DNA of 64,000 nt, taken from contig JAGWHF010000013.1 in NCBI GenBank assembly GCA_028866895.1, positions 1 to 64,000 on the forward strand, in the 5' to 3' direction. The stretch comes from Nitrososphaerota archaeon (lineage in GTDB: Archaea > Thermoproteota > Nitrososphaeria > Nitrososphaerales > Nitrosopumilaceae). Shown here one piece after another: positions 1 to 64,000 of the stretch. The translations under genes were made by a program, and so were the position numbers. The first letter of the stretch is position 1. Each line of letters starts with the position of its first letter. The notes below the pieces were generated by a model. The model saw only the letters and a program-made list of their open reading frames with translations. It did not search any database and was not told where the DNA came from.

Positions 1-8
1 ACGGCACC

Positions 9-932
9 ATGAAGCCATCGATATACGTGAGGATGGCTTGTACGATGATGCGTATATTGGAGAAGGCAAGGGTGCCGCCGTACCTGCACAGAAGTTCCAA
101 CCACGTGTACTCGGTCTGGCAGCACCTCGTGTTGCTCACGCTTCGTCAGTATGAGCGCAAGAGCTATCGTAGGTTCGTCGAGTTCCTAGAAGAGGCTTTT
201 GGTGTTGTAGGATTCCTCTGCCTGTCAAGGATTCCACACTACACCACGCTGCAAAAGGCAGCTGCCCGATTAAGACACGGTATGCTGCTGCGAATGCTGG
301 AATCGTTTGTCATATACTGCCAGATATCCAGGATGCTTGCAGGGATGGATGCGACCGGACTGTCACATGGTCAGGCCTCGTATTACTACACCAAACGCTT
401 CAAGCTGCGAAGGAAATTCGTCAAGATTACCATATGTGCCGACCTGCGGCGCCAGATTGTCTGCGGCATCAAGATACGTCACAGGAGGAGAAACGACATG
501 CACGATTTCACACCATTGCTGCGCAAGCTCACAAGGCTGGCAAGTGTCGGGACGATGGTTGCAGACAGAGGGTTTGATTCCGAGCAGAACCACGTCGATG
601 CGGGTAATCTTGGCGTTGAGCGGTGCATCATCAGGCCAAGGTACGAGAACCTAAAGCCGTCCAAGACAAGGGGAGAGCACCGGAAGAGGATGAAACGGAG
701 GTTTCCCTGGAGGCTTCTCTGGTGGTATGTCCTGGTTGAGACGATATTTTCAGTGATAAAGGGAATGCTTGGGGACAGCGTCATGTCAAGGTCAATCGTG
801 ACGCAGAACAGGGAGACGCTGTACAGGGTGATTGCGTATAATTGCTACAGGATTACCAGGAATTATTTTGTTATTTTTGGATGGTTTCTACGCGGCTTAT
901 TATACTATAAATTCAAAATACGGTCAACATAA
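9..932 (+). mobile_element. IS4/IS5-superfamily DDE transposase
   Basis: This gene encodes a 307-residue cut-and-paste transposase. A DDE catalytic triad can be placed at D114 (GMDATG), D186 (VADRGFD) and E244 (VETIFSVIKG), the spacing and wording of the IS4/IS5 transposase fold. The protein is strongly basic and its N-terminal part (residues 35-110) looks like the helical DNA-binding segment of this family. The reading frame appears intact from ATG to TAA. The left end of the element lies at or before the window edge, and no right inverted repeat could be paired, so the element boundaries are not given. It sits inside the integrated element that ends at the tRNA-Ala at 3460. The exact IS family is uncertain. 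Confidence 0.85.
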
Positions 933-1036
933 TGTTTTTTCATTATCGGATAAATGCGTAGAACTTTGGGAGATTTTCTTAAAACAGAATAACCTCCTTT
1001 AAAATCATTTTTGTATTTTTGCATTTTGAATTAAGG

Positions 1037-1381
1037 TTATCCATTTGTTATTTCCTCTTCAATTGCCTTGGCTAGACCTTTACGAGTATAACGCGTAGTT
1101 CCAGAACAATAAATGCACTCTTGACTATCGGTATCATTTTTTATAAATCCGATAAACTTGCTATTGCATTCAAGACAATAGAAGATCCTTCTCTTCCAAA
1201 GCCTTGTACGATAGTAAGGAACAAGCAGTCTTGATATTTTCCTAAACCGTAGCTTTCCTTCTTCTGTATAATAATAGATTCCAAGTACAGGTTTTGCGCC
1301 CTTTATACCTCGATTACGAGGATCTCTATAATGCGTCCTTGCGTGGTTGTACCTTTTTGCTATTGAAATTACATACTCCAT
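1037..1381 (-). CDS. Hypothetical zinc-ribbon protein
   Basis: I do not recognise this 114-residue protein. Its C-terminal half has two CxxC knuckles about 20 residues apart (YCLECN and ECIYCSG), which suggests a zinc ribbon, and the N-terminal half is rich in Arg, Lys and Tyr. Such small basic zinc proteins are common on archaeal integrated elements and plasmids, where they often bind DNA, but that role is inferred. It lies between the transposase and another orphan gene on the same strand and is AT-rich compared with the housekeeping genes further right. Confidence 0.6.
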   Translation of the reverse strand: MEYVISIAKRYNHARTHYRDPRNRGIKGAKPVLGIYYYTEEGKLRFRKISRLLVPYYRTRLWKRRIFYCLECNSKFIGFIKNDTDSQECIYCSGTTRYTRKGLAKAIEEEITNG

Positions 1382-1447
1382 TGAGCTGTCACTGAGCTAT
1401 CAGATTTTTGCAAATAATAAAGGCAGATTATGATCTTGGTATTGATT

Positions 1448-1849
1448 TTAGAGCCTTGTACTGGGTTTTCCTCTCTTTCTAGGAAGTTTCTTCCTGCCTT
1501 TCTTTCTGTTTTTGACAAAAACATTGTCAAATTGAGAAAATATCCTGTCTCTCTGAGACATTAGTTTTTCCAATTCTACTTTTTGCTGTTCCTTTGGGAA
1601 CTCTTTCAAGGCTTGTTTAATTTCTGCAATCATGAGGCGATTGTACTTTTTGGCAATTTGTTTTATTTTTTTAAGAATTTTGCTGTCAGAATCTGCATAT
1701 ATTTCACCAGCAGAGATCATCCTGCCTAGAATTTCAACTCCGTTTTTAACCGACTGGTTATAGCTCCAACCATAGACGTCATGTAAAACATCAAGAATTC
1801 TTTTTTCTTCTGATGTGAACCTTGCCCTAACAGTATGCCATTCTGCCAC
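1448..1849 (-). CDS. Hypothetical basic protein of the integrated element
   Basis: This is an unrecognised 133-residue protein. The first 45 residues (starting MAEWHTVRARF) have the beta-strand then two-helix look of ribbon-helix-helix DNA-binding proteins; the middle is helical and the last 25 residues are very basic (KNRKKGRKKLPRKRG). DNA binding is therefore plausible but unproven. It is divergent from the AbrB-like/integrase pair, and its first codons lie only about 50 bases from the AbrB-like start, so a shared control region between them is likely. Confidence 0.55.
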   Translation of the reverse strand: MAEWHTVRARFTSEEKRILDVLHDVYGWSYNQSVKNGVEILGRMISAGEIYADSDSKILKKIKQIAKKYNRLMIAEIKQALKEFPKEQQKVELEKLMSQRDRIFSQFDNVFVKNRKKGRKKLPRKRGKPSTRL

Positions 1850-1900
1850 GAAAACTTGTCTACAAATTTGGATATTAATTTTAGTCTATACCACTATTGC

Positions 1901-2119
1901 ATGAGTCAGGAAACAAAGGAGAAGGAGCTGGATCTAGGAACAAGGAAGATCTCACGCATGAATTTCAGCTATATTGTTACAATACCCAAGATCTTTGTGC
2001 AAAATACGCTCGATGGCGGGATAACAAAGAAGGTGAGAATGACCCTTTTGGCAGACGGATCTCTCAAGATTACGCCCGTACGAGAGAAAACCGAACCTGC
2101 GGAATTTACAATAATGTGA
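1901..2119 (+). CDS. AbrB/SpoVT-like DNA-binding protein
   Basis: This is a 72-residue protein with a swapped-hairpin AbrB-type segment (SYIVTIPKIFV followed by VRMTLLADGSLKITP), as in archaeal transcriptional regulators and antitoxin-like proteins. An upstream in-frame ATG at 1835 exists, but the ATG at 1901 begins at the conserved part and avoids overlap with the divergent gene, so I prefer it. The stop is four bases before the integrase start, so the two are very likely co-transcribed. A role as regulator of the integrase or as an excision helper is inferred from that coupling only. Confidence 0.65.
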   Translation: MSQETKEKELDLGTRKISRMNFSYIVTIPKIFVQNTLDGGITKKVRMTLLADGSLKITPVREKTEPAEFTIM

Positions 2120-2123
2120 TTCT

Positions 2124-3395
2124 ATGAAAAAGGTAAATACTACAAATCCTCTTGTTACAACCGATGAGGACCGCCACGAAGCCCGGCGGTCTGATGTGGG
2201 AAACAAAATGGCATCAATATCAGAACAGAACACGACTGCCAAGTCAATACTGTCAACAGACCAAGATCTTAGGAGATGGTACGACAACCTTGCACGAGGA
2301 AGCCAGCTTACAGCAGACGTAAGACTGAGAAGATTGGCTCATTTTTGCAGGAAACATGACATAACACCTGCAAATCTTGCCAAGCTCGCAGTCAAGGACG
2401 TAAGGGCTGTAACAGACATGATAGAAGACCATGTAACATGGATGGAAAAGCAGGGATTTTCGCCGGGTTATGTGGAAGACACGGTAAAATCTGTCAAGTC
2501 ATGGCTGAGGCACTTTGAGGTCGAAATAAAGCGAAGAATCAAGATTACAAATCTTGACAGTACGCCAACTCTTGAAAACGAGCGTGTGCCAAACGCAGAA
2601 GAGATCTCAGAGATGCTCAACAGATCGTCACTCAGAGAATCTACAATAATTTCCTTGATTGCCAAGTCAGGGCTCAGACCCCAAGTGATAGGAAATCACA
2701 ACGGGACTGACGGGTTAAAGATTGGAGACCTACCTGACCTGATAATAGAAGAGAAAGAAGCAAGGTTTGTGCAAGAACCGCCAAGGATAACAGTTCGAAG
2801 AACGTTGTCCAAGGCAAGACACCAGTACTTTACGTTCCTAAGCACAAGTGCGTCAAGAAAACTCCTTGCATATATCAACGACAGGATAGTGCATGGAGAA
2901 AGACTGACAAGAGACTCTCCCCTGATATCCCCCGATACAAAGTACAGATATGGGCGAGGAAGGAACACTGGAAAAAAATTCCTGCCAACTCAGAGGATAT
3001 CAGATCGTGTAAGGCAAGTTTTCAGACCAAGATTCGAGTGGAGACCGTACGTGTTGAGGGCATACTTTGACACACAGCTTCTCATGGCTGAATCAAGAGG
3101 AAAAATTGCACATGACTTTAGGACCTTCTTCATGGGTCACAAGGGAACAATCGAAGCCAAGTACACGACAAACAAGGGAATACTTCCAGAAACTCTGATT
3201 CGAGAAATGCGTGACTCATTCAAGCGAAGCGAAGAATTTCTAGACCTTGATCTGGTGACAACGACAGAAAACAAACAAGAGACAAAACCAAACAATCCGC
3301 TGGAAGATGTGATGCTCAAGGCGACAAAAGAAGATCTTGGAAAAATGCAAGAGATGCTTCAATCTTGGGCAAAAGAGATACTTGCAAGAAAATGA
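2124..3395 (+). CDS. Tyrosine recombinase / integrase
   Basis: This gene encodes a 423-residue site-specific recombinase of the archaeal tyrosine-integrase type. Residues about 50-135 resemble the SAM-like core-binding domain. The catalytic domain shows R185 (SGLRPQV), Y309-x-x-R312 in place of the usual HxxR, H339 in FMGHKG, and the likely nucleophile Y347 (AKYTTN). The C-terminus ends in a helical tail that may be coiled coil. The gene stops 64 bases before the 3' end of tRNA-Ala(CGC), the usual place for an element that integrates into the 3' half of a tRNA gene. The frame is intact, so the enzyme may be active. A decayed relative lies at 34275-34997. Confidence 0.88.
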   Translation: MKKVNTTNPLVTTDEDRHEARRSDVGNKMASISEQNTTAKSILSTDQDLRRWYDNLARGSQLTADVRLRRLAHFCRKHDITPANLAKLAVKDVRAVTDMIEDHVTWMEKQGFSPGYVEDTVKSVKSWLRHFEVEIKRRIKITNLDSTPTLENERVPNAEEISEMLNRSSLRESTIISLIAKSGLRPQVIGNHNGTDGLKIGDLPDLIIEEKEARFVQEPPRITVRRTLSKARHQYFTFLSTSASRKLLAYINDRIVHGERLTRDSPLISPDTKYRYGRGRNTGKKFLPTQRISDRVRQVFRPRFEWRPYVLRAYFDTQLLMAESRGKIAHDFRTFFMGHKGTIEAKYTTNKGILPETLIREMRDSFKRSEEFLDLDLVTTTENKQETKPNNPLEDVMLKATKEDLGKMQEMLQSWAKEILARK

Positions 3396-3459
3396 CCTCG
3401 GATCCGAAAATCGGCAAAAACACTGCGCCACTGGCTAGGTTCCAAACCCTCAGTGTAAG

Positions 3460-3532
3460 TGGACCGAGGGGGATTTGAACCCCCGACATCCGCGTTGCGA
3501 ACGCGGCATCACTACCACTAGACTACCGGCCC
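3460..3532 (-). tRNA. tRNA-Ala(CGC)
   Basis: The minus strand folds as a 73-base cloverleaf. The acceptor GGGCCGG pairs with TCGGTCC (two G-T pairs), the anticodon stem CCGCG/CGCGG encloses loop TTCGCAA with anticodon CGC, and the T arm is GGGGG-TTCAAAT-CCCCC. The discriminator is A, CCA is not encoded and there is no intron. The 3' end faces the integrase gene, so this is the probable attachment site of the element to the left. Confidence 0.95.
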
Positions 3533-3607
3533 TGCTGTTATCGAAAAAGCCGTCCGCTTTTAATTATTCCGTCAAGGAATAATACTGGCTGCCCTGCAAA
3601 AGTTTCT

Positions 3608-4999
3608 ATGACCTATGATGCCATAATACTCAACGCCCACGTGGTGCTTCCGACAGGCATTGTGGACAAGAACATCGTCATCGATGAGGGCAGGATAGTA
3701 GGTCTCACGACCGACGAGCCCCAGTGCGACAGGAGGATAGGTGCCGCAGGCCTCGTCGCCCTTCCAGGCCTCATAGACCCGCACATCCATTACGGGGTGT
3801 ATTCACCAATAGAGCAGGCAGCACTGACCGAGTCCCGCGTGGCCGCAGCGGGGGGGATAACAACCATGATGAGGATGCTGCGGCTTGGGGGCTCCTACCG
3901 CAGCCAGCTCGACCTTCACCTTGACGGGAGCTCGCGCTACCATTATGTTGATTATGCTATCCATGCGTCAATCCTGCACGAAAGCCAGATTGACGAGATG
4001 GAATACTGTGCAAAAAAGGGGATAACCTCGTTCAAGCTGTACATGAACCTAGGCGACGAGGTGGGGCACGTATACATGGACATGGTCCCTGGTCAGAACC
4101 AGCTGGTCGAGGACAAGGTGGAGATTGGCCCGAAGATGGTAGAGCAAATCATTGCAAAGGCCGCCAGTCTCGGCTGTCCGGTACTAGTGCACGCCGAGGA
4201 CTATCAGATGTGCTCCTGCGGAATACGAGAAGCGAGGGCCAAAAACAGGAACGGCCTTGGGGCCTGGTCCGAGAGCAGGCCCACGCAGTCGGAGGTCAAG
4301 TCCATCGCCACTGCATCAAGGATTGCAAGGCAGACCGGCTGCAGGCTTTACTTTGTCCATATAGGCTCGCGGGCAGCCATCGAGGCGATAGCGGGGGAGC
4401 GGAAGGCTGGGACCGAGATCTTTGTAGAGACGTGCCCGCACTACCTTACGCTCTCCCACGAATCCCAACAGGGATATCTTGCCAAGGTGATGCCCCCTAT
4501 CAGGTCCTCAAAGGATGCCGAGAGGATATGGCAGGAGGTCAGGTCAGGCAATGTTAATACCATCGGGACGGACCATGTTGCCAACCAGCTGAAGCTCAAG
4601 ATAGGAGGGGACACTGTGTGGGACGCCCTTGCGGGATTTCCCGGCATGGGGACGATGCTCCCAATCCTGCTAAGCGAGGGGGTAAACAAGGACAGGATAA
4701 CGCTTCCGCAGCTTGCAGGCCTTACCAGCCTCAACACTGCAAAGATCTTCGGCCTTTACCCTGGAAAGGGCACCATCCAGAAGGAATCAGATGCGGACGT
4801 GGTCCTTGTGGACCTCAAGGCGGAAAAGAAGGTGACTGCGGAACTCCTCAACGGCTTTTCGGATTATACTGTGTACGAGGGCTGGAATCTCAAGGGCTGG
4901 CCGGTAAAGACAATCGTAAGGGGAGAGGTGGTTGCAGAAAACTCGGAGGTCACCGGAAGGCCCGGCTTTGGCAGGTTCCTTGCAAGGAGTACCTCATAG
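3608..4999 (+). CDS. Dihydroorotase / dihydropyrimidinase-type cyclic amidohydrolase
   Basis: This 463-residue metal-dependent hydrolase belongs to the cyclic amidohydrolase family, which opens or closes ring amides such as dihydroorotate, hydantoins and dihydropyrimidines. The metal ligands are visible: H59 and H61 (DPHIHYG), K143 (SFKLYMN, the lysine that is carboxylated), H195 (LVHAED), H251 (FVHIGS) and D322 (IGTDHV). The length and the carboxylated-lysine region are closer to the D-hydantoinase/dihydropyrimidinase branch than to short dihydroorotases, but in archaea such proteins are often the pyrimidine-pathway dihydroorotase, so the substrate is open. It converges with rpiA with a 6-base overlap of their 3' ends. 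Confidence 0.82.
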   Translation: MTYDAIILNAHVVLPTGIVDKNIVIDEGRIVGLTTDEPQCDRRIGAAGLVALPGLIDPHIHYGVYSPIEQAALTESRVAAAGGITTMMRMLRLGGSYRSQLDLHLDGSSRYHYVDYAIHASILHESQIDEMEYCAKKGITSFKLYMNLGDEVGHVYMDMVPGQNQLVEDKVEIGPKMVEQIIAKAASLGCPVLVHAEDYQMCSCGIREARAKNRNGLGAWSESRPTQSEVKSIATASRIARQTGCRLYFVHIGSRAAIEAIAGERKAGTEIFVETCPHYLTLSHESQQGYLAKVMPPIRSSKDAERIWQEVRSGNVNTIGTDHVANQLKLKIGGDTVWDALAGFPGMGTMLPILLSEGVNKDRITLPQLAGLTSLNTAKIFGLYPGKGTIQKESDADVVLVDLKAEKKVTAELLNGFSDYTVYEGWNLKGWPVKTIVRGEVVAENSEVTGRPGFGRFLARSTS

Positions 5000-5665
5000 C
5001 ACTTCGAACCTGCCGTCCTCTCTTGCCTTGTAAATCACGTCCGGCCTTGCAAAGATTCCAACTTCCATTACGCCCGGGATCTCTATTATCTTGGTCGCAA
5101 GCGACCTGGGATTTGAGATGGAGCCAAAATCGCAGTCAAGTATTATGTTTCCATTCTCCGTCACGAACGGGTACCCCCTGTCCAGGATTCTGATAGTGGG
5201 CCTTCCACCGTAGGATATTATCTTCTTTGCCGCGGTATTCCTGGCAAACGGGTGCACCTCGACCGGCACGCTCCTGTCAAGCCTCCTTGCAAACTTTGTC
5301 TCGTCCGCTATTATGACCACCTTCTTTGCTATGCTGATGAGTATCTTCTCGCGAAGAAGCGCCCCCCCTCCGCCCTTTATCATGTTGCCCCGTGCGTCTA
5401 TCTGGTCCGCACCGTCAAAGACGATATCTATGTGGTCTATCTGGTCCGGCTCTATTATCGTGATTCCTCCCTTCTCGGCCTCCATCTTTATCTGCAGGGA
5501 TGTGGGAACAGCCCTGACAGAGAATCCATTCTTCCTCAGGTGTGTCGAGAGCAGCTTCACAATCGCAGTCGCAGCCCTCCCGCTACCCAGACCCACAACA
5601 AAATTGTTCTTGACCATCCTCAACGCATGCGGTGACAATGCCCTGATGGCATCATCTACAGTCAA
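4994..5665 (-). CDS. rpiA: Ribose-5-phosphate isomerase A
   Basis: This 223-residue enzyme interconverts ribose 5-phosphate and ribulose 5-phosphate, giving ribose for nucleotides and the ribulose monophosphate end of sugar metabolism. RpiA hallmarks are present in order: GLGSGRA (phosphate loop, about 26-32), DGADQID (about 84-90) and KGGGGALLREK with the catalytic region (about 97-107). The length is normal for the family. The ATG directly abuts the stop codon of the upstream coiled-coil gene, so it is the last gene of the LSm-L37e operon. Confidence 0.95.
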   Translation of the reverse strand: MTVDDAIRALSPHALRMVKNNFVVGLGSGRAATAIVKLLSTHLRKNGFSVRAVPTSLQIKMEAEKGGITIIEPDQIDHIDIVFDGADQIDARGNMIKGGGGALLREKILISIAKKVVIIADETKFARRLDRSVPVEVHPFARNTAAKKIISYGGRPTIRILDRGYPFVTENGNIILDCDFGSISNPRSLATKIIEIPGVMEVGIFARPDVIYKAREDGRFEVL

Positions 5666-6709
5666 CTACTCTACCTCTACCTGTTCAAGCTTTGAAAGCG
5701 CCCGCATTATCTCGCTCTTTATCTTGTCAAGATCCTTGTCGTCATCCTCTAATCTATCATCCTCTTCCGGAATCCTGATTGGTGCGGGCATCTCGATCTT
5801 CTTTTCCACGGCCGGCCCTGCCATCTCTATGCCTTTTTCCACGACAGGTGCAGGCACGTCGACTTTTTCCACTACGGGCTCCGCCCTTGGAGCCTCCGGC
5901 AGTGGAACCTCCCTTGTGACAAGCGGCTCCGGCTCCACCGGAACTATCGCCTCTGGCACCATGTATTCCTCCATGTTCTTTATCGTCTCACGCGGCTCCG
6001 GCTGCTGCGGCTTCATGAATTCTGCAGGAAACTCGGGCCTTCTTCCAGATATTCTCGTAAGCGTGCTGAGCTCAACGGAGATCCTCTCACGAGGGTGCTC
6101 GATCTCGGCAGGAATTGCAGCCTCCGCCACTTGGGGCCTTGGAATCTCGATCCTTTGCTGCTCCGCCACACTTCCGGGCTCTGGCACCTCCGCCTTGGGC
6201 GCCTCAAAGACTGGTTCCAACTGCTGCTCGGCCTGCTGTTGACGCAATTCCTGGCGCGGCGCGGTCACTTTTGCCTGCTGTTGCGCCGCCTGACCGGCAG
6301 GCTGCGCGGAGTTTACTGTAATCTTTGAGGAGATCTCGTGCAGCCTCTCGTCAAGCTTTGAAAGCCTGCTGTCCATCAGGGATATGATGGTGTCCCCCAC
6401 TGGCCCAAGGTCGGGGTACCTGCTTGCCGCCTCGAGTTTTTCTATTTTTGCTGAAATCACGCCTATCTGGTGCTGGTATCTTATGAGCAGCTTGTCGCGC
6501 TGTACGCCCTGGATTCCGGACCCGTCTTTGTGAAGCCTTGTAATCGTCTTGGTAAGAATATCCTTTTCAATCCGCAGTGAGTGCAACTGGGACTCCATTG
6601 CGGAGCTTACGGTGGCTGCCTGCCTAGGCTTTCGCTTTGGAATCTTGTCCATCGCAACCGCAGTGCAGGCGCCCGCCAGAGAACTAAAGACTAGCGCAAT
6701 CTCTTCCAT
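5666..6709 (-). CDS. Coiled-coil, Pro/Glu-rich protein of unknown function
   Basis: I do not recognise this 347-residue protein. It begins with a short weakly hydrophobic segment (about 4-20), then a basic patch (KRKPR), a predicted helical coiled coil (about 35-75) and another helix (about 100-130). Residues 130-310 are a low-complexity linker rich in Pro, Glu, Val and Ala with repeated short motifs (for example PAPVVEK, IEMPAP). The end (about 318-347) is a highly acidic stretch followed by an amphipathic helix. It is tightly packed between L37e and rpiA with no spacer on either side, so it is expressed with them. The arrangement resembles a scaffold or tether protein, but this is only a guess. 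Confidence 0.75.
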   Translation of the reverse strand: MEEIALVFSSLAGACTAVAMDKIPKRKPRQAATVSSAMESQLHSLRIEKDILTKTITRLHKDGSGIQGVQRDKLLIRYQHQIGVISAKIEKLEAASRYPDLGPVGDTIISLMDSRLSKLDERLHEISSKITVNSAQPAGQAAQQQAKVTAPRQELRQQQAEQQLEPVFEAPKAEVPEPGSVAEQQRIEIPRPQVAEAAIPAEIEHPRERISVELSTLTRISGRRPEFPAEFMKPQQPEPRETIKNMEEYMVPEAIVPVEPEPLVTREVPLPEAPRAEPVVEKVDVPAPVVEKGIEMAGPAVEKKIEMPAPIRIPEEDDRLEDDDKDLDKIKSEIMRALSKLEQVEVE

Positions 6710-6877
6710 TTACGTATACCATTTGATCCAGTTGTACTTTCTAATCCTTGCGTCCGGGTAGCCGCAGCTTGCACACTTGTTGTGTCTTGCATGCATCGCA
6801 TTCTTTCCACATCTTCGGCACCTTATGTGGGTGTGTTTCTTTGTGTATCCTCCCATGGAGGTGGTGCCTTTAGTCAT
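6710..6877 (-). CDS. rpl37e: Ribosomal protein L37e
   Basis: This 55-residue gene encodes the small zinc-binding large-subunit protein L37e. It starts [10 protein letters not shown], carries the two zinc knuckles CRRC (residues 20-23) and CASC (35-38), and has the usual basic character. It follows LSm by seven bases, and the LSm-L37e pair is a common archaeal arrangement. Its TAA is immediately followed by the ATG of the coiled-coil gene. Confidence 0.95.
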
Positions 6878-6884
6878 TGCCTAC

Positions 6885-7115
6885 TCACTTTGGAGGGGGA
6901 GATATGATGACTACGTTGTCTCCCCTGACTACGATGGTCCCGAGACTCCTTGCCTCGCCCTCAGAAGGGATCTCTTCCGAGGAGTCAAGCAGCAGGTTCA
7001 TGTGCTGGTCGAAGCCGTGAAGGTTGCCTCTTATCACTTTTCCTCCCTTCAGCTTGATAAGGACCACCTTGTTGAGGCTTTCATCAAGTACTTTTACTGC
7101 CATGTCAACTGACAT
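6885..7115 (-). CDS. Sm-like archaeal protein (LSm)
   Basis: This 76-residue protein forms the RNA-binding ring of the Sm family. Sm1 (residues about 10-45, with [20 protein letters not shown]) and Sm2 (about 58-72, with the [11 protein letters not shown] signature) are both complete, and little is present outside them. In archaea these heptamers bind U-rich RNA and associate with RNase P and tRNA. An alternative start is the internal ATG at residue 5. It is the first gene of a four-gene operon with L37e, the coiled-coil protein and rpiA; a TATA-like element lies at 7147-7157. Confidence 0.95.
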
Positions 7116-7146
7116 TTATCTCACTTATTACCACCTCTACTGAGGG

Positions 7147-7157
7147 TATATATTAAA
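7147..7157 (-). promoter_or_regulatory. TATA-like promoter of the LSm-L37e-rpiA operon
   Basis: On the minus strand the sequence reads TTTAATATATA, centred about 37 bases before the LSm start codon. With the usual archaeal spacing of about 26 bases this puts transcription start roughly ten bases before the ATG, so the leader would be very short. Confidence 0.55.
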
Positions 7158-7255
7158 ATTTCATTGGTGGATTCTGTTAACTCTGCAAGTTAAAATCTGG
7201 ACATTCCACGCCACGGCAGGCGTCAGGAAGTACGTTGCAGGGATGCGCGGCAGCC

Positions 7256-8011
7256 TCATCGGGCCTTTTTGCCTGCCCCAATCCGATGCCTGCGACTTGC
7301 GGCTTTCTTCCCTTTGAACCAAGTCAAGCTCTCCTTCGCAATCGACCCGACCACCTCCGAGATTATCCTCCTTCCCTCCGCCGCCGTTGCGCCCCTTGGG
7401 TCCCCCCATACGCCGTTCTTTGTAGCAGCTACAAATGACCTGCTTGCAATCCTGCCGAGCCTTGAAAGCTCCTCCCGCGTATAATCCTCCTCGACAAGCC
7501 CTTTTTGCGCCCTGCCCATGTTGACGCGCCGAGAAATTGCGCGCATTATGGATGTCTCTACAAACCCAGCATGGTCAAACCTGCCCTTCATAAAATGCCA
7601 GTACGAGTACACGACCACCTTGGGCCCGGCCCTTCCCCTTGCCACCCTTGCAGGCACTGCCCTTAGCGCATCCTGGTTCCCATGATGCCCGTTTAGAATG
7701 ACTACCGCCCCCACGCCGTTCTTCCCAAGAGACCTGCAGATCTCCGTGACATAGTCTTCAAGCGCACGCGGGGTAGTGCTCAGGTTGAAATAGGGGTGGT
7801 GCTCCGCCGATACGCCGCATTCTATGGTGGGCATGGTGAGAAAGCCCGTCCTTTCCGACACCTTGCGCGCTATGAATGCCACAATCTCCGAGTCGGTGGA
7901 AACGGGAAGATGGCGCCCATGCTGCTCTGTAGAGCCGATCGGAATTATTGCAACGCGCCTCCTCCTGATCTCCGCAAGGAGGCGGTCGTTTGGCAACTCC
8001 CTTGCAATCAT
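7256..8011 (-). CDS. Creatininase-family amidohydrolase (possible FAPy-ribotide deformylase ArfB)
   Basis: This gene encodes a 251-residue metal hydrolase of the creatininase family. The metal and active-site segments are visible: GSTEQHGRHLP, STDSEI, NGHHGN and HAGFVETS. In archaea the family includes ArfB, which removes formate from the first GTP-derived intermediate of riboflavin and F420 synthesis; other members act on creatinine or mycofactocin precursors. I chose the ATG at 8011 because it overlaps the purU stop codon (ATGA); a longer version starting at 8047 is possible. The C-terminal 20 residues are very basic. Co-expression with a formyl-THF deformylase is consistent with a formate-releasing step, but the substrate is inferred. 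Confidence 0.8.
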   Translation of the reverse strand: MIARELPNDRLLAEIRRRRVAIIPIGSTEQHGRHLPVSTDSEIVAFIARKVSERTGFLTMPTIECGVSAEHHPYFNLSTTPRALEDYVTEICRSLGKNGVGAVVILNGHHGNQDALRAVPARVARGRAGPKVVVYSYWHFMKGRFDHAGFVETSIMRAISRRVNMGRAQKGLVEEDYTREELSRLGRIASRSFVAATKNGVWGDPRGATAAEGRRIISEVVGSIAKESLTWFKGKKAASRRHRIGAGKKAR

Positions 8012-8877
8012 TTGGATCGTCTTGGCCTGACGTGCACCTTTCCCCAATAGACCTCTAGGCGGCCCTCCAAATGCATCTTTACGGCCTCAAGGAGTGTCCT
8101 TGCCTCAAGCCTCTGCCCCTTCCGCTTCAGGGACTCGAGTGTCTCCTTCTCGTCTATTGCAAACGCGTCCTGGAATATTATTGGTCCCTGATCAAGGTCC
8201 TCCGTGACGTAATGTGCAGTACACCCCACTATCTTTGCGCCCCTCTCGAATGCCTGCACGTATGCAAACGCGCCGGGAAATGCAGGAAGTAGGGACGGGT
8301 GTATGTTGATTATCCTGTTCGGATACCTCCACACAAAGTTTGGCGATAGTATTCTCATGTACCTCGCAAGCACGATGAGATCAACGCTGTAATTCTTGGC
8401 GACCGCGATTATCTTCTCCTCCGCCTCCGACTGATCCCTCTCGTCTACCAGCACAAACGGAATCTTGGCGCTCCTTGCAAGCTTGGAAAGCGCGTTCTCA
8501 GTCCCTATTATTACCGCTATCTCGCCCCTCAGCTGCCCCTTGGACCTGGCATCAAGTATTGCCTCAAGGCAGTGCGGTTCCTTTGTGACAAGGACGGCAG
8601 CCCTCTTCTTTTTCGAGGCCTCGTGATGAATGTTGACCTCCATCCTGAGGCCCCTTGCAATTCTCTGTGCCTCTGAGTTGAACCTTCCGATATCAATTTT
8701 TTTTGAAAAAGAAGCCTCCATGTACATCCCAAAGAGGCCCTTGATTACGTTCTGATTAATCTTCTCGATGTTCCCACCGTTCTGAAAGATGAAGTTGGTA
8801 AACCCCGCAACCACTCCCTCGTGATCCTTTCCAACTATTGTAAGCTCCACTCTTGTCTTTTCCATCTTGGCTGCCAC
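8008..8877 (-). CDS. purU: Formyltetrahydrofolate deformylase
   Basis: This 289-residue enzyme hydrolyses 10-formyl-tetrahydrofolate to formate and THF, supplying formate for purine synthesis or balancing the one-carbon pool. An N-terminal ACT domain (residues about 8-85) is followed by a formyltransferase domain (about 90-280) with the catalytic Asn-His-Asp set in INIHPSLLPAFPG and TEDLDQGPII. The start is a GTG at 8877, about 26 bases from a TATA box at 8899-8906, which suggests a leaderless transcript. The stop overlaps the ATG of the creatininase-family gene. Confidence 0.93.
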   Translation of the reverse strand: MAAKMEKTRVELTIVGKDHEGVVAGFTNFIFQNGGNIEKINQNVIKGLFGMYMEASFSKKIDIGRFNSEAQRIARGLRMEVNIHHEASKKKRAAVLVTKEPHCLEAILDARSKGQLRGEIAVIIGTENALSKLARSAKIPFVLVDERDQSEAEEKIIAVAKNYSVDLIVLARYMRILSPNFVWRYPNRIINIHPSLLPAFPGAFAYVQAFERGAKIVGCTAHYVTEDLDQGPIIFQDAFAIDEKETLESLKRKGQRLEARTLLEAVKMHLEGRLEVYWGKVHVRPRRSK

Positions 8878-8898
8878 GAAAGCACTTGCCTATGAATC

Positions 8899-8906
8899 CT
8901 TAAATA
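8899..8906 (-). promoter_or_regulatory. TATA box of the purU operon
   Basis: The minus-strand sequence TATTTAAG is centred about 26 bases before the purU GTG, the distance expected when transcription starts at or next to the start codon. Confidence 0.6.
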
Positions 8907-9021
8907 GTCTTTCCGGGTATGATGAGATGTCAAATGCTAGTAGAACTAGATTTTCATGCCCCGTAACGAGTGATTGAATGGAAACCCGTGCTTTCTCAAT
9001 TTTGCATTCCGAGGAAAAGTA

Positions 9022-9207
9022 ATGGATAGATCAAGGAACTCAGGCAGGGGCCGAGGCAGGGCAAGCACCTACGACCACAACAATCCTGTAAAGACCTGCA
9101 AGGTATGTTCTACGATAGGCGACTGGCACTGCTACGAGTGTTCCAACAACTTTTGCAGCACCCACTTCCACAACCACAAACAGATGCAGCTCTGCATAAT
9201 TCATTGA
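9022..9207 (+). CDS. Small B-box-like zinc-finger protein
   Basis: This small protein of 61 residues has an Arg/Gly-rich N-terminus followed by Cys and His pairs in the order CKVC, CYEC, C, H, H (residues about 26-60), like a single B-box or AN1-type zinc finger. I chose the ATG at 9022 because a GAGG motif lies just upstream and the longer version adds residues with no domain. It stands alone between purU and tRNA-Leu. The RG-rich part followed by a zinc finger would suit nucleic-acid or protein binding, but the function is unknown. Confidence 0.6.
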   Translation: MDRSRNSGRGRGRASTYDHNNPVKTCKVCSTIGDWHCYECSNNFCSTHFHNHKQMQLCIIH

Positions 9208-9209
9208 GG

Positions 9210-9294
9210 TGCGGGAGGTGGGATTTGAACCCACGAACTCCTAAAAGACAGGGTCCTAAGCCCTGCGCCTTTGACCAGGCTTGGCAACTCCCGC
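9210..9294 (-). tRNA. tRNA-Leu(UAG)
   Basis: An 85-base class II tRNA on the minus strand. Acceptor GCGGGAG pairs with CTCCCGC, the anticodon stem CAGGG/CCCTG encloses loop CTTAGGA with anticodon TAG, there is a long variable arm, and the T loop is TTCAAAT. The discriminator is A, as expected for Leu. No intron and no encoded CCA. Confidence 0.95.
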
Positions 9295-9339
9295 ATGCAC
9301 CATCATTTTTAAGTCAAATTTATTCTCTTGTTGATGTAA

Positions 9340-10686
9340 ATGGCACGATTGTTTGGCACCAACGGCGTGAGGGGCGTCTTTGGCGATGATCTCACTCTGG
9401 AATTTGTTTCCGATATCACTTCCGCAATTGGCACGTTCTTCAAGATGGGCCCTATACTTGTCGGATATGACGGAAGAGACTCTAGCAGGATTCTTGCAAA
9501 AATAGTCTGCGCCTCGCTTGGCGCAGTGGGCCTCAATTCCGCCCTCTGCGGCCTTGTGCCCACGCCCTGCCTCCAGTTTGCCACAAAAAAATTGGGCTAC
9601 AGGGGCGGCCTTATGATAACAGCATCACACAATCCTCCACAGTACAACGGACTCAAGCCCACTGCAATGGACGGCGTCGAGATCTCGCGAGAGGACGAGC
9701 TTAAGGTGGAGGAGATTTACTTCAAGAAACGGTGGCAGGCCGAGAAAAAGCCGGGCCTTGTAGGCACTGAATACCGCGCGGTAAACGCGTACCTTGCAGG
9801 CATCAAATCTCAGGTAAACGCAAGAAGGATAAGATCACGCAGGTTCAAGGTCGTACTAGATCTAGGCAACGGAGCACAGGCAGTTACGGCACCCATGCTC
9901 TGCAGGGAACTCGGATGCGATGTGGTCACAATAAACGGCAAGATTGACGGCTCGTTTCCCGGAAGGGGATCGGAGCCCACACCGCAGAACCTCGGAGGTC
10001 TCTCCCGCGCAGTTGCAAGGGCAGGAGCCGACCTTGGAATCGCATTTGACGGCGACGGGGACAGGAGCATTTTTTGCAGCAACAAGGGAGAGATTCTCAC
10101 GGGAGACCGGTCTGCGCTTCTCCTCTCCAAGTTCATACTGGGCAGGAACCCAAACTCGATGGTCGTCACAACCGTCAACTCCACCTCGGTCATAGAGAGG
10201 ATTGCACGGGAGACCGGTTCCAAGGTCCTACGGACAAGGGTGGGGAGCGTGGAGGTATCTCGCGCGATGGTACGTAAAGGCGCCCTGATAGGATTTGAAG
10301 AGAATGGCGGGTTCATGTACGGCAGGCACAACGAGGTCAGGGACGGGGCAATGACACTTGCACTTGCACTCGACCTCCTCTCGCAGACGGGCGGCTCGCT
10401 GTCCGACGAGATGGCAAAACTTCCTCCATCATTTACAACCAAAGGGAAGATTCCGTGCACACCGGACAGCTTTAGGAAAATCCTTTCATACCTCAAGCGC
10501 GAACATTTCAAAAAAGACATGACGGACGGCATCAAGATCATACTTGACGGATCAAGCTGGGTGATGGTGAGACTGAGCGGTACTGAGCCCATTGCGAGGA
10601 TCTACGCCGAATCTGATAGCGAGGAAAAGCTCCGCGAGATCTTTGAGGAATACATGTTGAAGATAAAGCGGGCTGCAAGGTTGTAG
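9340..10686 (+). CDS. glmM: Phosphoglucosamine mutase / phosphomannomutase family
   Basis: A 448-residue alpha-D-phosphohexomutase, which moves phosphate between the 1 and 6 positions of a hexose or glucosamine. It carries the four family hallmarks: the phosphoserine loop TASHNPPQYNG (about residues 92-102), the magnesium loop DGDGDRS (about 233-239), the sugar-binding EENGG region (about 316-321) and the phosphate-binding RLSGTEP near the C-terminus. The short N-terminus MARLFGTNGVRG is typical of archaeal GlmM-type enzymes that feed UDP-GlcNAc synthesis for protein glycosylation. Substrate choice between glucosamine and mannose cannot be settled from sequence. Confidence 0.9.
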   Translation: MARLFGTNGVRGVFGDDLTLEFVSDITSAIGTFFKMGPILVGYDGRDSSRILAKIVCASLGAVGLNSALCGLVPTPCLQFATKKLGYRGGLMITASHNPPQYNGLKPTAMDGVEISREDELKVEEIYFKKRWQAEKKPGLVGTEYRAVNAYLAGIKSQVNARRIRSRRFKVVLDLGNGAQAVTAPMLCRELGCDVVTINGKIDGSFPGRGSEPTPQNLGGLSRAVARAGADLGIAFDGDGDRSIFCSNKGEILTGDRSALLLSKFILGRNPNSMVVTTVNSTSVIERIARETGSKVLRTRVGSVEVSRAMVRKGALIGFEENGGFMYGRHNEVRDGAMTLALALDLLSQTGGSLSDEMAKLPPSFTTKGKIPCTPDSFRKILSYLKREHFKKDMTDGIKIILDGSSWVMVRLSGTEPIARIYAESDSEEKLREIFEEYMLKIKRAARL

Positions 10687-10816
10687 GGTGCCTCCTCTCC
10701 GCGACTGGGCCGACAAAATCAAAATAACGGCCGGTCTTTTACCGAGCACTCTAGAAGACTTATTAAACCAATCAAAAACACTCAAGGAATGGAAATGATC
10801 CCATTGGGTGATACAT

Positions 10817-11203
10817 GTGGCTAAGGCTTATTACGTAAAGTTTCAAGTCCCGGCTGATCTGGTCAGCCCCATCTATGAGGCTGTGAGGGTTGCATACCAG
10901 AGCGGCAAAGTCAAGAAGGGCACCAACGAGGTTACAAAGGCGATAGAGCGGGGAATAAGCAAGCTTGTAGTTATAGCTGAAGATGTCGAACCACCGGAGG
11001 TAGTGGCACACCTGCCAATCCTCTGCGAGGAGCACAACATTCCATATGCCTTTGTGCCAAACAGGCAGGAACTCGGCAAGGCGTTAGGGATTGACGTTAC
11101 CTCGGCCGCTGCTGCGATAATAGATTCGGGTGATGCCCAACACATTGTTGACCAGATTGTTGCATCGCTGTCGCAGATTAAGGGTGGTCAAGCTAGCCAA
11201 TGA
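10817..11203 (+). CDS. rpl7ae: Ribosomal protein L7Ae
   Basis: A 128-residue kink-turn-binding protein, part of the large ribosomal subunit and in archaea also of C/D and H/ACA RNPs and RNase P. The L7Ae signature region [14 protein letters not shown] is followed by [11 protein letters not shown] and [13 protein letters not shown] chose the GTG at 10817 because it gives the family start MAKAYYVKF and has GGTGAT five bases upstream, matching the archaeal anti-Shine-Dalgarno; another GTG at 10808 is in frame. It opens the L7Ae-S28e-L24e-ndk-IF5B operon; a TATA-like CTTATTAAAC lies about 50 bases upstream. Confidence 0.95.
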
Positions 11204-11406
11204 GCTCCGAAATTCCAATTCCAGCTGAAGTAATACAGATTGTCGGACGAACGGGGATTGCAGGCGAGGTCATCCAAGTGCGTGTGAAGATATTGGATGG
11301 AAAGGACAAGGGCAGAATTCTTACTCGTAATGTAAAAGGATCCGTCAGGATGTCGGACATACTAATGCTTCGCGAGACCGAGCGCGAGGCAAGGAAGATA
11401 AAGTGA
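11200..11406 (+). CDS. rps28e: Ribosomal protein S28e
   Basis: A 68-residue small-subunit protein with the S28e beta-barrel and the conserved C-terminus [12 protein letters not shown]. The start ATG overlaps the L7Ae stop (ATGA), so translation of the two is probably coupled. The gene order L7Ae, S28e, L24e, ndk, IF5B is a classic archaeal ribosomal cluster. Confidence 0.95.
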
Positions 11407-11413
11407 TTGTGGC

Positions 11414-11617
11414 ATGAGCGTCCTCGTAAAACCGTGCAGTTTTTGCAACAGGGCAGTAGCCAAGGGATCAGGCACGATGCTTGTGAAAAACGATGGTACG
11501 GTCTTTTGGTTCTGCTCTTCCAAGTGCAAGAAGAACATGCTCGTCCTAAAGCGTGATCCACGAAAGCTCAAGTGGACCAAAAAGTACGTAAAGGGCGGAA
11601 TCAGGGTCAAAAAGTAA
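11414..11617 (+). CDS. rpl24e: Ribosomal protein L24e
   Basis: A 67-residue zinc-binding large-subunit protein. The treble-clef zinc site is CSFCNRAV (residues 8-11) with CSSKCKKN (34-38), and the C-terminus is basic ([10 protein letters not shown]). It sits seven bases after S28e and one base before ndk in the same operon. Confidence 0.95.
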
Positions 11618-11618
11618 G

Positions 11619-12020
11619 ATGGCTGAACAAACATTATTCATAGTAAAACCCGACGGCGTAGAACGCAGGATTGCAGGCGAGATAATAGCCAGGTTTGAGA
11701 GGAAGGGCTTTACCATAGTAAAACTGAAGATGTTCGCATTTACAAGGCCTATGGCGGAGGAGTTTTATTCCGTGCACAACACCAAACCGTTCTTCGGGGA
11801 ACTTGTCTCCTTTATCACCTCGGGCAGGGTTATTGCAGCAGTAATTGAGGGAAACAACGCGATTGCTACCACCAGGCTCATGATCGGAGCCACCAAGTCC
11901 TACGAGGCCGCACCCGGGACAATCAGGGGCGACTTTGGGCTTGGTATGTCAGACAACATTATCCATGCCTCCGATTCCAAGGAAAGTTTTGAAAAAGAGG
12001 TAGCAGTAATATTCAAGTGA
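11619..12020 (+). CDS. ndk: Nucleoside diphosphate kinase
   Basis: A 133-residue kinase that passes the gamma-phosphate of ATP to other nucleoside diphosphates. It starts [18 protein letters not shown], has the nucleotide-binding Lys, and has the catalytic His in [12 protein letters not shown] near residue 115. The length is typical. It lies between L24e and IF5B, as in many archaea. Confidence 0.96.
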
Positions 12021-12026
12021 AAGCGG

Positions 12027-13811
12027 TTGCAGATACGACAGCCGATCGTGGCAGTTCTAGGTCACGTAGACTCTGGTAAGACCTCGCTACTTGACAAGAT
12101 TAGGGGGACGGGAGTCCAGGCACGTGAAGCCGGAGGCATAACGCAACACATAGGCGCAAGCTTCCTACCGACAGACGCAATCAAGGCTGCATGCGGGCCG
12201 CTCTTTGCAAAGATGGCAGGAGACAAGCAGGAGATCCCGGGTCTTCTCGTAATTGATACTCCTGGACACGAGGTCTTCACAAACCTGAGGGCAAGGGGGG
12301 GATCCGCGGCAGACATTGCAATCCTCGTCGTGGACGTGAACAGGGGATTCCAGCCCCAGACGAACGAGAGCCTGAAGATACTGCAGAGCAGGAAGGTCCC
12401 GTTTGTAATTGCGCTCAACAAGGTGGACATGATATCGGGATGGAAAAAGAACCCAGCCTCGCAGTTTATCACCCAGTCGATAAAGGATCAGGACCCGTCG
12501 GTGCAGACCGCGCTAGACGAGCTGCTATACAACGTAGTGGGCACGCTGTCAATCCTTGGCTTTAGCTCAGAGGCCTTTTACAGGGTGAAGGACTTTTCAA
12601 AGGAGATCTCCATAGTGCCCGTGAGTGCAAGGTCGGGGGAGGGAATCCCGGAGCTACTTGCAGTTCTTGTGGGTCTAACCCAGCAGTACATGCAGAAGAA
12701 ATTGGACCAGTCGGAAAAACCAACCCGCGGCATAGTGCTTGAGGTACGGGAGGAGGTGGGCCTCGGCGTCACAGCCAACATAATTCTTATCGACGGGACC
12801 CTCAGGAAGACCGACTCGATAGCGCTTGCCCGGAGGGACTCTACTGTGATTACCAAACCCAAGGCGATTCTCCTGCCAAAACCGCTTGACGAGATGAGGG
12901 ACCCGCGCGACAAGTTCAGGCCCGTCAACGAGGTCCATGCGGCAGCAGGAATCAAGATAGCATCGCCCGACCTTGAGGGGGTGCTGCCGGGAAGCCCCGT
13001 ATATGCGTCCCCTGACGAATCAAGGGCAGAGGAGTTCAAGAGGTTGATAGAATCAGAGATGAAGTCCGTCTTCGTAAAGACTGACAAGAAGGGTGTGATA
13101 CTCAAGTGCGATACAATCGGCTCCCTTGAGGCCATGACTGACATGCTCAAACGCCAGAATGTCCCAATCTCGATGGCCGACATTGGCCCCGTAACAAGGA
13201 GGGACGTGGTAGAAGCACTTGCGATAAAGGAGAATGACAGGCACCTCGGCGTAGTAATTGCGTTCAACGTAAAGATATTGCAGGACGCACAGGATGAGGC
13301 TGAGGCAAACCATGTCCGGATCTTCCACGACCAAATTATCTACAGCCTCATTGATGACTACATCAAGTGGGTTCAAGAGGATACTGCAAACGAGGAGAAT
13401 GCGATATTCTCGGAACTTACACCGATTTGCAAGGTCGTCTTCCTCAAGGGATATGTTTTTAGAAAGAGCAACCCGGCCGTCTTCGGAGTGCGCGTGGAGG
13501 TGGGAACCCTGAAGCAAAAGGTCGCCATCATGAACGCGGAGGGCCGTAAGGTGGGAGTAGTGCACCAACTGCAGGACAGCGGGAAGAATATCGATGTTGC
13601 CAAGAAGGGCCAGGAGGTCGCCATGTCAATCCAGAATATAACCGTCGGGAGGCAGGTCTCGGAGGAGGAAACGCTGTACTCTCTTCCTCCCTCGCACGAG
13701 GCAAAGATGCTCCTCAAGCAGTTCTCCCACAAGCTGACACCTGAGGAGCTTGGTACGCTAAAGGCAATAGTGGAGATCCAGCGGAAGTCAAACGCAGCCT
13801 ACGGCTACTGA
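12027..13811 (+). CDS. infB: Translation initiation factor aIF5B (IF2-like GTPase)
   Basis: A 594-residue GTPase that joins ribosomal subunits and places initiator tRNA. G motifs are present: GHVDSGKTSLLD (P loop, about residues 12-23), DTPGHE (about 78-83), NKVD (about 132-135). It then has beta-barrel domain II (about 235-350), the alpha/beta domain III (about 350-460) and the C-terminal barrel (to about 590). The start is a TTG seven bases after ndk. The length matches archaeal aIF5B, which lacks the long eukaryotic N-terminus. No intein is seen. Confidence 0.95.
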   Translation: MQIRQPIVAVLGHVDSGKTSLLDKIRGTGVQAREAGGITQHIGASFLPTDAIKAACGPLFAKMAGDKQEIPGLLVIDTPGHEVFTNLRARGGSAADIAILVVDVNRGFQPQTNESLKILQSRKVPFVIALNKVDMISGWKKNPASQFITQSIKDQDPSVQTALDELLYNVVGTLSILGFSSEAFYRVKDFSKEISIVPVSARSGEGIPELLAVLVGLTQQYMQKKLDQSEKPTRGIVLEVREEVGLGVTANIILIDGTLRKTDSIALARRDSTVITKPKAILLPKPLDEMRDPRDKFRPVNEVHAAAGIKIASPDLEGVLPGSPVYASPDESRAEEFKRLIESEMKSVFVKTDKKGVILKCDTIGSLEAMTDMLKRQNVPISMADIGPVTRRDVVEALAIKENDRHLGVVIAFNVKILQDAQDEAEANHVRIFHDQIIYSLIDDYIKWVQEDTANEENAIFSELTPICKVVFLKGYVFRKSNPAVFGVRVEVGTLKQKVAIMNAEGRKVGVVHQLQDSGKNIDVAKKGQEVAMSIQNITVGRQVSEEETLYSLPPSHEAKMLLKQFSHKLTPEELGTLKAIVEIQRKSNAAYGY

Positions 13812-14272
13812 GAAAACTTTTGGGCAAGCATGTGCAGGCCTGGCTCCCCGACGGCCCCAACTGCCTTGTCGACAAGCTTTCCATCCCTGAAGACCAGGAA
13901 GGTCGGGATGGCATACACCTGGTATCGCTGGGATATCCCCTGGGCCTCGTCAACATTTACGCGGGCAAACCTTATGCCCTTGTACTTTTTTGAGATCCTT
14001 GTAAATATCGGGAGCATGAACTGGCAGGGACCGCACCACGTGGCCCAAAAGTCCACTATTACGGGCATCTGGCCCGCTATCGCCCTGTCAAAATTGGAGT
14101 CGTTTAGCTCCAGAATCTCGCTTTCCTTCTGCGAGGACATCTCTGCTAGCTTTCTCTTCATTATCTTCTCGATCTCCTCGTCTGCCAACTTTGTAGGTAA
14201 GCCCGGAATCGTATTTATTATTTTTCGGAAAACAAGACCCGCCCTGCCGGCAAAGTCCAGGTATAATGTCAC
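13805..14272 (-). CDS. Thioredoxin with N-terminal extension
   Basis: This 155-residue disulfide reductase has a thioredoxin domain at about residues 52-155 with the active site WCGPC (about 79-83) and the cis-Pro in YAIPTF. The first 50 residues are an extra helical segment (LADEEIEKIMKRKLAEM) without a signal peptide; such extensions occur in thaumarchaeal thioredoxins. The GTG start overlaps the stop codon of the archease gene (GTGA), so translation may be coupled. Shorter starts inside the extension are possible. Its 3' end overlaps that of IF5B by seven bases, in convergent orientation. Confidence 0.9.
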   Translation of the reverse strand: MTLYLDFAGRAGLVFRKIINTIPGLPTKLADEEIEKIMKRKLAEMSSQKESEILELNDSNFDRAIAGQMPVIVDFWATWCGPCQFMLPIFTRISKKYKGIRFARVNVDEAQGISQRYQVYAIPTFLVFRDGKLVDKAVGAVGEPGLHMLAQKFSQ

Positions 14273-14685
14273 AGATCGAGCAGGAACCTCATCACCACCC
14301 CTCCGTCCTGAATTATCTCCATGAGGTGGAAGGTTGGAGCCTTGACCTCCACCCTGAAGTGGTGCCTCCCAAAATCAATCTCCTCGCCGCTTATCCTTGC
14401 CTCGAGGCGGTACTGGCCATCCTTGTGTATGCTGACCTCGAACTCCCGGCCCGCAAACCCGTCCGTAATGGTAAGTATGATAACCTCCTCAAGCCACATG
14501 TAAAGCAGATCGTACAGGTCGGGCGATGAGACCGAGACCTGCCGCTTGCCCCTTTTCTGGACCGACTTGATGTCAAGTATAGTGTCCACCACTGCAGTCC
14601 CTGCGGTGGCAAATGCCTCCTCGATGCTGCCCGCTGTCACTTCTATGAATGCGTCCGTCATGTGCTCCAAATATCTGAAGGGCAT
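14269..14685 (-). CDS. Archease (RtcB ligase cofactor family)
   Basis: A 138-residue protein of the archease family, which helps guanylylation of the tRNA ligase RtcB. Family motifs are the N-terminal MPFRYLEHMTDAFIEV, with Asp in EHMTDA, and the conserved C-terminal region EIDFGRHHFRVEVKAPTFH. I chose the ATG at 14685: the upstream extension to 14856 would run into the hisS promoter and coding region and shows no family similarity. The gene is upstream of and overlaps thioredoxin. RtcB itself is not in the window. Confidence 0.88.
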   Translation of the reverse strand: MPFRYLEHMTDAFIEVTAGSIEEAFATAGTAVVDTILDIKSVQKRGKRQVSVSSPDLYDLLYMWLEEVIILTITDGFAGREFEVSIHKDGQYRLEARISGEEIDFGRHHFRVEVKAPTFHLMEIIQDGGVVMRFLLDL

Positions 14686-14773
14686 TGCAGAATGCTTTCT
14701 TTCCCTTGCGTTATTAATTATTCTCCCTCCCAAGAAAACCAGAAGGTCTAAATGCATTGGAAAATGAAGAGTC

Positions 14774-16054
14774 TTGAAATTGGACTTACCACGCGGGATG
14801 AGGGATATTGAACCCAGCGAGTCTGTCACAATGGAATTCGTGAGACAGAAATTCATAGAGACGTCGAACCTATTCGGATTTCAATTCATGGAGCCCTCCC
14901 CGATAGAGCTTCTCTCGGTGATTGAGGCAAAGAGCGGCCCTGCCATAAAAAACGAGGTCTATTTTTTCACCGACAAGGGAGACCGGGACATTGCACTGAG
15001 GTTTGACTTTACCATCGGACTCACGCGGTACGCCGTATCGCAAAAATCCATGAGGCTTCCAGCCAAGTTCTCCTCGTTTGGAGGCGTGTGGCGGTACGAC
15101 GAACCCCAGAAGGGACGGTACCGTTTCTTCCACCAGTGGGACATCGAGATATACGGCGAGCAAAACACCGAATCGGACGCCGAGATAATCGACTTTGCAT
15201 CCAAGTTCTTTGCAAGACTGGGCCTTGAGAACATAACGATCGAGGTCTGCGACCGGGCCCTTGTAGAATCATACGTGAAAATGATCTTCAAGACCGACTC
15301 GGCCGAGATGATAGCCGACATCCTCAGGGCAATAGACAAGGTGCCAAAGAAGAAGAGGCAGGACATAATACGCGAATACCAGGAAAAGGGATACTCGCCA
15401 GAAGACCTCGAGAAAGTCATCTCCATTTCCCAGATAAGGGGCAAGCCTCGCGAGGTGGAGGGGCTGATAGAAACTGGCAATCTTGCAAACTGGGACAAGA
15501 TTCTGCAGCTTTTTGACTCGTTGGAAAACAGGGGGGTGGGGAACGCCATGGTGAACTTTGGCATCGTAAGGGGGCTTGACTATTACTCGGGTATTATCTT
15601 TGAGATCTTTGACAGCACATCCGACCTCGGCGCCCTTGTCGGGGGAGGCAGGTACGATACCCTGACGAGGGCGTTTGGAAGGGACGATCTTGGGGCCACT
15701 GGGGCGGCAGGTGGGGTTGAGCGGATAGTACACTCGCTTGAGATGCAGGGGATCGGGGGCAGGCAGGAGGCATACAGGGTGTGGGTTGCCTTTGTAAACG
15801 ACGAGATGAGAAAGATTGCCATCAACCTGGCCTCCGCGCTGCGTATGAAGGGCATCCGTGCTGAGGTGGATCTTTCAGGCAAGTCTCTAAGGAAGCAGAT
15901 GGAGATGGCCTCAAGTTCCGGACATGCTGTAATTGTGGCCCCAAAGGAGTATGGGGAGGGATCAGTCGTGGTCCGCAACATGAAGGACGGTACGGAGAGA
16001 CGGGTCAGGCTGGAATCAATGCTTGCGGATCCCCTTGCTAATCTTCAATCCTAA
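14774..16054 (+). CDS. hisS: Histidyl-tRNA synthetase
   Basis: A 426-residue class II aminoacyl-tRNA synthetase. Motif 1 is in the N-terminal region, motif 2 near WRYDEPQKGRYRFFHQWDIE (about residues 109-128), the His-binding HisA loop is GIVRGLDYYSG (about 262-272), motif 3 follows as GAAGGVERI (about 313-321), and the C-terminal anticodon-binding domain spans about 335-426. The start is a TTG giving the family start MKLDLPRGMRD. Its 3' end overlaps that of aIF6 by 17 bases on opposite strands. Confidence 0.95.
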   Translation: MKLDLPRGMRDIEPSESVTMEFVRQKFIETSNLFGFQFMEPSPIELLSVIEAKSGPAIKNEVYFFTDKGDRDIALRFDFTIGLTRYAVSQKSMRLPAKFSSFGGVWRYDEPQKGRYRFFHQWDIEIYGEQNTESDAEIIDFASKFFARLGLENITIEVCDRALVESYVKMIFKTDSAEMIADILRAIDKVPKKKRQDIIREYQEKGYSPEDLEKVISISQIRGKPREVEGLIETGNLANWDKILQLFDSLENRGVGNAMVNFGIVRGLDYYSGIIFEIFDSTSDLGALVGGGRYDTLTRAFGRDDLGATGAAGGVERIVHSLEMQGIGGRQEAYRVWVAFVNDEMRKIAINLASALRMKGIRAEVDLSGKSLRKQMEMASSSGHAVIVAPKEYGEGSVVVRNMKDGTERRVRLESMLADPLANLQS

Positions 16055-16709
16055 AGGCCTTGGTAAGCATGACAAGTTCGGGACCGTTTGTAAGGGTGCC
16101 TACCACGAGGGAGGCATTGTTTGCCAGTATGCCGGAGGCCACAAACGGCGAACCGCCGTTTATTGTCGCAGGCTCCACCTCCACGCCCAGCACGTTTGAT
16201 ATCGTCCTTACCTCGTCCTCCTCCGCAGCAGGATGGATTATCCCACCGCGGGACGTCGCAATCGCCATGGCTCCTGCCTGATGGTATCCTGCAATTCTCT
16301 TCCTTATTACTTCCACCCCTAGCACGTCCTCTACCGTTTTTACAAACTCCTGTGGAATTAGCGGCGACATTATCCCACCTCTGTCGTTTACGCATATTAG
16401 GTTGCCAAGGGCCGTATACTTTGTGTCGAGAACCTCGACGTTGAGGCCGGTTGATTTCCTCAGGTGAACTATCTCCTCCTCAAGAGAGTTCCTCGGTAAA
16501 AGGAGGCCCTTGTTGTTTGCAACCATCAGGGCCCCTATGAGCCGCGTGTTGGCAACAGAGGTGAACACATGTCTGGCGTTGAGGAACTGGCACAGCTTTT
16601 CGGCCTTTGTGGGCGCAAACCCGTTGGGAATGAAGACAAAATCGTCGTTGCACTTGGCATAAATCCCGACGTTTGGGCTGCGATAGATATCATACTTGAA
16701 GATTCCCAC
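16038..16709 (-). CDS. eif6: Translation initiation factor aIF6
   Basis: A 223-residue anti-association factor that binds the large ribosomal subunit. The five-fold pseudo-symmetric repeats are visible as recurring segments (for example VANNKGLLLP, ICVNDRGGIMSP, IATSRGGIIHP and GGSPFVASGILANN), the signature of IF6. Length is typical. It is transcribed divergently from the first ferredoxin gene and converges on hisS. Confidence 0.96.
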   Translation of the reverse strand: MGIFKYDIYRSPNVGIYAKCNDDFVFIPNGFAPTKAEKLCQFLNARHVFTSVANTRLIGALMVANNKGLLLPRNSLEEEIVHLRKSTGLNVEVLDTKYTALGNLICVNDRGGIMSPLIPQEFVKTVEDVLGVEVIRKRIAGYHQAGAMAIATSRGGIIHPAAEEDEVRTISNVLGVEVEPATINGGSPFVASGILANNASLVVGTLTNGPELVMLTKAFRIED

Positions 16710-16811
16710 TTGTTAAGGCCGCTTTATTTAAGATATGAATTTATCTTGGTCTTGCCTAACCCGCCCGTCTTGCATGCGCTGGATGCGTCTTGGATGCATT
16801 TTTGTAGAGAA

Positions 16812-16819
16812 TTTAAATA
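16812..16819 (+). promoter_or_regulatory. TATA box of ferredoxin gene 1
   Basis: The box TTTAAATA followed by ACA is centred about 27 bases before the GTG at 16842, so the transcript is probably leaderless. The second ferredoxin gene has the same box and the same following bases. Confidence 0.7.
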
Positions 16820-16841
16820 ACAATGAAAGTTCTGCAATACT

Positions 16842-17288
16842 GTGCCAATCGATCCAAACTTTCCTTCAAACCACAAGGTGGTAGAAAAGTTCAAGGACCC
16901 GTTGAGCGAGAATTTTCATCTTGTGTGGGGGCCTGGCAGGCTTGCAGAGGCGGCATCAGATCCCAAGGTGGTTGCCGACTATACCGCCACGGGGGAGAAG
17001 ATTGCACCCATGGGAGTCCACGGCACATATGTCGCAGTAGACTGGGATTCATGCGTCGCGGACGGAATATGCCTTCTCAGCTGTCCCGTGAAGGTTTTCG
17101 AATGGTACAAAAATCCGGGCGAGACCGGCAGGAACGACAGGAAGGATTACACTGACAAGGCAAACCCTGTCAAAGAAGCAAACTGCATCTGGTGCATGGC
17201 ATGTGTGGAGGTTTGCCCCACAAAAGCAATCAAGGTTGATCAGGCAAACCAAGAGATCCACGAAAAAGAGATCGTCAACTTACCATAG
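16842..17288 (+). CDS. Sulfolobus-type ferredoxin 1 (zinc-ferredoxin-like)
   Basis: A 148-residue soluble electron carrier of the archaeal ferredoxin type used by 2-oxoacid oxidoreductases. The core (about residues 60-145) has one cluster motif with Asp replacing the second Cys (C-x2-D-x2-C-x3-CP in SCVADGICLLSCP) and one complete 4Fe-4S motif ([12 protein letters not shown]). The N-terminus MPIDPNFPSNHK and the GVHGTYVAVDWD strand match Sulfolobus zinc-ferredoxins, and the His in GVHGT corresponds to a zinc ligand there; the other zinc ligands cannot all be matched. It starts with GTG. It is followed by a close paralogue. Confidence 0.9.
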   Translation: MPIDPNFPSNHKVVEKFKDPLSENFHLVWGPGRLAEAASDPKVVADYTATGEKIAPMGVHGTYVAVDWDSCVADGICLLSCPVKVFEWYKNPGETGRNDRKDYTDKANPVKEANCIWCMACVEVCPTKAIKVDQANQEIHEKEIVNLP

Positions 17289-17304
17289 TTTCATCATGTC
17301 TAGG

Positions 17305-17312
17305 TTTAAATA
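17305..17312 (+). promoter_or_regulatory. TATA box of ferredoxin gene 2
   Basis: TTTAAATA followed by ACA lies about 27 bases before the ATG at 17335. Sequence and spacing match the first ferredoxin promoter, so the two genes are transcribed separately from duplicated promoters and are probably both leaderless. Confidence 0.7.
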
Positions 17313-17313
17313 A

Positions 17314-17865
<552 letters not shown>

Positions 17866-17977
17866 AAACTTTCGATCTTTTTATTTTTATTACGCTGCCT
17901 AATGGCAATTGGACGAAATTCGGTTACAAGAGTCCGGTGCCTTAACAATTTTTAACTGGTGTTTACGGAAATAGGTC

Positions 17978-18061
17978 GCAGAGGTCGCCTAGCCCGGCAT
18001 GGCGTGGGCCTTGAGAGCCTATGTGCGCAAGCACGCGGGGGTTCAAATCCCTCTCTCTGCG
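17978..18061 (+). tRNA. tRNA-Ser(UGA)
   Basis: An 84-base class II tRNA. Acceptor GCAGAGG pairs with TCTCTGC, the anticodon loop CTTGAGA gives anticodon TGA, the long variable arm is TGTGCGCAAGCACGC, and the T loop is TTCAAAT. The discriminator is G, as expected for serine. No intron. Confidence 0.93.
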
Positions 18062-18496
18062 CTTATACCTCTTTTGGCAACCCACTAGGAACAAAATTTA
18101 GCCATAAATTGATCGGGAATATTGGTGGTGTGATGAGGGATCTTGACATGCATAACAGCCGGAAGAAGATGGAGTATGCCCGCCATATGTCCTCAGATCC
18201 TTCTTAGAAGAAAATGCCAAAATCGCAAGCAGATCTTCAAGGTATTCCAATCCTGGTATTGGTTGGCAAAGCACGTTAGGGTGGAGACCAATTAATTTTT
18301 CAAGTGGAAAAATTAAAGTCGATTGCAAATTCACCCAACCATGACTTTAAATGCCGATGGCCGGCCGGAATCGAATATTTATCAAAAGAGGGGATATATT
18401 CCCAGAATTTTCCAGTTGTTTCATCCTAAACTAGAATATGTAGCCAAGTTTGGTCCCAGTAAAATATTGCCGCACCTGTAATTTCATAGATATCCA
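18062..18496. other. Intergenic region, no gene recognised
   Basis: These 435 bases between tRNA-Ser and the large secreted-protein gene hold no convincing reading frame or RNA fold that I can identify. A weak TATA-like TAAAATAT at 18460-18467 is about 34 bases before the ATG at 18497 and may be the promoter of that gene. Confidence 0.4.
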
Positions 18497-21400
18497 ATGC
18501 GAGGAATTCGGATGAGGAAGCAAGTGACTAGCGCAAACCTGATTATCGCAGCCTTGCTGCTTTCAGCCTTTATGCTAGTACTTCTTCTTCCGCATGCTAT
18601 AGGTGATACCGGCAACCACAGGCATGGAAATTTGCATTCAAAGGCTGCCCCACGAGCAGGCAGCTACGGAAACATCAAGATACACGGCAAGACTTGGGGG
18701 GTATTTCCACCCCTTGTCACCAGCGGAGGGCCCTTGCAACTGAATCATGTGCCTCAAAATCAGGTCAAAACTGGAGGACCGGAACAGCCCCAGCACCGGG
18801 GCAGTCAAGTCGCCAGCGCAAGCCACGCGCTGATTACGGAGGCTAATTCCAAGCGTCCCCAAGGTCAGAATCCTTTCTTGGGCCCGGACATTCTCATTGA
18901 AAAGTCGGCGTCAGGCCTTGTTTCATCCGACCCGCTGACAAATGAGACCCGGACCCAACAAGAGCTTGAGTCAGACCCGGGCTTTTGGTCCTTTGGAGGA
19001 GATGCCGGCGCGGAGAATGCAAGTTATGCCTTCTGGAGGGATTCCATGGGACTTCACATCGGCATACAACCGCATGGAGGGGACAATAATCCAATCTATG
19101 CGGGCTTTTATGCCGAGACCCAGCAAGCCAATGCCACGCTCTTCCATGTTGCAATCACGGCGCCTGCCAGATATCTGGCCGATGGGAGCGCCTACTATCA
19201 GGCCAACATGATAATAGCTCCGACCCTCCAGTCCTCCCAGAACTACATATCATGCTTTTCCGACACTGGGATCTCGGGCACCGTATGGGCCGTAGCCCTT
19301 GCAGGAAAGGGCCTCAAGATACTCTGGGCGGACGATGGCCAGCAACAGCCGCTCACGCAAGACTGTACCTTGGTTACAAACGGCCGGAATTACCTCGCGG
19401 TCTTCCTCGGAGGTACCGAGGTATATGAGAACCGTGAATTGGCATTGAACATGAGCGCGCCATTTAACGTATACCTTGAATCGGAATCATCCTACCGGGG
19501 TCAGATGATGAATGCAACGTTTGCGGATTATTACTCTACCTCAAACGACACGGTCACTATAGAAGGCCGTGCCGCAAACGCGACCTATGCAACCATATCG
19601 ACGGGTTCGGACGGTAATATCAGCCGCAGCCCGTTCCTGTCAGGAGAGGCAGTCCTGAATGTCGGCGGTTCTCGCTACCCCTTGAACGGTACAATAACGG
19701 TGTACGGTGCAGGAAATGAAACACTTTCCTCAAGCAGGCAGGAGATTTTCGGAGGCGACGCGTACCGTCTGTTTGCCCTTCCTGGAGCGCCGCAAAATCT
19801 TACACTGGACAGCGTAAACTCGTCATCGGCAACCATCTCCTGGGACCCGCCACTTTCAAACGGCGGCTCCCCAATCACCGGATACGAGATCGAGAGATCC
19901 GGAAGCGAGTCCCTTCAGAAGGCATCACGCAACTCGACCGGCCCTGCATACTTTTCATTTGGCAACGGAACCACGTTTGATGACATCTCGCTTGATGGCG
20001 GCTCGACATACATCTACATTGTATTTGCGAAAAACCTGGCAGGACTGGGCCCGCCGTCGTATGCCATAAACGTTACAACACCTGCCGACCTCCAATCTCC
20101 GTCGCACCTTGCTGCAAACTCTACCTCCCCGACGGAGGTTAGTCTCTCATGGCAAGCACCGCCGGAGGACGACCTGCGGATTCAGGGATATGAGATAGAA
20201 AGGTCCTCCGATGGTGCTGCAACATGGTCCACCATAGTATACGATACGAGATCAAACCTTACAACATTCCAAGATACCGGGCTTGAGCCGCAGGCAAGCT
20301 ACGCTTACACTGTGGCCGCAATCACCCCGCTCGGACTCTCACCCAAATCAAACATTGCATATGCCACAACCCAGCAATCAACAGTCGGTTCGCCCACTGC
20401 AGTCGCCGGAATCGTTGTACCGTTGTACTGTGCGCCCTATGGCAGAGATTCCTCATCGTGCCCAGTAAACTCTACCTCGACTGACTGCAGCAAATACCCA
20501 GACGATTTCTGCTGGCAGCCGATCGTGGACGCCCATCTGTCACATCCGCGCGTCCCACTCTTTGTCATAATAAACCCCGACAACGGACCGTGCCTGAGCG
20601 CTGACAACCCATGCGATTACAGCCAGGACTATGGAAACGGAATAGGCAACCTTACCAAGAACGGCATAACGGTACTGGGATACGTACGGACGCGCTATGC
20701 CGACCCCGCATCGACGCCAACCTGCTGCCCATACCGGGAGGTCCAGGAAAACCTCACGCAGTGGTCAACGCTTTACGGGCAAAAGGGGGTCAGCGGGATA
20801 AACCTCGACGAGATGTCAACAAGGCTGGGACCAAACCATACGACGCTTTCCTACTACGAGAACCTCACAAGATACGCAAGAAACAACCTTGGCTTCCAAA
20901 ACGTCTTTGCCAACCCGGGAATACCTACGATCCCGGCATACCTAAACGGCCATGCAGCAGACACCATCAACATCTACGAGGGTGCGGGGGCACCAAGCCT
21001 TTCCATGATATCGTCTGGGACATTGGCTGACACCTCCCCGGTCTTTGGAAGGACGAACTTCTCGCTTGTCGCATTCTGCCAGCCCGAGCTTCCCAACTCC
21101 ACGGTGGTGGGAAACTACTCAAACTATGTGGGCTACCTTTACTTTACCGACGTCGGGAGCTACTGCACTGCATATGATGCCAACCCATGGGACCGCATAT
21201 CGTCCTACCTGTCAGAGCTTGCAGGCGAGCTTGACAAGCCAGCCTCCACACTAACCATAAACACGGTGGACCAGTCGGGGCGCCCAATTTCTGGATACTA
21301 TGTAGGGGTGACGCAGTCAGGCCATATCATCCCTTCCGGATATTCCCCGCTTCCATACCTTGCCACTGCAGGTGTCGCGTATACGTTTACGCCGGTGGGA

Positions 21401-21523
21401 TACGCGGCATGCAGCTTTGATCACTGGAACGACAACCTCTCGGGAGTTGCGTCAAGGACTGTTCGAGCAACTGCCTACAACCAACAATTTACAGCCGTCT
21501 TCTCCGGGCCTGGCTGTCCCTAG
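18497..21523 (+). CDS. Large secreted protein: FN3 domains plus Spherulin-4-like glycosidase domain
   Basis: A 1008-residue exported protein. A signal peptide spans about residues 8-36 (hydrophobic core LIIAALLLSAFMLVLLL). A beta-rich N-terminal region (about 150-425) is followed by two fibronectin type III domains (about 428-528 and 530-628, each with the conserved ISWDPP or LSWQAPP and GYEIERS strands). Residues about 636-910 resemble the Spherulin-4 TIM-barrel family (GIVVPLY, FVIINPDNGP, GYVRTRYADP, GINLDEMS), whose fungal members are glycoside hydrolases acting on galactosaminoglycan-like polymers. The end (about 912-1008) is an InlB-repeat-like domain with FDHWNDNLSG. It probably acts at the cell surface or in matrix polysaccharide; substrate is unknown. 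Many NxS/T sites suggest glycosylation. Confidence 0.85.
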   Translation: MRGIRMRKQVTSANLIIAALLLSAFMLVLLLPHAIGDTGNHRHGNLHSKAAPRAGSYGNIKIHGKTWGVFPPLVTSGGPLQLNHVPQNQVKTGGPEQPQHRGSQVASASHALITEANSKRPQGQNPFLGPDILIEKSASGLVSSDPLTNETRTQQELESDPGFWSFGGDAGAENASYAFWRDSMGLHIGIQPHGGDNNPIYAGFYAETQQANATLFHVAITAPARYLADGSAYYQANMIIAPTLQSSQNYISCFSDTGISGTVWAVALAGKGLKILWADDGQQQPLTQDCTLVTNGRNYLAVFLGGTEVYENRELALNMSAPFNVYLESESSYRGQMMNATFADYYSTSNDTVTIEGRAANATYATISTGSDGNISRSPFLSGEAVLNVGGSRYPLNGTITVYGAGNETLSSSRQEIFGGDAYRLFALPGAPQNLTLDSVNSSSATISWDPPLSNGGSPITGYEIERSGSESLQKASRNSTGPAYFSFGNGTTFDDISLDGGSTYIYIVFAKNLAGLGPPSYAINVTTPADLQSPSHLAANSTSPTEVSLSWQAPPEDDLRIQGYEIERSSDGAATWSTIVYDTRSNLTTFQDTGLEPQASYAYTVAAITPLGLSPKSNIAYATTQQSTVGSPTAVAGIVVPLYCAPYGRDSSSCPVNSTSTDCSKYPDDFCWQPIVDAHLSHPRVPLFVIINPDNGPCLSADNPCDYSQDYGNGIGNLTKNGITVLGYVRTRYADPASTPTCCPYREVQENLTQWSTLYGQKGVSGINLDEMSTRLGPNHTTLSYYENLTRYARNNLGFQNVFANPGIPTIPAYLNGHAADTINIYEGAGAPSLSMISSGTLADTSPVFGRTNFSLVAFCQPELPNSTVVGNYSNYVGYLYFTDVGSYCTAYDANPWDRISSYLSELAGELDKPASTLTINTVDQSGRPISGYYVGVTQSGHIIPSGYSPLPYLATAGVAYTFTPVGYAACSFDHWNDNLSGVASRTVRATAYNQQFTAVFSGPGCP

Positions 21524-21546
21524 CCTTCCAAGTTCCTGCGTGCCTC

Positions 21547-22500
21547 TTACCTGCCAATCTTTCCAAGCTCTGCAAGCAGGGCCGAGAGCTGGATCTCTGG
21601 ATTTGCCCCGATTATCAGCCTATAATCGTACTTTGCCACGGACTCTAGCATCTCTGAGAGCTTGTCGGTCTTGAGCTTGTAACACTCCTCGTTGAGGTAC
21701 TTTAAAAAGTCGGACTCTGACATGCCGTAGACCTTAATCAGCTCCACCATCTTGTGCCTTGCCTCCGCCAGCTTGCCCCCAAGTGCGAGTTTGAGCACGT
21801 CTCCCACATCTCCAGCCTTGGACAGTCCTGCTGACGCCTTTACATTCTCCTCATTTGCAACACCCAGGCTTGCCGTTGCCTGTAGGATGTTGATTGCATG
21901 CCTCATGTCGCCCTCCGAGTAGGAGTATATCGCCTTCAGGCCGTCCCTTGTATGCTTTACCTTTTCCTTCTTGCAGATCTCCTCGAGATAGTCTACGATC
22001 TCCTCCTCCGGGATTCTCGTAAACTTGAATACCGCACACCTGCTCTGGAGCGGCTCTATTATCTTTGAGATGTTGTTTGCAATCATGATGAACCTGCAAT
22101 GGCTTGCCGTGTCCTCTATTATCCTCCTGAGCGCAGTCTGCGCATCGGAAGTCATCTCGTCTGCCTCGTCAAGTATGACCAACTTGAAGGGTATGCTGGT
22201 GTCAAGTCCCGAGAATCTTGCGAACTTTTTAACCCTGTCCCTTACCATGTTGATGCCCCTCTCGTCGGAGGCGTTAAGCTCAAGCGTGTATTCCCTCCAT
22301 ATGTTGCCCAGAATCTCCCGTGCAATACAGAGCGCAGCCGTTGTCTTTCCTATCCCGGCCGAGCCTGAGAACATCAGGTGCGGCATCGCTTGCGGGTTCT
22401 TCAGGAGTGCCTTGAGGCTGCCTATGACCTCCTTCTGGTTTACAATGTCGGATAGCTTCATGGGGCGGTACTTTTCCACCCACATGAACGAGTCTGTCAT
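21547..22500 (-). CDS. rfcS: Replication factor C small subunit (clamp loader)
   Basis: A 317-residue AAA+ ATPase that loads the PCNA clamp. Walker A GSAGIGKTTAA (about residues 46-56), Walker B VILDEADEM (about 110-118), sensor 1 and the SRC motif LQSRCAVF are all present, followed by the helical collar domain. I chose the ATG at 22500, which gives the family start MTDSFMWVEKYRP; the longer frame back to 22581 adds an unlikely leader. No intein is seen. It is divergent from the GINS-MCM operon. The large subunit RfcL is not in the window. Confidence 0.95.
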   Translation of the reverse strand: MTDSFMWVEKYRPMKLSDIVNQKEVIGSLKALLKNPQAMPHLMFSGSAGIGKTTAALCIAREILGNIWREYTLELNASDERGINMVRDRVKKFARFSGLDTSIPFKLVILDEADEMTSDAQTALRRIIEDTASHCRFIMIANNISKIIEPLQSRCAVFKFTRIPEEEIVDYLEEICKKEKVKHTRDGLKAIYSYSEGDMRHAINILQATASLGVANEENVKASAGLSKAGDVGDVLKLALGGKLAEARHKMVELIKVYGMSESDFLKYLNEECYKLKTDKLSEMLESVAKYDYRLIIGANPEIQLSALLAELGKIGR

Positions 22501-22632
22501 ATGGTCATTCCTTTTAACCCGACTAATTAATTCTAGGATCGCCACACCATCCACCGAGCAGGCGTCACGTGGTAATAACAAAATTACCTGCTCTTAACTT
22601 ACTTCCAGTCCGTACCATATGGAGGCGATCAG

Positions 22633-22737
22633 ATGGTGAAAATTACATGTTGGAGGGACGAAGAGTCGGCCCTAGGAAGCACTAGATCAAATGTTCAGAG
22701 CAAATTGTTAAAAGATCTGATCGATCGATCCCATTAA
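22633..22737 (+). CDS. Possible 34-residue small protein upstream of GINS
   Basis: A short frame starting ATG at 22633 is preceded by GGAGGCGATC, which differs by one base from the archaeal consensus GGAGGTGATC complementary to the 16S 3' end, at proper spacing. The product (starting MVKITCWRDEESALG) is unrecognised. It ends 27 bases before the TTG start of the GINS gene. The strong ribosome-binding site is the only real support; it could instead be a leader or a chance frame. Confidence 0.35.
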   Translation: MVKITCWRDEESALGSTRSNVQSKLLKDLIDRSH

Positions 22738-22764
22738 AGGCCCAAAGGAGGATCATGACATAAT

Positions 22765-23280
22765 TTGAACATCTCCGAACTCATACAGATCCACAGCATA
22801 GGATACCAATTGCAGGAGGTAAAGGTCAACTTTGGCTATGATGTAAAGATCGATGCCCCAGACGCCAGCATAGACGCAAAGCATGGCGAGATTTTGAGCG
22901 TCCCAAGGTGGGTGGCCGACGTCCTGTCGCAGGAAAACCTTGCAGAGGTTCAGGATACCGACATGGTGGTAGCACTAAAGCAGGCAATCGTCAAGGAGAA
23001 CGTGCAGGGGGACTTTGACCTTTCAACGCTAGAGCCGGAGTTTTACATCAAGATGATTTCCTTTATGAGGAGGCTTCCCCCGCAGGACCGCGACAAGCTT
23101 GAGAGCATGCTCAACTCGCTTGTCCGGAAGAGGCAGGGAAAGATTGTCCGGCTTGCAGACTCGGCCAAGATGAGCGCCGACCTTGCAAAGAAGGTCACAA
23201 TAGAGGAGCGCATACTTTTTGACTATATCTATAACAACAGCACGGAATTCAAGCGGCAGATACTAAGTGACAAGAAATGA
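22765..23280 (+). CDS. GINS complex subunit (Gins23 type)
   Basis: A 171-residue subunit of the GINS complex, which joins MCM and Cdc45/RecJ in the replicative helicase. The beta-rich domain comes first (about residues 15-60, with HGEILSVPRWVADVL as in Psf2/Psf3) and the alpha-helical domain follows (about 75-170), the order found in the Gins23 branch. The start is TTG, with GGAGGATC 11 bases upstream. Its stop overlaps the mcm start codon (ATGA), so the two are co-translated, as expected for proteins of one complex. Confidence 0.88.
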   Translation: MNISELIQIHSIGYQLQEVKVNFGYDVKIDAPDASIDAKHGEILSVPRWVADVLSQENLAEVQDTDMVVALKQAIVKENVQGDFDLSTLEPEFYIKMISFMRRLPPQDRDKLESMLNSLVRKRQGKIVRLADSAKMSADLAKKVTIEERILFDYIYNNSTEFKRQILSDKK

Positions 23281-26200
23281 CCCTTTCCCCAGAATCAATA
23301 TCCTCAAGCAAGCTTCACGACCAGGTAAAAGACTTTCTGAGCCAGTTCAAGGACAAGTCCGGCTCGTACAAGTATGTCGACGAGATAGACCAGATGATGG
23401 CAAAAAAGATCCAGTACATCGTGGTGGACTACAACGACCTAGTCACGCATCCCGAGATAGAGTCGGTCTTCAACGTCGACCCGGATGCAATCCTACACGC
23501 CTTCAGTGAGGCAATCAAGGACATTCTCAAGGAGAGGTTCCCGCAGTATGCAGAGAAGATACGCCATGACATACGGGTAAGGATATCAAACTATCCGGCA
23601 CAGCGCAGCCTCAGGGAGGTAAACGCAGAGGTGATAGGCAGGATGATAAGCGTCTCCGGCATGGTCGTGAGGGCATCTGAGATAAAACCTCTTGCAAAGG
23701 AGCTTGTCTACATTTGTCCAGAGGGTCACCAGACAAAGCGTGTACAGGAAAAGGGACTAGAGTTCAAGGAGCCACTCAAGTGTGACAACGGCAAATGCAC
23801 CCACAGGGATCTCGACCTCAATCCGGAGCAGAGCAAGTTCATTGACTTTCAGATGGTAAGACTGCAGGAGCTCCCGGAAGACCTACCGCCAGGCCAGCTT
23901 CCACACTATCTGGATGTAACGGTGCTGCAGGACCTGGTCGACAATGCAAGGCCTGGTGACCGTGTGATACTGACGGGAATTGTTCGAATAGAGCAGGAGC
24001 ACATACCATCGATGCGCGGAAAGAGCGGGATTTACAGGCTTAGGGTTCAGGGAAACAACATAGAATTCCTCGGGGGAAGGGGACAAAAGAGCTCGCGCAG
24101 CACGGAAAGGGAAGAGATCTCGCCAGACGAGGAGAAGATAATAAAGTCGCTTGGCAAAAACCCTGACATCTACGACAGGCTGGTGGCCTCGTTTGCACCC
24201 CACGTCAACGGGCATGACATCATAAAGGAATCCATACTCTTGCTTATTGTGGGATCCACACAGAAACTCCTGGCTGACGGGGCCAAGATACGTGGCGACA
24301 TCAACGTCTTTCTAGTGGGAGACCCGGGTACAGCAAAGAGTGAGATGCTCAAATTCTGTGCAAGGATTGCACCGAGGGGCCTCTACACGTCAGGAAGAGG
24401 TTCGACAGCGGCGGGACTGACAGCTGCAGTTGTACGGGATAAAATCGGAATTATGATGCTGGAGGCAGGCGCCGTAGTTTTGGGTGATCAAGGACTCGTT
24501 TGTATGACTGAAGACACCGAAATCTATACAGGCAGTGCACTTGTCCCGGTAGGAAAACTCTGGGATGGAATCAATGGTGATGTTTATCTTACGAAATCTG
24601 GAAGGGAGGCAAAGAAAGAACTCATCCCGATTAACATTTACGATGGGAATGTAAGGGCAGATCTTGATGGTAACGCATTTGCAATAATGAGAAAAAAGTA
24701 CAAGGGAGACATAATCAAGATGACCTTCTCGTCAGGACTAATGCTCAAACTTACGCCTGAACACCTGATGAGGCGTGTAACACATGTCAAGAATCTCTGG
24801 ATAAAAGCTAAAGATGTCAAACCCGGCCAATTACTCCGGTCGCCAGTGCGAGTATCAAAACCGGCATGCACCCTGAACATGAGCGAACAAGAATCTTATG
24901 TTATTGGTTGTATCTACGGTGATGGCCGTACCACAACCCACAGCATCACAATTAGTCAATCTAAAGTAAACGAGGATGTCATCAGAAACATTCAGAAAAA
25001 CTCTGATGTCTTTTCACTTTATGACAAAGGGGATCGCGTTAGAACCCTAGGCAAATACTCCTTGATATCAAGAATGTATCATCTATACACAACAGACAAG
25101 ACATTTTTGCAGAAGACGCGATTCTTAACAAAAAGTCCCTCGATTGACAACATCTTGCTTCTTCCAGACAGGTCTCTATGGGCATTTCTTGCAGGAGTGT
25201 TTGACACTGATGGTGATTTCAATCATGTACGCGGTAAAATAATCGCAGCAAGATTCTATCCAAGCTTATCGCAACATGAATTGACAGTCATGCTATATGC
25301 TTTGCGTAGATTTGGCATTTGTGCGAAGATAAGAAGAACGCGCAAGGGTTTTCCGTTGATTCAGATAACTGGTAGAGATATCTCTCGCTTTGCCGAGGGC
25401 ATCAAATCCTACAGTATCAAAGCCCAACGTGAGATAGTTGAGATTGATCACAAGGGTGCATTAGAGAGAGGGACTGAGAAGGTCGTTAGTGTGGAAAGAG
25501 TGCCATATGATGGATATGTCTATGATCTAAGTGTTGGTAAATATCATAATTATGAGGCATCTATGGTCTACATCCATAATTGTATAGATGAGTTCGATAA
25601 GATGAAGCCAGAAGATCGTTCCGCTTTGCATGAAACAATGGAGCAGCAGTCAGTCAGCATCGCAAAGGGAGGAATTGTAGCGACCCTAAATGCAAGGACT
25701 TCGATACTTGCTGCCGCAAACCCGATGTACGGCAAGTACGACCCGTTCAAGAACATCACCGAGAACGTAAACCTGCCGGTACCACTACTTACCAGATTCG
25801 ACCTCATCTTCGTTGTAAGGGACATCCCATCAAAGGAGCGTGACTCGAGGATTGCAAGGCACATACTCAATCTGCACAGGACTACCGGCACCGATACCAA
25901 GTCGCTCATAGACGTAGATATCCTCACAAAATATCTCACGTACGCCAAGAGGTTTGACCCAATACTGACCCCTGAGGCAGAGGAGAAGATCCTCGATTAC
26001 TATATGACCATGAGAAACGTCGAGTCCGAAGGCATGATTACAGTCACTCCGAGGCAGCTTGAGGGCCTGGTCAGGCTTGCCACCGCAAGAGCAAGGCTCC
26101 TGATGAAGACCCAGGTTGACGGCGAGGATGCTGAGAGGGCGATCTTCCTCATACAGAGCATGCTCCAAGATGCAGGAGTCGATGTCAATACGGGCAAGGT

Positions 26201-26438
26201 CGACCTTGGCGTCCTGCAGGGAAGGCCTCACAGCGAGGTCTCAAAGATGCAACTCTTCATGGACGTGATGAAGTCGCTTGAGGGAGACGAAAAGAGGCCG
26301 GTCGAGGAGAAGACGTTTGTCAAGGAGCTCGTAAAGACTGGCAAGTTCACGGAAGAAGAGGCAAGAAAGTACCTCAAGAAACTCCAGCGAGAGTCAGCTA
26401 TTTATGAATCCAAGCCAGGTCATTATAACCGTGTATGA
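23277..26438 (+). CDS. mcm: Replicative DNA helicase MCM, with intein
   Basis: The precursor has 1053 residues: about 693 of MCM plus a 360-residue intein (residues 409-768). The N-terminal part holds the OB fold and a Cys/His zinc finger (ICPEGH and KCDNGKCTH, about 150-180). Walker A is GDPGTAKSEM (about 348), Walker B CIDEFDKM (split by the intein), sensor 1 AANP and the arginine finger TRFDLIF come after, and a winged-helix tail ends the protein. MCM unwinds DNA at the fork. It is overlapped by GINS23 before and Hel308 after (ATGA at 26435), so these form one replisome operon. Confidence 0.95.
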   Translation: MTLSPESISSSKLHDQVKDFLSQFKDKSGSYKYVDEIDQMMAKKIQYIVVDYNDLVTHPEIESVFNVDPDAILHAFSEAIKDILKERFPQYAEKIRHDIRVRISNYPAQRSLREVNAEVIGRMISVSGMVVRASEIKPLAKELVYICPEGHQTKRVQEKGLEFKEPLKCDNGKCTHRDLDLNPEQSKFIDFQMVRLQELPEDLPPGQLPHYLDVTVLQDLVDNARPGDRVILTGIVRIEQEHIPSMRGKSGIYRLRVQGNNIEFLGGRGQKSSRSTEREEISPDEEKIIKSLGKNPDIYDRLVASFAPHVNGHDIIKESILLLIVGSTQKLLADGAKIRGDINVFLVGDPGTAKSEMLKFCARIAPRGLYTSGRGSTAAGLTAAVVRDKIGIMMLEAGAVVLGDQGLVCMTEDTEIYTGSALVPVGKLWDGINGDVYLTKSGREAKKELIPINIYDGNVRADLDGNAFAIMRKKYKGDIIKMTFSSGLMLKLTPEHLMRRVTHVKNLWIKAKDVKPGQLLRSPVRVSKPACTLNMSEQESYVIGCIYGDGRTTTHSITISQSKVNEDVIRNIQKNSDVFSLYDKGDRVRTLGKYSLISRMYHLYTTDKTFLQKTRFLTKSPSIDNILLLPDRSLWAFLAGVFDTDGDFNHVRGKIIAARFYPSLSQHELTVMLYALRRFGICAKIRRTRKGFPLIQITGRDISRFAEGIKSYSIKAQREIVEIDHKGALERGTEKVVSVERVPYDGYVYDLSVGKYHNYEASMVYIHNCIDEFDKMKPEDRSALHETMEQQSVSIAKGGIVATLNARTSILAAANPMYGKYDPFKNITENVNLPVPLLTRFDLIFVVRDIPSKERDSRIARHILNLHRTTGTDTKSLIDVDILTKYLTYAKRFDPILTPEAEEKILDYYMTMRNVESEGMITVTPRQLEGLVRLATARARLLMKTQVDGEDAERAIFLIQSMLQDAGVDVNTGKVDLGVLQGRPHSEVSKMQLFMDVMKSLEGDEKRPVEEKTFVKELVKTGKFTEEEARKYLKKLQRESAIYESKPGHYNRV
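24501..25580 (+). mobile_element. Intein in MCM Walker B, with LAGLIDADG-type homing endonuclease
   Basis: This 360-residue intein begins at Cys (CMTEDTEIYT, block A) and ends at His-Asn (VYIHN, block G), followed by the extein Cys of CIDEFDKM. Block B is TPEHLMRR with the catalytic His. A dodecapeptide endonuclease is complete, with motifs GCIYGDG and GVFDTDG that keep both metal-binding Asp residues. Block F is YDLSVGKYHNYEA. All splicing residues are present, so it should be active in splicing and possibly in homing. The DNA is more AT-rich than the rest of mcm. Without splicing the helicase would be dead, because Walker B is split. Confidence 0.95.
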
Positions 26439-28558
26439 AAGTAGAAGACATTGATCTTCCAAAAGGCGTCATAGAGTTCCTCCTCCAGAGCGGCATCACG
26501 AAACTCTATCCGCCTCAGGAAAAGAGCGTAAAGGCAGGCCTTTTGGAAGGGAGGAGCATCCTGGTTTCCGCGCCCACCGCGAGCGGAAAGACTCTGATAG
26601 CAATGCTTGCAGCAGCAAGACACCTTGCTGACAAGAAGGGGAAGATTGTCTATCTCAGCCCGCTCAAGGCGCTTGCATCCGAAAAGTTTGGCGAACTGAA
26701 AAAACTCGCATCAATTGACTGGGGCAGGGAGATAAGGATCCAGATCTCGACTGGCGACTATGATCAGACCGACAGGGACCTGGGGTCAAACGACATACTG
26801 GTCCTGACCAACGAGAAGATGGACTCGGTCATAAGGCAGGGGGCCGAGTGGCTGGACGAGGTAAGCCTCGTCATTGCCGACGAGGTCCACCTGCTGGGCG
26901 ACGAGGACCGGGGCCCAACGCTTGAAATAGTGCTGACAAAGCTCGCACTAGACCCAAGGCCGCAGGTGCTCGCTTTGAGCGCCACCGTGACAAATGCCGG
27001 CGAGATCTCGGAGTGGCTTGGCTGCAAGCTTGTCGAGAGCGACTGGAGGCCTGTTCCACTTTGGGAGGGCGTGTATGACCAGGGTGTCGTGACCATGCAG
27101 AACCGGAAGAACTTTGAGGTCGAGACTTCTGTGAGGGGGGGACCGGTGGACCTTGGCATCGACTCTCTCAAAGACGGAGGACAGGCAATCCTGTTTGCAG
27201 AGACGAGGGCGCGCTCGGTCTCGCTTGCAACAAAGGCCTCAGAGGCAGTATCAAAGTACGTATCTGAGAAGGATAAAAAGGCACTTGAGGATGTATCTGC
27301 CAAGATTCTTGCAGACAACGAGCACACCGAGCTCATCGAGAACCTCGCATCGCTTGTCAAAAAGGGCGTTGCATTTCACCACGCCGGACTTAACCAGAAC
27401 TGCAGGGAGGTAATCGAATCAGAGTTTAGGGGTGGGAGGATAAAGATTCTCGCATCCACGCCCACCCTTGCTGCAGGCGTGAACCTTCCCGCAAGGAGGG
27501 TCGTCATCTCGAACGTAAACAGGTACGACGTCAAATTCGGGGGTAACAAGCCGATCAGCGTGCTAGAATACAAGCAGCTCTCGGGGCGCGCCGGAAGGCC
27601 CCAGTACGACAAGTTCGGCGAATCCATCATTGTGAGCACGGCAAACAGCGACGAGATATTTGATTACTACATCAACGGTGTGCCAGAACCGATATCCTCA
27701 AAGCTTACCGACGACAAGGCGCTCAGGATTCACGCCCTCAGCCTGATCTCAACCACCCCGGGCGTAAAGGGGGAGGAGATTGTAGAATTTTTTTCAAAGA
27801 CGCTTGCGGGCTTTCAGGAAAGAAAGTCCACCCTAAAGTTCAAGATCCACATAACACTGCGATACCTCGAGCTAGAGGATCTCGTAAAGCAGAAGGGAGG
27901 AAGGTTCATTGCAACCGAGTTTGGAAGGAAGACATCGACCCTCTACATAGATCCAGTCACGTCCGTCTATTTCAGGAAGACCCTCCGCGCGGCCAAGGGG
28001 AAAGGGAAGCACACGCTTGGATTACTGCACGCGATAACAAGCTGCGAGGACTTTTTTCCCAAGTTCTCGCTTCGAAACAAGGATTACGATCTTGCAGGCA
28101 CGCTCCTTGAGAATTACGCCGACGAGCTGATTGAGAGCATCTCAGAGTACGACTGCAACAGGAGCCTCCTTGCAATGCATGCATGGATAAACGAGTCAAC
28201 CGAGATCTTCCTGTCAGATAATCTGGGGGTGGAGTCTGGTGACATGCACAGGATGTCGGAGACTGCTGACTGGCTTACACATGCACTTTATGAGCTTGCC
28301 AAACTTGAGAAACTTGACGGGCCCATGGAGGAGCTCTTGGCAATGAGGGCAAGGATAGACTATGGAATAAAGGAGGAACTTGTAGACCTCGTGAAGGTGC
28401 GCGGGATAGGGAGGGTGCGCGCAAGGCTGCTTTACAAGAACGGAATCCGGACGCTTGATGATTTGGCCTCCGTCCAAGTAGAAAAGCTTGCCAAAATCGA
28501 CAAAATAGGGCCTGTAATTGCAGAAAACATAAAGACACAGCTCAAAAAGGTAAGATGA
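26435..28558 (+). CDS. hel308: Ski2-like DNA helicase Hel308
   Basis: A 707-residue superfamily 2 helicase that acts at stalled forks. Walker A SAPTASGKTL (about residues 46-55), DEVH box IADEVHLLGDEDRG (about 147-160), motif III LSATVTNA, motif VI QLSGRAGRPQYD, the winged-helix and ratchet domains follow, and helix-hairpin-helix repeats end it (VRGIGRVRARLLY, about 655). Length is typical. It overlaps mcm by four bases, and its stop overlaps the next gene, so it is part of the GINS-MCM operon. Confidence 0.93.
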   Translation: MKVEDIDLPKGVIEFLLQSGITKLYPPQEKSVKAGLLEGRSILVSAPTASGKTLIAMLAAARHLADKKGKIVYLSPLKALASEKFGELKKLASIDWGREIRIQISTGDYDQTDRDLGSNDILVLTNEKMDSVIRQGAEWLDEVSLVIADEVHLLGDEDRGPTLEIVLTKLALDPRPQVLALSATVTNAGEISEWLGCKLVESDWRPVPLWEGVYDQGVVTMQNRKNFEVETSVRGGPVDLGIDSLKDGGQAILFAETRARSVSLATKASEAVSKYVSEKDKKALEDVSAKILADNEHTELIENLASLVKKGVAFHHAGLNQNCREVIESEFRGGRIKILASTPTLAAGVNLPARRVVISNVNRYDVKFGGNKPISVLEYKQLSGRAGRPQYDKFGESIIVSTANSDEIFDYYINGVPEPISSKLTDDKALRIHALSLISTTPGVKGEEIVEFFSKTLAGFQERKSTLKFKIHITLRYLELEDLVKQKGGRFIATEFGRKTSTLYIDPVTSVYFRKTLRAAKGKGKHTLGLLHAITSCEDFFPKFSLRNKDYDLAGTLLENYADELIESISEYDCNRSLLAMHAWINESTEIFLSDNLGVESGDMHRMSETADWLTHALYELAKLEKLDGPMEELLAMRARIDYGIKEELVDLVKVRGIGRVRARLLYKNGIRTLDDLASVQVEKLAKIDKIGPVIAENIKTQLKKVR

Positions 28559-29568
28559 TGCTTGACAAGACCATTGCCGCAGTAGCGGTCTCAGCAATTG
28601 CATTTCTGGTTGTTTATGCTGCCACTCCACCCCTCATAAGGGCCCTTGAGAGGAGAAAACTCGTGGTCAAGGACTACAACAGGGTGGGAGGGGCAAACGT
28701 GGCGCGCCCGGGAGGTCCGGCCATCCTTGCAGGAATACTTGCCTCCGAGCTTGTCCTGTACGGTCTTTACTCCTCGCCTGCCGTTCTTGCAATAATACTT
28801 ACAACCTCACTCTCCTTCCTCGTGGGGCTTGCCGACGACAGGAGGGTGCTGGGGGGATGGTTCAAGCCTCTTGCCCTTGCGGCAAGCGCAGCCCCGATAC
28901 TCCTGCTTGGCTACTTTTGGCCACATCTCGTCTATGATCCGCAGCTGGGATTTCCGCTCTTTGGCCACGTGACGATTCCGCTGCTCTACATGGGGCTTGT
29001 CATCGTGATGATTCCAATAACTGGCAACACCATAAACTCGATCGACGTACTCAACGGTGTCGCAAGCGGATTTATGATGATAGCAAGCTTTGCGCTATCC
29101 CTTTGCCTCTTTATAGTACATAACTATGACATTGCCATGGCAAGTCTTCCTCTGGGCTTTGTATCTGCCGCCTTTTACAGGTACCACAAGTTCCCAAGCC
29201 GCATATTTCCGGGAGACTCGGGCGCGCTCACCCTTGGGGCCATGTATGGAACGATTGCCATAGTGGGTCACGTGGAGATTGTGGCTGCAATAGCACTCCT
29301 GCCAGCAGTGATAAACTCGTTCCTCTTCCTCTCAAGCGTAAAGAGGGTAATAGAACACAGGCAGCTCAAGGCAAACCCCGTTGAGCACACCGATGATTTT
29401 AAGCTCAAGGCAACCGCAGACAGGGATGCACCGGTAACCCTTGTCCGCCTTATTGTTGCCAACAAGCCAATGACTGAGAAGGAGGTCGGCTTTGCTATCT
29501 TCAAGCTCGCGTTTTTCTCTGCGGCGCTTGCAGTAGCGACTTCGTTTATGATGGGTGTACGCCTGTGA
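28555..29568 (+). CDS. GlcNAc-1-phosphate / MraY-WecA-type glycosyl-phosphate transferase
   Basis: A 337-residue polytopic membrane protein with about ten transmembrane helices. It has the family signatures GLADDRR (the Asp pair that binds magnesium, about residues 90-96), GNTINSIDVLNG (about 158-169) and FPGDSGALTLG (about 218-228). Such enzymes attach the first sugar phosphate to a polyprenyl or dolichyl phosphate, beginning N-glycan or cell-surface polymer synthesis in archaea (AglH-like). It is co-transcribed with Hel308 by a four-base overlap, which joins replication and surface genes for no evident reason. Confidence 0.88.
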   Translation: MMLDKTIAAVAVSAIAFLVVYAATPPLIRALERRKLVVKDYNRVGGANVARPGGPAILAGILASELVLYGLYSSPAVLAIILTTSLSFLVGLADDRRVLGGWFKPLALAASAAPILLLGYFWPHLVYDPQLGFPLFGHVTIPLLYMGLVIVMIPITGNTINSIDVLNGVASGFMMIASFALSLCLFIVHNYDIAMASLPLGFVSAAFYRYHKFPSRIFPGDSGALTLGAMYGTIAIVGHVEIVAAIALLPAVINSFLFLSSVKRVIEHRQLKANPVEHTDDFKLKATADRDAPVTLVRLIVANKPMTEKEVGFAIFKLAFFSAALAVATSFMMGVRL

Positions 29569-29795
29569 AGGCGCCAATCTATGCCTACATACTCATAATG
29601 TGGGGCCTCATTATTGCGGGAGGAGGCCTTCTCATCTCGATAATAGGGCCGCTCAGGATAGAAGGCTACGGGAGATATAACGAGTTGCTCGATTCGGGGA
29701 TAAAGGCAGCCATCGCCATCCTCCTCGTAGTGCTCTGGGTCTTCATTATGTCAAAGATAAAGAACTGGATATTCCACAAGCAGATAAGGAATTAG
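29565..29795 (+). CDS. Small two-helix membrane protein
   Basis: A 76-residue protein with two predicted transmembrane helices (about residues 8-27 and 47-66) joined by a short polar loop, ending in a basic tail. The start is a GTG overlapping the stop of the glycosyl-phosphate transferase, so it is translated with it and may be an accessory subunit. I know no family for it. Confidence 0.65.
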   Translation: MKAPIYAYILIMWGLIIAGGGLLISIIGPLRIEGYGRYNELLDSGIKAAIAILLVVLWVFIMSKIKNWIFHKQIRN

Positions 29796-30268
29796 CCGTC
29801 CTCCCATTCCTTCTTCTTCTGGTCGTACTCTTTCCTTGAATATCTGGCCCTTGCGGGAACGCCAGCCACTACTGTATCAGGGGGGACGTCCTTTGTGACT
29901 ACGGCGCCCATTGCCACCACGCTGTTCCTCCCCACCGTCACGCCTGCCTTTATGACTGCCCTTGAGCCTATTACGGCGCCATCCTCGATTGTAACGCCTA
30001 TCATCTTCTTGCTTGTCGGATAGGGGTCGTTTGTAAGTGAGGCGGCAGGACCTATGAACACATTCTTGCCTATCCTCGAGAGCGGGGGAATGTAGGCCAT
30101 TCCCTCTATCATGGTATTCTCACCCACCTTTACGTTGTAATCCACATGGGCAAGTGAGCCTATCTTCACGTTGTCCCCGATCTCGGTGTTGTCCCCGACG
30201 TAGGCAAAATGCCATATCCTGACATTCTTTCCAATCTTTGCCTTCTCGGAGACGAAGTTTGTGACCAT
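29792..30268 (-). CDS. WbpD-like sugar N-acetyltransferase (left-handed beta helix)
   Basis: A 158-residue hexapeptide-repeat acyltransferase, similar to enzymes that N-acetylate 3-amino-3-deoxy sugars in UDP-ManNAc3NAcA synthesis. The repeat core runs from about residue 8 to 130 (IGKNVRIWHFAYVG, IGDNVKIGSLAHV and so on) and the conserved GPAASLTNDPYP and GVPAR segments are present. The ATG at 30268 was preferred as it starts at the family's usual N-terminus; an upstream in-frame ATG at 30286 would overlap the previous gene. It overlaps the convergent small membrane gene by four bases. Together with the Gfo/Idh/MocA dehydrogenase upstream it suggests a modified surface sugar. Confidence 0.85.
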   Translation of the reverse strand: MVTNFVSEKAKIGKNVRIWHFAYVGDNTEIGDNVKIGSLAHVDYNVKVGENTMIEGMAYIPPLSRIGKNVFIGPAASLTNDPYPTSKKMIGVTIEDGAVIGSRAVIKAGVTVGRNSVVAMGAVVTKDVPPDTVVAGVPARARYSRKEYDQKKKEWEDG

Positions 30269-30273
30269 GGATA

Positions 30274-30543
30274 TCACAGGTGCCACGGAGCACCACTTCT
30301 GACGATCTTCTCCGGCAGGGCGTCCTTGTTCTTCTTGAGAAACTCCATGTCCTGGTTCTTGTCCCTCAGCTCGTCAGGCAGCATGATTGGAATCTCGTCT
30401 ATTATGGGATAGAATCTGGAGCACTTGGAGCAAAATATGGCTCCTTGCCGGACAACTTCCTGTTCCGACTCCACCTCAAAGAGGTCAAGCGGAAAGTGCT
30501 TGTCCAGTGGACACGCAAGAATTTCCATCATCTTCTTGTTCAT
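30274..30543 (-). CDS. Trm112-like zinc-ribbon protein
   Basis: An 89-residue protein of the Trm112 family, small zinc-binding partners that activate methyltransferases acting on tRNA, rRNA and release factors. It has the family start MMEILACPLDKHFP, a second knuckle FCSKCSRFYPI and the IPIMLPDE motif. The ATG overlaps the stop of the dehydrogenase gene, and only five bases separate its stop from the acetyltransferase start I chose. Confidence 0.85.
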   Translation of the reverse strand: MNKKMMEILACPLDKHFPLDLFEVESEQEVVRQGAIFCSKCSRFYPIIDEIPIMLPDELRDKNQDMEFLKKNKDALPEKIVRSGAPWHL

Positions 30544-31472
30544 AATTCCAGATAGATTGGGGTTCCCTTCTGGCTAGATAAAAGTGCCGCTTCTGCAATC
30601 CTTGTGGTATTTACCGCGTGTTCAGGCCTGACCCTTATTTCCTCCCTACCCTCGGAGGCGGATATGAAATTCTTGATCTCAAGCAGCAGGGGCTCCTCGA
30701 CCTCCTTTCGGGGGATCTCTGCCCCTCCGTCTGTCTCTATTTTCACCTCCTGGGTGATAAAATCCGAGGAGATTATCGCATCGGTGCAGACCGCATTGAA
30801 TCTTCTTACCTTTATCGGCGTTATCCAGTTGGACGAGATTATGGCTATACGGTTGTCCCGGAAGCCGAGCATTATGGTGGCAAAATCCTCATGGTCGTGC
30901 CTCAGCTTCCCAGATCTTGCAAAGACCACCTCGGGCGCATCGTCAAAAAGCCACATTGCGGTATCGATGTCGTGGACCGACGTGTCGTAGATTATCCCGA
31001 CGTCCTTTATGTGGAGGGGCATCCTGTTCTCGCGGTGGAATTCGAGCATTATAAGCTCGCCGTACTTCTTGGTCCTGACATACTCCTTTACAAGCGAGAC
31101 GGCCGGGTTGAACCTCTCAATGTAGCCAGAGGTGAGGACTACCTTTTTCCTCCTTGAGATCTCAAGGAGCTCCTCGCCTTCGCGAGAAAGGTACGTCATG
31201 GGCTTTTCTACAAATACGTTCACACTACTCTCGAGCAGGGTCTTGGCAATCCCAAAATGCGTTGATGTGGGCGTGCACACAAAGGCGCCGTCAAAGCTCT
31301 CGCCGGCAAGAAGCGACTCCAGGCTAGAGTAGTGCTTTACGCCGTATCTTGCCCCGAAATCTGCCGCTCTTGCAGGGTCGGCGTCACATACTGCGGAGAG
31401 GACTCCCAGCTGCGAGAGTATCCTTGCATGGTTCTTTCCAAACCCGCCTACGCCTATCTGTACTATCCTCAT
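30540..31472 (-). CDS. Gfo/Idh/MocA-family oxidoreductase
   Basis: A 310-residue NAD(P)-dependent sugar dehydrogenase. The Rossmann motif GVGGFGKNHAR (about residues 7-17) and the EKPM motif (about 93-96) are clear, followed by the alpha/beta C-terminal domain with the catalytic region DTSVHDID (about 163-170). Its neighbour is a WbpD-like acetyltransferase; in bacteria WbpB of this family oxidises UDP-GlcNAcA in the same pathway. The substrate here is inferred from that pairing. Confidence 0.88.
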   Translation of the reverse strand: MRIVQIGVGGFGKNHARILSQLGVLSAVCDADPARAADFGARYGVKHYSSLESLLAGESFDGAFVCTPTSTHFGIAKTLLESSVNVFVEKPMTYLSREGEELLEISRRKKVVLTSGYIERFNPAVSLVKEYVRTKKYGELIMLEFHRENRMPLHIKDVGIIYDTSVHDIDTAMWLFDDAPEVVFARSGKLRHDHEDFATIMLGFRDNRIAIISSNWITPIKVRRFNAVCTDAIISSDFITQEVKIETDGGAEIPRKEVEEPLLLEIKNFISASEGREEIRVRPEHAVNTTRIAEAALLSSQKGTPIYLEL

Positions 31473-31473
31473 C

Positions 31474-32391
31474 TCAATACACTGGGGTTATCCAGCGGGA
31501 ATACTTTTTGTTTCTTCCCATTGCTATGTCGGAATAAACATTCCTTATCTTCTGGGTAATCCTGCCAGCTTTGCCATTCCCCACTGGCTTTCCATCGACG
31601 GACGTGATGGGGGTGATCTCGGCTGCGGTTCCAGTAAGGAATACCTCGTCAGAAAAATAGATTTCAGTCCTTGGAATCTCGCGCTCCACAGTATCATATC
31701 CGAGGTCCCTTGCTATCTCTATCACGGAGCTCCTTGTAATCCCTTCAAGCGCGGAGGAACTGCTGGGGGGAGTTATCATCTTCCCGTCTCTTACCAAAAA
31801 TATGTTCTCGCCCGGGGCCTCGCTTATGTTGCCTAGGTGGTCGAGCAGTATTGCCTCGTCGTATCCGTTTCTCTTCCCTTCTTGGGTGGCAAGTATGGAG
31901 TTTAGGTAGTTTCCCCCCATCTTTGCAAGGGGGGGAGTGGAACTGTCGTTTATCCTCCTCCACGATGATATCCCTGCGCTTATGCCGTTCCTGTTGAAAA
32001 GGTCGCCAAATGGAAACATGACGATTGCCGCATGCGTCGGACTCTTCTCCGTGACGTGCAGGTTTATGCCGTACCTGCCCACGAAATAAAATGGCCGGAT
32101 GTAGCATGACTGCCTTGCATTGTTTTTTCTGCAAAGCGCCGTTATCGCGTCAGATATCTGCCTGTCCGTAAACCGTAACGTAATAGAATAAACCTTGCCC
32201 GAGTTCCTGAATCTCTTTACGTGGTCCTCAAGCCTGAAGATGTTCAAGTTCTTCGAGTTCCAATATCCCCTCAGGCCCTCAAAGACCGACGTACCATAGT
32301 GTATGGCATGGGTCATGACGGAGACATTTGCCTCGCTGTCCCTGACGTACCTGCCGTCAAACCAGACAAACTTGGGGGCGAATGATTTCAT
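31474..32391 (-). CDS. ilvE: Branched-chain amino acid aminotransferase
   Basis: A 305-residue class IV PLP aminotransferase, last step of valine, leucine and isoleucine synthesis. It has FEGLRGYW and YIRPFYFVGRYG (substrate and arm region), the PLP lysine in LAKMGGNYLNSI (about residue 156), SEAPGENIF and GTAAEITPI. The ATG at 32391 gives MKSFAPKFVW; an upstream in-frame ATG at 32403 is possible. Only one base separates its stop from the ATG of the next gene, so the cluster is a probable operon. Confidence 0.93.
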   Translation of the reverse strand: MKSFAPKFVWFDGRYVRDSEANVSVMTHAIHYGTSVFEGLRGYWNSKNLNIFRLEDHVKRFRNSGKVYSITLRFTDRQISDAITALCRKNNARQSCYIRPFYFVGRYGINLHVTEKSPTHAAIVMFPFGDLFNRNGISAGISSWRRINDSSTPPLAKMGGNYLNSILATQEGKRNGYDEAILLDHLGNISEAPGENIFLVRDGKMITPPSSSSALEGITRSSVIEIARDLGYDTVEREIPRTEIYFSDEVFLTGTAAEITPITSVDGKPVGNGKAGRITQKIRNVYSDIAMGRNKKYSRWITPVY

Positions 32392-32426
32392 ATACAAAAC
32401 CAACTCTAACTATAATTAATCCATTT

Positions 32427-33023
32427 CTACCAGAATCCGGTGCTTGGGAACTTCATTCCTAGAACTCTGTAGGTGAGGTCAGGCGACTTGGCAAACCTCC
32501 TTACGACATCCCAGTTGTCGCGAATAATGCTGACCACCTCGGGTTCCACGTAACTCTCCCAGTCGGTTTCCCTGCCTTCGGCGGCCTCGAACATCCTCTG
32601 CTTCACAAACGAGGCAGATGTCTCCTTCCTCTTGCCTACGCGGGGATTCAATCCGTACAGATTGAGCACAAATGCCTCGGCCTTGTCGCCCGTATACGTA
32701 TAATAGTCGTCCCTGACGCCATCCAGGATCTGTCCTTTTATCCTCCAAGAGTAGGGGGAGATGAGTGGCGGTATGTATTTTGCAAACGGCGCATAAAAGG
32801 TATAGTTTGAGGAGACGGATATCGAGTCGCCAAACACCGCATCCAGCATCTTCTTTCGAAGCTCGTAGGTGAACGGAAAGCTCCTACTGTTGACCTCCCT
32901 TCCGTCAATCTTGAAGATGACGGGCATCACCTTTACCTCATCCCTGCTTCTTAACTCCTTGATTATCTCAACATGGGCCTTTGTGACCGGGTTGAGGTGG
33001 GCAAGGTATATGGCTACGGTCAA
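32427..33023 (-). CDS. Cytidylyltransferase-like (nucleotidyltransferase-fold) protein
   Basis: This 198-residue protein has the Rossmann-like start of the HxGH nucleotidyltransferases (IYLAHLNPVTKAHVEII) but with Thr in place of the first His of the HxGH motif; the second His is kept. A segment near residue 140 (KRKETSASFVKQRM) resembles the ISxSxxR nucleotide-binding motif. The family includes NMN adenylyltransferases and pantetheine-phosphate adenylyltransferases, yet the substrate cannot be named, and the altered motif leaves activity open. It is the first gene before ilvE on the minus strand. Confidence 0.7.
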   Translation of the reverse strand: MTVAIYLAHLNPVTKAHVEIIKELRSRDEVKVMPVIFKIDGREVNSRSFPFTYELRKKMLDAVFGDSISVSSNYTFYAPFAKYIPPLISPYSWRIKGQILDGVRDDYYTYTGDKAEAFVLNLYGLNPRVGKRKETSASFVKQRMFEAAEGRETDWESYVEPEVVSIIRDNWDVVRRFAKSPDLTYRVLGMKFPSTGFW

Positions 33024-33085
33024 CCTTCTTCCTTATTTTTGCGGGCCTATTTCAATCATCTATAGTGGTCGCACTAACTTAAGAA

Positions 33086-33160
33086 TGGGGACGATGGGAC
33101 TTGAACCCACGACATCCAGCGCCCGAGGCTGGCAGTCTATCCAAGCTGACCTACGTCCCC
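33086..33160 (-). tRNA. tRNA-Pro(CGG)
   Basis: A 75-base tRNA on the minus strand. Acceptor GGGGACG pairs perfectly with CGTCCCC, the anticodon stem CCAGC/GCTGG encloses loop CTCGGGC with anticodon CGG, and the T loop is TTCAAGT. Discriminator A. No intron. Confidence 0.94.
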
Positions 33161-33205
33161 GTAGTCTCGCCAGACTGAGAGAATATTATCTTTTCAATAA
33201 TCTGC

Positions 33206-34045
33206 CTAGCCGTAGGATTCGTACTTTATCTCGAAGCTCTTGTCTGCTCTCTTGTTTCTCTCGGTTACAAATCCCTTCGGCGTGAGGACATCGAGGCATC
33301 CGTCTATGGTTCCCTGCCAGCCGCATATGAAAAACACAGTGTTATCCTTCGTTATCTTCTCCCCTACCATCTGCTCAAGCGGGGACTGTTCGCCATTCTT
33401 TGACTGTAAAAATGTCTCCACTCTGCCCTTCTGGCCGTTCCAGGTCCTGTTGAACCACTCGTCTGGCCTGCTAACAGTTGCCCTGTACCTAAAGTTCCAC
33501 TTGTCTCTTCCCATGTCGATGCTCTCCTCCTCGAGGTTTGTAAGCTCATCCCTGTAACCTAGCTCGTCCACATAGCTTGCGCCATGAAGTACAACGATCT
33601 CCCTCTTGCTCCCTGTTGCATAGAGGTGGCGGGCAAAGCTTACAAATGGAGCAAGGCCGGTACCTCCTCCGAGGCAGACTATCCTCCTGTCATCGAGTTC
33701 TCCGTTGGGTTTTTTCTCCTCGATGGTAAAGGCCCCCGTGGGCTTTACCCATGTTATCTCGTCTCCCTCCTTTGCGCTAAATAGAACGGTCGTCAGGCGA
33801 CCCGGTAGTGGTTTCCTGACCCACCTGATGTAAAGCTCGATGTACTTCCTGTTCTCCGGATTGGACGCGATGGAGTATGCCCTCCTTATCACCTTGTTCT
33901 CAGACTGGACGTGCGCGCCAAGGGTTACGAACTGGCCGGACTTGTATTGCGGTAGCTCTCCTTCTTTTGGTTTGAACCTGAAAACTGCCAAGTCTTCTTT
34001 CTGAATTTGAATGTATGAAATTATCGCCTTGTTCTCTACGACCAC
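33206..34045 (-). CDS. Ferredoxin/flavodoxin-NAD(P)+ reductase-like flavoprotein
   Basis: A 279-residue FAD and NAD(P)-binding oxidoreductase. The FAD-binding motif RAYSIAS lies near residue 55, the pyridine nucleotide loop GGGTGLAPF near 126, and CGWQGTIDG near 242. It has no attached ferredoxin domain, so it likely reduces a separate ferredoxin, as with the pair at 16842-17865, or reoxidises one. The start is GTG; a TATA-like GATATTTAAC lies about 30 bases upstream. Confidence 0.88.
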   Translation of the reverse strand: MVVENKAIISYIQIQKEDLAVFRFKPKEGELPQYKSGQFVTLGAHVQSENKVIRRAYSIASNPENRKYIELYIRWVRKPLPGRLTTVLFSAKEGDEITWVKPTGAFTIEEKKPNGELDDRRIVCLGGGTGLAPFVSFARHLYATGSKREIVVLHGASYVDELGYRDELTNLEEESIDMGRDKWNFRYRATVSRPDEWFNRTWNGQKGRVETFLQSKNGEQSPLEQMVGEKITKDNTVFFICGWQGTIDGCLDVLTPKGFVTERNKRADKSFEIKYESYG

Positions 34046-34177
34046 GCCGAGAATTCAATTCTTGATAGTTAAATATCTTATGCTACTTTGGTCAAGCTAA
34101 TTTCCAAATGCGCGCTAAACGTTAATATCCTCACAAAAAAAGTTAATGCAAATCAGAATCAAACTCTGATTGAAGCC

Positions 34178-34251
34178 GGGCCGGTCGTCTAGCCTAGTAG
34201 GATACGCCCTTGGCATGGGTGAGATCGTGGGTTCAAATCCCACCCGGTCCA
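34178..34251 (+). tRNA. tRNA-Ala(GGC)
   Basis: A 74-base tRNA. Acceptor GGGCCGG pairs with CCGGTCC, the anticodon stem CGCCC/GGGTG encloses loop TTGGCAT with anticodon GGC, and the T loop is TTCAAAT. Discriminator A. Its 3' end is 24 bases from the end of an integrase remnant on the opposite strand, and its last bases plus flank (CGGTCCACTT) match those of tRNA-Ala(CGC) at 3460. Confidence 0.95.
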
Positions 34252-34274
34252 CTTTATCATTCATACCGGACAGG

Positions 34275-34997
34275 TCACAGTCCGCTACCATTTTTCTCCA
34301 CTACTGCCTTGTCTTTTGGCAAAGTGGCCACAAATCTCCAACCCTGCGACATTAGCATTTCCGCTTGGTCGATTGGCACAACCACCTGAGTTGGCTGTGA
34401 ACTCGGTTTGTTTGTATTCTCTTGCTCTTCTTTTGTGACATCGCTTCTTTGCATCTAGAGGTCAAGCAATTGCTCGCTTCGCCTAAACGCCTGTCGCACC
34501 TCTTCAACCAATGCAACTGGCAAGAGCCACTTGTTTGTCGTATATACTTGGCTTCCATACTTCCCTGTGGCCCATGAAGAAGACACAAAAGTCATATGCT
34601 ACCTTTCCGCGCGAATCTGCAATGAGAAACTGCATATCAAAGAAAGCTCGGAGCACATACTGTCTCCATGTACATCTTGGCCTCATCGTTCTTCTTATCT
34701 CGCCTTCTATTCTTCGCGTAGGTAAGAAAGGCTTTGTCCTGTTCTTTCCTCTGCTGTTTGGATTTGCAGTAGCTGGCGCAATTACTGGAGACTGGTGATT
34801 CTCTGGGACAGCAGGCGTGAATCCTTGAATTTAGGTAACCAGTATCTTTTTTTCGCCAAGGTCAGCGATGTAAGTAAAGTACTCTTGCCGGGCCTTTGAG
34901 ATAGTCCTACTGGCAGTCGTCCTTGATGGAGTCTATCAATACTTTGGCATCCAAAAAAAGATTTACGACTGGCCTGATGAAATCCGCTTTATCTCAT
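34275..34997 (-). pseudogene. Decayed tyrosine integrase, relative of the one at 2124-3395
   Basis: The minus strand carries the catalytic half of an integrase in broken pieces. Recognisable parts in order are FIRPVV (the first catalytic Arg region), ARQEYFTYIADLG, a segment PFLPTRRI, WRQYVLRAFFDMQ (the YxxR motif), VFFMGH, then a frameshift, KYIRQ, another frameshift, NKWLLPVALVEEV, and after a stop a conserved tail (VVVPIDQAEMLM and WRFVATLP). Each block aligns with the intact integrase except the last. The N-terminal half is missing and stops and shifts are spread over the rest. It lies next to the tRNA-Ala(GGC) 3' end in the same orientation relative to the tRNA as the intact gene. Confidence 0.85.
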
Positions 34998-35110
34998 GAA
35001 CAATATTACCAGATATGGCAAAAACAGACACCTACATGAAAAGATTCCTTGATTGTAATGTACAAATGATCATTGCATACCGTTATTAGTGATCAACTCG
35101 TATACAATAG

Positions 35111-35911
35111 ATGTCAGAAGTTGAATTACTGTCCGATGGTTTTGGAAAAAAATTAGCAAGACGAATTGATAATCAACTTTTAAAAAACAAAAGACGTGGG
35201 GCATCAGAAAAGGACGTCTTTGATAAAAGCAAGGTCATGGATGATGTTCTGGACAAGACTTCGATAATGACTCTGTCCAAGTTGATAAATTCGCGTACTA
35301 TATCATATGTCAATGGAGTAGTTGGCTCTGGCAAGGAAGCCAAGATGTACTGGGCGGTGGATGCCAACGGGAATGACATTGCTCTCAAGATTTATCTAGT
35401 AACTGCCTCAAATTTCAAAAAAAGAAAACCCTACCTTGTGGATGATCCGAGATTCTCACGCGTAAAAAAGGGCACAAGGAACATGGTGGAACTTTGGGCA
35501 CAAAAGGAATTTCACAACCTGACCCAATGCATCAAGAACGGTATTCCATCAATTAAACCAATATGCGTTCTAAAAAATGTCTTGGTATTAGAATTTGTAG
35601 GAAAAAATGGCGTTCCAGCAAAAACGCTTGTAGAATCAGAAGTTGACGAAAATGACTATAAAGAGGCAATTTCAATCACTTCGCAGCTTTACAAAAAGGC
35701 CGAACTTGTACACGCTGATTTTTCAGAATACAATATTTTTAAAACAGAAAATGGTTTGATCCTTTTTGATCTGGGATCAGCTGTTGGCATACGACACAAA
35801 AATGCAAAAGAATTTCTGCAACGTGATGTCACAAACATTTCAAGATTTTTTGCTAAAAGAGGTCTCACTGTTGAACACCCATCTGACCTAATGGCAAGAA
35901 TTGCAAGTTGA
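35111..35911 (+). CDS. rio1: RIO1-type serine/threonine protein kinase
   Basis: A 266-residue atypical kinase needed for small-subunit ribosome maturation. The nucleotide loop is VGSGKEAKMYW (near residue 75), the ATP-binding Lys is in ALKIYL, the catalytic Asp is in LVHADFSEYNIF (near 198) and the metal-binding Asp is in LFDLGSAV (near 220). The length is typical of archaeal RIO1. It is AT-rich compared with the left half of the window, like its small neighbours. It may be the normal chromosomal copy lying beside the old integration site. Confidence 0.92.
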   Translation: MSEVELLSDGFGKKLARRIDNQLLKNKRRGASEKDVFDKSKVMDDVLDKTSIMTLSKLINSRTISYVNGVVGSGKEAKMYWAVDANGNDIALKIYLVTASNFKKRKPYLVDDPRFSRVKKGTRNMVELWAQKEFHNLTQCIKNGIPSIKPICVLKNVLVLEFVGKNGVPAKTLVESEVDENDYKEAISITSQLYKKAELVHADFSEYNIFKTENGLILFDLGSAVGIRHKNAKEFLQRDVTNISRFFAKRGLTVEHPSDLMARIAS

Positions 35912-35955
35912 GTCTTTATTGCCTATTTCAGCTGTCTTAAGTAGTGTAATCACGT

Positions 35956-36138
35956 ATGAATATCAGAGATAAAAAGCTGATGAAGAATTTTTTTAAGGCA
36001 ATGTGGAAAGCTAAGCATGAGGAAGTTAAAGAAAAACGACAAGCTGAACGAGAAGAAATGAAAGAAGAGACTCACGAATTAGAGCAAGTAGAACAAGATG
36101 CGCAAGAAGAGATTAGGGAGAAAGAAGATGAAGAGTGA
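35956..36138 (+). CDS. Small charged helical protein
   Basis: A 60-residue protein that is almost entirely Lys, Arg and Glu, with heptad-like spacing from about residue 20, so a single long helix or coiled coil is expected. The function is unknown. It starts 45 bases after the RIO1 stop on the same strand. Confidence 0.5.
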   Translation: MNIRDKKLMKNFFKAMWKAKHEEVKEKRQAEREEMKEETHELEQVEQDAQEEIREKEDEE

Positions 36139-36182
36139 CTATGCAATAACAAAGCCTACTTGTTACAGGTGTTAATAGTTTC

Positions 36183-36293
36183 ATGGAACGAGATCATTTT
36201 TGGAGGCAAAACATGTGTTCTGATTGTAAAAGAGTGAAATGCAGAGAGGGATGCAACTGTGACTGTCATTGGGACAGGAATCAGAGAGCCTGA
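36183..36293 (+). CDS. Cys-rich microprotein (36 residues)
   Basis: A short frame from ATG 36183 holding six Cys in about 18 residues (CSDCKRVKCREGCNCDCHW). An internal ATG at 36213 with GGAGG seven bases upstream would give a 26-residue form with the same Cys set and is perhaps the real start. The Cys and His pattern suggests a metal site. The function is unknown. Confidence 0.5.
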   Translation: MERDHFWRQNMCSDCKRVKCREGCNCDCHWDRNQRA

Positions 36294-36368
36294 GAGTCGT
36301 CAACTTGTTACTTTTAGATCTGATAATCCTGCTTTTACTTTAAATCTTGGGATGATGCTCTAGTTGTC

Positions 36369-36677
36369 ATGAGTCTGCGCGTAATAACATCGCTTAAGCG
36401 AAAGGGCTCTGAAATAGTTGGAATTGGGATAACCGAATTTGGCAAGAATACATATCTTGATTTGAAAGATGTATACAAGAATCAGGTTAGAATTTTCAAC
36501 GAGATCAAACGAGGTAAGCGTGATAAATCTGAAAAGCCAATTTACGTTCTTTGGATGGATGATGAGTTTGGATATCATCTTATCCACGTGGATAAAAGAG
36601 ACGAAAAATACGAACTGCACTCAAGAACAGGAAACATCGATAAACTGTTGAAGGATCTTCCAGATTACAAGGAATAA
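36369..36677 (+). CDS. Hypothetical protein (102 residues)
   Basis: A 102-residue soluble protein with mixed alpha/beta character (starts MSLRVITSLKRKGSE; contains the acidic-aromatic WMDDEFGYHLIHVDKRD). I recognise no domain. It lies in the AT-rich region after the integrase remnant. Confidence 0.55.
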   Translation: MSLRVITSLKRKGSEIVGIGITEFGKNTYLDLKDVYKNQVRIFNEIKRGKRDKSEKPIYVLWMDDEFGYHLIHVDKRDEKYELHSRTGNIDKLLKDLPDYKE

Positions 36678-36810
36678 AAGGTGTGATGGAAATAGCAAAA
36701 ACCAAAATACAAAAATCAGAAATATGCTAACTGGGAAAGCCCTGACCAAGAGAAAGTTCTCAAAACATCTCCTTGGAAGACAAAACAAAAAACCTCAAAC
36801 ACGATAAATC

Positions 36811-36924
36811 ATGGTAGAAGTATCAAAATTACGAGCTTGCCTGTTCTGTGGACTGGTATTTTATCCGATAGGTTCGATAGTAAACTGTGCTAGATGCGGC
36901 AGGAAAACAGAGAAAGTATGCTGA
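36811..36924 (+). CDS. Zinc-ribbon microprotein (37 residues)
   Basis: A 37-residue frame with two CxxC knuckles 17 residues apart (ACLFCGL and NCARCGRK) and a final Cys, the pattern of a minimal zinc ribbon or rubredoxin-like fold. Similar tiny zinc ribbons are frequent in Thaumarchaeota. Its role is unknown. Confidence 0.55.
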   Translation: MVEVSKLRACLFCGLVFYPIGSIVNCARCGRKTEKVC

Positions 36925-36954
36925 TAGACTGCAATTCATGAATAGTTAATAGAA

Positions 36955-37191
36955 CTAATTCGATTCAACGTGTGATTTGTTGACTTTGTCTATTGCCTTC
37001 CTTATTATGTTTTTTAGCTCCTCATGCGTCATACTTTCTACATTTCTGCCTAGACTCTCCTCAATCTGACAAGTCAGTTCCTTCCTGATATCGCTGAAAA
37101 TCGCTTGTTGAAGGTTGTAATCGACTATCCCAGTCTCCTTAACAGTTTGACTAAAGACTTGTTCGATTACGTCCCATGAGATTTCTTCCAT
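36955..37191 (-). CDS. Hypothetical protein (78 residues)
   Basis: This small soluble protein of 78 residues looks mainly helical (MEEISWDVIEQVFSQ at the start). It is unrecognised. It is divergent from the zinc-ribbon microprotein and lies directly downstream of the Lrp-type gene on the same strand (about 15 bases), so they may be co-transcribed. Confidence 0.5.
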   Translation of the reverse strand: MEEISWDVIEQVFSQTVKETGIVDYNLQQAIFSDIRKELTCQIEESLGRNVESMTHEELKNIIRKAIDKVNKSHVESN

Positions 37192-37206
37192 AACTAATTC
37201 TCGTAT

Positions 37207-37506
37207 CTATGCCGCACACGCAGATGCCAAGCTCATGACCGAGAGAACCACGCCCATATGTAATATCTCATTTTTTATCAATTCTCTTAGTTCTGACTCT
37301 GGCATGTTTTCCAGCTTGACAAATATGTCATATTCCCCATGTGTTCGCATGACCTCCTTTACCGATTTGAGAGTTTTGAGTTTCCTTATTACAAGCATCT
37401 CCTTTCCGGGTTGACAGTTAATGAATGCGAATGTTGGACAGATCTTATCATCCTGAATTTTTTTGTCATGCTTTGTATCAAATTGAGCTCGCATCTCTTG
37501 TGTCAT
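37207..37506 (-). CDS. Stand-alone Lrp/AsnC ligand-binding (RAM) domain protein
   Basis: A 99-residue protein with a single regulation-of-amino-acid-metabolism domain (about residues 24-95: AFINCQPGKEMLVIRKL, then VMRTHGEYDIFVKLE). There is no helix-turn-helix, so it cannot bind DNA as an Lrp regulator does. Such lone domains are common in archaea and may act as small-molecule sensors or partners of full Lrp proteins. The ATG at 37506 was preferred (GAGG upstream); another in-frame start is at 37527. Confidence 0.8.
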   Translation of the reverse strand: MTQEMRAQFDTKHDKKIQDDKICPTFAFINCQPGKEMLVIRKLKTLKSVKEVMRTHGEYDIFVKLENMPESELRELIKNEILHMGVVLSVMSLASACAA

Positions 37507-37649
37507 GTTATAATTCCTCTGATTCAATTACGTCCTTGTCTCTAATAAAGCGGCGTAATGTGTCATTTTTAGCTGCGAAAAGGTATGACTCTCCTATTTT
37601 GGTAGTACTTCCTTAAGTGGCACTATCACATACACCATAGTCGAACAAA

Positions 37650-37862
37650 ATGCAAGAAAACAAGAATCACTACAAGATTGGAAAACAACTAGGAAAAATT
37701 CGATTCTCCCCTGTGAAAGGCGCAACTGAAATAATAAACCCATCCATATGGAAAAAAGACGTACGTGCTTCATTTAAGGAAGTCATTGCATTTGACCTTC
37801 TTTTTATGGCACTTGGCGGGTTTATTGGGGCTGGAATCGTCACTGCCGTTCTGTTGAAATAG
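37650..37862 (+). CDS. Small membrane protein (70 residues)
   Basis: A 70-residue protein with a basic soluble N-terminal half and one predicted transmembrane helix at about residues 46-68 (DLLFMALGGFIGAGIVTAVLL). The function is unknown. It is a single gene with no close partner. Confidence 0.5.
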   Translation: MQENKNHYKIGKQLGKIRFSPVKGATEIINPSIWKKDVRASFKEVIAFDLLFMALGGFIGAGIVTAVLLK

Positions 37863-37974
37863 AACTCTTTCTTTTTTTGAAATTTAAATCGGTGTTGCGT
37901 ACAGAAAAACAATCGTACTTTCATCCAGCACATCAACTAAGCAGGTATATTAGAGACGAGAACTGAATCTAAAC

Positions 37975-38208
37975 ATGGAATATACATTTGAAAACAGGAA
38001 GCATTTCAACATAGGCATACAACTGACTGAAAAACTCCTATTTCTGTCACGCATCGACCAATACATATCTGGTGCCCATAAACAAGGAAACAAACAAGCA
38101 AAGTTGAGTCTGCAAATACTCCGAGCCGTAGAGCAGAAGAATACAGATTTGTTGAAAAACTTTCTTGTAGCAGAGGCAAGTATGAGGCAAGACGCTCACA
38201 AAACTTGA
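37975..38208 (+). CDS. Hypothetical helical protein (77 residues)
   Basis: A 77-residue, mostly helical protein with no motif I recognise (MEYTFENRKHFNIG at the start). AT-rich composition like the neighbouring genes after the integrase remnant. Confidence 0.45.
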   Translation: MEYTFENRKHFNIGIQLTEKLLFLSRIDQYISGAHKQGNKQAKLSLQILRAVEQKNTDLLKNFLVAEASMRQDAHKT

Positions 38209-38640
38209 AGTTTTTCAAGATAAAATTAAAAGTACAGTCAAATCAAAAAACAAATCCAAATAGCCACGGCTAATGTGGACATCTGGTACCAAGAACCGAT
38301 GATGGTTTCAAATCAGTGCCGTTGACTGCTTCACTTTTTCATCAATCATGCCAACCCGTATGGAACTGGGACCACGCGCGGACTTGGCATGTGAGATTTC
38401 CGCGCAGCTAGCACTCAGTTCCCAATAATAGGGCCTGCGAGAAATATCGTGTTTGGCCATGTGTTGAATCCGATTCTAGTTGCGCCTTCCACCACAATTA
38501 TGGAAGTATTCTTATCGGCAGAAGGTCTGTCTTTTAACGGAAAAGAATCTTCCCCTTCCTCGTTACAAAGAAAATGATCCCCGATCTTTTTTTACATGTG
38601 GGACACGCCAGGACCATCATCGTTCCATATTATGTTTATT
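38209..38640. other. Gene-free region, perhaps decayed coding sequence
   Basis: Over 430 bases no intact gene is visible. On the minus strand short open stretches look protein-like (for example SADKNTSIIVVEGATR and FNTWPNTIFLAG) but are broken by stops, so an old pseudogene is possible. No family could be named. Confidence 0.35.
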
Positions 38641-38652
38641 CTCACCATGTCA

Positions 38653-38672
38653 TCCCCCTATCCTAGGGGGGA
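38653..38672. promoter_or_regulatory. C-tract/G-tract palindrome, candidate CsoR/RcnR-family operator
   Basis: The arms TCCCCCTA and TAGGGGGGA are separated by TCC. CsoR and RcnR repressors are known to bind inverted repeats built of G/C tracts flanked by A/T bases. It lies about 50 bases before the NicO-like gene and just upstream of a TATA-like stretch (ATATACTTTTTAA, 38675-38687), and a CsoR/RcnR-family gene follows at 39455. Binding here would block TBP/TFB. No second copy was noticed in the window. Confidence 0.55.
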
Positions 38673-38721
38673 GGATATACTTTTTAACAACTAGGAGAGA
38701 CTGCCATTAGAACTAGAACCA

Positions 38722-39402
38722 ATGATAAATCTGATTCCATATCTAGTTGGAGCAGGCATAGTCGGAATACTGCACATGTCTGCACCTGATCATTGGGCCA
38801 CGCTCTGCCTGCTTGCCAAAAACAAGCAATGGGCTCCAAAGAAACTGTTTGGAATATCGCTTGCAACTGCAATAGGTCACGTTGCTTTGTCTATTGTCAT
38901 GGGCCTGGCAGTGGTGGCTGTAGGCTTGGTTATCTCTCACCTGGTCTCGTATTATCTTGATACTGCAATAGGGATAATCATGATTGGGGCCGGTCTGATC
39001 TTTGGTATAAAACCGCTTGTCACAAAACCAAGTCAGCATCACCATGGTGGGATTCATCATGCCCTTGGAAGGAATGAATATCATGAGAATGATGGAAAAG
39101 GGAAGAAAGCTCTAGGCAATCTTACGGGTGGTTTAGGATATTTTGTGGTCCTAGGGGCCGCCCTGTCGCCTGATCCTACCATCATACCGGTTTATCTCTC
39201 TGCTATATCGGCCGGATTTTATTTTGCTGTGGAACTGTCAGCAGTTTTTGCGGCGGCGTCCATCTTGACGCTTATTCTTTTCGTGCAACTTGGAACATTA
39301 GGACTCGGGAAGGTTTTAGAGAAGATACCGGAAAGATATGCCGATTCAATGGTAGGTTTTGTTATTGCAGCCATAGGGGTATATTTACTTGTTACAAGAT
39401 AG
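38722..39402 (+). CDS. NicO/RcnA-like metal transporter
   Basis: This membrane protein of 226 residues has about six transmembrane helices and the NicO-type first-helix signature GILHMSAPDHWATL (about residues 15-28), with a cytosolic His-rich loop (QHHHGGIHHALG, about 105-116). These features match nickel/cobalt efflux proteins of the RcnA/NicO group. The palindrome at 38653 and the CsoR/RcnR-type gene downstream suggest metal-responsive control. The metal cannot be told from sequence; Ni, Co or another divalent ion is possible. Confidence 0.82.
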   Translation: MINLIPYLVGAGIVGILHMSAPDHWATLCLLAKNKQWAPKKLFGISLATAIGHVALSIVMGLAVVAVGLVISHLVSYYLDTAIGIIMIGAGLIFGIKPLVTKPSQHHHGGIHHALGRNEYHENDGKGKKALGNLTGGLGYFVVLGAALSPDPTIIPVYLSAISAGFYFAVELSAVFAAASILTLILFVQLGTLGLGKVLEKIPERYADSMVGFVIAAIGVYLLVTR

Positions 39403-39454
39403 GGTTGGACAAGCCATCCAATTAGATAAATATCTCAGTTAGGATGAAAATATT

Positions 39455-39715
39455 GTGACTCATCACAAACTCCCGGAAGTGAAGAAAAGGCTGGCAAGGA
39501 TAGAAGGTCATGTCAAAGGCATTGAAAAGATGATTGATGAGGGGAAGGGATATCCTGAAATTGTTCAACAGATCACGGCAGTCCGAGCAGCACTGGATGC
39601 GGCGCTAGGAGTAATAGTTGAGGATCTGGCGGAACATGTCAGCAAATGCACAACCAATGACAAAGGCAAGAAGGCAGTCACGGAGCTCAGAGATACAGTA
39701 TCGCTGATTCTCTGA
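39455..39715 (+). CDS. CsoR/RcnR/FrmR-family metal-responsive repressor
   Basis: An 86-residue all-helical tetrameric repressor of the DUF156 family (KRLARIEGHVKGIEKMI, then QQITAVRAALDAAL, then HVSKC). The first-helix Cys conserved in CsoR, RcnR and FrmR is replaced by Tyr33 (GYPEIVQQI), while His3, His4, His61 and Cys65 remain. The N-terminal His pair recalls RcnR, which senses Ni and Co with the N-terminus, His3, Cys35 and His64. The metal site must therefore be altered. The start is a GTG. It lies between two metal transporter genes. Confidence 0.85.
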   Translation: MTHHKLPEVKKRLARIEGHVKGIEKMIDEGKGYPEIVQQITAVRAALDAALGVIVEDLAEHVSKCTTNDKGKKAVTELRDTVSLIL

Positions 39716-39735
39716 GGATTTTGGGTTTTGCAAAA

Positions 39736-40635
39736 ATGCCTGTAACAAGCGGAAATCAATCACCGAGGACGGTATCATCACTCAAGGTCGTATTGGTTCT
39801 AACTTCCGCATATTTCGTGGCAGAAATTATCTGAAGCCTGCTAACGGGAAGCCTTGCCCTTATTGCAGACGCGGGCCATATGCTAACTGACATCGGGGGG
39901 CTGACACTCTCACTTCTTGCAATCAGCTTTACACAGAGAAAGCCCACCCCGCAGAGGACCTATGGTTTTTACCGTATGGAAATTCTGGCATCGCTTGCAA
40001 ATAGCGTTGCTCTGATAATATTGTCGATTTACATATTCTATGAGGGCTATAGGCACCTCTTCGAACCGCCGGAGATCCAAAGCATGCCGATGACAATAAT
40101 TGGAGTTGTAGGGCTGGCAGTAAACCTGTTTAGCATAAAGACGCTTGGTGTCCACTCACACGCACATGACGAGCAAGAACCTCATGAGGAGGAAAACCTC
40201 AACATCCGGGGGGCAAGACTGGAGGTCCTGAGCGATACAATCGGTGCGATAGGCGTCATCGTGACAGGAGTTGTAATGTTTACGACCAAATTTTATCTTG
40301 CTGATGCGATCTTCAGCATTGGACTTGCCATATTCATCGTTCCAAGGACCTGGACGCTTCTTAGGAAGTCAATCAACATACTGATGGAGGGGGTTCCGGT
40401 TGGGATTGGTTATGAAGATGTGAAAAATGCGATACTGGAGGTAAGGGGAGTTACGGGACTGTTTGACTTGCATATATGGAGCATAACAACTGGAATGAAT
40501 GCCCCCTCAGCACATGTGGTAATAATGGACCAGTCCAAAGGGCAGGCGATTTTAAAGGAAATTACGGGCATATTGGACAACAAATTCAGGATTACTCGTT
40601 CCACAATCCAGATTGAGACTTATCACGAACAGTAA
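39736..40635 (+). pseudogene. CDF-family cation efflux transporter with in-frame stop
   Basis: Read from ATG 39736, the frame contains a TGA at 39832-39834 exactly where family members have a Gly (AEII-G-SLLTGSLAL), and is otherwise open to 40635. Without the stop it would be 299 residues with six transmembrane helices, the TM2 metal motif DAGHMLTD, the TM5 motif EVLSD and a His-rich loop (HSHAHDEQEPHE), then a cytosolic C-terminal domain. CDF proteins export Zn, Co or other divalent ions. A re-start at ATG 39880 would lack TM1 and the first half of TM2. Either a recent nonsense mutation or a sequencing error explains it. Confidence 0.85.
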
Positions 40636-40834
40636 CTATGAATCTGGCGTAAAAATTGGGGAAGATCTTGGCTGAATGGTTGAAACCAAGAGCGGCAGGC
40701 TTTGGCCCTCGGGGACGATTTATTCCTGCAGGCAGTTTGAAAAGGCAAGGAACAAAATTTAAGAAAAATACCTGCGCGCAGGGCCAGAACTAGCTTTATA
40801 CATCTCTCCACCAAAGTATGAACAGCCAAGTACC

Positions 40835-41839
40835 ATGAAGAGATCGACTATTACCATGTTTGTAGTTCTGACGCTTGTTGCATCCTCCGCTCAGATATGC
40901 AGCGCAGGTGCCGAGTCCATAGGGTGCGGTCAGACAATCAACCAGTCTGTCAAGCTCGATTCCGATCTTAACTGCATGCACAGCGGAACTGACGGCCTCA
41001 AAATAGGGGCAAACAATATCACACTTGACTGTGCAGGGCATACGATAACAGGCCCTGCCTCCTATTACCGTGAGGCAACGGGCCTTGACGGAATATCAGT
41101 AACAAACGCCAGCGGAATAACTGTGAAAAACTGCCATGTTACATACTTTGACAACGGCTATGTACTGTCAAACTCTTCCAACGACATCTTGGTCCGAGAC
41201 AAGGCGGACAATAACGGAAAATATGGGTTTGCCGTAACGTCCCATTCTGGCAACAACCGTCTTGACAACGACGAGGCTGCAAACGACGGCGGATATGGAT
41301 TTGCAGTAGCAATGGATTCTATTGGCAACCGCATTCTGGACAGCCTCTCAAGTGGAAATTCGGAGGCAGGCTTTGTATCTCTTACACGCTCAAACGGCAC
41401 TACATTTGAAAATGACATTTCATACAAAAACATGCAGGACGGCTTTATACTCAGCTCAAGCTCTGGAGGCTCTCTTGCAAACAACCTGGCACAAGAGAAT
41501 GCCTACAGCGGTTTTGCACTCTTTGGAAGCGCAGGTGACAACCTTGGAAACAATACGTCCAGGGCAAACGGGATGGGAGGATACCTCATTGTTGCAAGTT
41601 CGGGCAACATGCTTACAGGCAACGAGGCGGAAAGGAACGGCCAGGACGGATTTCTTGCCGACTCTGGCAGCGCGGACAATTCGATAAGCGCAAACATTTC
41701 AGATGGGAATTCAGGCATGGGATACGAGGACTCGTCACTGGGAGGAGGCACGTCATCCACTGGAAACGTATATGGCTCCAATACGTGCCAAGCCAATCTC
41801 GCAGGAATGTCAAGTCCAGCCGGACTGTGCGTTGGCTGA
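40835..41839 (+). CDS. Secreted right-handed beta-helix protein (NosD/pectate-lyase-like)
   Basis: A 334-residue exported protein with a signal peptide (about residues 1-25) and then about ten turns of 22-24-residue repeats rich in Asn, Gly and Ser (for example NNGKYGFAVTSHSGNNRLDN and NGQDGFLADSGSADN), the look of parallel beta-helix proteins of the NosD/CASH type. Two Cys pairs near the ends may form disulfides. Such proteins bind or cleave surface polysaccharide, but no catalytic residue can be recognised. It has no obvious C-terminal anchor. Confidence 0.8.
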   Translation: MKRSTITMFVVLTLVASSAQICSAGAESIGCGQTINQSVKLDSDLNCMHSGTDGLKIGANNITLDCAGHTITGPASYYREATGLDGISVTNASGITVKNCHVTYFDNGYVLSNSSNDILVRDKADNNGKYGFAVTSHSGNNRLDNDEAANDGGYGFAVAMDSIGNRILDSLSSGNSEAGFVSLTRSNGTTFENDISYKNMQDGFILSSSSGGSLANNLAQENAYSGFALFGSAGDNLGNNTSRANGMGGYLIVASSGNMLTGNEAERNGQDGFLADSGSADNSISANISDGNSGMGYEDSSLGGGTSSTGNVYGSNTCQANLAGMSSPAGLCVG

Positions 41840-41960
41840 TGCTTTTCATAGGTCTTGATGCATTCTGGACTTCACATGAAAGAGCAAACGACAGAACTGC
41901 AAGGCTTGGATATGGCAATCGCAAACCATCCTAGTTTCAGGTAAAACTTGCCAGAGATAA

Positions 41961-42164
41961 TTACAAATAGCCTGTGATTCTTCCATCCTCGGAATTTATC
42001 ATTATTTTCCTTGTTTCGGGTTTTATTCCACCAACGATTACTGTTATTGTCCAGACATTTCCGTGCCAGACTGCCTCCTTTGCAACGACAAGCGAGTTGT
42101 ATTGTTCAAAAAATCTAGTTGCAATCTCCCTGGCCTGTGATTCGCTTGTTATGCAAAGGGCCAC
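41961..42164 (-). CDS. Hypothetical small protein (67 residues)
   Basis: A 67-residue protein with a helix followed by strands (REIATRFFEQYNSLVVA, then WTITVIVGG and the DGRITGYL end). The pattern of a helix then an N-W-x-V strand and final DGxITG is like a single PepSY-type fold. I cannot name a function. Confidence 0.5.
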   Translation of the reverse strand: MALCITSESQAREIATRFFEQYNSLVVAKEAVWHGNVWTITVIVGGIKPETRKIMINSEDGRITGYL

Positions 42165-42334
42165 TCTGACACGAGAATACGTAATCTTGCTATATAATGA
42201 TGTATGATGGATTCCTAACGAAGAATCTTCTTATTGACCTAATGGATTCAAGATCCTCCACATCTAGGAAGGTTCCTTCCGGGATTTTTTCCAGGCAGGA
42301 GGAATTGTCACACGGGAATCGGTCCCATGTCAGA

Positions 42335-43252
42335 TTAGATCTGGTACCTTAGCTTTGTCCTGTGGGCAAGCCCTATCAACCCAATTATTGCAACAGCCAA
42401 AAAGGCCAATGCCACCGGACCAAATTCCGGTATCACCTGGGTGCCTATTATCCTGATCTGTGTGGTGTTCCCCTCGAACGGGATGATAAGATCCCTGCTT
42501 GTTGCGTTCCTCGTCTCGTCGAAATGCGGGACTAGGCCGTCTGTGGTGACAACAAAGTTCAAGTCGGTCTGGTTTGCCCCCTTGGAGTCAATCAATGTTC
42601 TCGGTAGGTCTACCGTCAATGCGCCCCTACCACTTGCATGTAGCGATATCAGGAGTGACCTAAGGTATGGGTCAACCGAGATTGAGATCATCTTTCCGTT
42701 TATGATGGTGTACGGGACCATAATTGTGCTATTTTGGACCATGATGGAGGAGCTAAATGGGGCCGAAGGTGGTCCTGAAAAATAAAACTCTGTACTTGCA
42801 CTCCGTTGCGTGTTGACCTCCTCAGCATCGAGCGCGTACATTCCGGCCTGTTTCCAGAGGGAGCCGCCCGTTACGATCTTGAGTGAGAAGGTGCCGTCAG
42901 TGCCAACTGGTGCCTGGCCCACAGTCACTATGTTGCCGTTGGGCGCGACAACCTTGATTCCCATTACTATGCCGGCAGGAATGTTTGTTGCCGTACCTGA
43001 TGCCACAATAGTGTCACCGCTCTCATAGGAAAGCTTGTCAGTTGATACTGTTACTGGTATTGCCTTGCAGTGGACCACCCACCATTCTTCCTCTGTGGCA
43101 TTTGGAATCTGGGTCACGTTTGATATGATTGGTGGTGAGGGTGGGCCAGTCCTAAAGTAGGGAACACAGTTGAATGATACTGCATATGCCGATGAACAGG
43201 AAACAATGACTGACAGGCATGCCAGCGCTAAAACAAGGTACCGAACTAGCAT
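42335..43252 (-). CDS. PEFG-CTERM surface protein
   Basis: A 305-residue exported protein with a signal peptide (about residues 1-24) and a C-terminal sorting signal VIPEFGPVALAFLAV followed by a transmembrane stretch and RTKLRY. The PEFG motif is a sorting signal characteristic of Thaumarchaeota, recognised by an archaeosortase. The middle is beta-rich with a segment (about residues 70-160, SYESGDTIVASGTATN) like Ig-type domains of surface proteins. It probably belongs to the S-layer or cell envelope. Several NxS/T sites are present. Confidence 0.88.
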   Translation of the reverse strand: MLVRYLVLALACLSVIVSCSSAYAVSFNCVPYFRTGPPSPPIISNVTQIPNATEEEWWVVHCKAIPVTVSTDKLSYESGDTIVASGTATNIPAGIVMGIKVVAPNGNIVTVGQAPVGTDGTFSLKIVTGGSLWKQAGMYALDAEEVNTQRSASTEFYFSGPPSAPFSSSIMVQNSTIMVPYTIINGKMISISVDPYLRSLLISLHASGRGALTVDLPRTLIDSKGANQTDLNFVVTTDGLVPHFDETRNATSRDLIIPFEGNTTQIRIIGTQVIPEFGPVALAFLAVAIIGLIGLAHRTKLRYQI

Positions 43253-43354
43253 CCTGATAAGGCGGAGCCTATTTGTAATAAAAATGCGACATGATTATCA
43301 TAACTGAGAATTTTGGAAGCTATTAAGCGCCGGAATTGTAGTGCAGAAGTTGTC

Positions 43355-43498
43355 ATGCATAGCCCAAGGCTGGTCAAGAGGCATTGCGAGTGCGGGATCT
43401 GCAATCATGAGTTTGAGGAGGAATGCATTAGGCTGCATTGCAGTTGCTGCCTCAACTTCCACGTGAGATCCGGGCCTAAAAACAAAAACAATGGGTGA
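43355..43498 (+). CDS. Small Cys-rich protein (47 residues)
   Basis: A 47-residue frame with six Cys, in CECGIC, C and CSCC groups, plus His residues (HCECGICNHEF and LHCSCCLNFH), suggesting one or two metal sites. A longer in-frame version begins at 43313. There is no clear ribosome-binding site, so support is the Cys pattern only. Confidence 0.45.
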   Translation: MHSPRLVKRHCECGICNHEFEEECIRLHCSCCLNFHVRSGPKNKNNG

Positions 43499-43715
43499 CA
43501 CTTTTACCGGGGGGCTCTTTTGAGGTATCTTGTCTGGTCTTGCAAGAGATCCAAGGCAATACCGGGCATCCGACCTTCTGCCTTGAATGCTGTCAAGTAC
43601 CTTTATCATGCGTGATATTTGATACCCTAGATAAAATACCGATCAGGCCTTTGAATGTACATGCGTGTCGTCAATCACAAGCTTCCTCTGATTTGTTGGA
43701 TGTGCAAGATAAGGT

Positions 43716-45839
43716 ATGCCTGAAGGGCCTATTGGACTGATGGTGGATCCCCGCAGTATAGCACTCATAGGGGCTTCAAGCAGGAAGGGAAGTGTAGGCC
43801 ATGCAGTAATTGAGAATCTTCTGAAGGGGGGGTACAAAGGCAAACTATACCCGGTAAACCCCTCAAGCAGTACTGTTCTGGGACTGAAATGTTATGCAAA
43901 TGTCAACGACATACCAGGACCTATTGACCTTGCAGTGATAGCCGTACCAGGCAGGGTGGTAGCCAAGGTAATCGAGGATTGCGGCAAGAAACGAATCAGC
44001 GGAGCCGTGATAATTTCGGCGGGTTTCAAGGAGGCGGGCGCAAGTGGCAGGGAACTGGAGGAGCAGGTGGTCATGACCGCAAGAAAGTTCGGCGTGAGGC
44101 TCATCGGGCCCAACTGTGTTGGCCTGATTAATTCCGATCCAAAGATTTCAATGAATGCAAGCTTTGCGAAGCAAATGCCAAGGTTTGGCAACATTTCTCT
44201 CGTTTCCCAAAGTGGTGCAATATGCGGTGCGATGCTCGAGTATGCAAAGATAAAGGAGATCGGCTTTTCCAAGGTGTTCAGCTTGGGCAACAAGGCCGAC
44301 TTGAATGAAAATGACGTGCTGGATTTCCTTTCAGGAGATCCTACCACCAAAGTTATTCTCATGTACGTCGAGGACCTTGTTGACGCCTCTAGATTCATCA
44401 ACATTGCATCCAAGGTGACAAGGAATGGGTCCTCCAGCAAGCCCATTCTTGCCATGAAGGCGGGAGAGTCGTCAGTGGGGACAAAGGCTATAGCATCGCA
44501 CACAGGCGCCCTTGCAGGTTGGACTGAAGCATATGATGCCATCTTCAAGAAGGCGGGGATACTAAAGGTGGAAACCCTTGAGCAATTATTTGACTATGCG
44601 ATGGCCTTCAGCTACCAGCCCATACCGCGTGTCGGAGGCTGTGCAGTCATCTCAAACGCTGGAGGTCCGGCAGCAATAACTGCAGACGCTGCAGCAAGGT
44701 GCGGCCTGCGACTTGCAAGCCTTTCTGCAAAAACCACAAGCATGCTGACGAAGATCCTGCCCAAAAACGCAATGATGATAAACCCGATAGACATCATAGG
44801 GGACGCTGACCACCTCAGATATGAGGGGGTCCTCAGGACGGTATTGGAGGATGACGGGGTAAGCTCGTGCATCGTAATTTCTACGCCGCAGCTGATGCTT
44901 GACGTAGGCGCACTTGCAAGGGTGATTGTAAATGTCAACCGGGAGTTTGCAGAAAAGACCTTGTTTACATGCATTACCAGCTTTATGGAGGGAGAGGATG
45001 CCGTGAGAATCCTTGACGACAACCATGTTCCCCAGTACTCCTTCCCAGAGTCTGCCACCTATGCCATGTCTCTGATGCAGCAATATGGTCTGTTGGCAAG
45101 AAGGTCAGTCAGCACGATAGAAAGGTATGACGGAAACCTGGCTGCGGTGAATAACATCATCGCGGGAGCAAGAGGGAAGGGCCGAAAAGTTATTTCAGGA
45201 CCGGACGCGATGAAAATTCTTGGCCTTTACGGGCTTAGGGTCGTAGGGCCGGTCCTTGCAAGAAACGAGGAAGAATGCGCTCTGGCCGCAAAAAAGACCG
45301 GATATCCAGTGGTGCTAAAAATCTCCTCTCCTGAAATTGTGCACAAGGTGGATGCCGGGGGAGTTGAGCTTGACATAAAAAATGATGACGAGGTACGGCA
45401 TGCCTTTCATCGAATTCTTGATAGCGTGAAGAAGACAAGGGGGGATGCTACTATAGACGGAATAACCGTTGAACCCTTCGTAAAAAACGGAAAAGAGGTT
45501 ATAATCGGAGCAAAAAGGGATCCTCAATTTGGCCCGCTTGTTATGTTTGGAACGGGAGGAATCTACGTCAACGTCTTCCACGACGTCGCCTTCCGTATGG
45601 CGCCGATAAGCGAGGTAGAGGCCGTGGAGATGGTAGACTCCACCAAGGCGGGCAAGATCCTCGATGGCGTAAGGGGAGAAGCCCCATCCGACAGGGAGGC
45701 AGTTATGGATGCATTGAAGAGGACTTCGCAACTTGTGGCTGAGGTTCCGGAAATTCTGGAACTGGATGTAAACCCACTGATTGTCTTCCAAAAAGGAATG
45801 GGGTGCATTGCAGTGGACGCGCGGATTTTCATCAGCTAG
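43716..45839 (+). CDS. ADP-forming acyl-CoA synthetase (acetyl-CoA / 3-hydroxypropionyl-CoA type)
   Basis: A 707-residue fused alpha-beta NDP-forming acyl-CoA synthetase. The CoA-binding Rossmann domain is N-terminal (about residues 1-130, VDPRSIALIGASSRKGSVG), the succinyl-CoA-synthetase-like domains follow with the phospho-His in SHTGALAG (about 265), and the ATP-grasp domain spans about 470-707 (YPVVLKISSPEIVHKVDAGGV). In Thaumarchaeota such enzymes activate 3-hydroxypropionate or 4-hydroxybutyrate in the carbon-fixation cycle; here the neighbour is 2-oxoacid:ferredoxin oxidoreductase, which suits acetate and ATP formation from acetyl-CoA. Both remain possible. Confidence 0.85.
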   Translation: MPEGPIGLMVDPRSIALIGASSRKGSVGHAVIENLLKGGYKGKLYPVNPSSSTVLGLKCYANVNDIPGPIDLAVIAVPGRVVAKVIEDCGKKRISGAVIISAGFKEAGASGRELEEQVVMTARKFGVRLIGPNCVGLINSDPKISMNASFAKQMPRFGNISLVSQSGAICGAMLEYAKIKEIGFSKVFSLGNKADLNENDVLDFLSGDPTTKVILMYVEDLVDASRFINIASKVTRNGSSSKPILAMKAGESSVGTKAIASHTGALAGWTEAYDAIFKKAGILKVETLEQLFDYAMAFSYQPIPRVGGCAVISNAGGPAAITADAAARCGLRLASLSAKTTSMLTKILPKNAMMINPIDIIGDADHLRYEGVLRTVLEDDGVSSCIVISTPQLMLDVGALARVIVNVNREFAEKTLFTCITSFMEGEDAVRILDDNHVPQYSFPESATYAMSLMQQYGLLARRSVSTIERYDGNLAAVNNIIAGARGKGRKVISGPDAMKILGLYGLRVVGPVLARNEEECALAAKKTGYPVVLKISSPEIVHKVDAGGVELDIKNDDEVRHAFHRILDSVKKTRGDATIDGITVEPFVKNGKEVIIGAKRDPQFGPLVMFGTGGIYVNVFHDVAFRMAPISEVEAVEMVDSTKAGKILDGVRGEAPSDREAVMDALKRTSQLVAEVPEILELDVNPLIVFQKGMGCIAVDARIFIS

Positions 45840-45867
45840 GGCCAGGCAGCTGGTCCTGGCACCATTA

Positions 45868-46791
45868 TTATTTCAAGACAGCATTCCAATAATCATCAGT
45901 ATTCTGCTGCATTTGGCGGATTATCCTTTCATTTCTGGCCGGTCTGAACAGATGGGCAAACCTCTCCTGTGTGCCGAGGTATTCCTCTACGGGCCTTCTC
46001 TTTTTGTGTATTATTGTGTGGGTTACCTCGCCGTTTATTGCCTCCTTGAGCGGCCAGATCCCAGTCTCAACTGCCAGCCTTGCAATCCTGATGACCTTGT
46101 CCGAATCTATACCCCAGCCTGGCGGACACGGTGAGTGGGCAATGAACAACTTGGGGCCGCTCATCCTTCCTGCCTTCTCAATCTTGTGCATCATGTCACC
46201 TATGTATGCAGGGGAGATTGTGGCGACGTAGGGGGGCTTATGGGCCCGCCATATCTCGAACAGATCCTTTTTTTGCAGGATAGAGCCCTCCGCCAAATCC
46301 GTGGGTGGCGTCGTCTTTGTTGAGGATGCAAACGGGGATGATTCCGATGCTTGAAACCCGGTGTTAGAATACCCCTCGTTATCATAAGCAAGGTAGTAAA
46401 AGTCAAGTCCCCTGTGGATTGCCCCTGATGTGGCTTGGAGGCCGATGCCTGAAGCGGCCCCGTCGCCTGTCAGTACGAGGACTTTGAGATCATCCTCTCT
46501 TTCAATCCTCTTCCTGTCAATAAGTATGTCCAGCGCGTCCCTCACACCCTGGGCTGCAGCCGGGGCGCTTGCCATTGCAATGTAAAACCAGGAAGACTTG
46601 AAGGGAGTGTATGGAAATACGGAGAGCAGTGACATGCAGCCTGCGGCATTTATAGTGATAGCGCCAGGTCCGAGCATCTTCTCAAATATCCTCACAAGCA
46701 GCGCCCCGCCGCAGCCTGCACAAAGCATCGTCCCAGGTACTACCTCCTCTTCCAAGGGTATGTCCCTCAAAGTGCCGTACCTGCTAGCCAT
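45868..46791 (-). CDS. porB: 2-oxoacid:ferredoxin oxidoreductase beta subunit (PorB-type)
   Basis: A 307-residue TPP-binding subunit. It has the cluster-type CAGCGG (about residues 23-28), the TPP motif GDGAASGIG (about 109) with NEGYSN (about 138), and another Cys in the second half. It converts pyruvate or a related 2-oxoacid to acyl-CoA together with the two subunits upstream, handing electrons to ferredoxin. Its ATG overlaps the stop of porA by eight bases. The gene order on the minus strand is porGD, porA, porB. Confidence 0.9.
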   Translation of the reverse strand: MASRYGTLRDIPLEEEVVPGTMLCAGCGGALLVRIFEKMLGPGAITINAAGCMSLLSVFPYTPFKSSWFYIAMASAPAAAQGVRDALDILIDRKRIEREDDLKVLVLTGDGAASGIGLQATSGAIHRGLDFYYLAYDNEGYSNTGFQASESSPFASSTKTTPPTDLAEGSILQKKDLFEIWRAHKPPYVATISPAYIGDMMHKIEKAGRMSGPKLFIAHSPCPPGWGIDSDKVIRIARLAVETGIWPLKEAINGEVTHTIIHKKRRPVEEYLGTQERFAHLFRPARNERIIRQMQQNTDDYWNAVLK

Positions 46792-48019
46792 TCACGTCCC
46801 CCTTGCCTGCTATCTTCAGCATTTCCCTCACCTTCATCCAATTGTCCTCAGTGAACAAGAGGACGCTTTGAGCTTGGGGTGTGCCTTCCCGTGCAGCTCC
46901 CTCAAGGGTGCTTACTATGTGACGAAATTCGGAGAAGCTGATCTTCTTTCCTCCAAGCCCGCCCACAAAAGAGATTAGCACCTTAGGCCTCTCCTCTGTG
47001 TGATAGAGTGCGCCTGCCAACTCTGGGTACAGTATGCCTCCGCTTCCAACAGATATGTTTTGATCGATTACTGCCACGCCTTTTTTGCCCGCAAGTTTCT
47101 TGGCTATTGCCTGCTTTGGAAATGGCCGTACCATCCTGATCCTCAATAATCCCACCTTCTTTCCCTCAGTCCGGAGCCTAGTTATCGCAGATTTGCCCAT
47201 AGTTGCGAAGGAGTTTGTCATTACGACTACGTAATCCGCGTCATCCAGCATGTATTCGTCAGTGACATCGTACTTTCTTCCGAAAATCCTCTCAAATTCT
47301 GCCGAGACTTGGTCGTGAACTCCCATTGCATTAAGGGATGCCAGATGCATCTGATACTTGAAATACGAGTACGCGCTGCTGTCGAGCACTGAAACGCCCA
47401 TGGAGACTGGGTTTCTTGCATTGAGGTATCCGAAGGTAGGTTTGTACTCTGGTAGGAACTTTGAGACCTCCTGCCCTTCGGGAACGTCTACAGGTTCGCG
47501 GGTATATGACAGGTAAAAACCATCCAAATTGACGATCACGGGAAGCCTCACCCTGTCATCCTCGGCAATCCTGTACGCCATTATCACCGAATCGAGGACT
47601 TCCTGGCAGGTTTCTGCGTGAATCTGTACAAATCCGCTATCGCGGGCAGCAAGCACGTCGTTATGATCAGGCTCTAGTGTTATGGGGGCGGCAAGCGCGC
47701 GGGAAACGTTGGCAAGCACGATTGGAGCCCTCCATCCTGCCACATTATATAGCATCTCAAAGGCATAGAGTAATCCCTGACTTGAGGTTGCTGTGAAGGT
47801 CCTGACCCCTGTAAGGGATGCAGCACCTGCTCCAGTTACCATCGAGTGCTCCGAATCGTATGTCACAAACCTTGCATTCATAGTTTTCTCACTAATCCAG
47901 CGCGATAAGGTCTCGATGATCTCTGTCTGCGGCGTTATTGGGTATGCTGGTATGTACTCCACATTGCAGAGTCTGACTGCAGCTGCCACAGCTCCATTTC
48001 CTGTCAAAAGCTCCCTCAT
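46784..48019 (-). CDS. porA: 2-oxoacid:ferredoxin oxidoreductase alpha subunit (PorA-type)
   Basis: A 411-residue subunit that binds the TPP pyrimidine end (AYPITPQTEI, about residues 25-34) and the substrate loop (TSSQGLLYAFEML, about 79-91), with a transketolase C-terminal domain (about 255-400). It follows porGD with a four-base ATGA overlap. With the beta subunit it forms the catalytic core. Confidence 0.9.
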   Translation of the reverse strand: MRELLTGNGAVAAAVRLCNVEYIPAYPITPQTEIIETLSRWISEKTMNARFVTYDSEHSMVTGAGAASLTGVRTFTATSSQGLLYAFEMLYNVAGWRAPIVLANVSRALAAPITLEPDHNDVLAARDSGFVQIHAETCQEVLDSVIMAYRIAEDDRVRLPVIVNLDGFYLSYTREPVDVPEGQEVSKFLPEYKPTFGYLNARNPVSMGVSVLDSSAYSYFKYQMHLASLNAMGVHDQVSAEFERIFGRKYDVTDEYMLDDADYVVVMTNSFATMGKSAITRLRTEGKKVGLLRIRMVRPFPKQAIAKKLAGKKGVAVIDQNISVGSGGILYPELAGALYHTEERPKVLISFVGGLGGKKISFSEFRHIVSTLEGAAREGTPQAQSVLLFTEDNWMKVREMLKIAGKGDVNG

Positions 48020-48906
48020 GTTTTATTCCTCTTTACAAGCGTTATCACCTTGACCGGACACTCCGTCTGACAGATATTGCATCCCTTGCACGCATCGTAG
48101 TTCACGACGGGGTATCCCTTACTATCGAAGGTATAGGCGCTGTCCGGGCAGTAGACATAACATATCATGCATTTTGTACATCTTTCATAATCGATAATCG
48201 GCTGGAAGCCGCTCCACCGACCCCTCTCCCTCAGCATGGAGTTTCCAGTAGCTGTTATGGAGCAGGTCGAGACTGCGGGGTTGTGAAATTTCATCTCAAA
48301 AATGCCAGACTCGCGAATCCCAGAAACCTCCATGACTGTTTCACCATGCGTAACCATGTCGTAGACCCGCTTTGCAAGATCTATGCTCATTGCAATATCA
48401 TCTTTATCCAAGTGTATGCCAGATAATTCCTTGATCATTGACTGCCTTACGAGGTCGAAATCCATTTCCAAGGTCCTGCACGTTGCAGCTGCCACCGCTA
48501 TTCCAAGGGTAGGCCTAGATATGATCTCTGGATCAAATTTCGCAAGGTCGAAAACAATGAGCGGGTTCTTCAGGCTGTACTTGGAGGCAAGATCTGATTT
48601 TGTCAGCGACGTATTTATGAGTACGACGGTACTTTCCCGTATTTTCTCCAGCGGATTGTCAGCGGCTGATTCCAGCAGGGAATCATCCGAGATCACTTGA
48701 AGTGACGGATTTTCTATCGTTCCTCTCTCAAGGATGGGCTGTCTTGAGATTCTCACATACGCCGATATCGGGGCTCCCCTTCGCTCCGCCCCGTAGAGCG
48801 GCTGATCCTGCACATAGGATCCTGAAAGGAAAGCTGCAGTCCCTATGATATGTGATGCCGTTTTTATCCCCTGTCCGCCTCTGCCATGTAGGCTTACATT
48901 GATCAC
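48016..48906 (-). CDS. porG: 2-oxoacid:ferredoxin oxidoreductase gamma-delta fusion subunit
   Basis: This 296-residue fusion joins the gamma domain (about residues 1-200, with HGRGGQGIKTASHII and LYGAERRGAPISAYVRIS) to a delta ferredoxin domain (about 215-296) carrying two complete 4Fe-4S motifs (CTKCMICYVYCP and CKGCNICQTECP). In four-subunit enzymes gamma and delta are separate; here they are one polypeptide. It is the first gene of the porGD-A-B operon. Confidence 0.9.
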   Translation of the reverse strand: MINVSLHGRGGQGIKTASHIIGTAAFLSGSYVQDQPLYGAERRGAPISAYVRISRQPILERGTIENPSLQVISDDSLLESAADNPLEKIRESTVVLINTSLTKSDLASKYSLKNPLIVFDLAKFDPEIISRPTLGIAVAAATCRTLEMDFDLVRQSMIKELSGIHLDKDDIAMSIDLAKRVYDMVTHGETVMEVSGIRESGIFEMKFHNPAVSTCSITATGNSMLRERGRWSGFQPIIDYERCTKCMICYVYCPDSAYTFDSKGYPVVNYDACKGCNICQTECPVKVITLVKRNKT

Positions 48907-49041
48907 AGATGGAGTTATGTCTGCTCGAGATTAATGCATGTGGTATGCAATGCCATGCATTGTAATCGTTTCCGCGTGTTTACCTGTAGCCCCTTGCGGC
49001 ACGCCTTTTTGGCTGGACACGTTACGTCCCACCCATGTGCA

Positions 49042-49632
49042 TCATGTGGCCTTTAATTTTTCTAGCATCTTTATCACATCCGACATCCTGAGGATTTTTG
49101 CACCGTAATTTTGTTTCATGTAATCCAGTCCGAACCTGTGGTCTCTCTCCGTAAACGCGGTAACGCCGTCCTCCGGAATTATTACATTAAAGCCTCTCAC
49201 AAAGGCATCATATGCTGTGTGCTTTGCGCAAATGTTTGTGTGAATCCCGACTATGATCACGCCATCCGGTCCTGCCTTTCCGAAGTTCTTCTCAAGCAGG
49301 CTCTGGAGTCTCGTTTTGTAAAAGGCGCTGTACGTCCTCTTGGGCACTATGTAATCGATTCTGGAGGGTTTTAGATCCTTGATTATCTTTGCTCCAGCCG
49401 TGCCCTTTAGCGCATGTGGACCCCACAACTTGAATTCGTAGTAATCCCCATTCAGATGTGCGTCGTTGCAAAAGTAGGCTGGTACTCCGAGCTCCCTTGT
49501 CCTGTCAAGCAACAGCTGTATCTTCGGGATTATCTTCTCAGCCCTTGCGCATCTCAACCTGCCATAGACAAAGTCATTTAGCATGTCCACCACTAGGACC
49601 GCGTAACGCTTGTCCTTTGTCTTCCTTGCCAT
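49042..49632 (-). CDS. pncA: Nicotinamidase (isochorismatase family)
   Basis: A 196-residue hydrolase that converts nicotinamide to nicotinate and ammonia. The Asp-Lys-Cys triad is visible: Asp in VVDMLNDF (about residue 16), Lys in VPKRTYSAF (about 98), and Cys in HTNICAKHT (about 134). It lies about 70 bases downstream of the nicotinate phosphoribosyltransferase gene on the same strand, which supports NAD salvage rather than isochorismate hydrolysis. Confidence 0.88.
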   Translation of the reverse strand: MARKTKDKRYAVLVVDMLNDFVYGRLRCARAEKIIPKIQLLLDRTRELGVPAYFCNDAHLNGDYYEFKLWGPHALKGTAGAKIIKDLKPSRIDYIVPKRTYSAFYKTRLQSLLEKNFGKAGPDGVIIVGIHTNICAKHTAYDAFVRGFNVIIPEDGVTAFTERDHRFGLDYMKQNYGAKILRMSDVIKMLEKLKAT

Positions 49633-49705
49633 AATGTATCACCAGTTGTTATTGCAAATATTCATTCCGCCCAAGCACTATGCGGAATTGAGGTGCGTAC
49701 CGAAT

Positions 49706-51085
49706 TCACTCTGCCTTAAATGACCTTGTTATTTCCTCAAGTTTTTCACTGTAACTTACTGGGAAAGTCTCCGGAGTGAGATCAATCCTCTTGAGATCCT
49801 CTTGCAACGTCTCCCTCTGAAGGGAATGAAACCCCCTGATCTCCTCGAGGCTTGGCAGCTCTATCGTTCTTTTTCCGTTCTCCATTACCTTTTGAAGCAA
49901 CGGCACGGCATTGTCGAAAACCTCCTCATCCAATCCGATAATGTCGTGTTTTATCAGGCCGGACTCGTAAAACCTGAACACCTGCTTTGGGCCTGGATAT
50001 GTCCTCTTACCGGGACTGGTCTTGAGCTTGTAAATCACGTTGTATCTGCCACCACCTTTGGGTTCCCTGATTCCTACCAGCTTGTACACGCCGTTCATGG
50101 CAGGATCGTCCCTTGATGTAGCAAGTTCGGTCCCCACTCCGAATACATCGATGGGCGCGCCCCGCTTTACTAGATCGTAAATTATGTACTCATTCAGGTC
50201 GCCGCTTGCCATGATGCGGGTGTCCTTGTATCCTGCCTCGTCGAGGATCTTGCGAGATTCCACACTTAGGAGGTAAAGGTCACCGCTGTCCAGTCGTATT
50301 CCGGTCGTCCTCAATCCTGATCTTGCTATCTTTCTTACTGCCTCCAAGGTGTCGTAGGTATCAACCAGAAGCATCCCGTCAGGGAATATTTTGGAAAATT
50401 CTACAAAAGAGTCCGTCTCCCTATCAAAGTTCATGACAAAGGAATGGGCCATCGTGCCGAAGACCGGGATTGCAAGCTTGTATCCGGCAAGGGTGTTTGA
50501 GGTGCCTGCGCAGCCGCCGATGTAGCTTGCCCTTGCCGCGAGAAGGGCGGCCTGCGGGCCGTGGGCCCTCCGAAATCCGAATTCCACGACGTCCCTTTTT
50601 CCTGCAACGTTAGTTATCCTTGATGCCTTTGTTGCAATGAGGCTTTGAAAGTTGACCATCGACAGGAGAAAGGTCTCCACTATCTGTGCCTCAATGAGTG
50701 GACCCTCTATCCGAAGGAGAGGCTCGTTTGGAAAGAGTATCGAGCCTTCTGGGACCGCCCACACGTCCCCGGTAAACCTGAAGCCTTTGAGATAATCAAA
50801 AAACCTGTCTGGCAATTTAGCAAAGTGTTGGTCTGCCTTCAAAAAAGATATCTGGTCCCCGCCAAACCTCAGCTCGTTTAGGTATGATATTGCCTGTTCG
50901 AGCCCGGCCGCTACCATGTACGACCTGCTCTTTGGGAGCTTCCTGACGAACAGCTCAAAGATTCCCCTCCTGTCCTCCTGCCCAGAGTTTAAATATGCTG
51001 CCGCCATGGTCAGCTCGTAATAATCGGTCGCAAGGCCGAATTCGCCAGGAAATACCACTAGATTACTGTCCTTTTTCAAGTCCAT
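49706..51085 (-). CDS. pncB: Nicotinate phosphoribosyltransferase
   Basis: A 459-residue enzyme that makes nicotinate mononucleotide from nicotinate and PRPP. It has the family features DYYELTMAAAY (about residues 21-31), FGFRRAHGPQAAL (about 170-182), IGGCAGTSNT (about 189-198), RLDSGDL (about 271-277) and FGVGTELATS (about 319-328). The length is typical of the PncB/NAPRT class. It precedes the nicotinamidase gene, so the two carry nicotinamide to NaMN in sequence. Confidence 0.93.
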   Translation of the reverse strand: MDLKKDSNLVVFPGEFGLATDYYELTMAAAYLNSGQEDRRGIFELFVRKLPKSRSYMVAAGLEQAISYLNELRFGGDQISFLKADQHFAKLPDRFFDYLKGFRFTGDVWAVPEGSILFPNEPLLRIEGPLIEAQIVETFLLSMVNFQSLIATKASRITNVAGKRDVVEFGFRRAHGPQAALLAARASYIGGCAGTSNTLAGYKLAIPVFGTMAHSFVMNFDRETDSFVEFSKIFPDGMLLVDTYDTLEAVRKIARSGLRTTGIRLDSGDLYLLSVESRKILDEAGYKDTRIMASGDLNEYIIYDLVKRGAPIDVFGVGTELATSRDDPAMNGVYKLVGIREPKGGGRYNVIYKLKTSPGKRTYPGPKQVFRFYESGLIKHDIIGLDEEVFDNAVPLLQKVMENGKRTIELPSLEEIRGFHSLQRETLQEDLKRIDLTPETFPVSYSEKLEEITRSFKAE

Positions 51086-51247
51086 TTCCCAACACGTGTC
51101 ACTACAGTATCACAACTGTGAGAATGTATTAAGATGTATAGCAGGGGGTAGCGGCACCGCACAACTTGCAAAAATATTCATCCTAGAATTCTGGCAGGCC
51201 GGTCAAGTCCATGTACTCGTGACTTGGGTCGCCAGCAATCCTGCCGG

Positions 51248-52582
51248 TCAGGGGATGTTCGGAATCTGCGGAAATCCTGGGACCTGAGGAAATCCTGGAA
51301 CCGATGGGAAGGACGGGGCAGATGAGGAGGCCTGGGAATCTTGCTGGGTAGGAGGCGGTCTTGCCTGCAATGTAAGCACTACGGTGATGGTCCTCCCGCC
51401 CCTCTCTATCCCCAGATTCAATGTATCTCCAACAGACTTGTGGTCATCAAGGTAGCTTATGATGTCATAGACGGACTTGATGGGATGGCCGTCAACTGAT
51501 ACTATGATGTCACCTCCATGCGGTATGCCGTCCTGATCATTTGTGGCTGCTGCAAGGCCTGCTTTTGATGCGGAACTGTTTTCCGAGACTCCCTCTATTA
51601 CGACTCCCTTAAAGTCCCTCGGAAGGCCGTTTGCAAGCGCGATATCGGGCGTAACATTCCTGCCCTCGATGCCAAGCCATGGATGCTGGTAGGTGCCGTC
51701 CTTTATGAGCGCAGGGACTATCCTTGCTATCTGGTTTGATGGAATTGCATACCCGATGCCCGCAAAGTTGCCCGTATCCGTCCTTATTGCCGTATTCATG
51801 CCTATTACCTGCCCCTCCATGTTAAGGAGAGGCCCTCCGGAGTTTCCCGGATTAATCGCTGCGCTTGTCTGAATTACATCGGGGATGGAGAAGGCGCCTG
51901 TCTCAGAGTCGGTAAGCGATCTACCGACCTGGGATATTATCCCGCTTGTCATGGTATCCTCTAGCCCGAACGGGTTTCCTATGGCTGCGACTGACTGGCC
52001 GACTTCAAGCTGCGAGGAATCACCAAGCTGCAATGGTACGAGCTTGTCGCCTGTAAAATTGTCTACTATCTGGATGACGGCCAGATCATTATATGGATCG
52101 GTTCCCACAACCTTTGCCGTATAGATGTTGCCGTCGGTAAGTGTGACGTAGACTATGTGATTGAGGCCCACCACGTGGGCATTTGTAACAATGTGACCGG
52201 ATGTGTCGTACACAAAGCCCGACCCGAGCATCGTAGTGTTTTGACTGGAAGGCACGCCGTTAATGATTACGAGGGAATTTGGATCTGAAACAGTGCTTTG
52301 AATCTCTACTACGGAGTTCTTGGTTTGCTGATACAACTCTGGAAGTGTCAACTCTTTTTGCTCGATCTGGGAGTCTTTGTTGTATAGCCCTGGCGGGTTC
52401 TGTTCTTGTGCATGCGCCGTCCTTATAGCTGCCGGGATCTGACTGTCAGATGATTCGTGATCTGAAAGCAGCATGTAGGATGCAGATCCAGCTAGGATCC
52501 CTGCCACCGTGACTAGTACAATAATCCGCATCTTTGCATACTTGGCCTCTCTCTTGATTTTGCTTGTGGACTCATCGAACAT
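51248..52582 (-). CDS. htrA: HtrA/DegP-type serine protease with PDZ domain
   Basis: A 444-residue membrane-anchored quality-control protease. A single N-terminal transmembrane helix (about residues 19-40) is followed by a trypsin-like domain with the catalytic triad H136 (TNAHVV), D166 (YNDLAV) and S248 (GNSGGPL), then one PDZ domain (about 300-410). The tail has short repeats of the GFPQVPGFPQIP kind, which could bind partners. The active domain lies outside the cell. It is divergent from the cupredoxin gene at 52789. Confidence 0.93.
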   Translation of the reverse strand: MFDESTSKIKREAKYAKMRIIVLVTVAGILAGSASYMLLSDHESSDSQIPAAIRTAHAQEQNPPGLYNKDSQIEQKELTLPELYQQTKNSVVEIQSTVSDPNSLVIINGVPSSQNTTMLGSGFVYDTSGHIVTNAHVVGLNHIVYVTLTDGNIYTAKVVGTDPYNDLAVIQIVDNFTGDKLVPLQLGDSSQLEVGQSVAAIGNPFGLEDTMTSGIISQVGRSLTDSETGAFSIPDVIQTSAAINPGNSGGPLLNMEGQVIGMNTAIRTDTGNFAGIGYAIPSNQIARIVPALIKDGTYQHPWLGIEGRNVTPDIALANGLPRDFKGVVIEGVSENSSASKAGLAAATNDQDGIPHGGDIIVSVDGHPIKSVYDIISYLDDHKSVGDTLNLGIERGGRTITVVLTLQARPPPTQQDSQASSSAPSFPSVPGFPQVPGFPQIPNIP

Positions 52583-52788
52583 TGTATACCAGCTTTTTAG
52601 TAAGTTAACTGGATCTGAGATTTAATACTTGTGAACCAATGTTAGGTAATTCTTAAATTAATTTCGAGGAACGCCGAGCGCAAGGTCTCCTTGGCGGAAG
52701 ACCTGGCATTGGAAAATCTCGTCCTCCCGGGTTCGTCAAGGATGTCAAGTTGTAATAAAAATTTTTTCTTCCACGTTTTGTAAAACAT

Positions 52789-53736
52789 GTGGGATTTATT
52801 TGTGATCATGACATATTGAATCTCAATTTGGAAAGGAAAATTATCTTTGCACTTGCAATGGTGTCGGTTGTAAGCATGTTCTTCACCCTTCCTTCGTATG
52901 CAATGACGGGTGGAAATGCGGCTTCTGTAACAATTTCTCATGGAGCAGGTTCTGCGCCAAACTGTGCTCAGACCAAGAACTGCTTTGATCCATCCACCCT
53001 GAAGGTCGCCGCTGGAACTACCGTAACTTGGACAAATCACGACACTGTAAGCCACACAGTCACGAGCGGCAATCCCTCTGACAATCAAACTGGTACGCTG
53101 TTTAATAGCAATCTGATACCTTCAGGCAAAAGTTTCAGTTTTACCTTCAAAGAGCCGGGAACTTATAATTACTTCTGCGAGGTCCATCCATGGATGAACG
53201 GTAAGGTTATTGTGACAAGTTCTACGACTGGTACTTCACCGCCGTCTCCTGCACCTCAACCTTCCTCTCCACCCAGGGAAGTAACCCCACAAAGTACCGC
53301 AACCCCACAACCTGCCACTCCAACACCTCAAACAAGCACCACCACCTCGCAATCTGGCACTCCAACCCAGCAAGCTAGCGCTCCTCCGACGCCGCTGACA
53401 CCGCTGCCCACATTTACAACTCCTCCGACATCCAGTTCTACACTTGTGACGATAACTACTGGCTCTGCGGCACTTACTAGCTGCGAACAGACCAGCTCAT
53501 GCTTCAGTCCTGACGTGCTCTATGTTTCCCCTGGTACATCAGTAACTTGGAAAAATACCGATCTTGTTTCACATGATGTAATTTACGGCTCTCCAGAATC
53601 TGGTTCACCCTCGCTGTTTGACAGCAACAGCCTATCCCCAGGGCAGTCGTTTACCTACCACTTCGCCCATCCTGGAATTTACCCCTACTACGACAAGGCC
53701 TATCCTTGGGAGCTCGGCTTTGTCTATGTCAAATAG
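52789..53736 (+). CDS. Secreted double cupredoxin protein
   Basis: A 315-residue exported protein. A signal-type helix (about residues 17-38) is followed by a cupredoxin domain (about 45-145) with a complete type 1 copper site: H89 (SHTVTSG), C130, H133 and M136 (FCEVHPWM). A Pro/Thr/Ser-rich linker (about 147-223) leads to a second cupredoxin domain (about 225-315) whose site is lost, C to Asp, H to Tyr and M to Glu (YPYYDKAYPWEL). The start is uncertain: GTG at 52789, or an in-frame TTG near the signal helix. Blue-copper carriers serve the electron chain of ammonia oxidisers. Confidence 0.88.
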   Translation: MGFICDHDILNLNLERKIIFALAMVSVVSMFFTLPSYAMTGGNAASVTISHGAGSAPNCAQTKNCFDPSTLKVAAGTTVTWTNHDTVSHTVTSGNPSDNQTGTLFNSNLIPSGKSFSFTFKEPGTYNYFCEVHPWMNGKVIVTSSTTGTSPPSPAPQPSSPPREVTPQSTATPQPATPTPQTSTTTSQSGTPTQQASAPPTPLTPLPTFTTPPTSSSTLVTITTGSAALTSCEQTSSCFSPDVLYVSPGTSVTWKNTDLVSHDVIYGSPESGSPSLFDSNSLSPGQSFTYHFAHPGIYPYYDKAYPWELGFVYVK

Positions 53737-53790
53737 CCAAAGCGGTTGAACTCGACGTGATCTTCTTTCTTTATGGGATGGGAGGCACCT

Positions 53791-54177
53791 TCAGGGCTGC
53801 GCTTCCTTCAGGCTGACGTACACCATGCCATTTTCCTCGGAGATTGGGTACAGGAAGAGGTCGCCCGACTTCCTCCACTCTTCGTCCTGCTCGACCCATG
53901 TAGGTTCCTTCTTCCAAGACTTCATGTCCTCAAGCTTGCCTGAAAATACGTTGTATTCGTAGCCGTGCATGTAACAGACTATGTTGTCCCCGTTCATGTG
54001 GCCCTTAGATAGGGATGCGCCTTTGTGAGGGCACGAGTTATTGCACGCAAACAGCCTTCCATTCTTCCTTCCTATCATGATGTCTTCCATTCCTACCGTG
54101 ACCTTCATTATGGATCCCTCTGTCAGCTCCTCGCTTTTGCAGACCGGATGTCTTTTCATTTTGGTGTTGCCATTCAT
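53791..54177 (-). CDS. Rieske-type 2Fe-2S protein
   Basis: A 128-residue soluble Rieske protein with both cluster motifs, NSCPHKG and CYMHGYEY (about residues 49-54 and 68-75), similar to ferredoxin subunits of dioxygenase systems and NirD rather than to the membrane Rieske of bc1 complexes. I chose the ATG at 54177; a TTG at 54186 gives three more residues. No oxygenase subunit is near. It lies about 40 bases downstream of the Dps-like gene on the same strand. Confidence 0.88.
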   Translation of the reverse strand: MNGNTKMKRHPVCKSEELTEGSIMKVTVGMEDIMIGRKNGRLFACNNSCPHKGASLSKGHMNGDNIVCYMHGYEYNVFSGKLEDMKSWKKEPTWVEQDEEWRKSGDLFLYPISEENGMVYVSLKEAQP

Positions 54178-54215
54178 AGCGCTCAAGGTTAAAAAAATTA
54201 AAAAAATATTTAATT

Positions 54216-54800
54216 TTAGAGGTGTATCAGACTGCCCTGAGACCCAGTGTGCGGTGACTGCCCTGCAAACTTCCTTCTAAAGTGGCCCGATGGTCTCTTC
54301 GAGAGTAGCTCGATGAACCATGCTTCGTGCTCCACCTCTTCTTGCATTATTCTCTGGGCAATGTCGTAAGTTCTGGGATCCTTTCCTGCGGTCATATCGC
54401 AGACCTCTCCCCATGAACGTATTGCGCACTGTTCTGCTTCTAGGAGTACCTTGAGGATGGAATTTATATCCTCCCAGTTGTCCGGCAAGTATGCGTCTGG
54501 ACAACCTGCCTGGTCCGCAAACTTCCTGATGTCTTTTGGAAGGCTTCCTCCAAGCTCATAAAGTCTTGGTACCATGGCTTCAAAGTGATTTCTGTCCTCT
54601 ATTCTGGCATCTTCTACTATTTCCTTGATGCCTTCTCCGTCAAGTCCTGTACAGTGCATTCGAAGTATAGTGTAGTAGTAGTATGTCGTAAACTCCGCAC
54701 CTACACCTTTGGTGAGGAGCTCCTTCAGCTTTTCTACATTCACTCCGTTCTTTTTTAGCACTTCGAGTGCTACTATGTTAGGAACTTCGCCTTTTACCAT
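54216..54800 (-). CDS. Dps-like ferritin (DPSL)
   Basis: A 194-residue four-helix ferritin-superfamily protein. Ferroxidase-type residues are visible: a Glu in [10 protein letters not shown] (about residue 35), the pair in DRNHFEAM (about 72-77), a Glu in EAEQC and [11 protein letters not shown] (about 154-164). Cys residues in [18 protein letters not shown] fit the archaeal Dps-like group, which protects DNA and stores iron under oxidative stress. The minus-strand TATA-like AGTTTAATAATT lies about 30 bases upstream. Confidence 0.85.
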
Positions 54801-54995
54801 GTGGTGATTGTTATTCCCCCAATTATTAAACTATCTTCTGTTAGCCTTGCAGAATTTGCGGGCCTCAACTGGTACAGGGACTATCAAGTGATCTGGATTC
54901 TGGAAAATTTTCGAAATCAGGTAGATTGGGAGGCAAGGGTTCTCACCACCTCCTACCCTAGAAAGCCTTAATTTTTGTCTGGTAGTCTTGGTTCC

Positions 54996-55262
54996 ATGGC
55001 AAAACGCAAGCCAGTCCTCCTCATAGACGGTTCGGAGACATCGCAGGAGGCCATAAATCTATTGAGGAGCAGGCAAATAGAATATGTAGAATATGATGTC
55101 AGAAAATTTGCGGAAAGCTGCTGTGGCGACCTTCCAACTACCAAAGCCCCGTCTGTCATTGCACCAGAGGGTGTCTTCAAGGATCTCGAAGGGGTGAGGC
55201 AGTATGCGGCTTTGGACAAGAAATCCGGCGCGAATCTTGAGAGTGAAAGCGCCTACTGGTGA
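54996..55262 (+). CDS. Glutaredoxin-like protein lacking the CxxC site
   Basis: This 88-residue protein has the glutaredoxin thioredoxin fold: a strand VLLIDG, helix SQEAINLLRSRQIEYVEYDV, then the cis-Pro region APSVIAPEGVF and the helix GVRQYA. The CPYC active site is replaced by GSETSQ, so no redox disulfide is possible there; a Cys-Cys pair (ESCCGD, about residue 41) occurs elsewhere. The ATG at 54996 gives the natural start. It may be a structural or binding domain of unknown partner. Confidence 0.7.
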   Translation: MAKRKPVLLIDGSETSQEAINLLRSRQIEYVEYDVRKFAESCCGDLPTTKAPSVIAPEGVFKDLEGVRQYAALDKKSGANLESESAYW

Positions 55263-55353
55263 GTCCTCGGAATTCTACACCTCGCGAGTCTTGGGTCGTT
55301 AAATCGCGTCAGGACGTCCACTATCCCATCAGGCAAACGGCATTTTTGAAAAG

Positions 55354-55761
55354 TCAGGTAACAGTCACGCTGTATGTAGACATTGGTGCCAAGGGGTCAA
55401 TATTGCGCAGGTTGTCCCATATGAAGACCTGTATTGTATATGTCCCGCTTGATTGCGGCGTCCATGAGAGGGCCGCCGCAAGGGTCTGATTGGCAAGCAA
55501 AGAGCCGGAGGCATAATTTAGGTCGGATATTGCACCGTCTGAATTCAGGATCTGCACCACGTAAACCCAGTCAACGTTCTTCTGGCTAACGTTTTTTAGC
55601 GATGTCTGCAGGTTTAGCTGCTGGTCTACCACGGGGGAATAGACGTTCTCATTTAGGGAATTGACTATTCTAAAATCCGACGTGGAAACTTCGCCATATC
55701 CGTACGCGGAATTTGCCCCTATGAGAGCCATGGAGAAAATCGCGGCGGCCAGAAATTTCAT
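55354..55761 (-). CDS. Small secreted beta-sandwich protein
   Basis: A 135-residue exported protein with a signal peptide (about residues 1-22: FLAAAIFSMALIGANSAYG) and a beta-rich body with Ig/CARDB-like features (VYSPVVDQQLNLQTSLKN, then WTPQSSGTYTIQVFIWD). The start at ATG 55761 begins at the signal peptide; a longer frame from 55818 is possible. Such domains occur in thaumarchaeal surface proteins. The function is unknown. Confidence 0.65.
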   Translation of the reverse strand: MKFLAAAIFSMALIGANSAYGYGEVSTSDFRIVNSLNENVYSPVVDQQLNLQTSLKNVSQKNVDWVYVVQILNSDGAISDLNYASGSLLANQTLAAALSWTPQSSGTYTIQVFIWDNLRNIDPLAPMSTYSVTVT

Positions 55762-55867
55762 TGCAACAATTCTTGCAATCTCTGATATGAACCATTCCCA
55801 TTCGAATCTAGGAATCATACCTAAATTGTGCTCTAAGAATTAAATTATCCTAAGCATTAGGTTTCTC

Positions 55868-56152
55868 ATGTCCGAATCTAGAGAATCTATCTACATCGGA
55901 AAGAAGCCGCTGATGGCGTATGTTACTTCTACGCTCATACAGTTGGCAAACCAACCAAAAATATCTATCAAGGCAAGAGGACTGAGCATAGGACGTGCGG
56001 TTGACGTAGCTCAAATAATTGCACGAAAGACCGAGAATGCAGGTTACTCGATAGGAAACATCAAGATTGGATCAGAACAGCTTCAATCTCAGGACGGACG
56101 CTCTAGGAATGTTTCTACTATTGAAATCGAAGTAAAGAGAAACACCTCTTAG
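55868..56152 (+). CDS. albA: Alba DNA/RNA-binding protein
   Basis: A 94-residue chromatin protein. The Alba core is IYIGKKPLMAYVTS (with the conserved lysine loop), KISIKARGLSIGRAVDVA and IGSEQLQ, then a final beta strand. It binds DNA and RNA as a dimer and is abundant in archaea. The start MSESRESIYIG is typical. A TATA-like TTAAATTA lies about 27 bases upstream, which fits a leaderless transcript. Confidence 0.95.
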   Translation: MSESRESIYIGKKPLMAYVTSTLIQLANQPKISIKARGLSIGRAVDVAQIIARKTENAGYSIGNIKIGSEQLQSQDGRSRNVSTIEIEVKRNTS

Positions 56153-56189
56153 GCCTTGTAGACTCTTTCTTTTTTGTTATTTACCTTCT

Positions 56190-57050
56190 TCACTTCGTGG
56201 CGTACTTGTCTTCCATCTTCTTGAACTTTGATAGTTCAACAATCTCGTTGAACTCGTCAAAACTGACAAGCCTGTCCTTTACCTTCGAGGTCGTTCCTGC
56301 CTCCCTCAACTGTTTGAGGACTTCAAGGGTGGCAAACGTGTTTGCATACAGGACGGAGAGCGGGTAGAGAATTAGGTTGAATCCGATCCTGCTGAGTTCG
56401 TTTGAGGACATCAAGGGTGTGGCCCCTCCCTCTATCATGTTTGCCACAAGCGGAGCGTCTATGGCCTTTCCAATTTCCTTCATCTCTTCTAGCGACTTGG
56501 GAGCCTCTACGAATATTGCATCCGCCCCAATTTCCTTGTAATAAAGACCGCGTTTAATCGCCGAATCGATGCCTTCCGTGGCCCTAGAATCGGTCCTGGC
56601 CACAACTATGAAGTCCTTGCTCTTTCGTGCATCAAGCGCGGCCTTTATCTTCTCGCCATATTCCTCTTTTGGAATTACCTCCTTGCCTGACATGTGGCCG
56701 CATCTCTTTGGCCATTTCTGGTCTTCAAGAAAAATTCCTGCCGCCCCGACAGATTCCAGCTCGTTAACAAGTTTCCAAACACTCAAGGGGTTTCCATAGC
56801 CCGTGTCGGCATCCACGATTACCGGAACTGAGACTGCCCTGCATATCCTTCCTGCATTCCCGACCGTTTCCGTAGCGCCTATGAATCCATAGTCAGGCAT
56901 TCCAAGCAAGGAGGCCGAGGTTCCGTAACCCGTTTGGAACATCGCCTCAAAACCGACCTTCTGGGCAATCCGGGCTGTTATGGCATCATATACGCCGGGG
57001 AAAACAAACGGTTTGGACTTGTCTTCAACAAGTTTTCTTAACGAGTTCAA
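56190..57050 (-). CDS. Isocitrate lyase/PEP mutase family enzyme (2-methylisocitrate lyase-like)
   Basis: A 286-residue TIM-barrel lyase or mutase. It has the N-terminal PGVYDAITARIAQ and TGYGTSASLLG, the Mg-binding VDADTGYGNP (about residues 82-91), and KRCGHMSGK (about 118-126), the Cys-loop signature of isocitrate and methylisocitrate lyases. The short length is that of the 2-methylisocitrate lyase/carboxy-PEP mutase group. The substrate is unknown; no methylcitrate genes are near. It lies just downstream of the PadR gene on the same strand and may be its target. Confidence 0.85.
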   Translation of the reverse strand: MNSLRKLVEDKSKPFVFPGVYDAITARIAQKVGFEAMFQTGYGTSASLLGMPDYGFIGATETVGNAGRICRAVSVPVIVDADTGYGNPLSVWKLVNELESVGAAGIFLEDQKWPKRCGHMSGKEVIPKEEYGEKIKAALDARKSKDFIVVARTDSRATEGIDSAIKRGLYYKEIGADAIFVEAPKSLEEMKEIGKAIDAPLVANMIEGGATPLMSSNELSRIGFNLILYPLSVLYANTFATLEVLKQLREAGTTSKVKDRLVSFDEFNEIVELSKFKKMEDKYATK

Positions 57051-57083
57051 CTACCGCTATAGGGGATTGCAATTATTTATTGG

Positions 57084-57596
57084 TTAATTGATCCTGATGT
57101 CCTTTCCCTGCTGCTTTTTCTCCGCCGCCTCTATCTTCCTCAGCTCCGATTCTAGGAATTTTTTGTATCTCTGCGTTTCCTCCTTTGTCATGAATTCCAT
57201 GTTGGAGCTCAGGGAGTTTCCTATCACGTTGAGGCGCTCTATGAGGTCCATGGCTACAAACTTGCCTATGTTGCCCATCCTAAAGATAACGTCAATTTGG
57301 TTTCTGACCAGCTTGTCTAGGGAGTCCAGATCGTCTGAGACGACCCTTCCCTTCTTGGTAATCTGGTATTTTCCATCCCGGGTCTCCTCTATGAGGCCGT
57401 CATCAAGGAGCCTCCCTAGAAGGGGATAGATCAGCCCCGGAGACGGCTTCCATTTCCCACCGCTCTGTGCAACTGCGATATCTATTATCTCCTTGCCGGT
57501 GCATGGCCTTTTTTTCAATGTTGCCAAGATGAAGTACCTTGAAAATCCCCTTGGGATTGAGCTTCCGACCCTCTGAAGCCAGCCTGCAATCATCAC
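57084..57596 (-). CDS. PadR-family transcriptional regulator
   Basis: A 170-residue repressor with a winged helix (about residues 18-90: YFILATLKKRPCTGKEIIDIA, PSPGLIYPLLGRLLDDGLIEE and the wing GKYQITKKG) and a helical C-terminal dimerisation domain with a coiled coil. The start is GTG at 57596 or ATG at 57593, which directly touches the palindrome at 57596-57611. The TATA-like TTAATATATA (57613-57622) is on the other side of the palindrome, so the protein probably represses its own promoter, and perhaps the lyase gene 33 bases downstream. Confidence 0.88.
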   Translation of the reverse strand: MMIAGWLQRVGSSIPRGFSRYFILATLKKRPCTGKEIIDIAVAQSGGKWKPSPGLIYPLLGRLLDDGLIEETRDGKYQITKKGRVVSDDLDSLDKLVRNQIDVIFRMGNIGKFVAMDLIERLNVIGNSLSSNMEFMTKEETQRYKKFLESELRKIEAAEKKQQGKDIRIN

Positions 57597-57611
57597 TAGC
57601 GATATCGCTAG
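57596..57611. promoter_or_regulatory. Perfect 16-base palindrome at the padR promoter
   Basis: CTAGCGATATCGCTAG is a perfect inverted repeat lying between the minus-strand TATA-like box (57613-57622) and the padR start. The first ten bases repeat directly at 57608-57617 (12-base period). This is the expected place for an autoregulatory operator. Confidence 0.6.
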
Positions 57612-57763
57612 CGATATATATTAACCATTCTGGTGCAAGTTCTGCTGCGGAGGGGGCATGTTGGAATGCTACCGTAGATCCGAAATATGGTGCACGGTGA
57701 AAGAAAGCACCGACTTGCTTCACAAGACATATTTATCAAGCCTGAAAAGGAAGATGTCGAACC

Positions 57764-59476
57764 ATGGTTAATAGTATTGATATTGATCTTCTGATAGTTG
57801 GTTCCGGTCTTGCAGGATTGAGGGCTGCCATCCAAGCTGCCAAGGTTGCCCCGCACATGAAGATCGCCGTTGTCTCAAAGCTTCAAGTCATGCGATCACA
57901 TTCGGTCTCAGCAGAGGGAGGTACCGCGGCAGTCCTTTATCCAGAAGACGGAGATACCTTAGAGTCGCACATCTACGACACTGTAAAAGGAAGTGACTTT
58001 CTCGGAGACCAAGATGTCATTGAGAAGCTCGTGGCCGATATGCCCTCTGAAGTTTACCAGCTAGAGCATTGGGGCATGCCGTGGTCGCGAAGGGAGGATG
58101 GAAGGATTGGCCAGCGAAACTTTGGCGGGTACAGCTTCCCCCGTGCCACATTTGCACAAGACAAGGTGGGTTTCTATGAGATGCAGACCCTTTACGATAC
58201 ATGCCAAAAGTTCGATAACATAATGTTCTACAACGAATGGTTTGTGACATCAATAATACATGACAATCTGCGATTCTGCGGGGTGACTGCAATCGAGCTC
58301 TCCTCGGGAACCTTTTACACCTTCAAGGCAAAGGCACTTATCATTGCAACAGGCGGGGCAGGGAGGGTGTACAGCTTCTCTACCTACGCCTTGGCCTCTA
58401 CTCCTGACGGTTTGGACATGGCCTACCGGGCTGGCATGGCGCTAAAAGACATGGAGTTTGTCCAGTTTCATCCCACCGGTATCCTGCCCTCCGGGATACT
58501 GATAACCGAGGGGGCCAGAGGCGAGGGAGGGTATCTTCTCAACAGTAACGGGGAGCGTTTTATGAAAAAATATGCCCCCACTAAACTGGAACTGGCCTCA
58601 AGGGACGTGGTCTCCCGCGCAATGATCACCGAGATCAATGAGGGGAGGGGATTCAAGCATGATACTGGCGTTGACTGCATGAAGCTTGACCTGAGGCATC
58701 TGGGAAAGGAACTGATAATAAAAAAACTCCCGGCCATTAGGGAGATATCGCTAAAATTCTCAGGAATCGACCCTGCAGACGAGCCAATTGACGTAAGGCC
58801 GGTATGTCATTACATGATGGGAGGGATACATACCAACATTGACGGAGCAACCGAGATTCAAGGGATATGGGCTGCAGGAGAGGCTGCGTGCAACAGCGTA
58901 CATGGGGCCAACAGGCTGGGTGCAAACTCTACTGCTGAGTGCCTCGTTTGGGGAAAGATCACAGGGGAGCTTGCCGCAAAATACATCATGGACAACAAAC
59001 CCACTCCGCCATTTCCGCTACATCTTGTAGCAAACGAAGAAAAGAGGATCTACGACGGTATATTTAGGGGGACGGGGGGCGCAAACCCGTACGAAGTAAG
59101 GCAGGATCTTACCGAAATCATGAACAGCAAGGCATATGTTTACAGAAACGAGAATGACTTGGTGGAGGGCCTCAAGCTTGTCAGGAGCCTAAGGCTCAAG
59201 ACATGGAAGCACGTGGACGACAAGGCCAAAGAGTATAACACCAACTTTACCAATGTTATGGAGCTTGATTCTATGTTTCGTGTAGCCGAGGTGATCCTGA
59301 TGGGAGCTATCTGGCGAAAGGAATCTAGAGGCGCGCATGCTAGGACGGATTATCCAGATCGGGATGACAAGAACTTTTTGGCCCATACCCTTGTCTATTA
59401 CGACTCGAAGGAGCCTGTCATCAAAACGCATCCAGTCACTATCACTAAATACAAGCCGGTGGAGAGAAAATACTGA
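57764..59476 (+). CDS. sdhA: Succinate dehydrogenase flavoprotein subunit
   Basis: A 570-residue FAD subunit of complex II, which oxidises succinate to fumarate. The Rossmann motif GSGLAG lies at residues 13-18 and the His that binds FAD covalently is H46 (RSHSVSAEGGTA). The catalytic QFHPTGI segment (about 234), the capping domain and the conserved ANRLGANS near residue 388 are present, and the C-terminal domain is complete. It is the first gene of the A-C-D-B operon; TATA-like CATATTTATC lies about 33 bases before the ATG. Confidence 0.95.
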   Translation: MVNSIDIDLLIVGSGLAGLRAAIQAAKVAPHMKIAVVSKLQVMRSHSVSAEGGTAAVLYPEDGDTLESHIYDTVKGSDFLGDQDVIEKLVADMPSEVYQLEHWGMPWSRREDGRIGQRNFGGYSFPRATFAQDKVGFYEMQTLYDTCQKFDNIMFYNEWFVTSIIHDNLRFCGVTAIELSSGTFYTFKAKALIIATGGAGRVYSFSTYALASTPDGLDMAYRAGMALKDMEFVQFHPTGILPSGILITEGARGEGGYLLNSNGERFMKKYAPTKLELASRDVVSRAMITEINEGRGFKHDTGVDCMKLDLRHLGKELIIKKLPAIREISLKFSGIDPADEPIDVRPVCHYMMGGIHTNIDGATEIQGIWAAGEAACNSVHGANRLGANSTAECLVWGKITGELAAKYIMDNKPTPPFPLHLVANEEKRIYDGIFRGTGGANPYEVRQDLTEIMNSKAYVYRNENDLVEGLKLVRSLRLKTWKHVDDKAKEYNTNFTNVMELDSMFRVAEVILMGAIWRKESRGAHARTDYPDRDDKNFLAHTLVYYDSKEPVIKTHPVTITKYKPVERKY

Positions 59477-59477
59477 G

Positions 59478-59912
59478 ATGGCAGAAAGGATCTCCAACCG
59501 CGAAGGCATCAAGGGGATGGCAAATCCCACACGGTACGGGTGGCTGAGGGTCGCATACTGGCTGCAGAGGCTTACAGGACTAGGATTACTGGCCTATCTC
59601 ATAGGACACATCTACGAGACAAGCACGATCCTCAACGGCAAGACCGCGTGGGACAACATGCTTTCGATAACTGAAACCCCCGGCGGCCACATTGTACTGA
59701 TACTTGTAATAGGCATGTGCGTCTTCCATACTGGAAACGGCATACGTGTGATGATAAGCGAGGGAGGCAGGGGACTCGGCAGGCCGGGACAGCCCGAGTA
59801 TCCGTACAGGGCATCCTCACTGAACTCAAAACAGAGGCTCTGTATCTGGGTTTCGATAGCATTGGCGGCATTGGCAATGATGTACGGTGCTGGAGTATTG
59901 TTTGGTAATTGA
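59478..59912 (+). CDS. sdhC: Succinate dehydrogenase membrane subunit C
   Basis: A 144-residue membrane anchor with three predicted transmembrane helices. It starts one base after sdhA. His residues in LIGHIYETS and CVFHTGNGIRV are candidates for heme or quinone binding, as in other SdhC proteins. The assignment rests mainly on position in the operon, length and helix count, so C and D could be exchanged. Confidence 0.85.
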   Translation: MAERISNREGIKGMANPTRYGWLRVAYWLQRLTGLGLLAYLIGHIYETSTILNGKTAWDNMLSITETPGGHIVLILVIGMCVFHTGNGIRVMISEGGRGLGRPGQPEYPYRASSLNSKQRLCIWVSIALAALAMMYGAGVLFGN

Positions 59913-59913
59913 T

Positions 59914-60258
59914 ATGAGGGAAAGTATAATCATGAAGATACACTATGGTACCGCGCTTGGAGCGGTCGCACTGGTCGCAGTACATGTGCTGATGAGACTG
60001 TCTCAGAAATTCGATGTCTCGCTTTCCTACCAGAATGTGATGGCCAACTACCACCTTTTGCCTTATGCCCTTATGCTTGAGGTGATACTTGTCCTGCTGT
60101 CAGTGCACGGCTTCAACGGTTTGCGGGTCATACTGCTTGAACTCAAGCAGGGAGCGACATATGAGAAGGCAATCAACTACGGGTCAATTGCCGCAATGGC
60201 CGTGCTGATTGCTTATGGGTCAAGGACGATCTTGATGGCAGGAATGGGTATCTCATAG
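59914..60258 (+). CDS. sdhD: Succinate dehydrogenase membrane subunit D
   Basis: A 114-residue membrane anchor with three predicted transmembrane helices. It starts one base after the sdhC stop at ATG 59914 (MRESIIMKIHYG). His in VHVLMRLSQKF and SVHGFNGLRVI are likely heme-side residues. The gene sits four bases before sdhB. Confidence 0.85.
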   Translation: MRESIIMKIHYGTALGAVALVAVHVLMRLSQKFDVSLSYQNVMANYHLLPYALMLEVILVLLSVHGFNGLRVILLELKQGATYEKAINYGSIAAMAVLIAYGSRTILMAGMGIS

Positions 60259-60262
60259 GGTC

Positions 60263-61048
60263 ATGGCAACCGTAACTGTACCAAAAAAGGAATCCCAGAA
60301 CCTCCCTGGAAACCCGAAGGAGTCGCAGGAGCAGCAGAAGACGGTGACCTTGCGGATCGCAAGGATAAACCCGGGCGAGGATGCCAAGGGAAAGTTTGAA
60401 GAGTTCAAGATACCGGTACAGAAATGGACCACGGTATTGGAAGCCATTCTGTATGTAAAACAGAACCTGGACCATTCCGTTGCCTTGAGGTATTCGTGCA
60501 GGCAGGCCTCGTGCGGCTCGTGCGGTATGAAGATAAACGGCAAGCCACGCCTTGCATGCTATACGAAAATATCAGAGCTTGAATCGGAAACCATAACGGT
60601 GGAACCCATGTCCAACTATCCCATAATCCGGGATCTGGCAGTCAATTTCGAACATCTCTTTTCAACCCACAAGAAGATGAAACCATTTATAATAAATGAA
60701 GAATCTGAGATCAAGCCGGGCGCCAAGGAGTTCATCCAAACACCGCAGGACTTGGAGAAGTTCCTCCAGTTCTCGTACTGCATCAAGTGCGGCCTCTGTA
60801 ATTCAGCCTGCCCCACCATGGCAACTGACGCCTCCTTTATAGGGCCTCAGGGCCTTGCTCAGGCATACAGGTATACCGCGGACAATAGGGACGAGGGAAA
60901 AAAGGAGAGGCTTAAGATAGTGGACCAATCGCACGGGATATGGCGGTGCCATTTTGCAGGCTCCTGCAGCAACGTCTGCCCAAAGGGTGTGGATCCTGCA
61001 ATGGCAATACAACTGCTTAGGGGATACCTTCTGGGTTTTAGAAAATAA
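60263..61048 (+). CDS. sdhB: Succinate dehydrogenase iron-sulfur subunit
   Basis: A 261-residue subunit with all three iron-sulfur clusters of complex II: 2Fe-2S (SCRQASCGSCGMK with LAC), 4Fe-4S (CIKCGLCNSACP) and the 3Fe-4S region (CHFAGSCSNVCPKGVDP). The first 25 residues are a charged, Gln-rich extension not seen in short homologues. It is the last gene of the sdhACDB operon. Confidence 0.95.
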   Translation: MATVTVPKKESQNLPGNPKESQEQQKTVTLRIARINPGEDAKGKFEEFKIPVQKWTTVLEAILYVKQNLDHSVALRYSCRQASCGSCGMKINGKPRLACYTKISELESETITVEPMSNYPIIRDLAVNFEHLFSTHKKMKPFIINEESEIKPGAKEFIQTPQDLEKFLQFSYCIKCGLCNSACPTMATDASFIGPQGLAQAYRYTADNRDEGKKERLKIVDQSHGIWRCHFAGSCSNVCPKGVDPAMAIQLLRGYLLGFRK

Positions 61049-61053
61049 CGGCT

Positions 61054-61374
61054 TTAGGGCTTTTTTGGATTCTTGCTTGTGTTAACTTGGTTGTTTATGG
61101 CCTCTGCCATGAAGTGGTTTGATACGTTTATCTTGACATCGTTTATCCCGTCTATCTTCAGGAGGTTGTCATGGACATCTTGGGCGATCTTAAAACCGAA
61201 AATTGCCGGACAGAAAGGACTTGTGAGGTGAAGATCAACTTTTACATCGGGACCTGAAATGTCGATGTTGTCTACAAGCTCAAGTTCCATGATTGAGACA
61301 TTTATCTCGGGGTCGACTATCTTGGTAAGCTCGTCAAAAATCTGTCTTCGTAAATCCGTAGATGCCTGTGCCAT
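61054..61374 (-). CDS. SufT/MIP18-type Fe-S assembly protein
   Basis: A 106-residue DUF59/MIP18 protein. It has the family DPEINVSIMELELV, and the conserved Cys in TSPFCPAIFGF, with a C-terminal helix. Such proteins help load Fe-S clusters into target enzymes. It is convergent with the sdhB gene six bases away, whose product needs three clusters; the link is plausible but not proven. Confidence 0.85.
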   Translation of the reverse strand: MAQASTDLRRQIFDELTKIVDPEINVSIMELELVDNIDISGPDVKVDLHLTSPFCPAIFGFKIAQDVHDNLLKIDGINDVKINVSNHFMAEAINNQVNTSKNPKKP

Positions 61375-61631
61375 ATCTCAGAGACACTTTCATGTTATAT
61401 ATAGTTCTCCCAGATTAAATCTGGCCTTGTCGGCCAGTCTCATACACGGCTTGCATGCCTGCAAACTGAGGCGCAAATGCTGGAATGCGTGAGGGAACAG
61501 AAGTATGCCATGGCAAACAAAATACCTGCGATTGACGCTTCTCTGAGCATTCAAGGATGGGCAAGGTTGTGCCAAACCTGTTTCTAAATCTGCAGCCGAG
61601 CCGTTCTGAGGGCAGCAAAAGTACACAAGAG

Positions 61632-61639
61632 CTCTATAT
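61632..61639 (+). promoter_or_regulatory. TATA box of argH
   Basis: The box TCTATATA lies about 28 bases before the ATG at 61664, the spacing of a leaderless transcript. It would be too close to the other possible start at 61640, so it favours the shorter protein. Confidence 0.55.
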
Positions 61640-61663
61640 ATGACCATTCCACCCTCTATCTTG

Positions 61664-63136
61664 ATGTACAGGTCCAGGCTGGAGGGCAAGCTAGACGACA
61701 TTACACTGGAATTCCTCTCATCGATTTCAGATGATTCCGTTATATCTGAATACGACATTCTGGGAAGCCAGGCGCACACCCTGATGCTTCTTGAAAATGA
61801 GATTGTCACCAGGCAGGAGGCAGTAAAGATACTTGGTGCCCTGGAGAATCTAAAAAAGTTTGACTTTTCAAAAAAATCAGACGCCGAAGACATACACGAA
61901 CTTATCGAGTCCCTTGTGATAAAAAAGGCCGGAAAGGAGGCTGGTGGAAAGATGCACACTGCAAGGTCGCGAAACGATCAGGTCGCACTTGACATCAGGA
62001 TGAGGATCAGGGATGACATCAACACAGTGTGCTTTTGCTTAAACCAGACAATAGAAACCTTGGTTGACCTTGCTGAAAAAAATCAGGATGCCATAATGCC
62101 GCTCTATACGCACATGCAGCAAGCCCAAGTAGGTCTCTTCTCCCACTTCCTTCTTGCATATGCAGATGCCCTCTTCAGGGACCTTGACAGGTTTTATGTG
62201 GCGTACGGGCGTGTCAACGAGTCCCCGCTAGGGGCAGGCCCTGTAGGTGGGACGAGCATACCAATTGACAGGCAATCTACTGCCAAAATGCTCGGCTTCA
62301 AGGGACTGGTGGAGAACTCTATAGACGCAACCACGTCACGTGACTTTGTAGCCGAATACTTGGGAAATTCGGCTATATTGATGACCAATTTGAGCAGAAT
62401 GGCAGAGGATTTTATAATATGGTCTACGTCCGAGTTCTCCTTCATAGATCTTTCTGACAGGTTTACCTCTACCTCAAGCGTGATGCCGCAGAAGAAAAAC
62501 CCGGATGTCCTAGAACTGATCCGAGGCAAGACATCGCAGGTCATAGGCTACCAGACGGCAGTTTTGTCAAACTTGAAAGGCCTGCCTTCTGGTTATAACC
62601 GTGACCTCCAGCAGGTCAAGGTTTCCATATGGCCTACCTCGAAGATCGTCATCTCCTCCCTTCTTGTTGTAAACTCGCTGTTGAAGACTCTGAAGGTAAA
62701 TGAGAATGTCATGAGGGATGCCATAGAGGGAGGGTATTCTATATCGCTTGACATCGCAGAATCCCTGGTAAGGAGGGGAACTCCGTTTAGGAATGCCCAC
62801 AGGATAGTGGGCAACCTTGTCCAGATTGCCGCAAGGTCAGGCCGGCCGCTTCTTGCACTCTCGCCCAACGAGGTAAAATCGGTCATCCAAGACGGGGAGA
62901 TAGATGCGCTTGAACTTCATAGGATAATCCAGTCCGCTACTCCGGAGCACTCCCTTGAATTAAGAAAGTCAAGGGGTTCTGCTGGAAAGCACGAGCAGCA
63001 ACGGATGATTGAAGAAAGGAAACGAAAGGTCAAGGCCTACATGACCGGCACAAGCAGGAGGACGACGGAGGTGAGGGAATCGTTTGGGTTGCTTGGCAAG
63101 ACAGTCGCCTCCCTGATAAGAAATTCCGTGAAATGA
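61664..63136 (+). CDS. argH: Argininosuccinate lyase
   Basis: A 490-residue enzyme of the fumarase/aspartase superfamily, last step of arginine synthesis: argininosuccinate to arginine and fumarate. The conserved regions are in order: HTARSRNDQVA (about residues 102-112), THMQQAQVGLFSH (about 150-162) and the signature TSSVMPQKKNPD (about 271-282). The start at 61664 is supported by the TATA spacing; an in-frame ATG at 61640 adds eight residues. No other arginine gene is in the window. Confidence 0.93.
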   Translation: MYRSRLEGKLDDITLEFLSSISDDSVISEYDILGSQAHTLMLLENEIVTRQEAVKILGALENLKKFDFSKKSDAEDIHELIESLVIKKAGKEAGGKMHTARSRNDQVALDIRMRIRDDINTVCFCLNQTIETLVDLAEKNQDAIMPLYTHMQQAQVGLFSHFLLAYADALFRDLDRFYVAYGRVNESPLGAGPVGGTSIPIDRQSTAKMLGFKGLVENSIDATTSRDFVAEYLGNSAILMTNLSRMAEDFIIWSTSEFSFIDLSDRFTSTSSVMPQKKNPDVLELIRGKTSQVIGYQTAVLSNLKGLPSGYNRDLQQVKVSIWPTSKIVISSLLVVNSLLKTLKVNENVMRDAIEGGYSISLDIAESLVRRGTPFRNAHRIVGNLVQIAARSGRPLLALSPNEVKSVIQDGEIDALELHRIIQSATPEHSLELRKSRGSAGKHEQQRMIEERKRKVKAYMTGTSRRTTEVRESFGLLGKTVASLIRNSVK

Positions 63137-63348
63137 TCAAATTGTAGGATGCAATGCTGGTACAATTTGCCATCACAATCTGCCACTAATTTACCGACCC
63201 ATGTTGAAATCAAATAAAAAATTCCATTTATTGAAAAATTTTCAATGAATTTCAGAATTAATCACGAATTTATTGGAGCAAACTTGACTTTTTCATTGAT
63301 TTTACTTCACATGGCTACAGATAAAAAATTACTGCAACTACCGGACGA
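63137..63348. other. AT-rich intergenic region with a 17-base palindrome
   Basis: Between argH and the next small gene lies an AT-rich stretch with ATTGAAAAATTTTCAAT at 63230-63246, an inverted repeat of eight bases per arm around one base. It may be an operator or a transcription signal. I see no other gene on this stretch. Confidence 0.4.
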
Positions 63349-63558
63349 ATGTACCAATTCGTACAACCACAAACGGACAAGCCTAACTACACTGTGGGTC
63401 AGACATGGGGTGCCCTAAAAAAGGCGTGGCGGGGATACAAGATTGCCAAGGTACACGGCGACCACCCAAAGATGTCGGATTATGCCAAGAAAATTCGGAC
63501 CCTTCAGAATGACTTGGGAATAAAACAGTCAGAATTCCCGGAACTGAACCTGCACTAG
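63349..63558 (+). CDS. Conserved-looking hypothetical protein (69 residues)
   Basis: A 69-residue protein (MYQFVQPQTDKPNYTVG) with a basic, mostly helical body (YTVGQTWGALKKAWRGYKIA, KMSDYAKKIRTLQNDLG). It looks like a real gene by its amphipathic helices, but I know no function. It lies upstream of the secreted-protein gene at the window end. Confidence 0.6.
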   Translation: MYQFVQPQTDKPNYTVGQTWGALKKAWRGYKIAKVHGDHPKMSDYAKKIRTLQNDLGIKQSEFPELNLH

Positions 63559-63697
63559 TTAGCACTTCATTTTTTTAGAAAAAGGCACACGTCAGTATAA
63601 CTGGCAGATTTCTTGCTTGAGGGTATGACTGTTCTAAACATACCCTCGCAAAGGTTAATAGCTTTGATTCAAACGCAAGAATTACTTGAAAGGCAAC

Positions 63698-64000
63698 ATG
63701 GTCATGTTATTTTTCGTCTCTGTGTCCCTCTTGCCGTTTACAATCAATGATGCAAATGCCGCCTCGTATGACATCAAGGACATTGGATCGTGCCAATCAA
63801 TCTCCGGGACTTGGGATTCTACCACCTCCACATGCACCATATCCGACCTGACATTGGGTTCGGGAGATCTTCTCTTTGTGGACAATTCTGCCTTTCCATC
63901 TCTCTCCTTGGTAATCACAAGTTCTCTTGAAAACAATGGTGGGGCCATAAAGAACTCTGGCGGCATTATGATTGGTAACTCGGCAGTCCTCGATAACAAC
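63698..64000 (+). CDS. Secreted surface protein, N-terminal part (cut by window end)
   Basis: An open frame from ATG 63698 to the window end encodes 101 residues so far. It begins with a signal peptide (about residues 1-22, LFFVSVSLLPFTINDANA), then YDIKDIGSCQ, and a segment SLENNGGAIKNSGGIMIGN typical of the Asn/Gly-rich repeat proteins secreted by Thaumarchaeota. The minus-strand frame over the same bases has no such features, so the plus strand is the coding strand. The rest lies outside the window. Confidence 0.75.
   Translation, partial: MVMLFFVSVSLLPFTINDANAASYDIKDIGSCQSISGTWDSTTSTCTISDLTLGSGDLLFVDNSAFPSLSLVITSSLENNGGAIKNSGGIMIGNSAVLDNN

Follow-up and report, generated by a model that had tools for sequence, protein, structure and literature searches.

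Architecture and genomic setting of the Spherulin-4 gene

The window, a 64,000-nucleotide stretch at the start of a contig from a Nitrososphaerota archaeon, contains a complete ORF that encodes a large, multi-domain protein and lies between a tRNA-Ser gene and the gene for a replication factor C (RFC) subunit. The genome probably belongs to Nitrosotalea as defined by GTDB, whose members are acidophilic ammonia oxidisers. The features of this region, in window coordinates, are as follows:

17978..18062, forward strand: tRNA-Ser(TGA), left border of the insertion
18063..21546, no strand: insertion missing in five relatives of the genus, from comparison of the tRNA-Ser/RFC spacing
18497..21523, forward strand: ORF for a secreted FN3/Spherulin-4 (GH135) protein, 1008 aa, ATG start, complete (ORF listing and Pfam; secretion predicted)
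18497..18604, forward strand: predicted signal peptide, residues 1-36, with hydrophobic core 12-31 (hydropathy only)
18872..19786, forward strand: N-terminal all-β domain, residues 126-430, of a type shared by many secreted proteins of the genus
19787..20074, forward strand: FN3 domain 1, residues 431-526 (Pfam)
20096..20371, forward strand: FN3-like domain 2, residues ~534-625 (Pfam)
20495..21217, forward strand: Spherulin-4/GH135 domain, Pfam residues 667-907, modelled as 636-925 (Pfam, AlphaFold2, Foldseek)
20807..20812, forward strand: codons for Asp771 (predicted nucleophile) and Glu772 (alignment with Sph3 and relatives)
20978..20980, forward strand: codon for Glu828 (predicted acid/base; alignment with Sph3 and relatives)
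21257..21520, forward strand: C-terminal module, residues ~921-1008, without known family, common to the paralogue on contig C3
21547..22581, reverse strand: RFC subunit gene, right border of the insertion (named from sequence)

Pfam detects two fn3 domains across residues ~431-625, followed by a Spherulin4 domain (PF12138) at an E-value of 3.1e-28 (99.3 bits against a cut-off of 30.2). The single strongly hydrophobic stretch of the protein, residues 12-31, fits a signal peptide, and no C-terminal membrane segment is evident from hydropathy of the whole protein, which is predicted to be secreted. It contains 26 N-x-S/T sequons, as against 11 expected from its composition. A preliminary description, made from the DNA alone, had recognized a secreted FN3 and Spherulin-4-like protein here, and the domain matches and predicted signal peptide bear this out; the InlB-like repeat that it also listed is unsupported, as no Pfam or NCBIfam model for one matches at the C-terminus. 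The region between residues 126 and 430 is 34-46% identical to 24 further copies of the same module, which, like the FN3 domains, occurs in numerous large proteins of this genus. Its structural model is an all-β sandwich (pLDDT 89.7) for which a fold search returned loose matches only, mostly to lectin-, CBM- and glucanase-like sandwiches; a resemblance to toxin binding domains was dismissed, with TM scores near 0.3. This domain probably binds carbohydrate or the cell surface.

The tRNA-Ser(TGA) and RFC genes are separated by ~2-9 bp in five genomes of the genus and by 3484 bp here, and the 3484-bp insertion holds one large gene, namely the Spherulin-4 ORF. A sixth relative (G058) shows a different arrangement at this site, and none of 36 further genomes from the genus yielded a full-length counterpart of the protein. 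The genome carries five PF12138 genes. In a quick tree the window domain forms a long-branched group, modestly supported (85), that includes the contig C3 paralogue and a single copy from N. devanaterra. As the insertion is missing in relatives, a full-length counterpart was not found among them, and the long-branched domain groups with paralogues, the gene is best regarded as a divergent paralogue that has been relocated. An integration event that duplicated the tRNA end was considered and rejected, as no 10-mer of the tRNA-Ser recurs in the inserted DNA. Atacama soil viruses encode large proteins containing this Pfam domain, described as spherulation-specific family 4 and interpreted as sporulation proteins (PMC8269230); for the window gene a phage origin was rejected on DNA similarity, with no match among 50,697 phage records. 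Four IMG/VR contigs labelled viral (L114-L117) encode distant Spherulin-4 relatives. A scan of the genome collection with the single sequence confirmed no relatives, and the alignment-based scan recovered 49 loci.

Elsewhere in the window, two adjoining ferredoxin-like genes (16842-17865), ~50% identical to each other's counterparts, are also found side by side in relatives. An MCM helicase ORF of 1053 aa (23277-26438) looks, by eye, to be interrupted by an intein-like insert spanning CMTEDTEIYTG to YIHN, directly before CIDEFDKM. The segment 34001-40000 is of lower G+C (0.38-0.45, as against ~0.50 around it) and has few long ORFs.

Fold and active site of the Spherulin-4 domain

An AlphaFold2 model of the Spherulin-4 domain, built with 72 sequences, is a TIM barrel (pLDDT 85.7, pTM 0.87). 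The best PDB matches in a Foldseek search are to Aspergillus Sph3 (5c5g/5d6t; E 3.6e-15, TMt 0.78), followed by an endo-β-N-acetylglucosaminidase at an E-value of 1.1e-5, and the same Sph3 structures are among the sequence matches to solved structures (E 2e-7). Sph3 is thus the nearest solved structure by both sequence and fold; membership of GH114, GH166 or GH191 was rejected, and no GH114 Pfam match is present in the protein at E-values up to 1. It is close to certain that the domain is a Sph3-like member of GH135.

Catalysis by Sph3 has been described as involving an Asp nucleophile (printed as Asp196) and Glu222 as the acid/base (PMC12054363). In the alignment with Sph3, GINLDEMS of the window protein falls on GIFFDE and NIYEG falls on VVFEA, which places the corresponding residues at D771 and E828; D771, E772 and E828 are all retained. 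The original Sph3 report is said to give the nucleophile as Asp166, unlike the printed Asp196. Among 93 relatives the catalytic Asp is present in 92, a figure inflated by the fact that some of them were gathered with a pattern requiring this residue, and the Glu is present in 78, with Asp replacing it in 14 more. The preliminary description had expected a TIM barrel with an acidic catalytic pair, and had proposed structure prediction as a check, with the absence of either to count against it. Both are supported, so its grounds for refutation did not arise. Its choice of residues was half right: the acid in GINLDEMS is D771, and the one in FVIINPDNGP (D695) was ruled out as a catalytic acid because it aligns with Gly in Sph3 and varies as N/S/A/D in relatives, the predicted partner being E828. 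Catalytic activity of the domain is likely, judging from these residues.

The window protein thus shares with Sph3 the Pfam family, the fold and the positions of the catalytic Asp and Glu, and the two are ~22% identical where their structures align. It differs from Sph3 in its additional N-terminal domain, its pair of FN3 domains, the C-terminal module and loops rich in Cys, and its GH135 activity is predicted. The family had been taken in the preliminary description to be known mainly from fungi and slime moulds; in fact the majority of enzymes in the galactosaminidase families are bacterial in origin (PMC12054363), and GH135 has already been reported in thaumarchaea of the Gagatemarchaeaceae (PMC10640624).

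Co-occurrence and linkage with PelF and PelG

In the class Nitrososphaeria, PF12138 is present in 36 of 400 genomes and PelF scores above the NCBIfam cut-off in 28, all of which fall within the 36 (Fisher's exact test, p ~3e-36, over genomes that are not independent). The same nesting is seen in the family, where PelF (12 genomes) and PelG (13) lie wholly inside the 14 of 151 genomes with PF12138, and the association holds within the genus sample (8/9 vs 0/13, p 3e-5). It covers three taxonomic families, in counts uncorrected for phylogeny. A Spherulin-4 gene is located on the pelF contig, at most ~17 kb away, in 18 of the 28 PelF genomes; the two are unlinked in one family of Nitrososphaeraceae-like genomes (f3). 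Eight of the 36 Spherulin-4 genomes are without PelF above the cut-off; one of these (G043) has PelG, and the other seven are without PelG where it was searched for.

The Pel-like locus of the window's genome is situated on another contig (C54), and includes a Spherulin-4 copy beside pelG. PelF, defined by the NCBIfam equivalog NF038011, scores 144.8 bits in this genome and 159.9 in N. devanaterra (cut-off 100). PelG (PF16933) scores 34.6 bits against a cut-off of 29 in this genome, where it adjoins the epimerase and pelF; homologues in other genomes score below the cut-off (e.g. L081), and that of N. devanaterra is not matched by any Pfam model at E 0.001. The gene between pelF and pelG encodes a GalE-type epimerase that matches several sugar-nucleotide families, with top structural matches including 6wjb/6wj9, which we take to be PelX. 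The small protein encoded upstream of pelF, whose SNAP/TPR-like match is weak, is reminiscent of the TPR part of PelE. The order TPR, pelF, GalE-like epimerase, pelG and Spherulin-4 is repeated in 12 of the thaumarchaeal contigs examined. In N. devanaterra, genes for GlmS, WbqC, an ATP-grasp protein and a PIG-L-type deacetylase are close to the locus, and in the window's genome a PIG-L gene is found near another Spherulin-4 gene (contig C76). No PelA was found among the neighboring genes scanned around the locus; GH135 and the nearby PIG-L-type enzyme may stand in for it.

The bacterial Pel polysaccharide consists of α-1,4-linked GalN/GalNAc, and Sph3 cleaves it when re-N-acetylated (PMC9135694). 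The archaeal locus resembles the bacterial systems (pelABCDEFG of P. aeruginosa and pelDEADAFG of B. cereus) in its PelF equivalog, PelG match, GalE-type epimerase and accompanying galactosaminidase, and further resembles the B. cereus operon in that the hydrolase is a separate flanking gene, there pelAH, with galE also flanking the operon (PMC7112168). It is distinguished from them by the presence of GH135 instead of GH166 and by the position of the window gene outside the locus. The tie between Spherulin-4 and a Pel-like locus also recalls Sph3, which belongs to the gene set making its own polymer. A comparable row of genes is seen in a Sulfurimonadaceae bacterium, which encodes two successive Spherulin-4 proteins, an outer-membrane efflux protein (OEP), PelF (171.9 bits) and a PelG-like protein; in the remaining bacterial loci no pelFG was found beside Spherulin-4 within the locus DNA examined. 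Every one of the 400 genomes with PelF above the cut-off carries Spherulin-4, often in adjoining genes, which suggests that these archaea may produce a Pel-like matrix and trim it. The preliminary description had proposed that the window protein could act on surface or matrix polysaccharide; the co-occurrence of its family with a Pel-like locus, and their frequent linkage, lend this strong, if indirect, support at the level of gene content.

Near the Pel-like locus of one genome (G133; L046:5049-11013) there is a run of ebo-like metabolite-traffic genes, which encode a UbiA-like EboC (191 bits vs a cut-off of 250), an EboE-like TIM barrel and a TatD-like protein. Similar genes are present in L035 and L040.

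Candidate substrates and roles

We propose, at roughly even odds, that the window gene encodes a secreted GH135 α-1,4-N-acetylgalactosaminidase that remodels a Pel/GAG-like polymer of the archaeon's own making, such a poly-GalNAc being its likeliest substrate. GlmS and the GalE/PelX-like epimerase would supply UDP-GalNAc, which would be polymerized by PelF, with export by PelG and perhaps deacetylation by the PIG-L-type enzyme. The window enzyme, a Sph3-type (β/α)8 barrel, would then use Asp771 as nucleophile and Glu828 as acid/base to cut α-1,4-linked N-acetylgalactosamine chains internally with retention, while the lectin-like N-terminal domain and the FN3 domains would anchor it to the matrix or the cell surface. 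The detached window copy and the C54 copy beside pelG presumably act on one polymer. The former may have changed in specificity, as it lies off the pelFG contig, in a genome-unique insertion and on a long branch.

An alternative that we regard as unlikely, though the best of the three considered, is that the enzyme attacks foreign polymers of its fungus-rich acid soil, either bacterial Pel or fungal galactosaminogalactan, in order to feed, compete or enter other biofilms. The GH135 proteins of the Gagatemarchaeaceae, which like the window protein are secreted and come from soil thaumarchaea, were interpreted in this manner as attacking fungal cell walls, with no link to Pel drawn in the available part of the report and with hosts that, unlike the present one, are not ammonia oxidisers (PMC10640624). 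The seven Spherulin-4 genomes with neither gene detected would fit such a role, as would the separation of the window copy from the Pel-like locus. However, a foraging enzyme would not be predicted to accompany every PelF above the cut-off in 400 genomes, often in an adjoining gene, and ammonia oxidisers are mainly autotrophs.

Somewhat less probable still is a surface protein of little or no catalytic activity, in which the barrel of a lectin-like adhesin binds matrix sugar as one of a large modular secreted family. Many modular proteins share the N-terminal and FN3 domains of the window protein, and its Spherulin-4 domain has a long branch. Non-catalytic members are plausible, since some paralogues in these genomes have lost the conserved acids, with FDE changed to FDA or FDQ and Glu to Asp; the intact D771, E772 and E828 set the window copy apart from such degenerate forms. 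That the product of the locus, and the target of the enzyme, is some other polymer or a glycoprotein glycan (e.g. of the S-layer or capsule) is improbable: the several families matched by the epimerase, a PelF specificity unreadable from sequence, nearby ATP-grasp and WbqC genes foreign to known pel operons, and the reported N-glycosylation of ammonia-oxidiser proteins (PMC12153357) would accommodate it, but PelF is a curated equivalog and the characterized GH135 enzyme, Sph3, is specific for poly-GalNAc (PMC9135694).

Remodelling of a self-made galactosamine polymer, the reading we prefer, can be extended, with confidence a little short of even, to terrestrial thaumarchaea including ammonia oxidisers. 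These would make a Pel/GAG-like galactosamine matrix via a PelFG-type synthase, with GH135 replacing the GH166 of PelA, as part of one polymer family with matched hydrolases across fungi, bacteria and archaea, and the window gene would encode a dispersed, matrix-anchored remodelling enzyme of this system. By itself the window gene adds a new member to a known family, and the new element is the association of Spherulin-4 with PelF/PelG; among open-licence papers we found no report of pelF in thaumarchaea or of a link between PelF/PelG and Spherulin-4 in archaea. The biofilm matrix chemistry of ammonia-oxidising archaea is poorly known: a 2025 study observed putative EPS by microscopy, with the sugar unnamed in the part of the paper available (PMC12448741). 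A Pel-like locus tied to GH135 makes the matrix sugar specifically testable with existing reagents. If correct, the proposal would extend the Pel/GAG system to a third domain of life and account for the recurrence of Spherulin-4 genes in soil thaumarchaea.

The Spherulin-4 domains of two loci labelled bacterial, from TM6 bacterium SOIL31 (L065) and a myxococcotal genome (L099), nest among the thaumarchaeal ones in the tree, which reflects either misbinned contigs or gene transfer. The paralogue subgroup with FDA or FDQ replacing FDE (L002, L010, L022, L026 and L041), in which Asp or a neighboring change also replaces the acid/base Glu, may, on these substitutions, be inactive or have another function. 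Several of its members are near gas-vesicle genes. N. gargensis was stated in 2013 to be the sole sequenced thaumarchaeon encoding gas vesicles (PMC3835317), and GvpL/GvpF and GvpD-like gas-vesicle genes adjoin Spherulin-4 genes in both the window's genome (contig G000:C76, L035) and N. devanaterra (L043).

Follow-up and report, generated by a model that had tools for sequence, protein, structure and literature searches.

A predicted CsoR/RcnR-type operator and a PF02583 regulator with replaced canonical ligands in an ammonia-oxidising archaeon

Gene cluster and candidate operator

The window, i.e., the entire 64-kb stretch of DNA considered here, belongs to a 2.26-Mb assembly (95 contigs) of an ammonia-oxidising archaeon of the Nitrosotalea type. 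It features a cluster consisting, in this order, of a NicO-like gene, a PF02583 regulator gene and a gene for a cation diffusion facilitator (CDF) transporter, with the following elements:

38653..38671, forward strand: palindrome TCCCCCTA-TCC-TAGGGGGG of a preliminary description, overlapping the operator, with a C5 left arm that lacks conservation
38659..38677, forward strand: candidate operator TATCCTAGGGGGGAGGATA, near-invariant in 29 NicO-like promoters
38680..38687, forward strand: TATA-like stretch CTTTTTAA, starting after a 2-nt gap 3' of the operator
38722..39402, forward strand: open reading frame for a NicO-like membrane protein of 226 aa, a candidate metal exporter
39455..39715, forward strand: predicted CsoR/RcnR-family repressor (PF02583), 86 aa, GTG start
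39736..40635, forward strand: CDF transporter (PF01545 and PF16916), third gene of the cluster, broken by a stop

The NicO-like protein carries the motifs HMSAPDH (HX4DH), GHVxxS and LSPD as well as a His-rich loop, with invariant motifs in a 14-sequence alignment including His18, Asp23 and His24 of HMSAPDH in all 14 rows. HX4DH is presumably the NiCoT signature. The name of the gene rests on this motif because the Pfam NicO model (PF03824) gave no match to it up to an E value of 10, the match of this model in the same genome being located on contig C7. The structure model of the protein (mean pLDDT 56.9) was too poor for a reading of the fold. In the window, the reading frame of the CDF gene contains a TGA stop at codon 33 (39832-39834); in the relatives L094, L100 and L101, the gene is intact.

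The same assembly harbors a diverged second NicO-like/regulator/CDF cluster with its own operator on contig C87 (genome G000, locus L002). PF02583 genes occur in this genome only within these two clusters. The second CDF copy has a TAA at codon 97 (L002:1758-1760). Between the two CDF copies, 106 codons differ synonymously and 41 in the amino acid, so that the stops in both look either recent or like sequence errors. Of the 86 regulator codons, 30 differ synonymously between the copies and only 2 in the amino acid, which argues for purifying selection on the regulator. A recent duplication was rejected as the origin of the C87 copy due to its strong divergence at synonymous sites; the second cluster is either an old paralogue or stems from an admixed strain.

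The preliminary description had proposed a palindrome just before the TATA-like stretch of the NicO-like gene as a CsoR/RcnR-like operator. The location was given correctly, and the sequence TCCCCCTATCCTAGGGGGG is present at 38653-38671. Nevertheless, its arms of 8 and 9 bases are imperfect: perfect pairing extends over 7 bp at 38654-38670 (CCCCCTA-TCC-TAGGGGG), and the tracts are unequal with 5 C and 6 G. The quoted sequence is not among the two perfect 8-3-8 palindromes of the window, with 1.0 expected per shuffle; allowing up to 3 mismatches yields 5 matches against 1.44 expected, a number reached in 3 of 100 shuffles. As a bare palindrome, the quoted sequence is thus unremarkable and within chance. 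What is conserved is an element six bases further to the right, TATCC-TAGGGGGGA-GGATA at 38659-38677. TATCC-N9-GGATA was found in all 29 NicO-like promoters examined, in which every fetched locus was counted once, with 9 of the 19 positions invariant, and the T-run 2-4 bases past the operator is invariant at two positions, with conservation of 97% or more at the following two. This conservation of the shifted element places it beyond chance. CCC precedes TATCC in 14/29 of these promoters and CCCCC in 1/29, namely only in the window, and the quoted palindrome was accordingly rejected as the operator for want of a conserved left arm. The preliminary description had named absence of the palindrome upstream of orthologous genes as a refutation; an operator does recur there, in the form of the shifted element.

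In the window, this element reads TATCCT-AGGGGGG-AGGATA: two inverted arms, TATCCT and AGGATA, enclose 7 bases that include a G6 tract. The type-1 operators of the family are defined as having a single G/C tract (3-8) between inverted repeats with a spacing of 6-9 bp (PMC3902906). With its G6 tract and a spacing of 7, the predicted site at 38659-38677 fits this type. The earlier suggestion of a CsoR/RcnR-like operator before the NicO-like gene is supported for the shifted element and not for the exact palindrome.

Within 37 Nitrosotalea genomes, the exact pattern TATCCNNGGNGGNNGGATA occurs at 20 sites in 19 genomes, and the reversed control pattern at none. Assigned by position, with five loci also inspected, 18 of the sites lie before a NicO-like gene (in G133, the contig ends inside this gene) and two before an ABC transporter (G361 and G380). 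Exact sites are absent from 10 of the 12 Nitrosotalea genomes without a detected NicO-like gene, the exceptions being G133 and G380. In the genome of the window itself, up to one mismatch gives three sites: the two NicO-like promoters and one within a succinate-dehydrogenase-like open reading frame at 58480. Up to two mismatches give 13 matches, as many as for the reversed control, and the search was therefore restricted to one mismatch at most; a reading of the operator as a ubiquitous chance motif was discarded.

The ABC transporter behind the operator in the two genomes consists of an ATPase and a permease of the binding-protein-dependent type (L188/L196 and L176/L197). At one of the two loci, a Pfam NicO permease lies about 3.3 kb away.

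Regulator fold and replaced ligand positions

The regulator matches the PF02583 profile with 70 bits against a cut-off of 22.8 (E 2.3e-19) and does not reach the cut-off of any NCBIfam equivalog. A structure search (Foldseek) with its model, a monomer predicted without alignment at a mean pLDDT of 82, returned family members at all ranks from 1 to 18 (best 5fmn, E 3.6e-4), and a VIA Z of 10.2 was obtained for the fold, with unrelated helical chains reaching about 9. InrS, CsoR, CstR and FrmR are the solved relatives closest by sequence and fold. Profile and model place the regulator, which is of a bacterial type, in PF02583 and give it a predicted CsoR fold. The DNA-binding RLxR (Arg12-Arg15) is kept, with Arg12 invariant in 18 rows and Arg15 present in 61/67.

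In the reviews consulted, CsoR-family sensors are characterized by a Cys-containing ligand fingerprint. In an ungapped alignment, residues 33/58/62 of the regulator are Tyr/Leu/Val where Cys-type relatives such as Bathycorpusculum L162 feature Cys/His/Cys. Likewise, the structural alignment with CsoRGz (6ahx) extends ungapped over 60/60 residues at an offset of 13 and places Cys46/His71/Cys75 onto the same three positions. The fingerprint positions X, Y and Z, which are Cys/His/Cys in CsoR/InrS-type sensors, are therefore occupied by Tyr33, Leu58 and Val62, so that all three canonical ligands are lost.

The preliminary description had noticed Tyr33 in place of the Cys ligand, which both alignments bear out, and had regarded His3, His4, His61 and Cys65 as retained ligands. 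All four residues are there, but His61 and Cys65 do not occupy CsoR ligand positions, which are those of Leu58 and Val62. Tyr33 and His61 are 28 residues apart, Cys36 and His61 of CsoR 25, and the shared numbers are thus coincidental. Reading His61/Cys65 as the CsoR ligands would need a 3-residue gap to InrS (phmmer), which was rejected because helix 2 is unbroken over residues 33-65 in the model and both 6ahx and the Cys-type archaeal relatives align without gaps. Cys65 occurs only in the two copies of this genome and in the relative L094. The site is hence even more unusual than had been assumed, and the metal may, as also suggested there, be a different one. Overall, the proposal of a CsoR/RcnR-like operator and a regulator without the Cys ligand was sustained, and the bases and residues named as important were not the right ones.

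Escherichia coli RcnR responds to Ni(II)/Co(II) at the operator TACT-G6-N-AGTA (PMC3902906, PMC7055735) and coordinates the metal by its N-terminus, His3, Cys35, Glu63 and His64 (PMC7055735). The window resembles this system in the PF02583 family, a type-1 operator with G6 between short inverted repeats, a putative Ni/Co exporter as target and His3. The remaining RcnR ligands are replaced: by alignment at an offset of 2, Tyr33 is found at the position of Cys35, His61 at that of Glu63 and Val62 at that of His64. Further differences are the arms TATCCT/AGGATA, the archaeal promoter and a score of 34.8 bits against the NCBIfam RcnR cut-off of 138. InrS of Synechocystis, a Ni(II) sensor with the ligands His21/Cys53/His78/Cys82 (PMC7055735), is the closest of the solved structures in both sequence and fold. 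It controls Ni efflux and also import genes, which is comparable to the second, ABC-transporter target found here, but only its N-terminal His ligand has a counterpart in the window regulator. The Cu(I) sensor CsoR (Cys36/His61/Cys65 in Mycobacterium tuberculosis) shares fold, RLxR and a G-tract operator, whereas its ligands are all replaced here and the operator is single-tract, not type 2.

Tyr-type clade, operator arms and partner ATPases

The alignment of the Tyr33 column in homologues, a check suggested in the preliminary description, revealed Tyr33 together with Leu58 in 67/67 distinct rows. Asp48 (66/67), Asp57 (65/67) and His19 (64/67) are conserved as well, and the candidate ligands are uneven: His4 is present in 53/67 rows, His3 in 38/67 and His61 in 33/67. 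Position 61 is Gly in the Nitrosotenuis rows, and deeper lineages feature Asp or Glu at 61 and Cys at 62. A degraded copy in G058 (L026/L057) with Asn at position 33 is outside the 67 rows. In a tree, the 67 Tyr rows and 13 Cys rows are split by one branch with support 100/99, a tree built from 87 columns only and with a program warning that long branches meet at this split. From these sequences, Tyr33 and Leu58 appear to mark an archaeal clade. Together with the conserved operator, the replaced residues point to a different mode of signal sensing in this entire branch.

Members of the Tyr type belong to Nitrososphaerota, soil Bathyarchaeota and Thermoplasmatota. A profile search of 349 genomes of the phylum found the family in 17. 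Nine of these fall into the order of the window, with all intact copies of the Tyr type, and eight into one Bathycorpusculum-like genus, all of the Cys type; weak profile matches (G345, G370, G243, G294, a second one in G208, and G380) are outside this residue typing. An additional tblastn-type scan used one peptide pattern with Tyr and one without and considered the best 80 of 131 matches. Its ratio of Tyr to Cys is biased because of these patterns and this choice, and the profile searches are unbiased.

The operator was followed in a wider sample, 79 loci taken from named genomes, which comprises 70 Tyr-type and 9 Cys-type regulators. Promoter regions were scanned for TATCC-N9-GGATA, allowing a single mismatch in the arms and requiring a core rich in G or C. 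This 19-base form occurs in 37/70 Tyr-type loci, compared with at most 1 for each of 29 permuted-arm controls; in a stricter promoter region, it is found in 35/70 and for all controls in 0. A 24-base form, TATCC-N14-GGATA, is present in 13/70 Tyr-type and 6/9 Cys-type loci, and 41/70 Tyr-type loci carry either form. At these thresholds, 29/70 Tyr-type loci show neither form, several of them with contig ends close upstream; others, e.g., in Nitrosocosmicus, display imperfect variants by eye that were excluded from the counts. Since loci of both types carry them, the TATCC/GGATA arms look older than the Tyr-type/Cys-type split. The site is located upstream of the TATA-like run in NicO-like promoters, and 3' of a TATATA-like stretch, before or touching the start codon, in ATPase-first and regulator-first loci. 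Both positions would be compatible with repression by occlusion.

According to the cluster analysis, P-type ATPases, NicO-like genes, CDF and EamA transporters are the neighbors of the regulator. In Nitrosocosmicus, the Tyr-type regulator is divergent to an EamA transporter (L124, L127, L128 and L131), and palindromes resembling TATCCTAT...ATAGGATA lie between the two in L124, L128 and L131. A recurrent neighbor of about 200 aa (L103, L104, L106 and L095), for which a Pfam match was not found, combines a Cys-rich N-terminus (CSCxxCKCxxDxxCxxCxxGxCCC) with a membrane-like remainder. Long open reading frames in GC-rich loci, including one neighbor-gene cluster, were disregarded as probable shadow frames.

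The partner ATPases match heavy-metal models. Before DKTGT, all 16 Tyr-type partners read AGACG and the 8 adjacent Cys-type partners ACPCA, i.e., the GAC motif is present in 16/16 versus 0/8, with four fragments without DKTGT not scored. The second ATPase in L168 has SPC. GAC is not known as a CPx-type motif. As the changes in sensor and ATPase track the same Tyr/Cys split, they are not independent events; at the level of the predicted proteins, they show that the Cys sites of sensor and putative exporter changed together. ATPases with GAC lie beside the Tyr-type regulators of L094, L105, L118, L121-L123, L130, L134, L138, L140, L146, L150 and L157-L160. The Cys-type relatives of Bathycorpusculum and Bacillota (L162-L172, L198-L205; 40-50% identity range) resemble the Tyr type in the arrangement of regulator followed by P-type ATPase and in the arms TATCC...GGATA, and differ in their intact Cys/His/Cys and the CPC of the partner ATPase.

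Possible signal and significance

The explanation that we regard as best, and as rather probable, is that of a metal-efflux cluster whose apo-repressor sits on the operator and is released by metal at a sensing site other than that of CsoR. The regulator would then most likely be a metal-efflux repressor with a thiolate-free or thiolate-poor site, perhaps for Ni/Co. Family membership and the placement of the site lead us to infer the following course. The apo-repressor would bind the 19-bp TATCC-N9-GGATA operator, which would cover the BRE position abutting the TATA-like stretch, and would thereby keep TFB/TBP off the promoter. The repressor would be released, and export thus permitted, by an inducer, for which a divalent metal that the cluster exports is the likeliest candidate. 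A metal, if sensed, might be bound via the N-terminal amine, His3 and His4 (the N-terminal position of RcnR and InrS), Tyr33, and His61 at the RcnR Glu63 position. We regard Ni(II)/Co(II) as the most plausible inducer because of the HX4DH motif and His-rich loop of the NicO-like partner, InrS as the closest solved relative and the type-1 operator. None of these points is strong, since the Pfam NicO model has no match and the partners of this type of regulator in other lineages are ATPases and EamA transporters. The inducer may instead be Zn, Mn, Fe or a signal other than a metal.

A loss of metal sensing, with Tyr33 packing on Leu58, the old site closed and the protein acting as a constitutive or non-metal repressor (pH, redox-independent, small molecule), appears unlikely to us, although the two exchanges, Tyr for Cys and Leu for His, go together in 67/67 rows as would be expected of a packed pair. 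It would also agree with the His61-Glu81-Tyr35 allosteric network of CsoR (PMC7055735), which is without its His here, and with the precedent of a family member that is not released by metals under reducing conditions (PMC10318464). The neighborhood argues against it: metal transporters (NicO-like, CDF, heavy-metal P-type ATPases) are constant neighbors across loci of Nitrososphaerota, Bathyarchaeota and Thermoplasmatota. Less credible still is a site shifted by one helical turn, at which, in line with the residues listed in the preliminary description, Cu(I), Zn(II) or Ni(II) would be sensed by His61/Cys65 together with His3/His4. All four residues are present in this species, and the HxxxC one turn on in the same helix could conceivably face the same pocket. 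Still, Cys65 is confined to the window, the C87 copy and L094, and His61 is missing from about half of the clade and replaced by Gly in Nitrosotenuis, while operator and operon type persist.

Finally, the palindrome might belong to a promoter or terminator and have nothing to do with the regulator, as it touches the TATA-like stretch. This reading is highly improbable given that the same arms occur beside NicO-like, ATPase, regulator and ABC-transporter genes in regulator-bearing genomes, sometimes before and sometimes after the TATA-like stretch, and that the exact site is mostly absent from Nitrosotalea genomes in which the NicO-like gene was not detected. Returning to the metal-responsive repressor, a more far-reaching version is put forward tentatively, at somewhat less than even confidence: the clade may have swapped the thiolate metal site for a Cys-free Tyr33/Leu58 sensor and kept the ancestral G-tract operator, with the ATPases changing from CPC to GAC in step, which would result in an O/N-ligand sensor-exporter pair for a cation outside the known CsoR-family systems.

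To our knowledge, little metal-responsive regulation is known in ammonia-oxidising archaea. Text matches to 'csor' in the papers on these organisms that were checked were author names (Csorba, Csordas), and CsoR was not found in the accessible part of PMC13003922. The literature searched, most subscription journals being outside its scope, yielded neither a description of a CsoR-family protein from archaea whose Cys position is taken by Tyr nor one of a P1B ATPase with GAC. The family itself is already known; new is the clade-wide exchange of the CsoR metal site along with a conserved operator. Ammonia-oxidising archaea thereby gain a predicted operator, paired with an unusual P-type ATPase site. 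Moreover, a clade with fixed Tyr and Leu, a kept operator and exporter neighbors offers a natural test of how the CsoR fold shifts its specificity.
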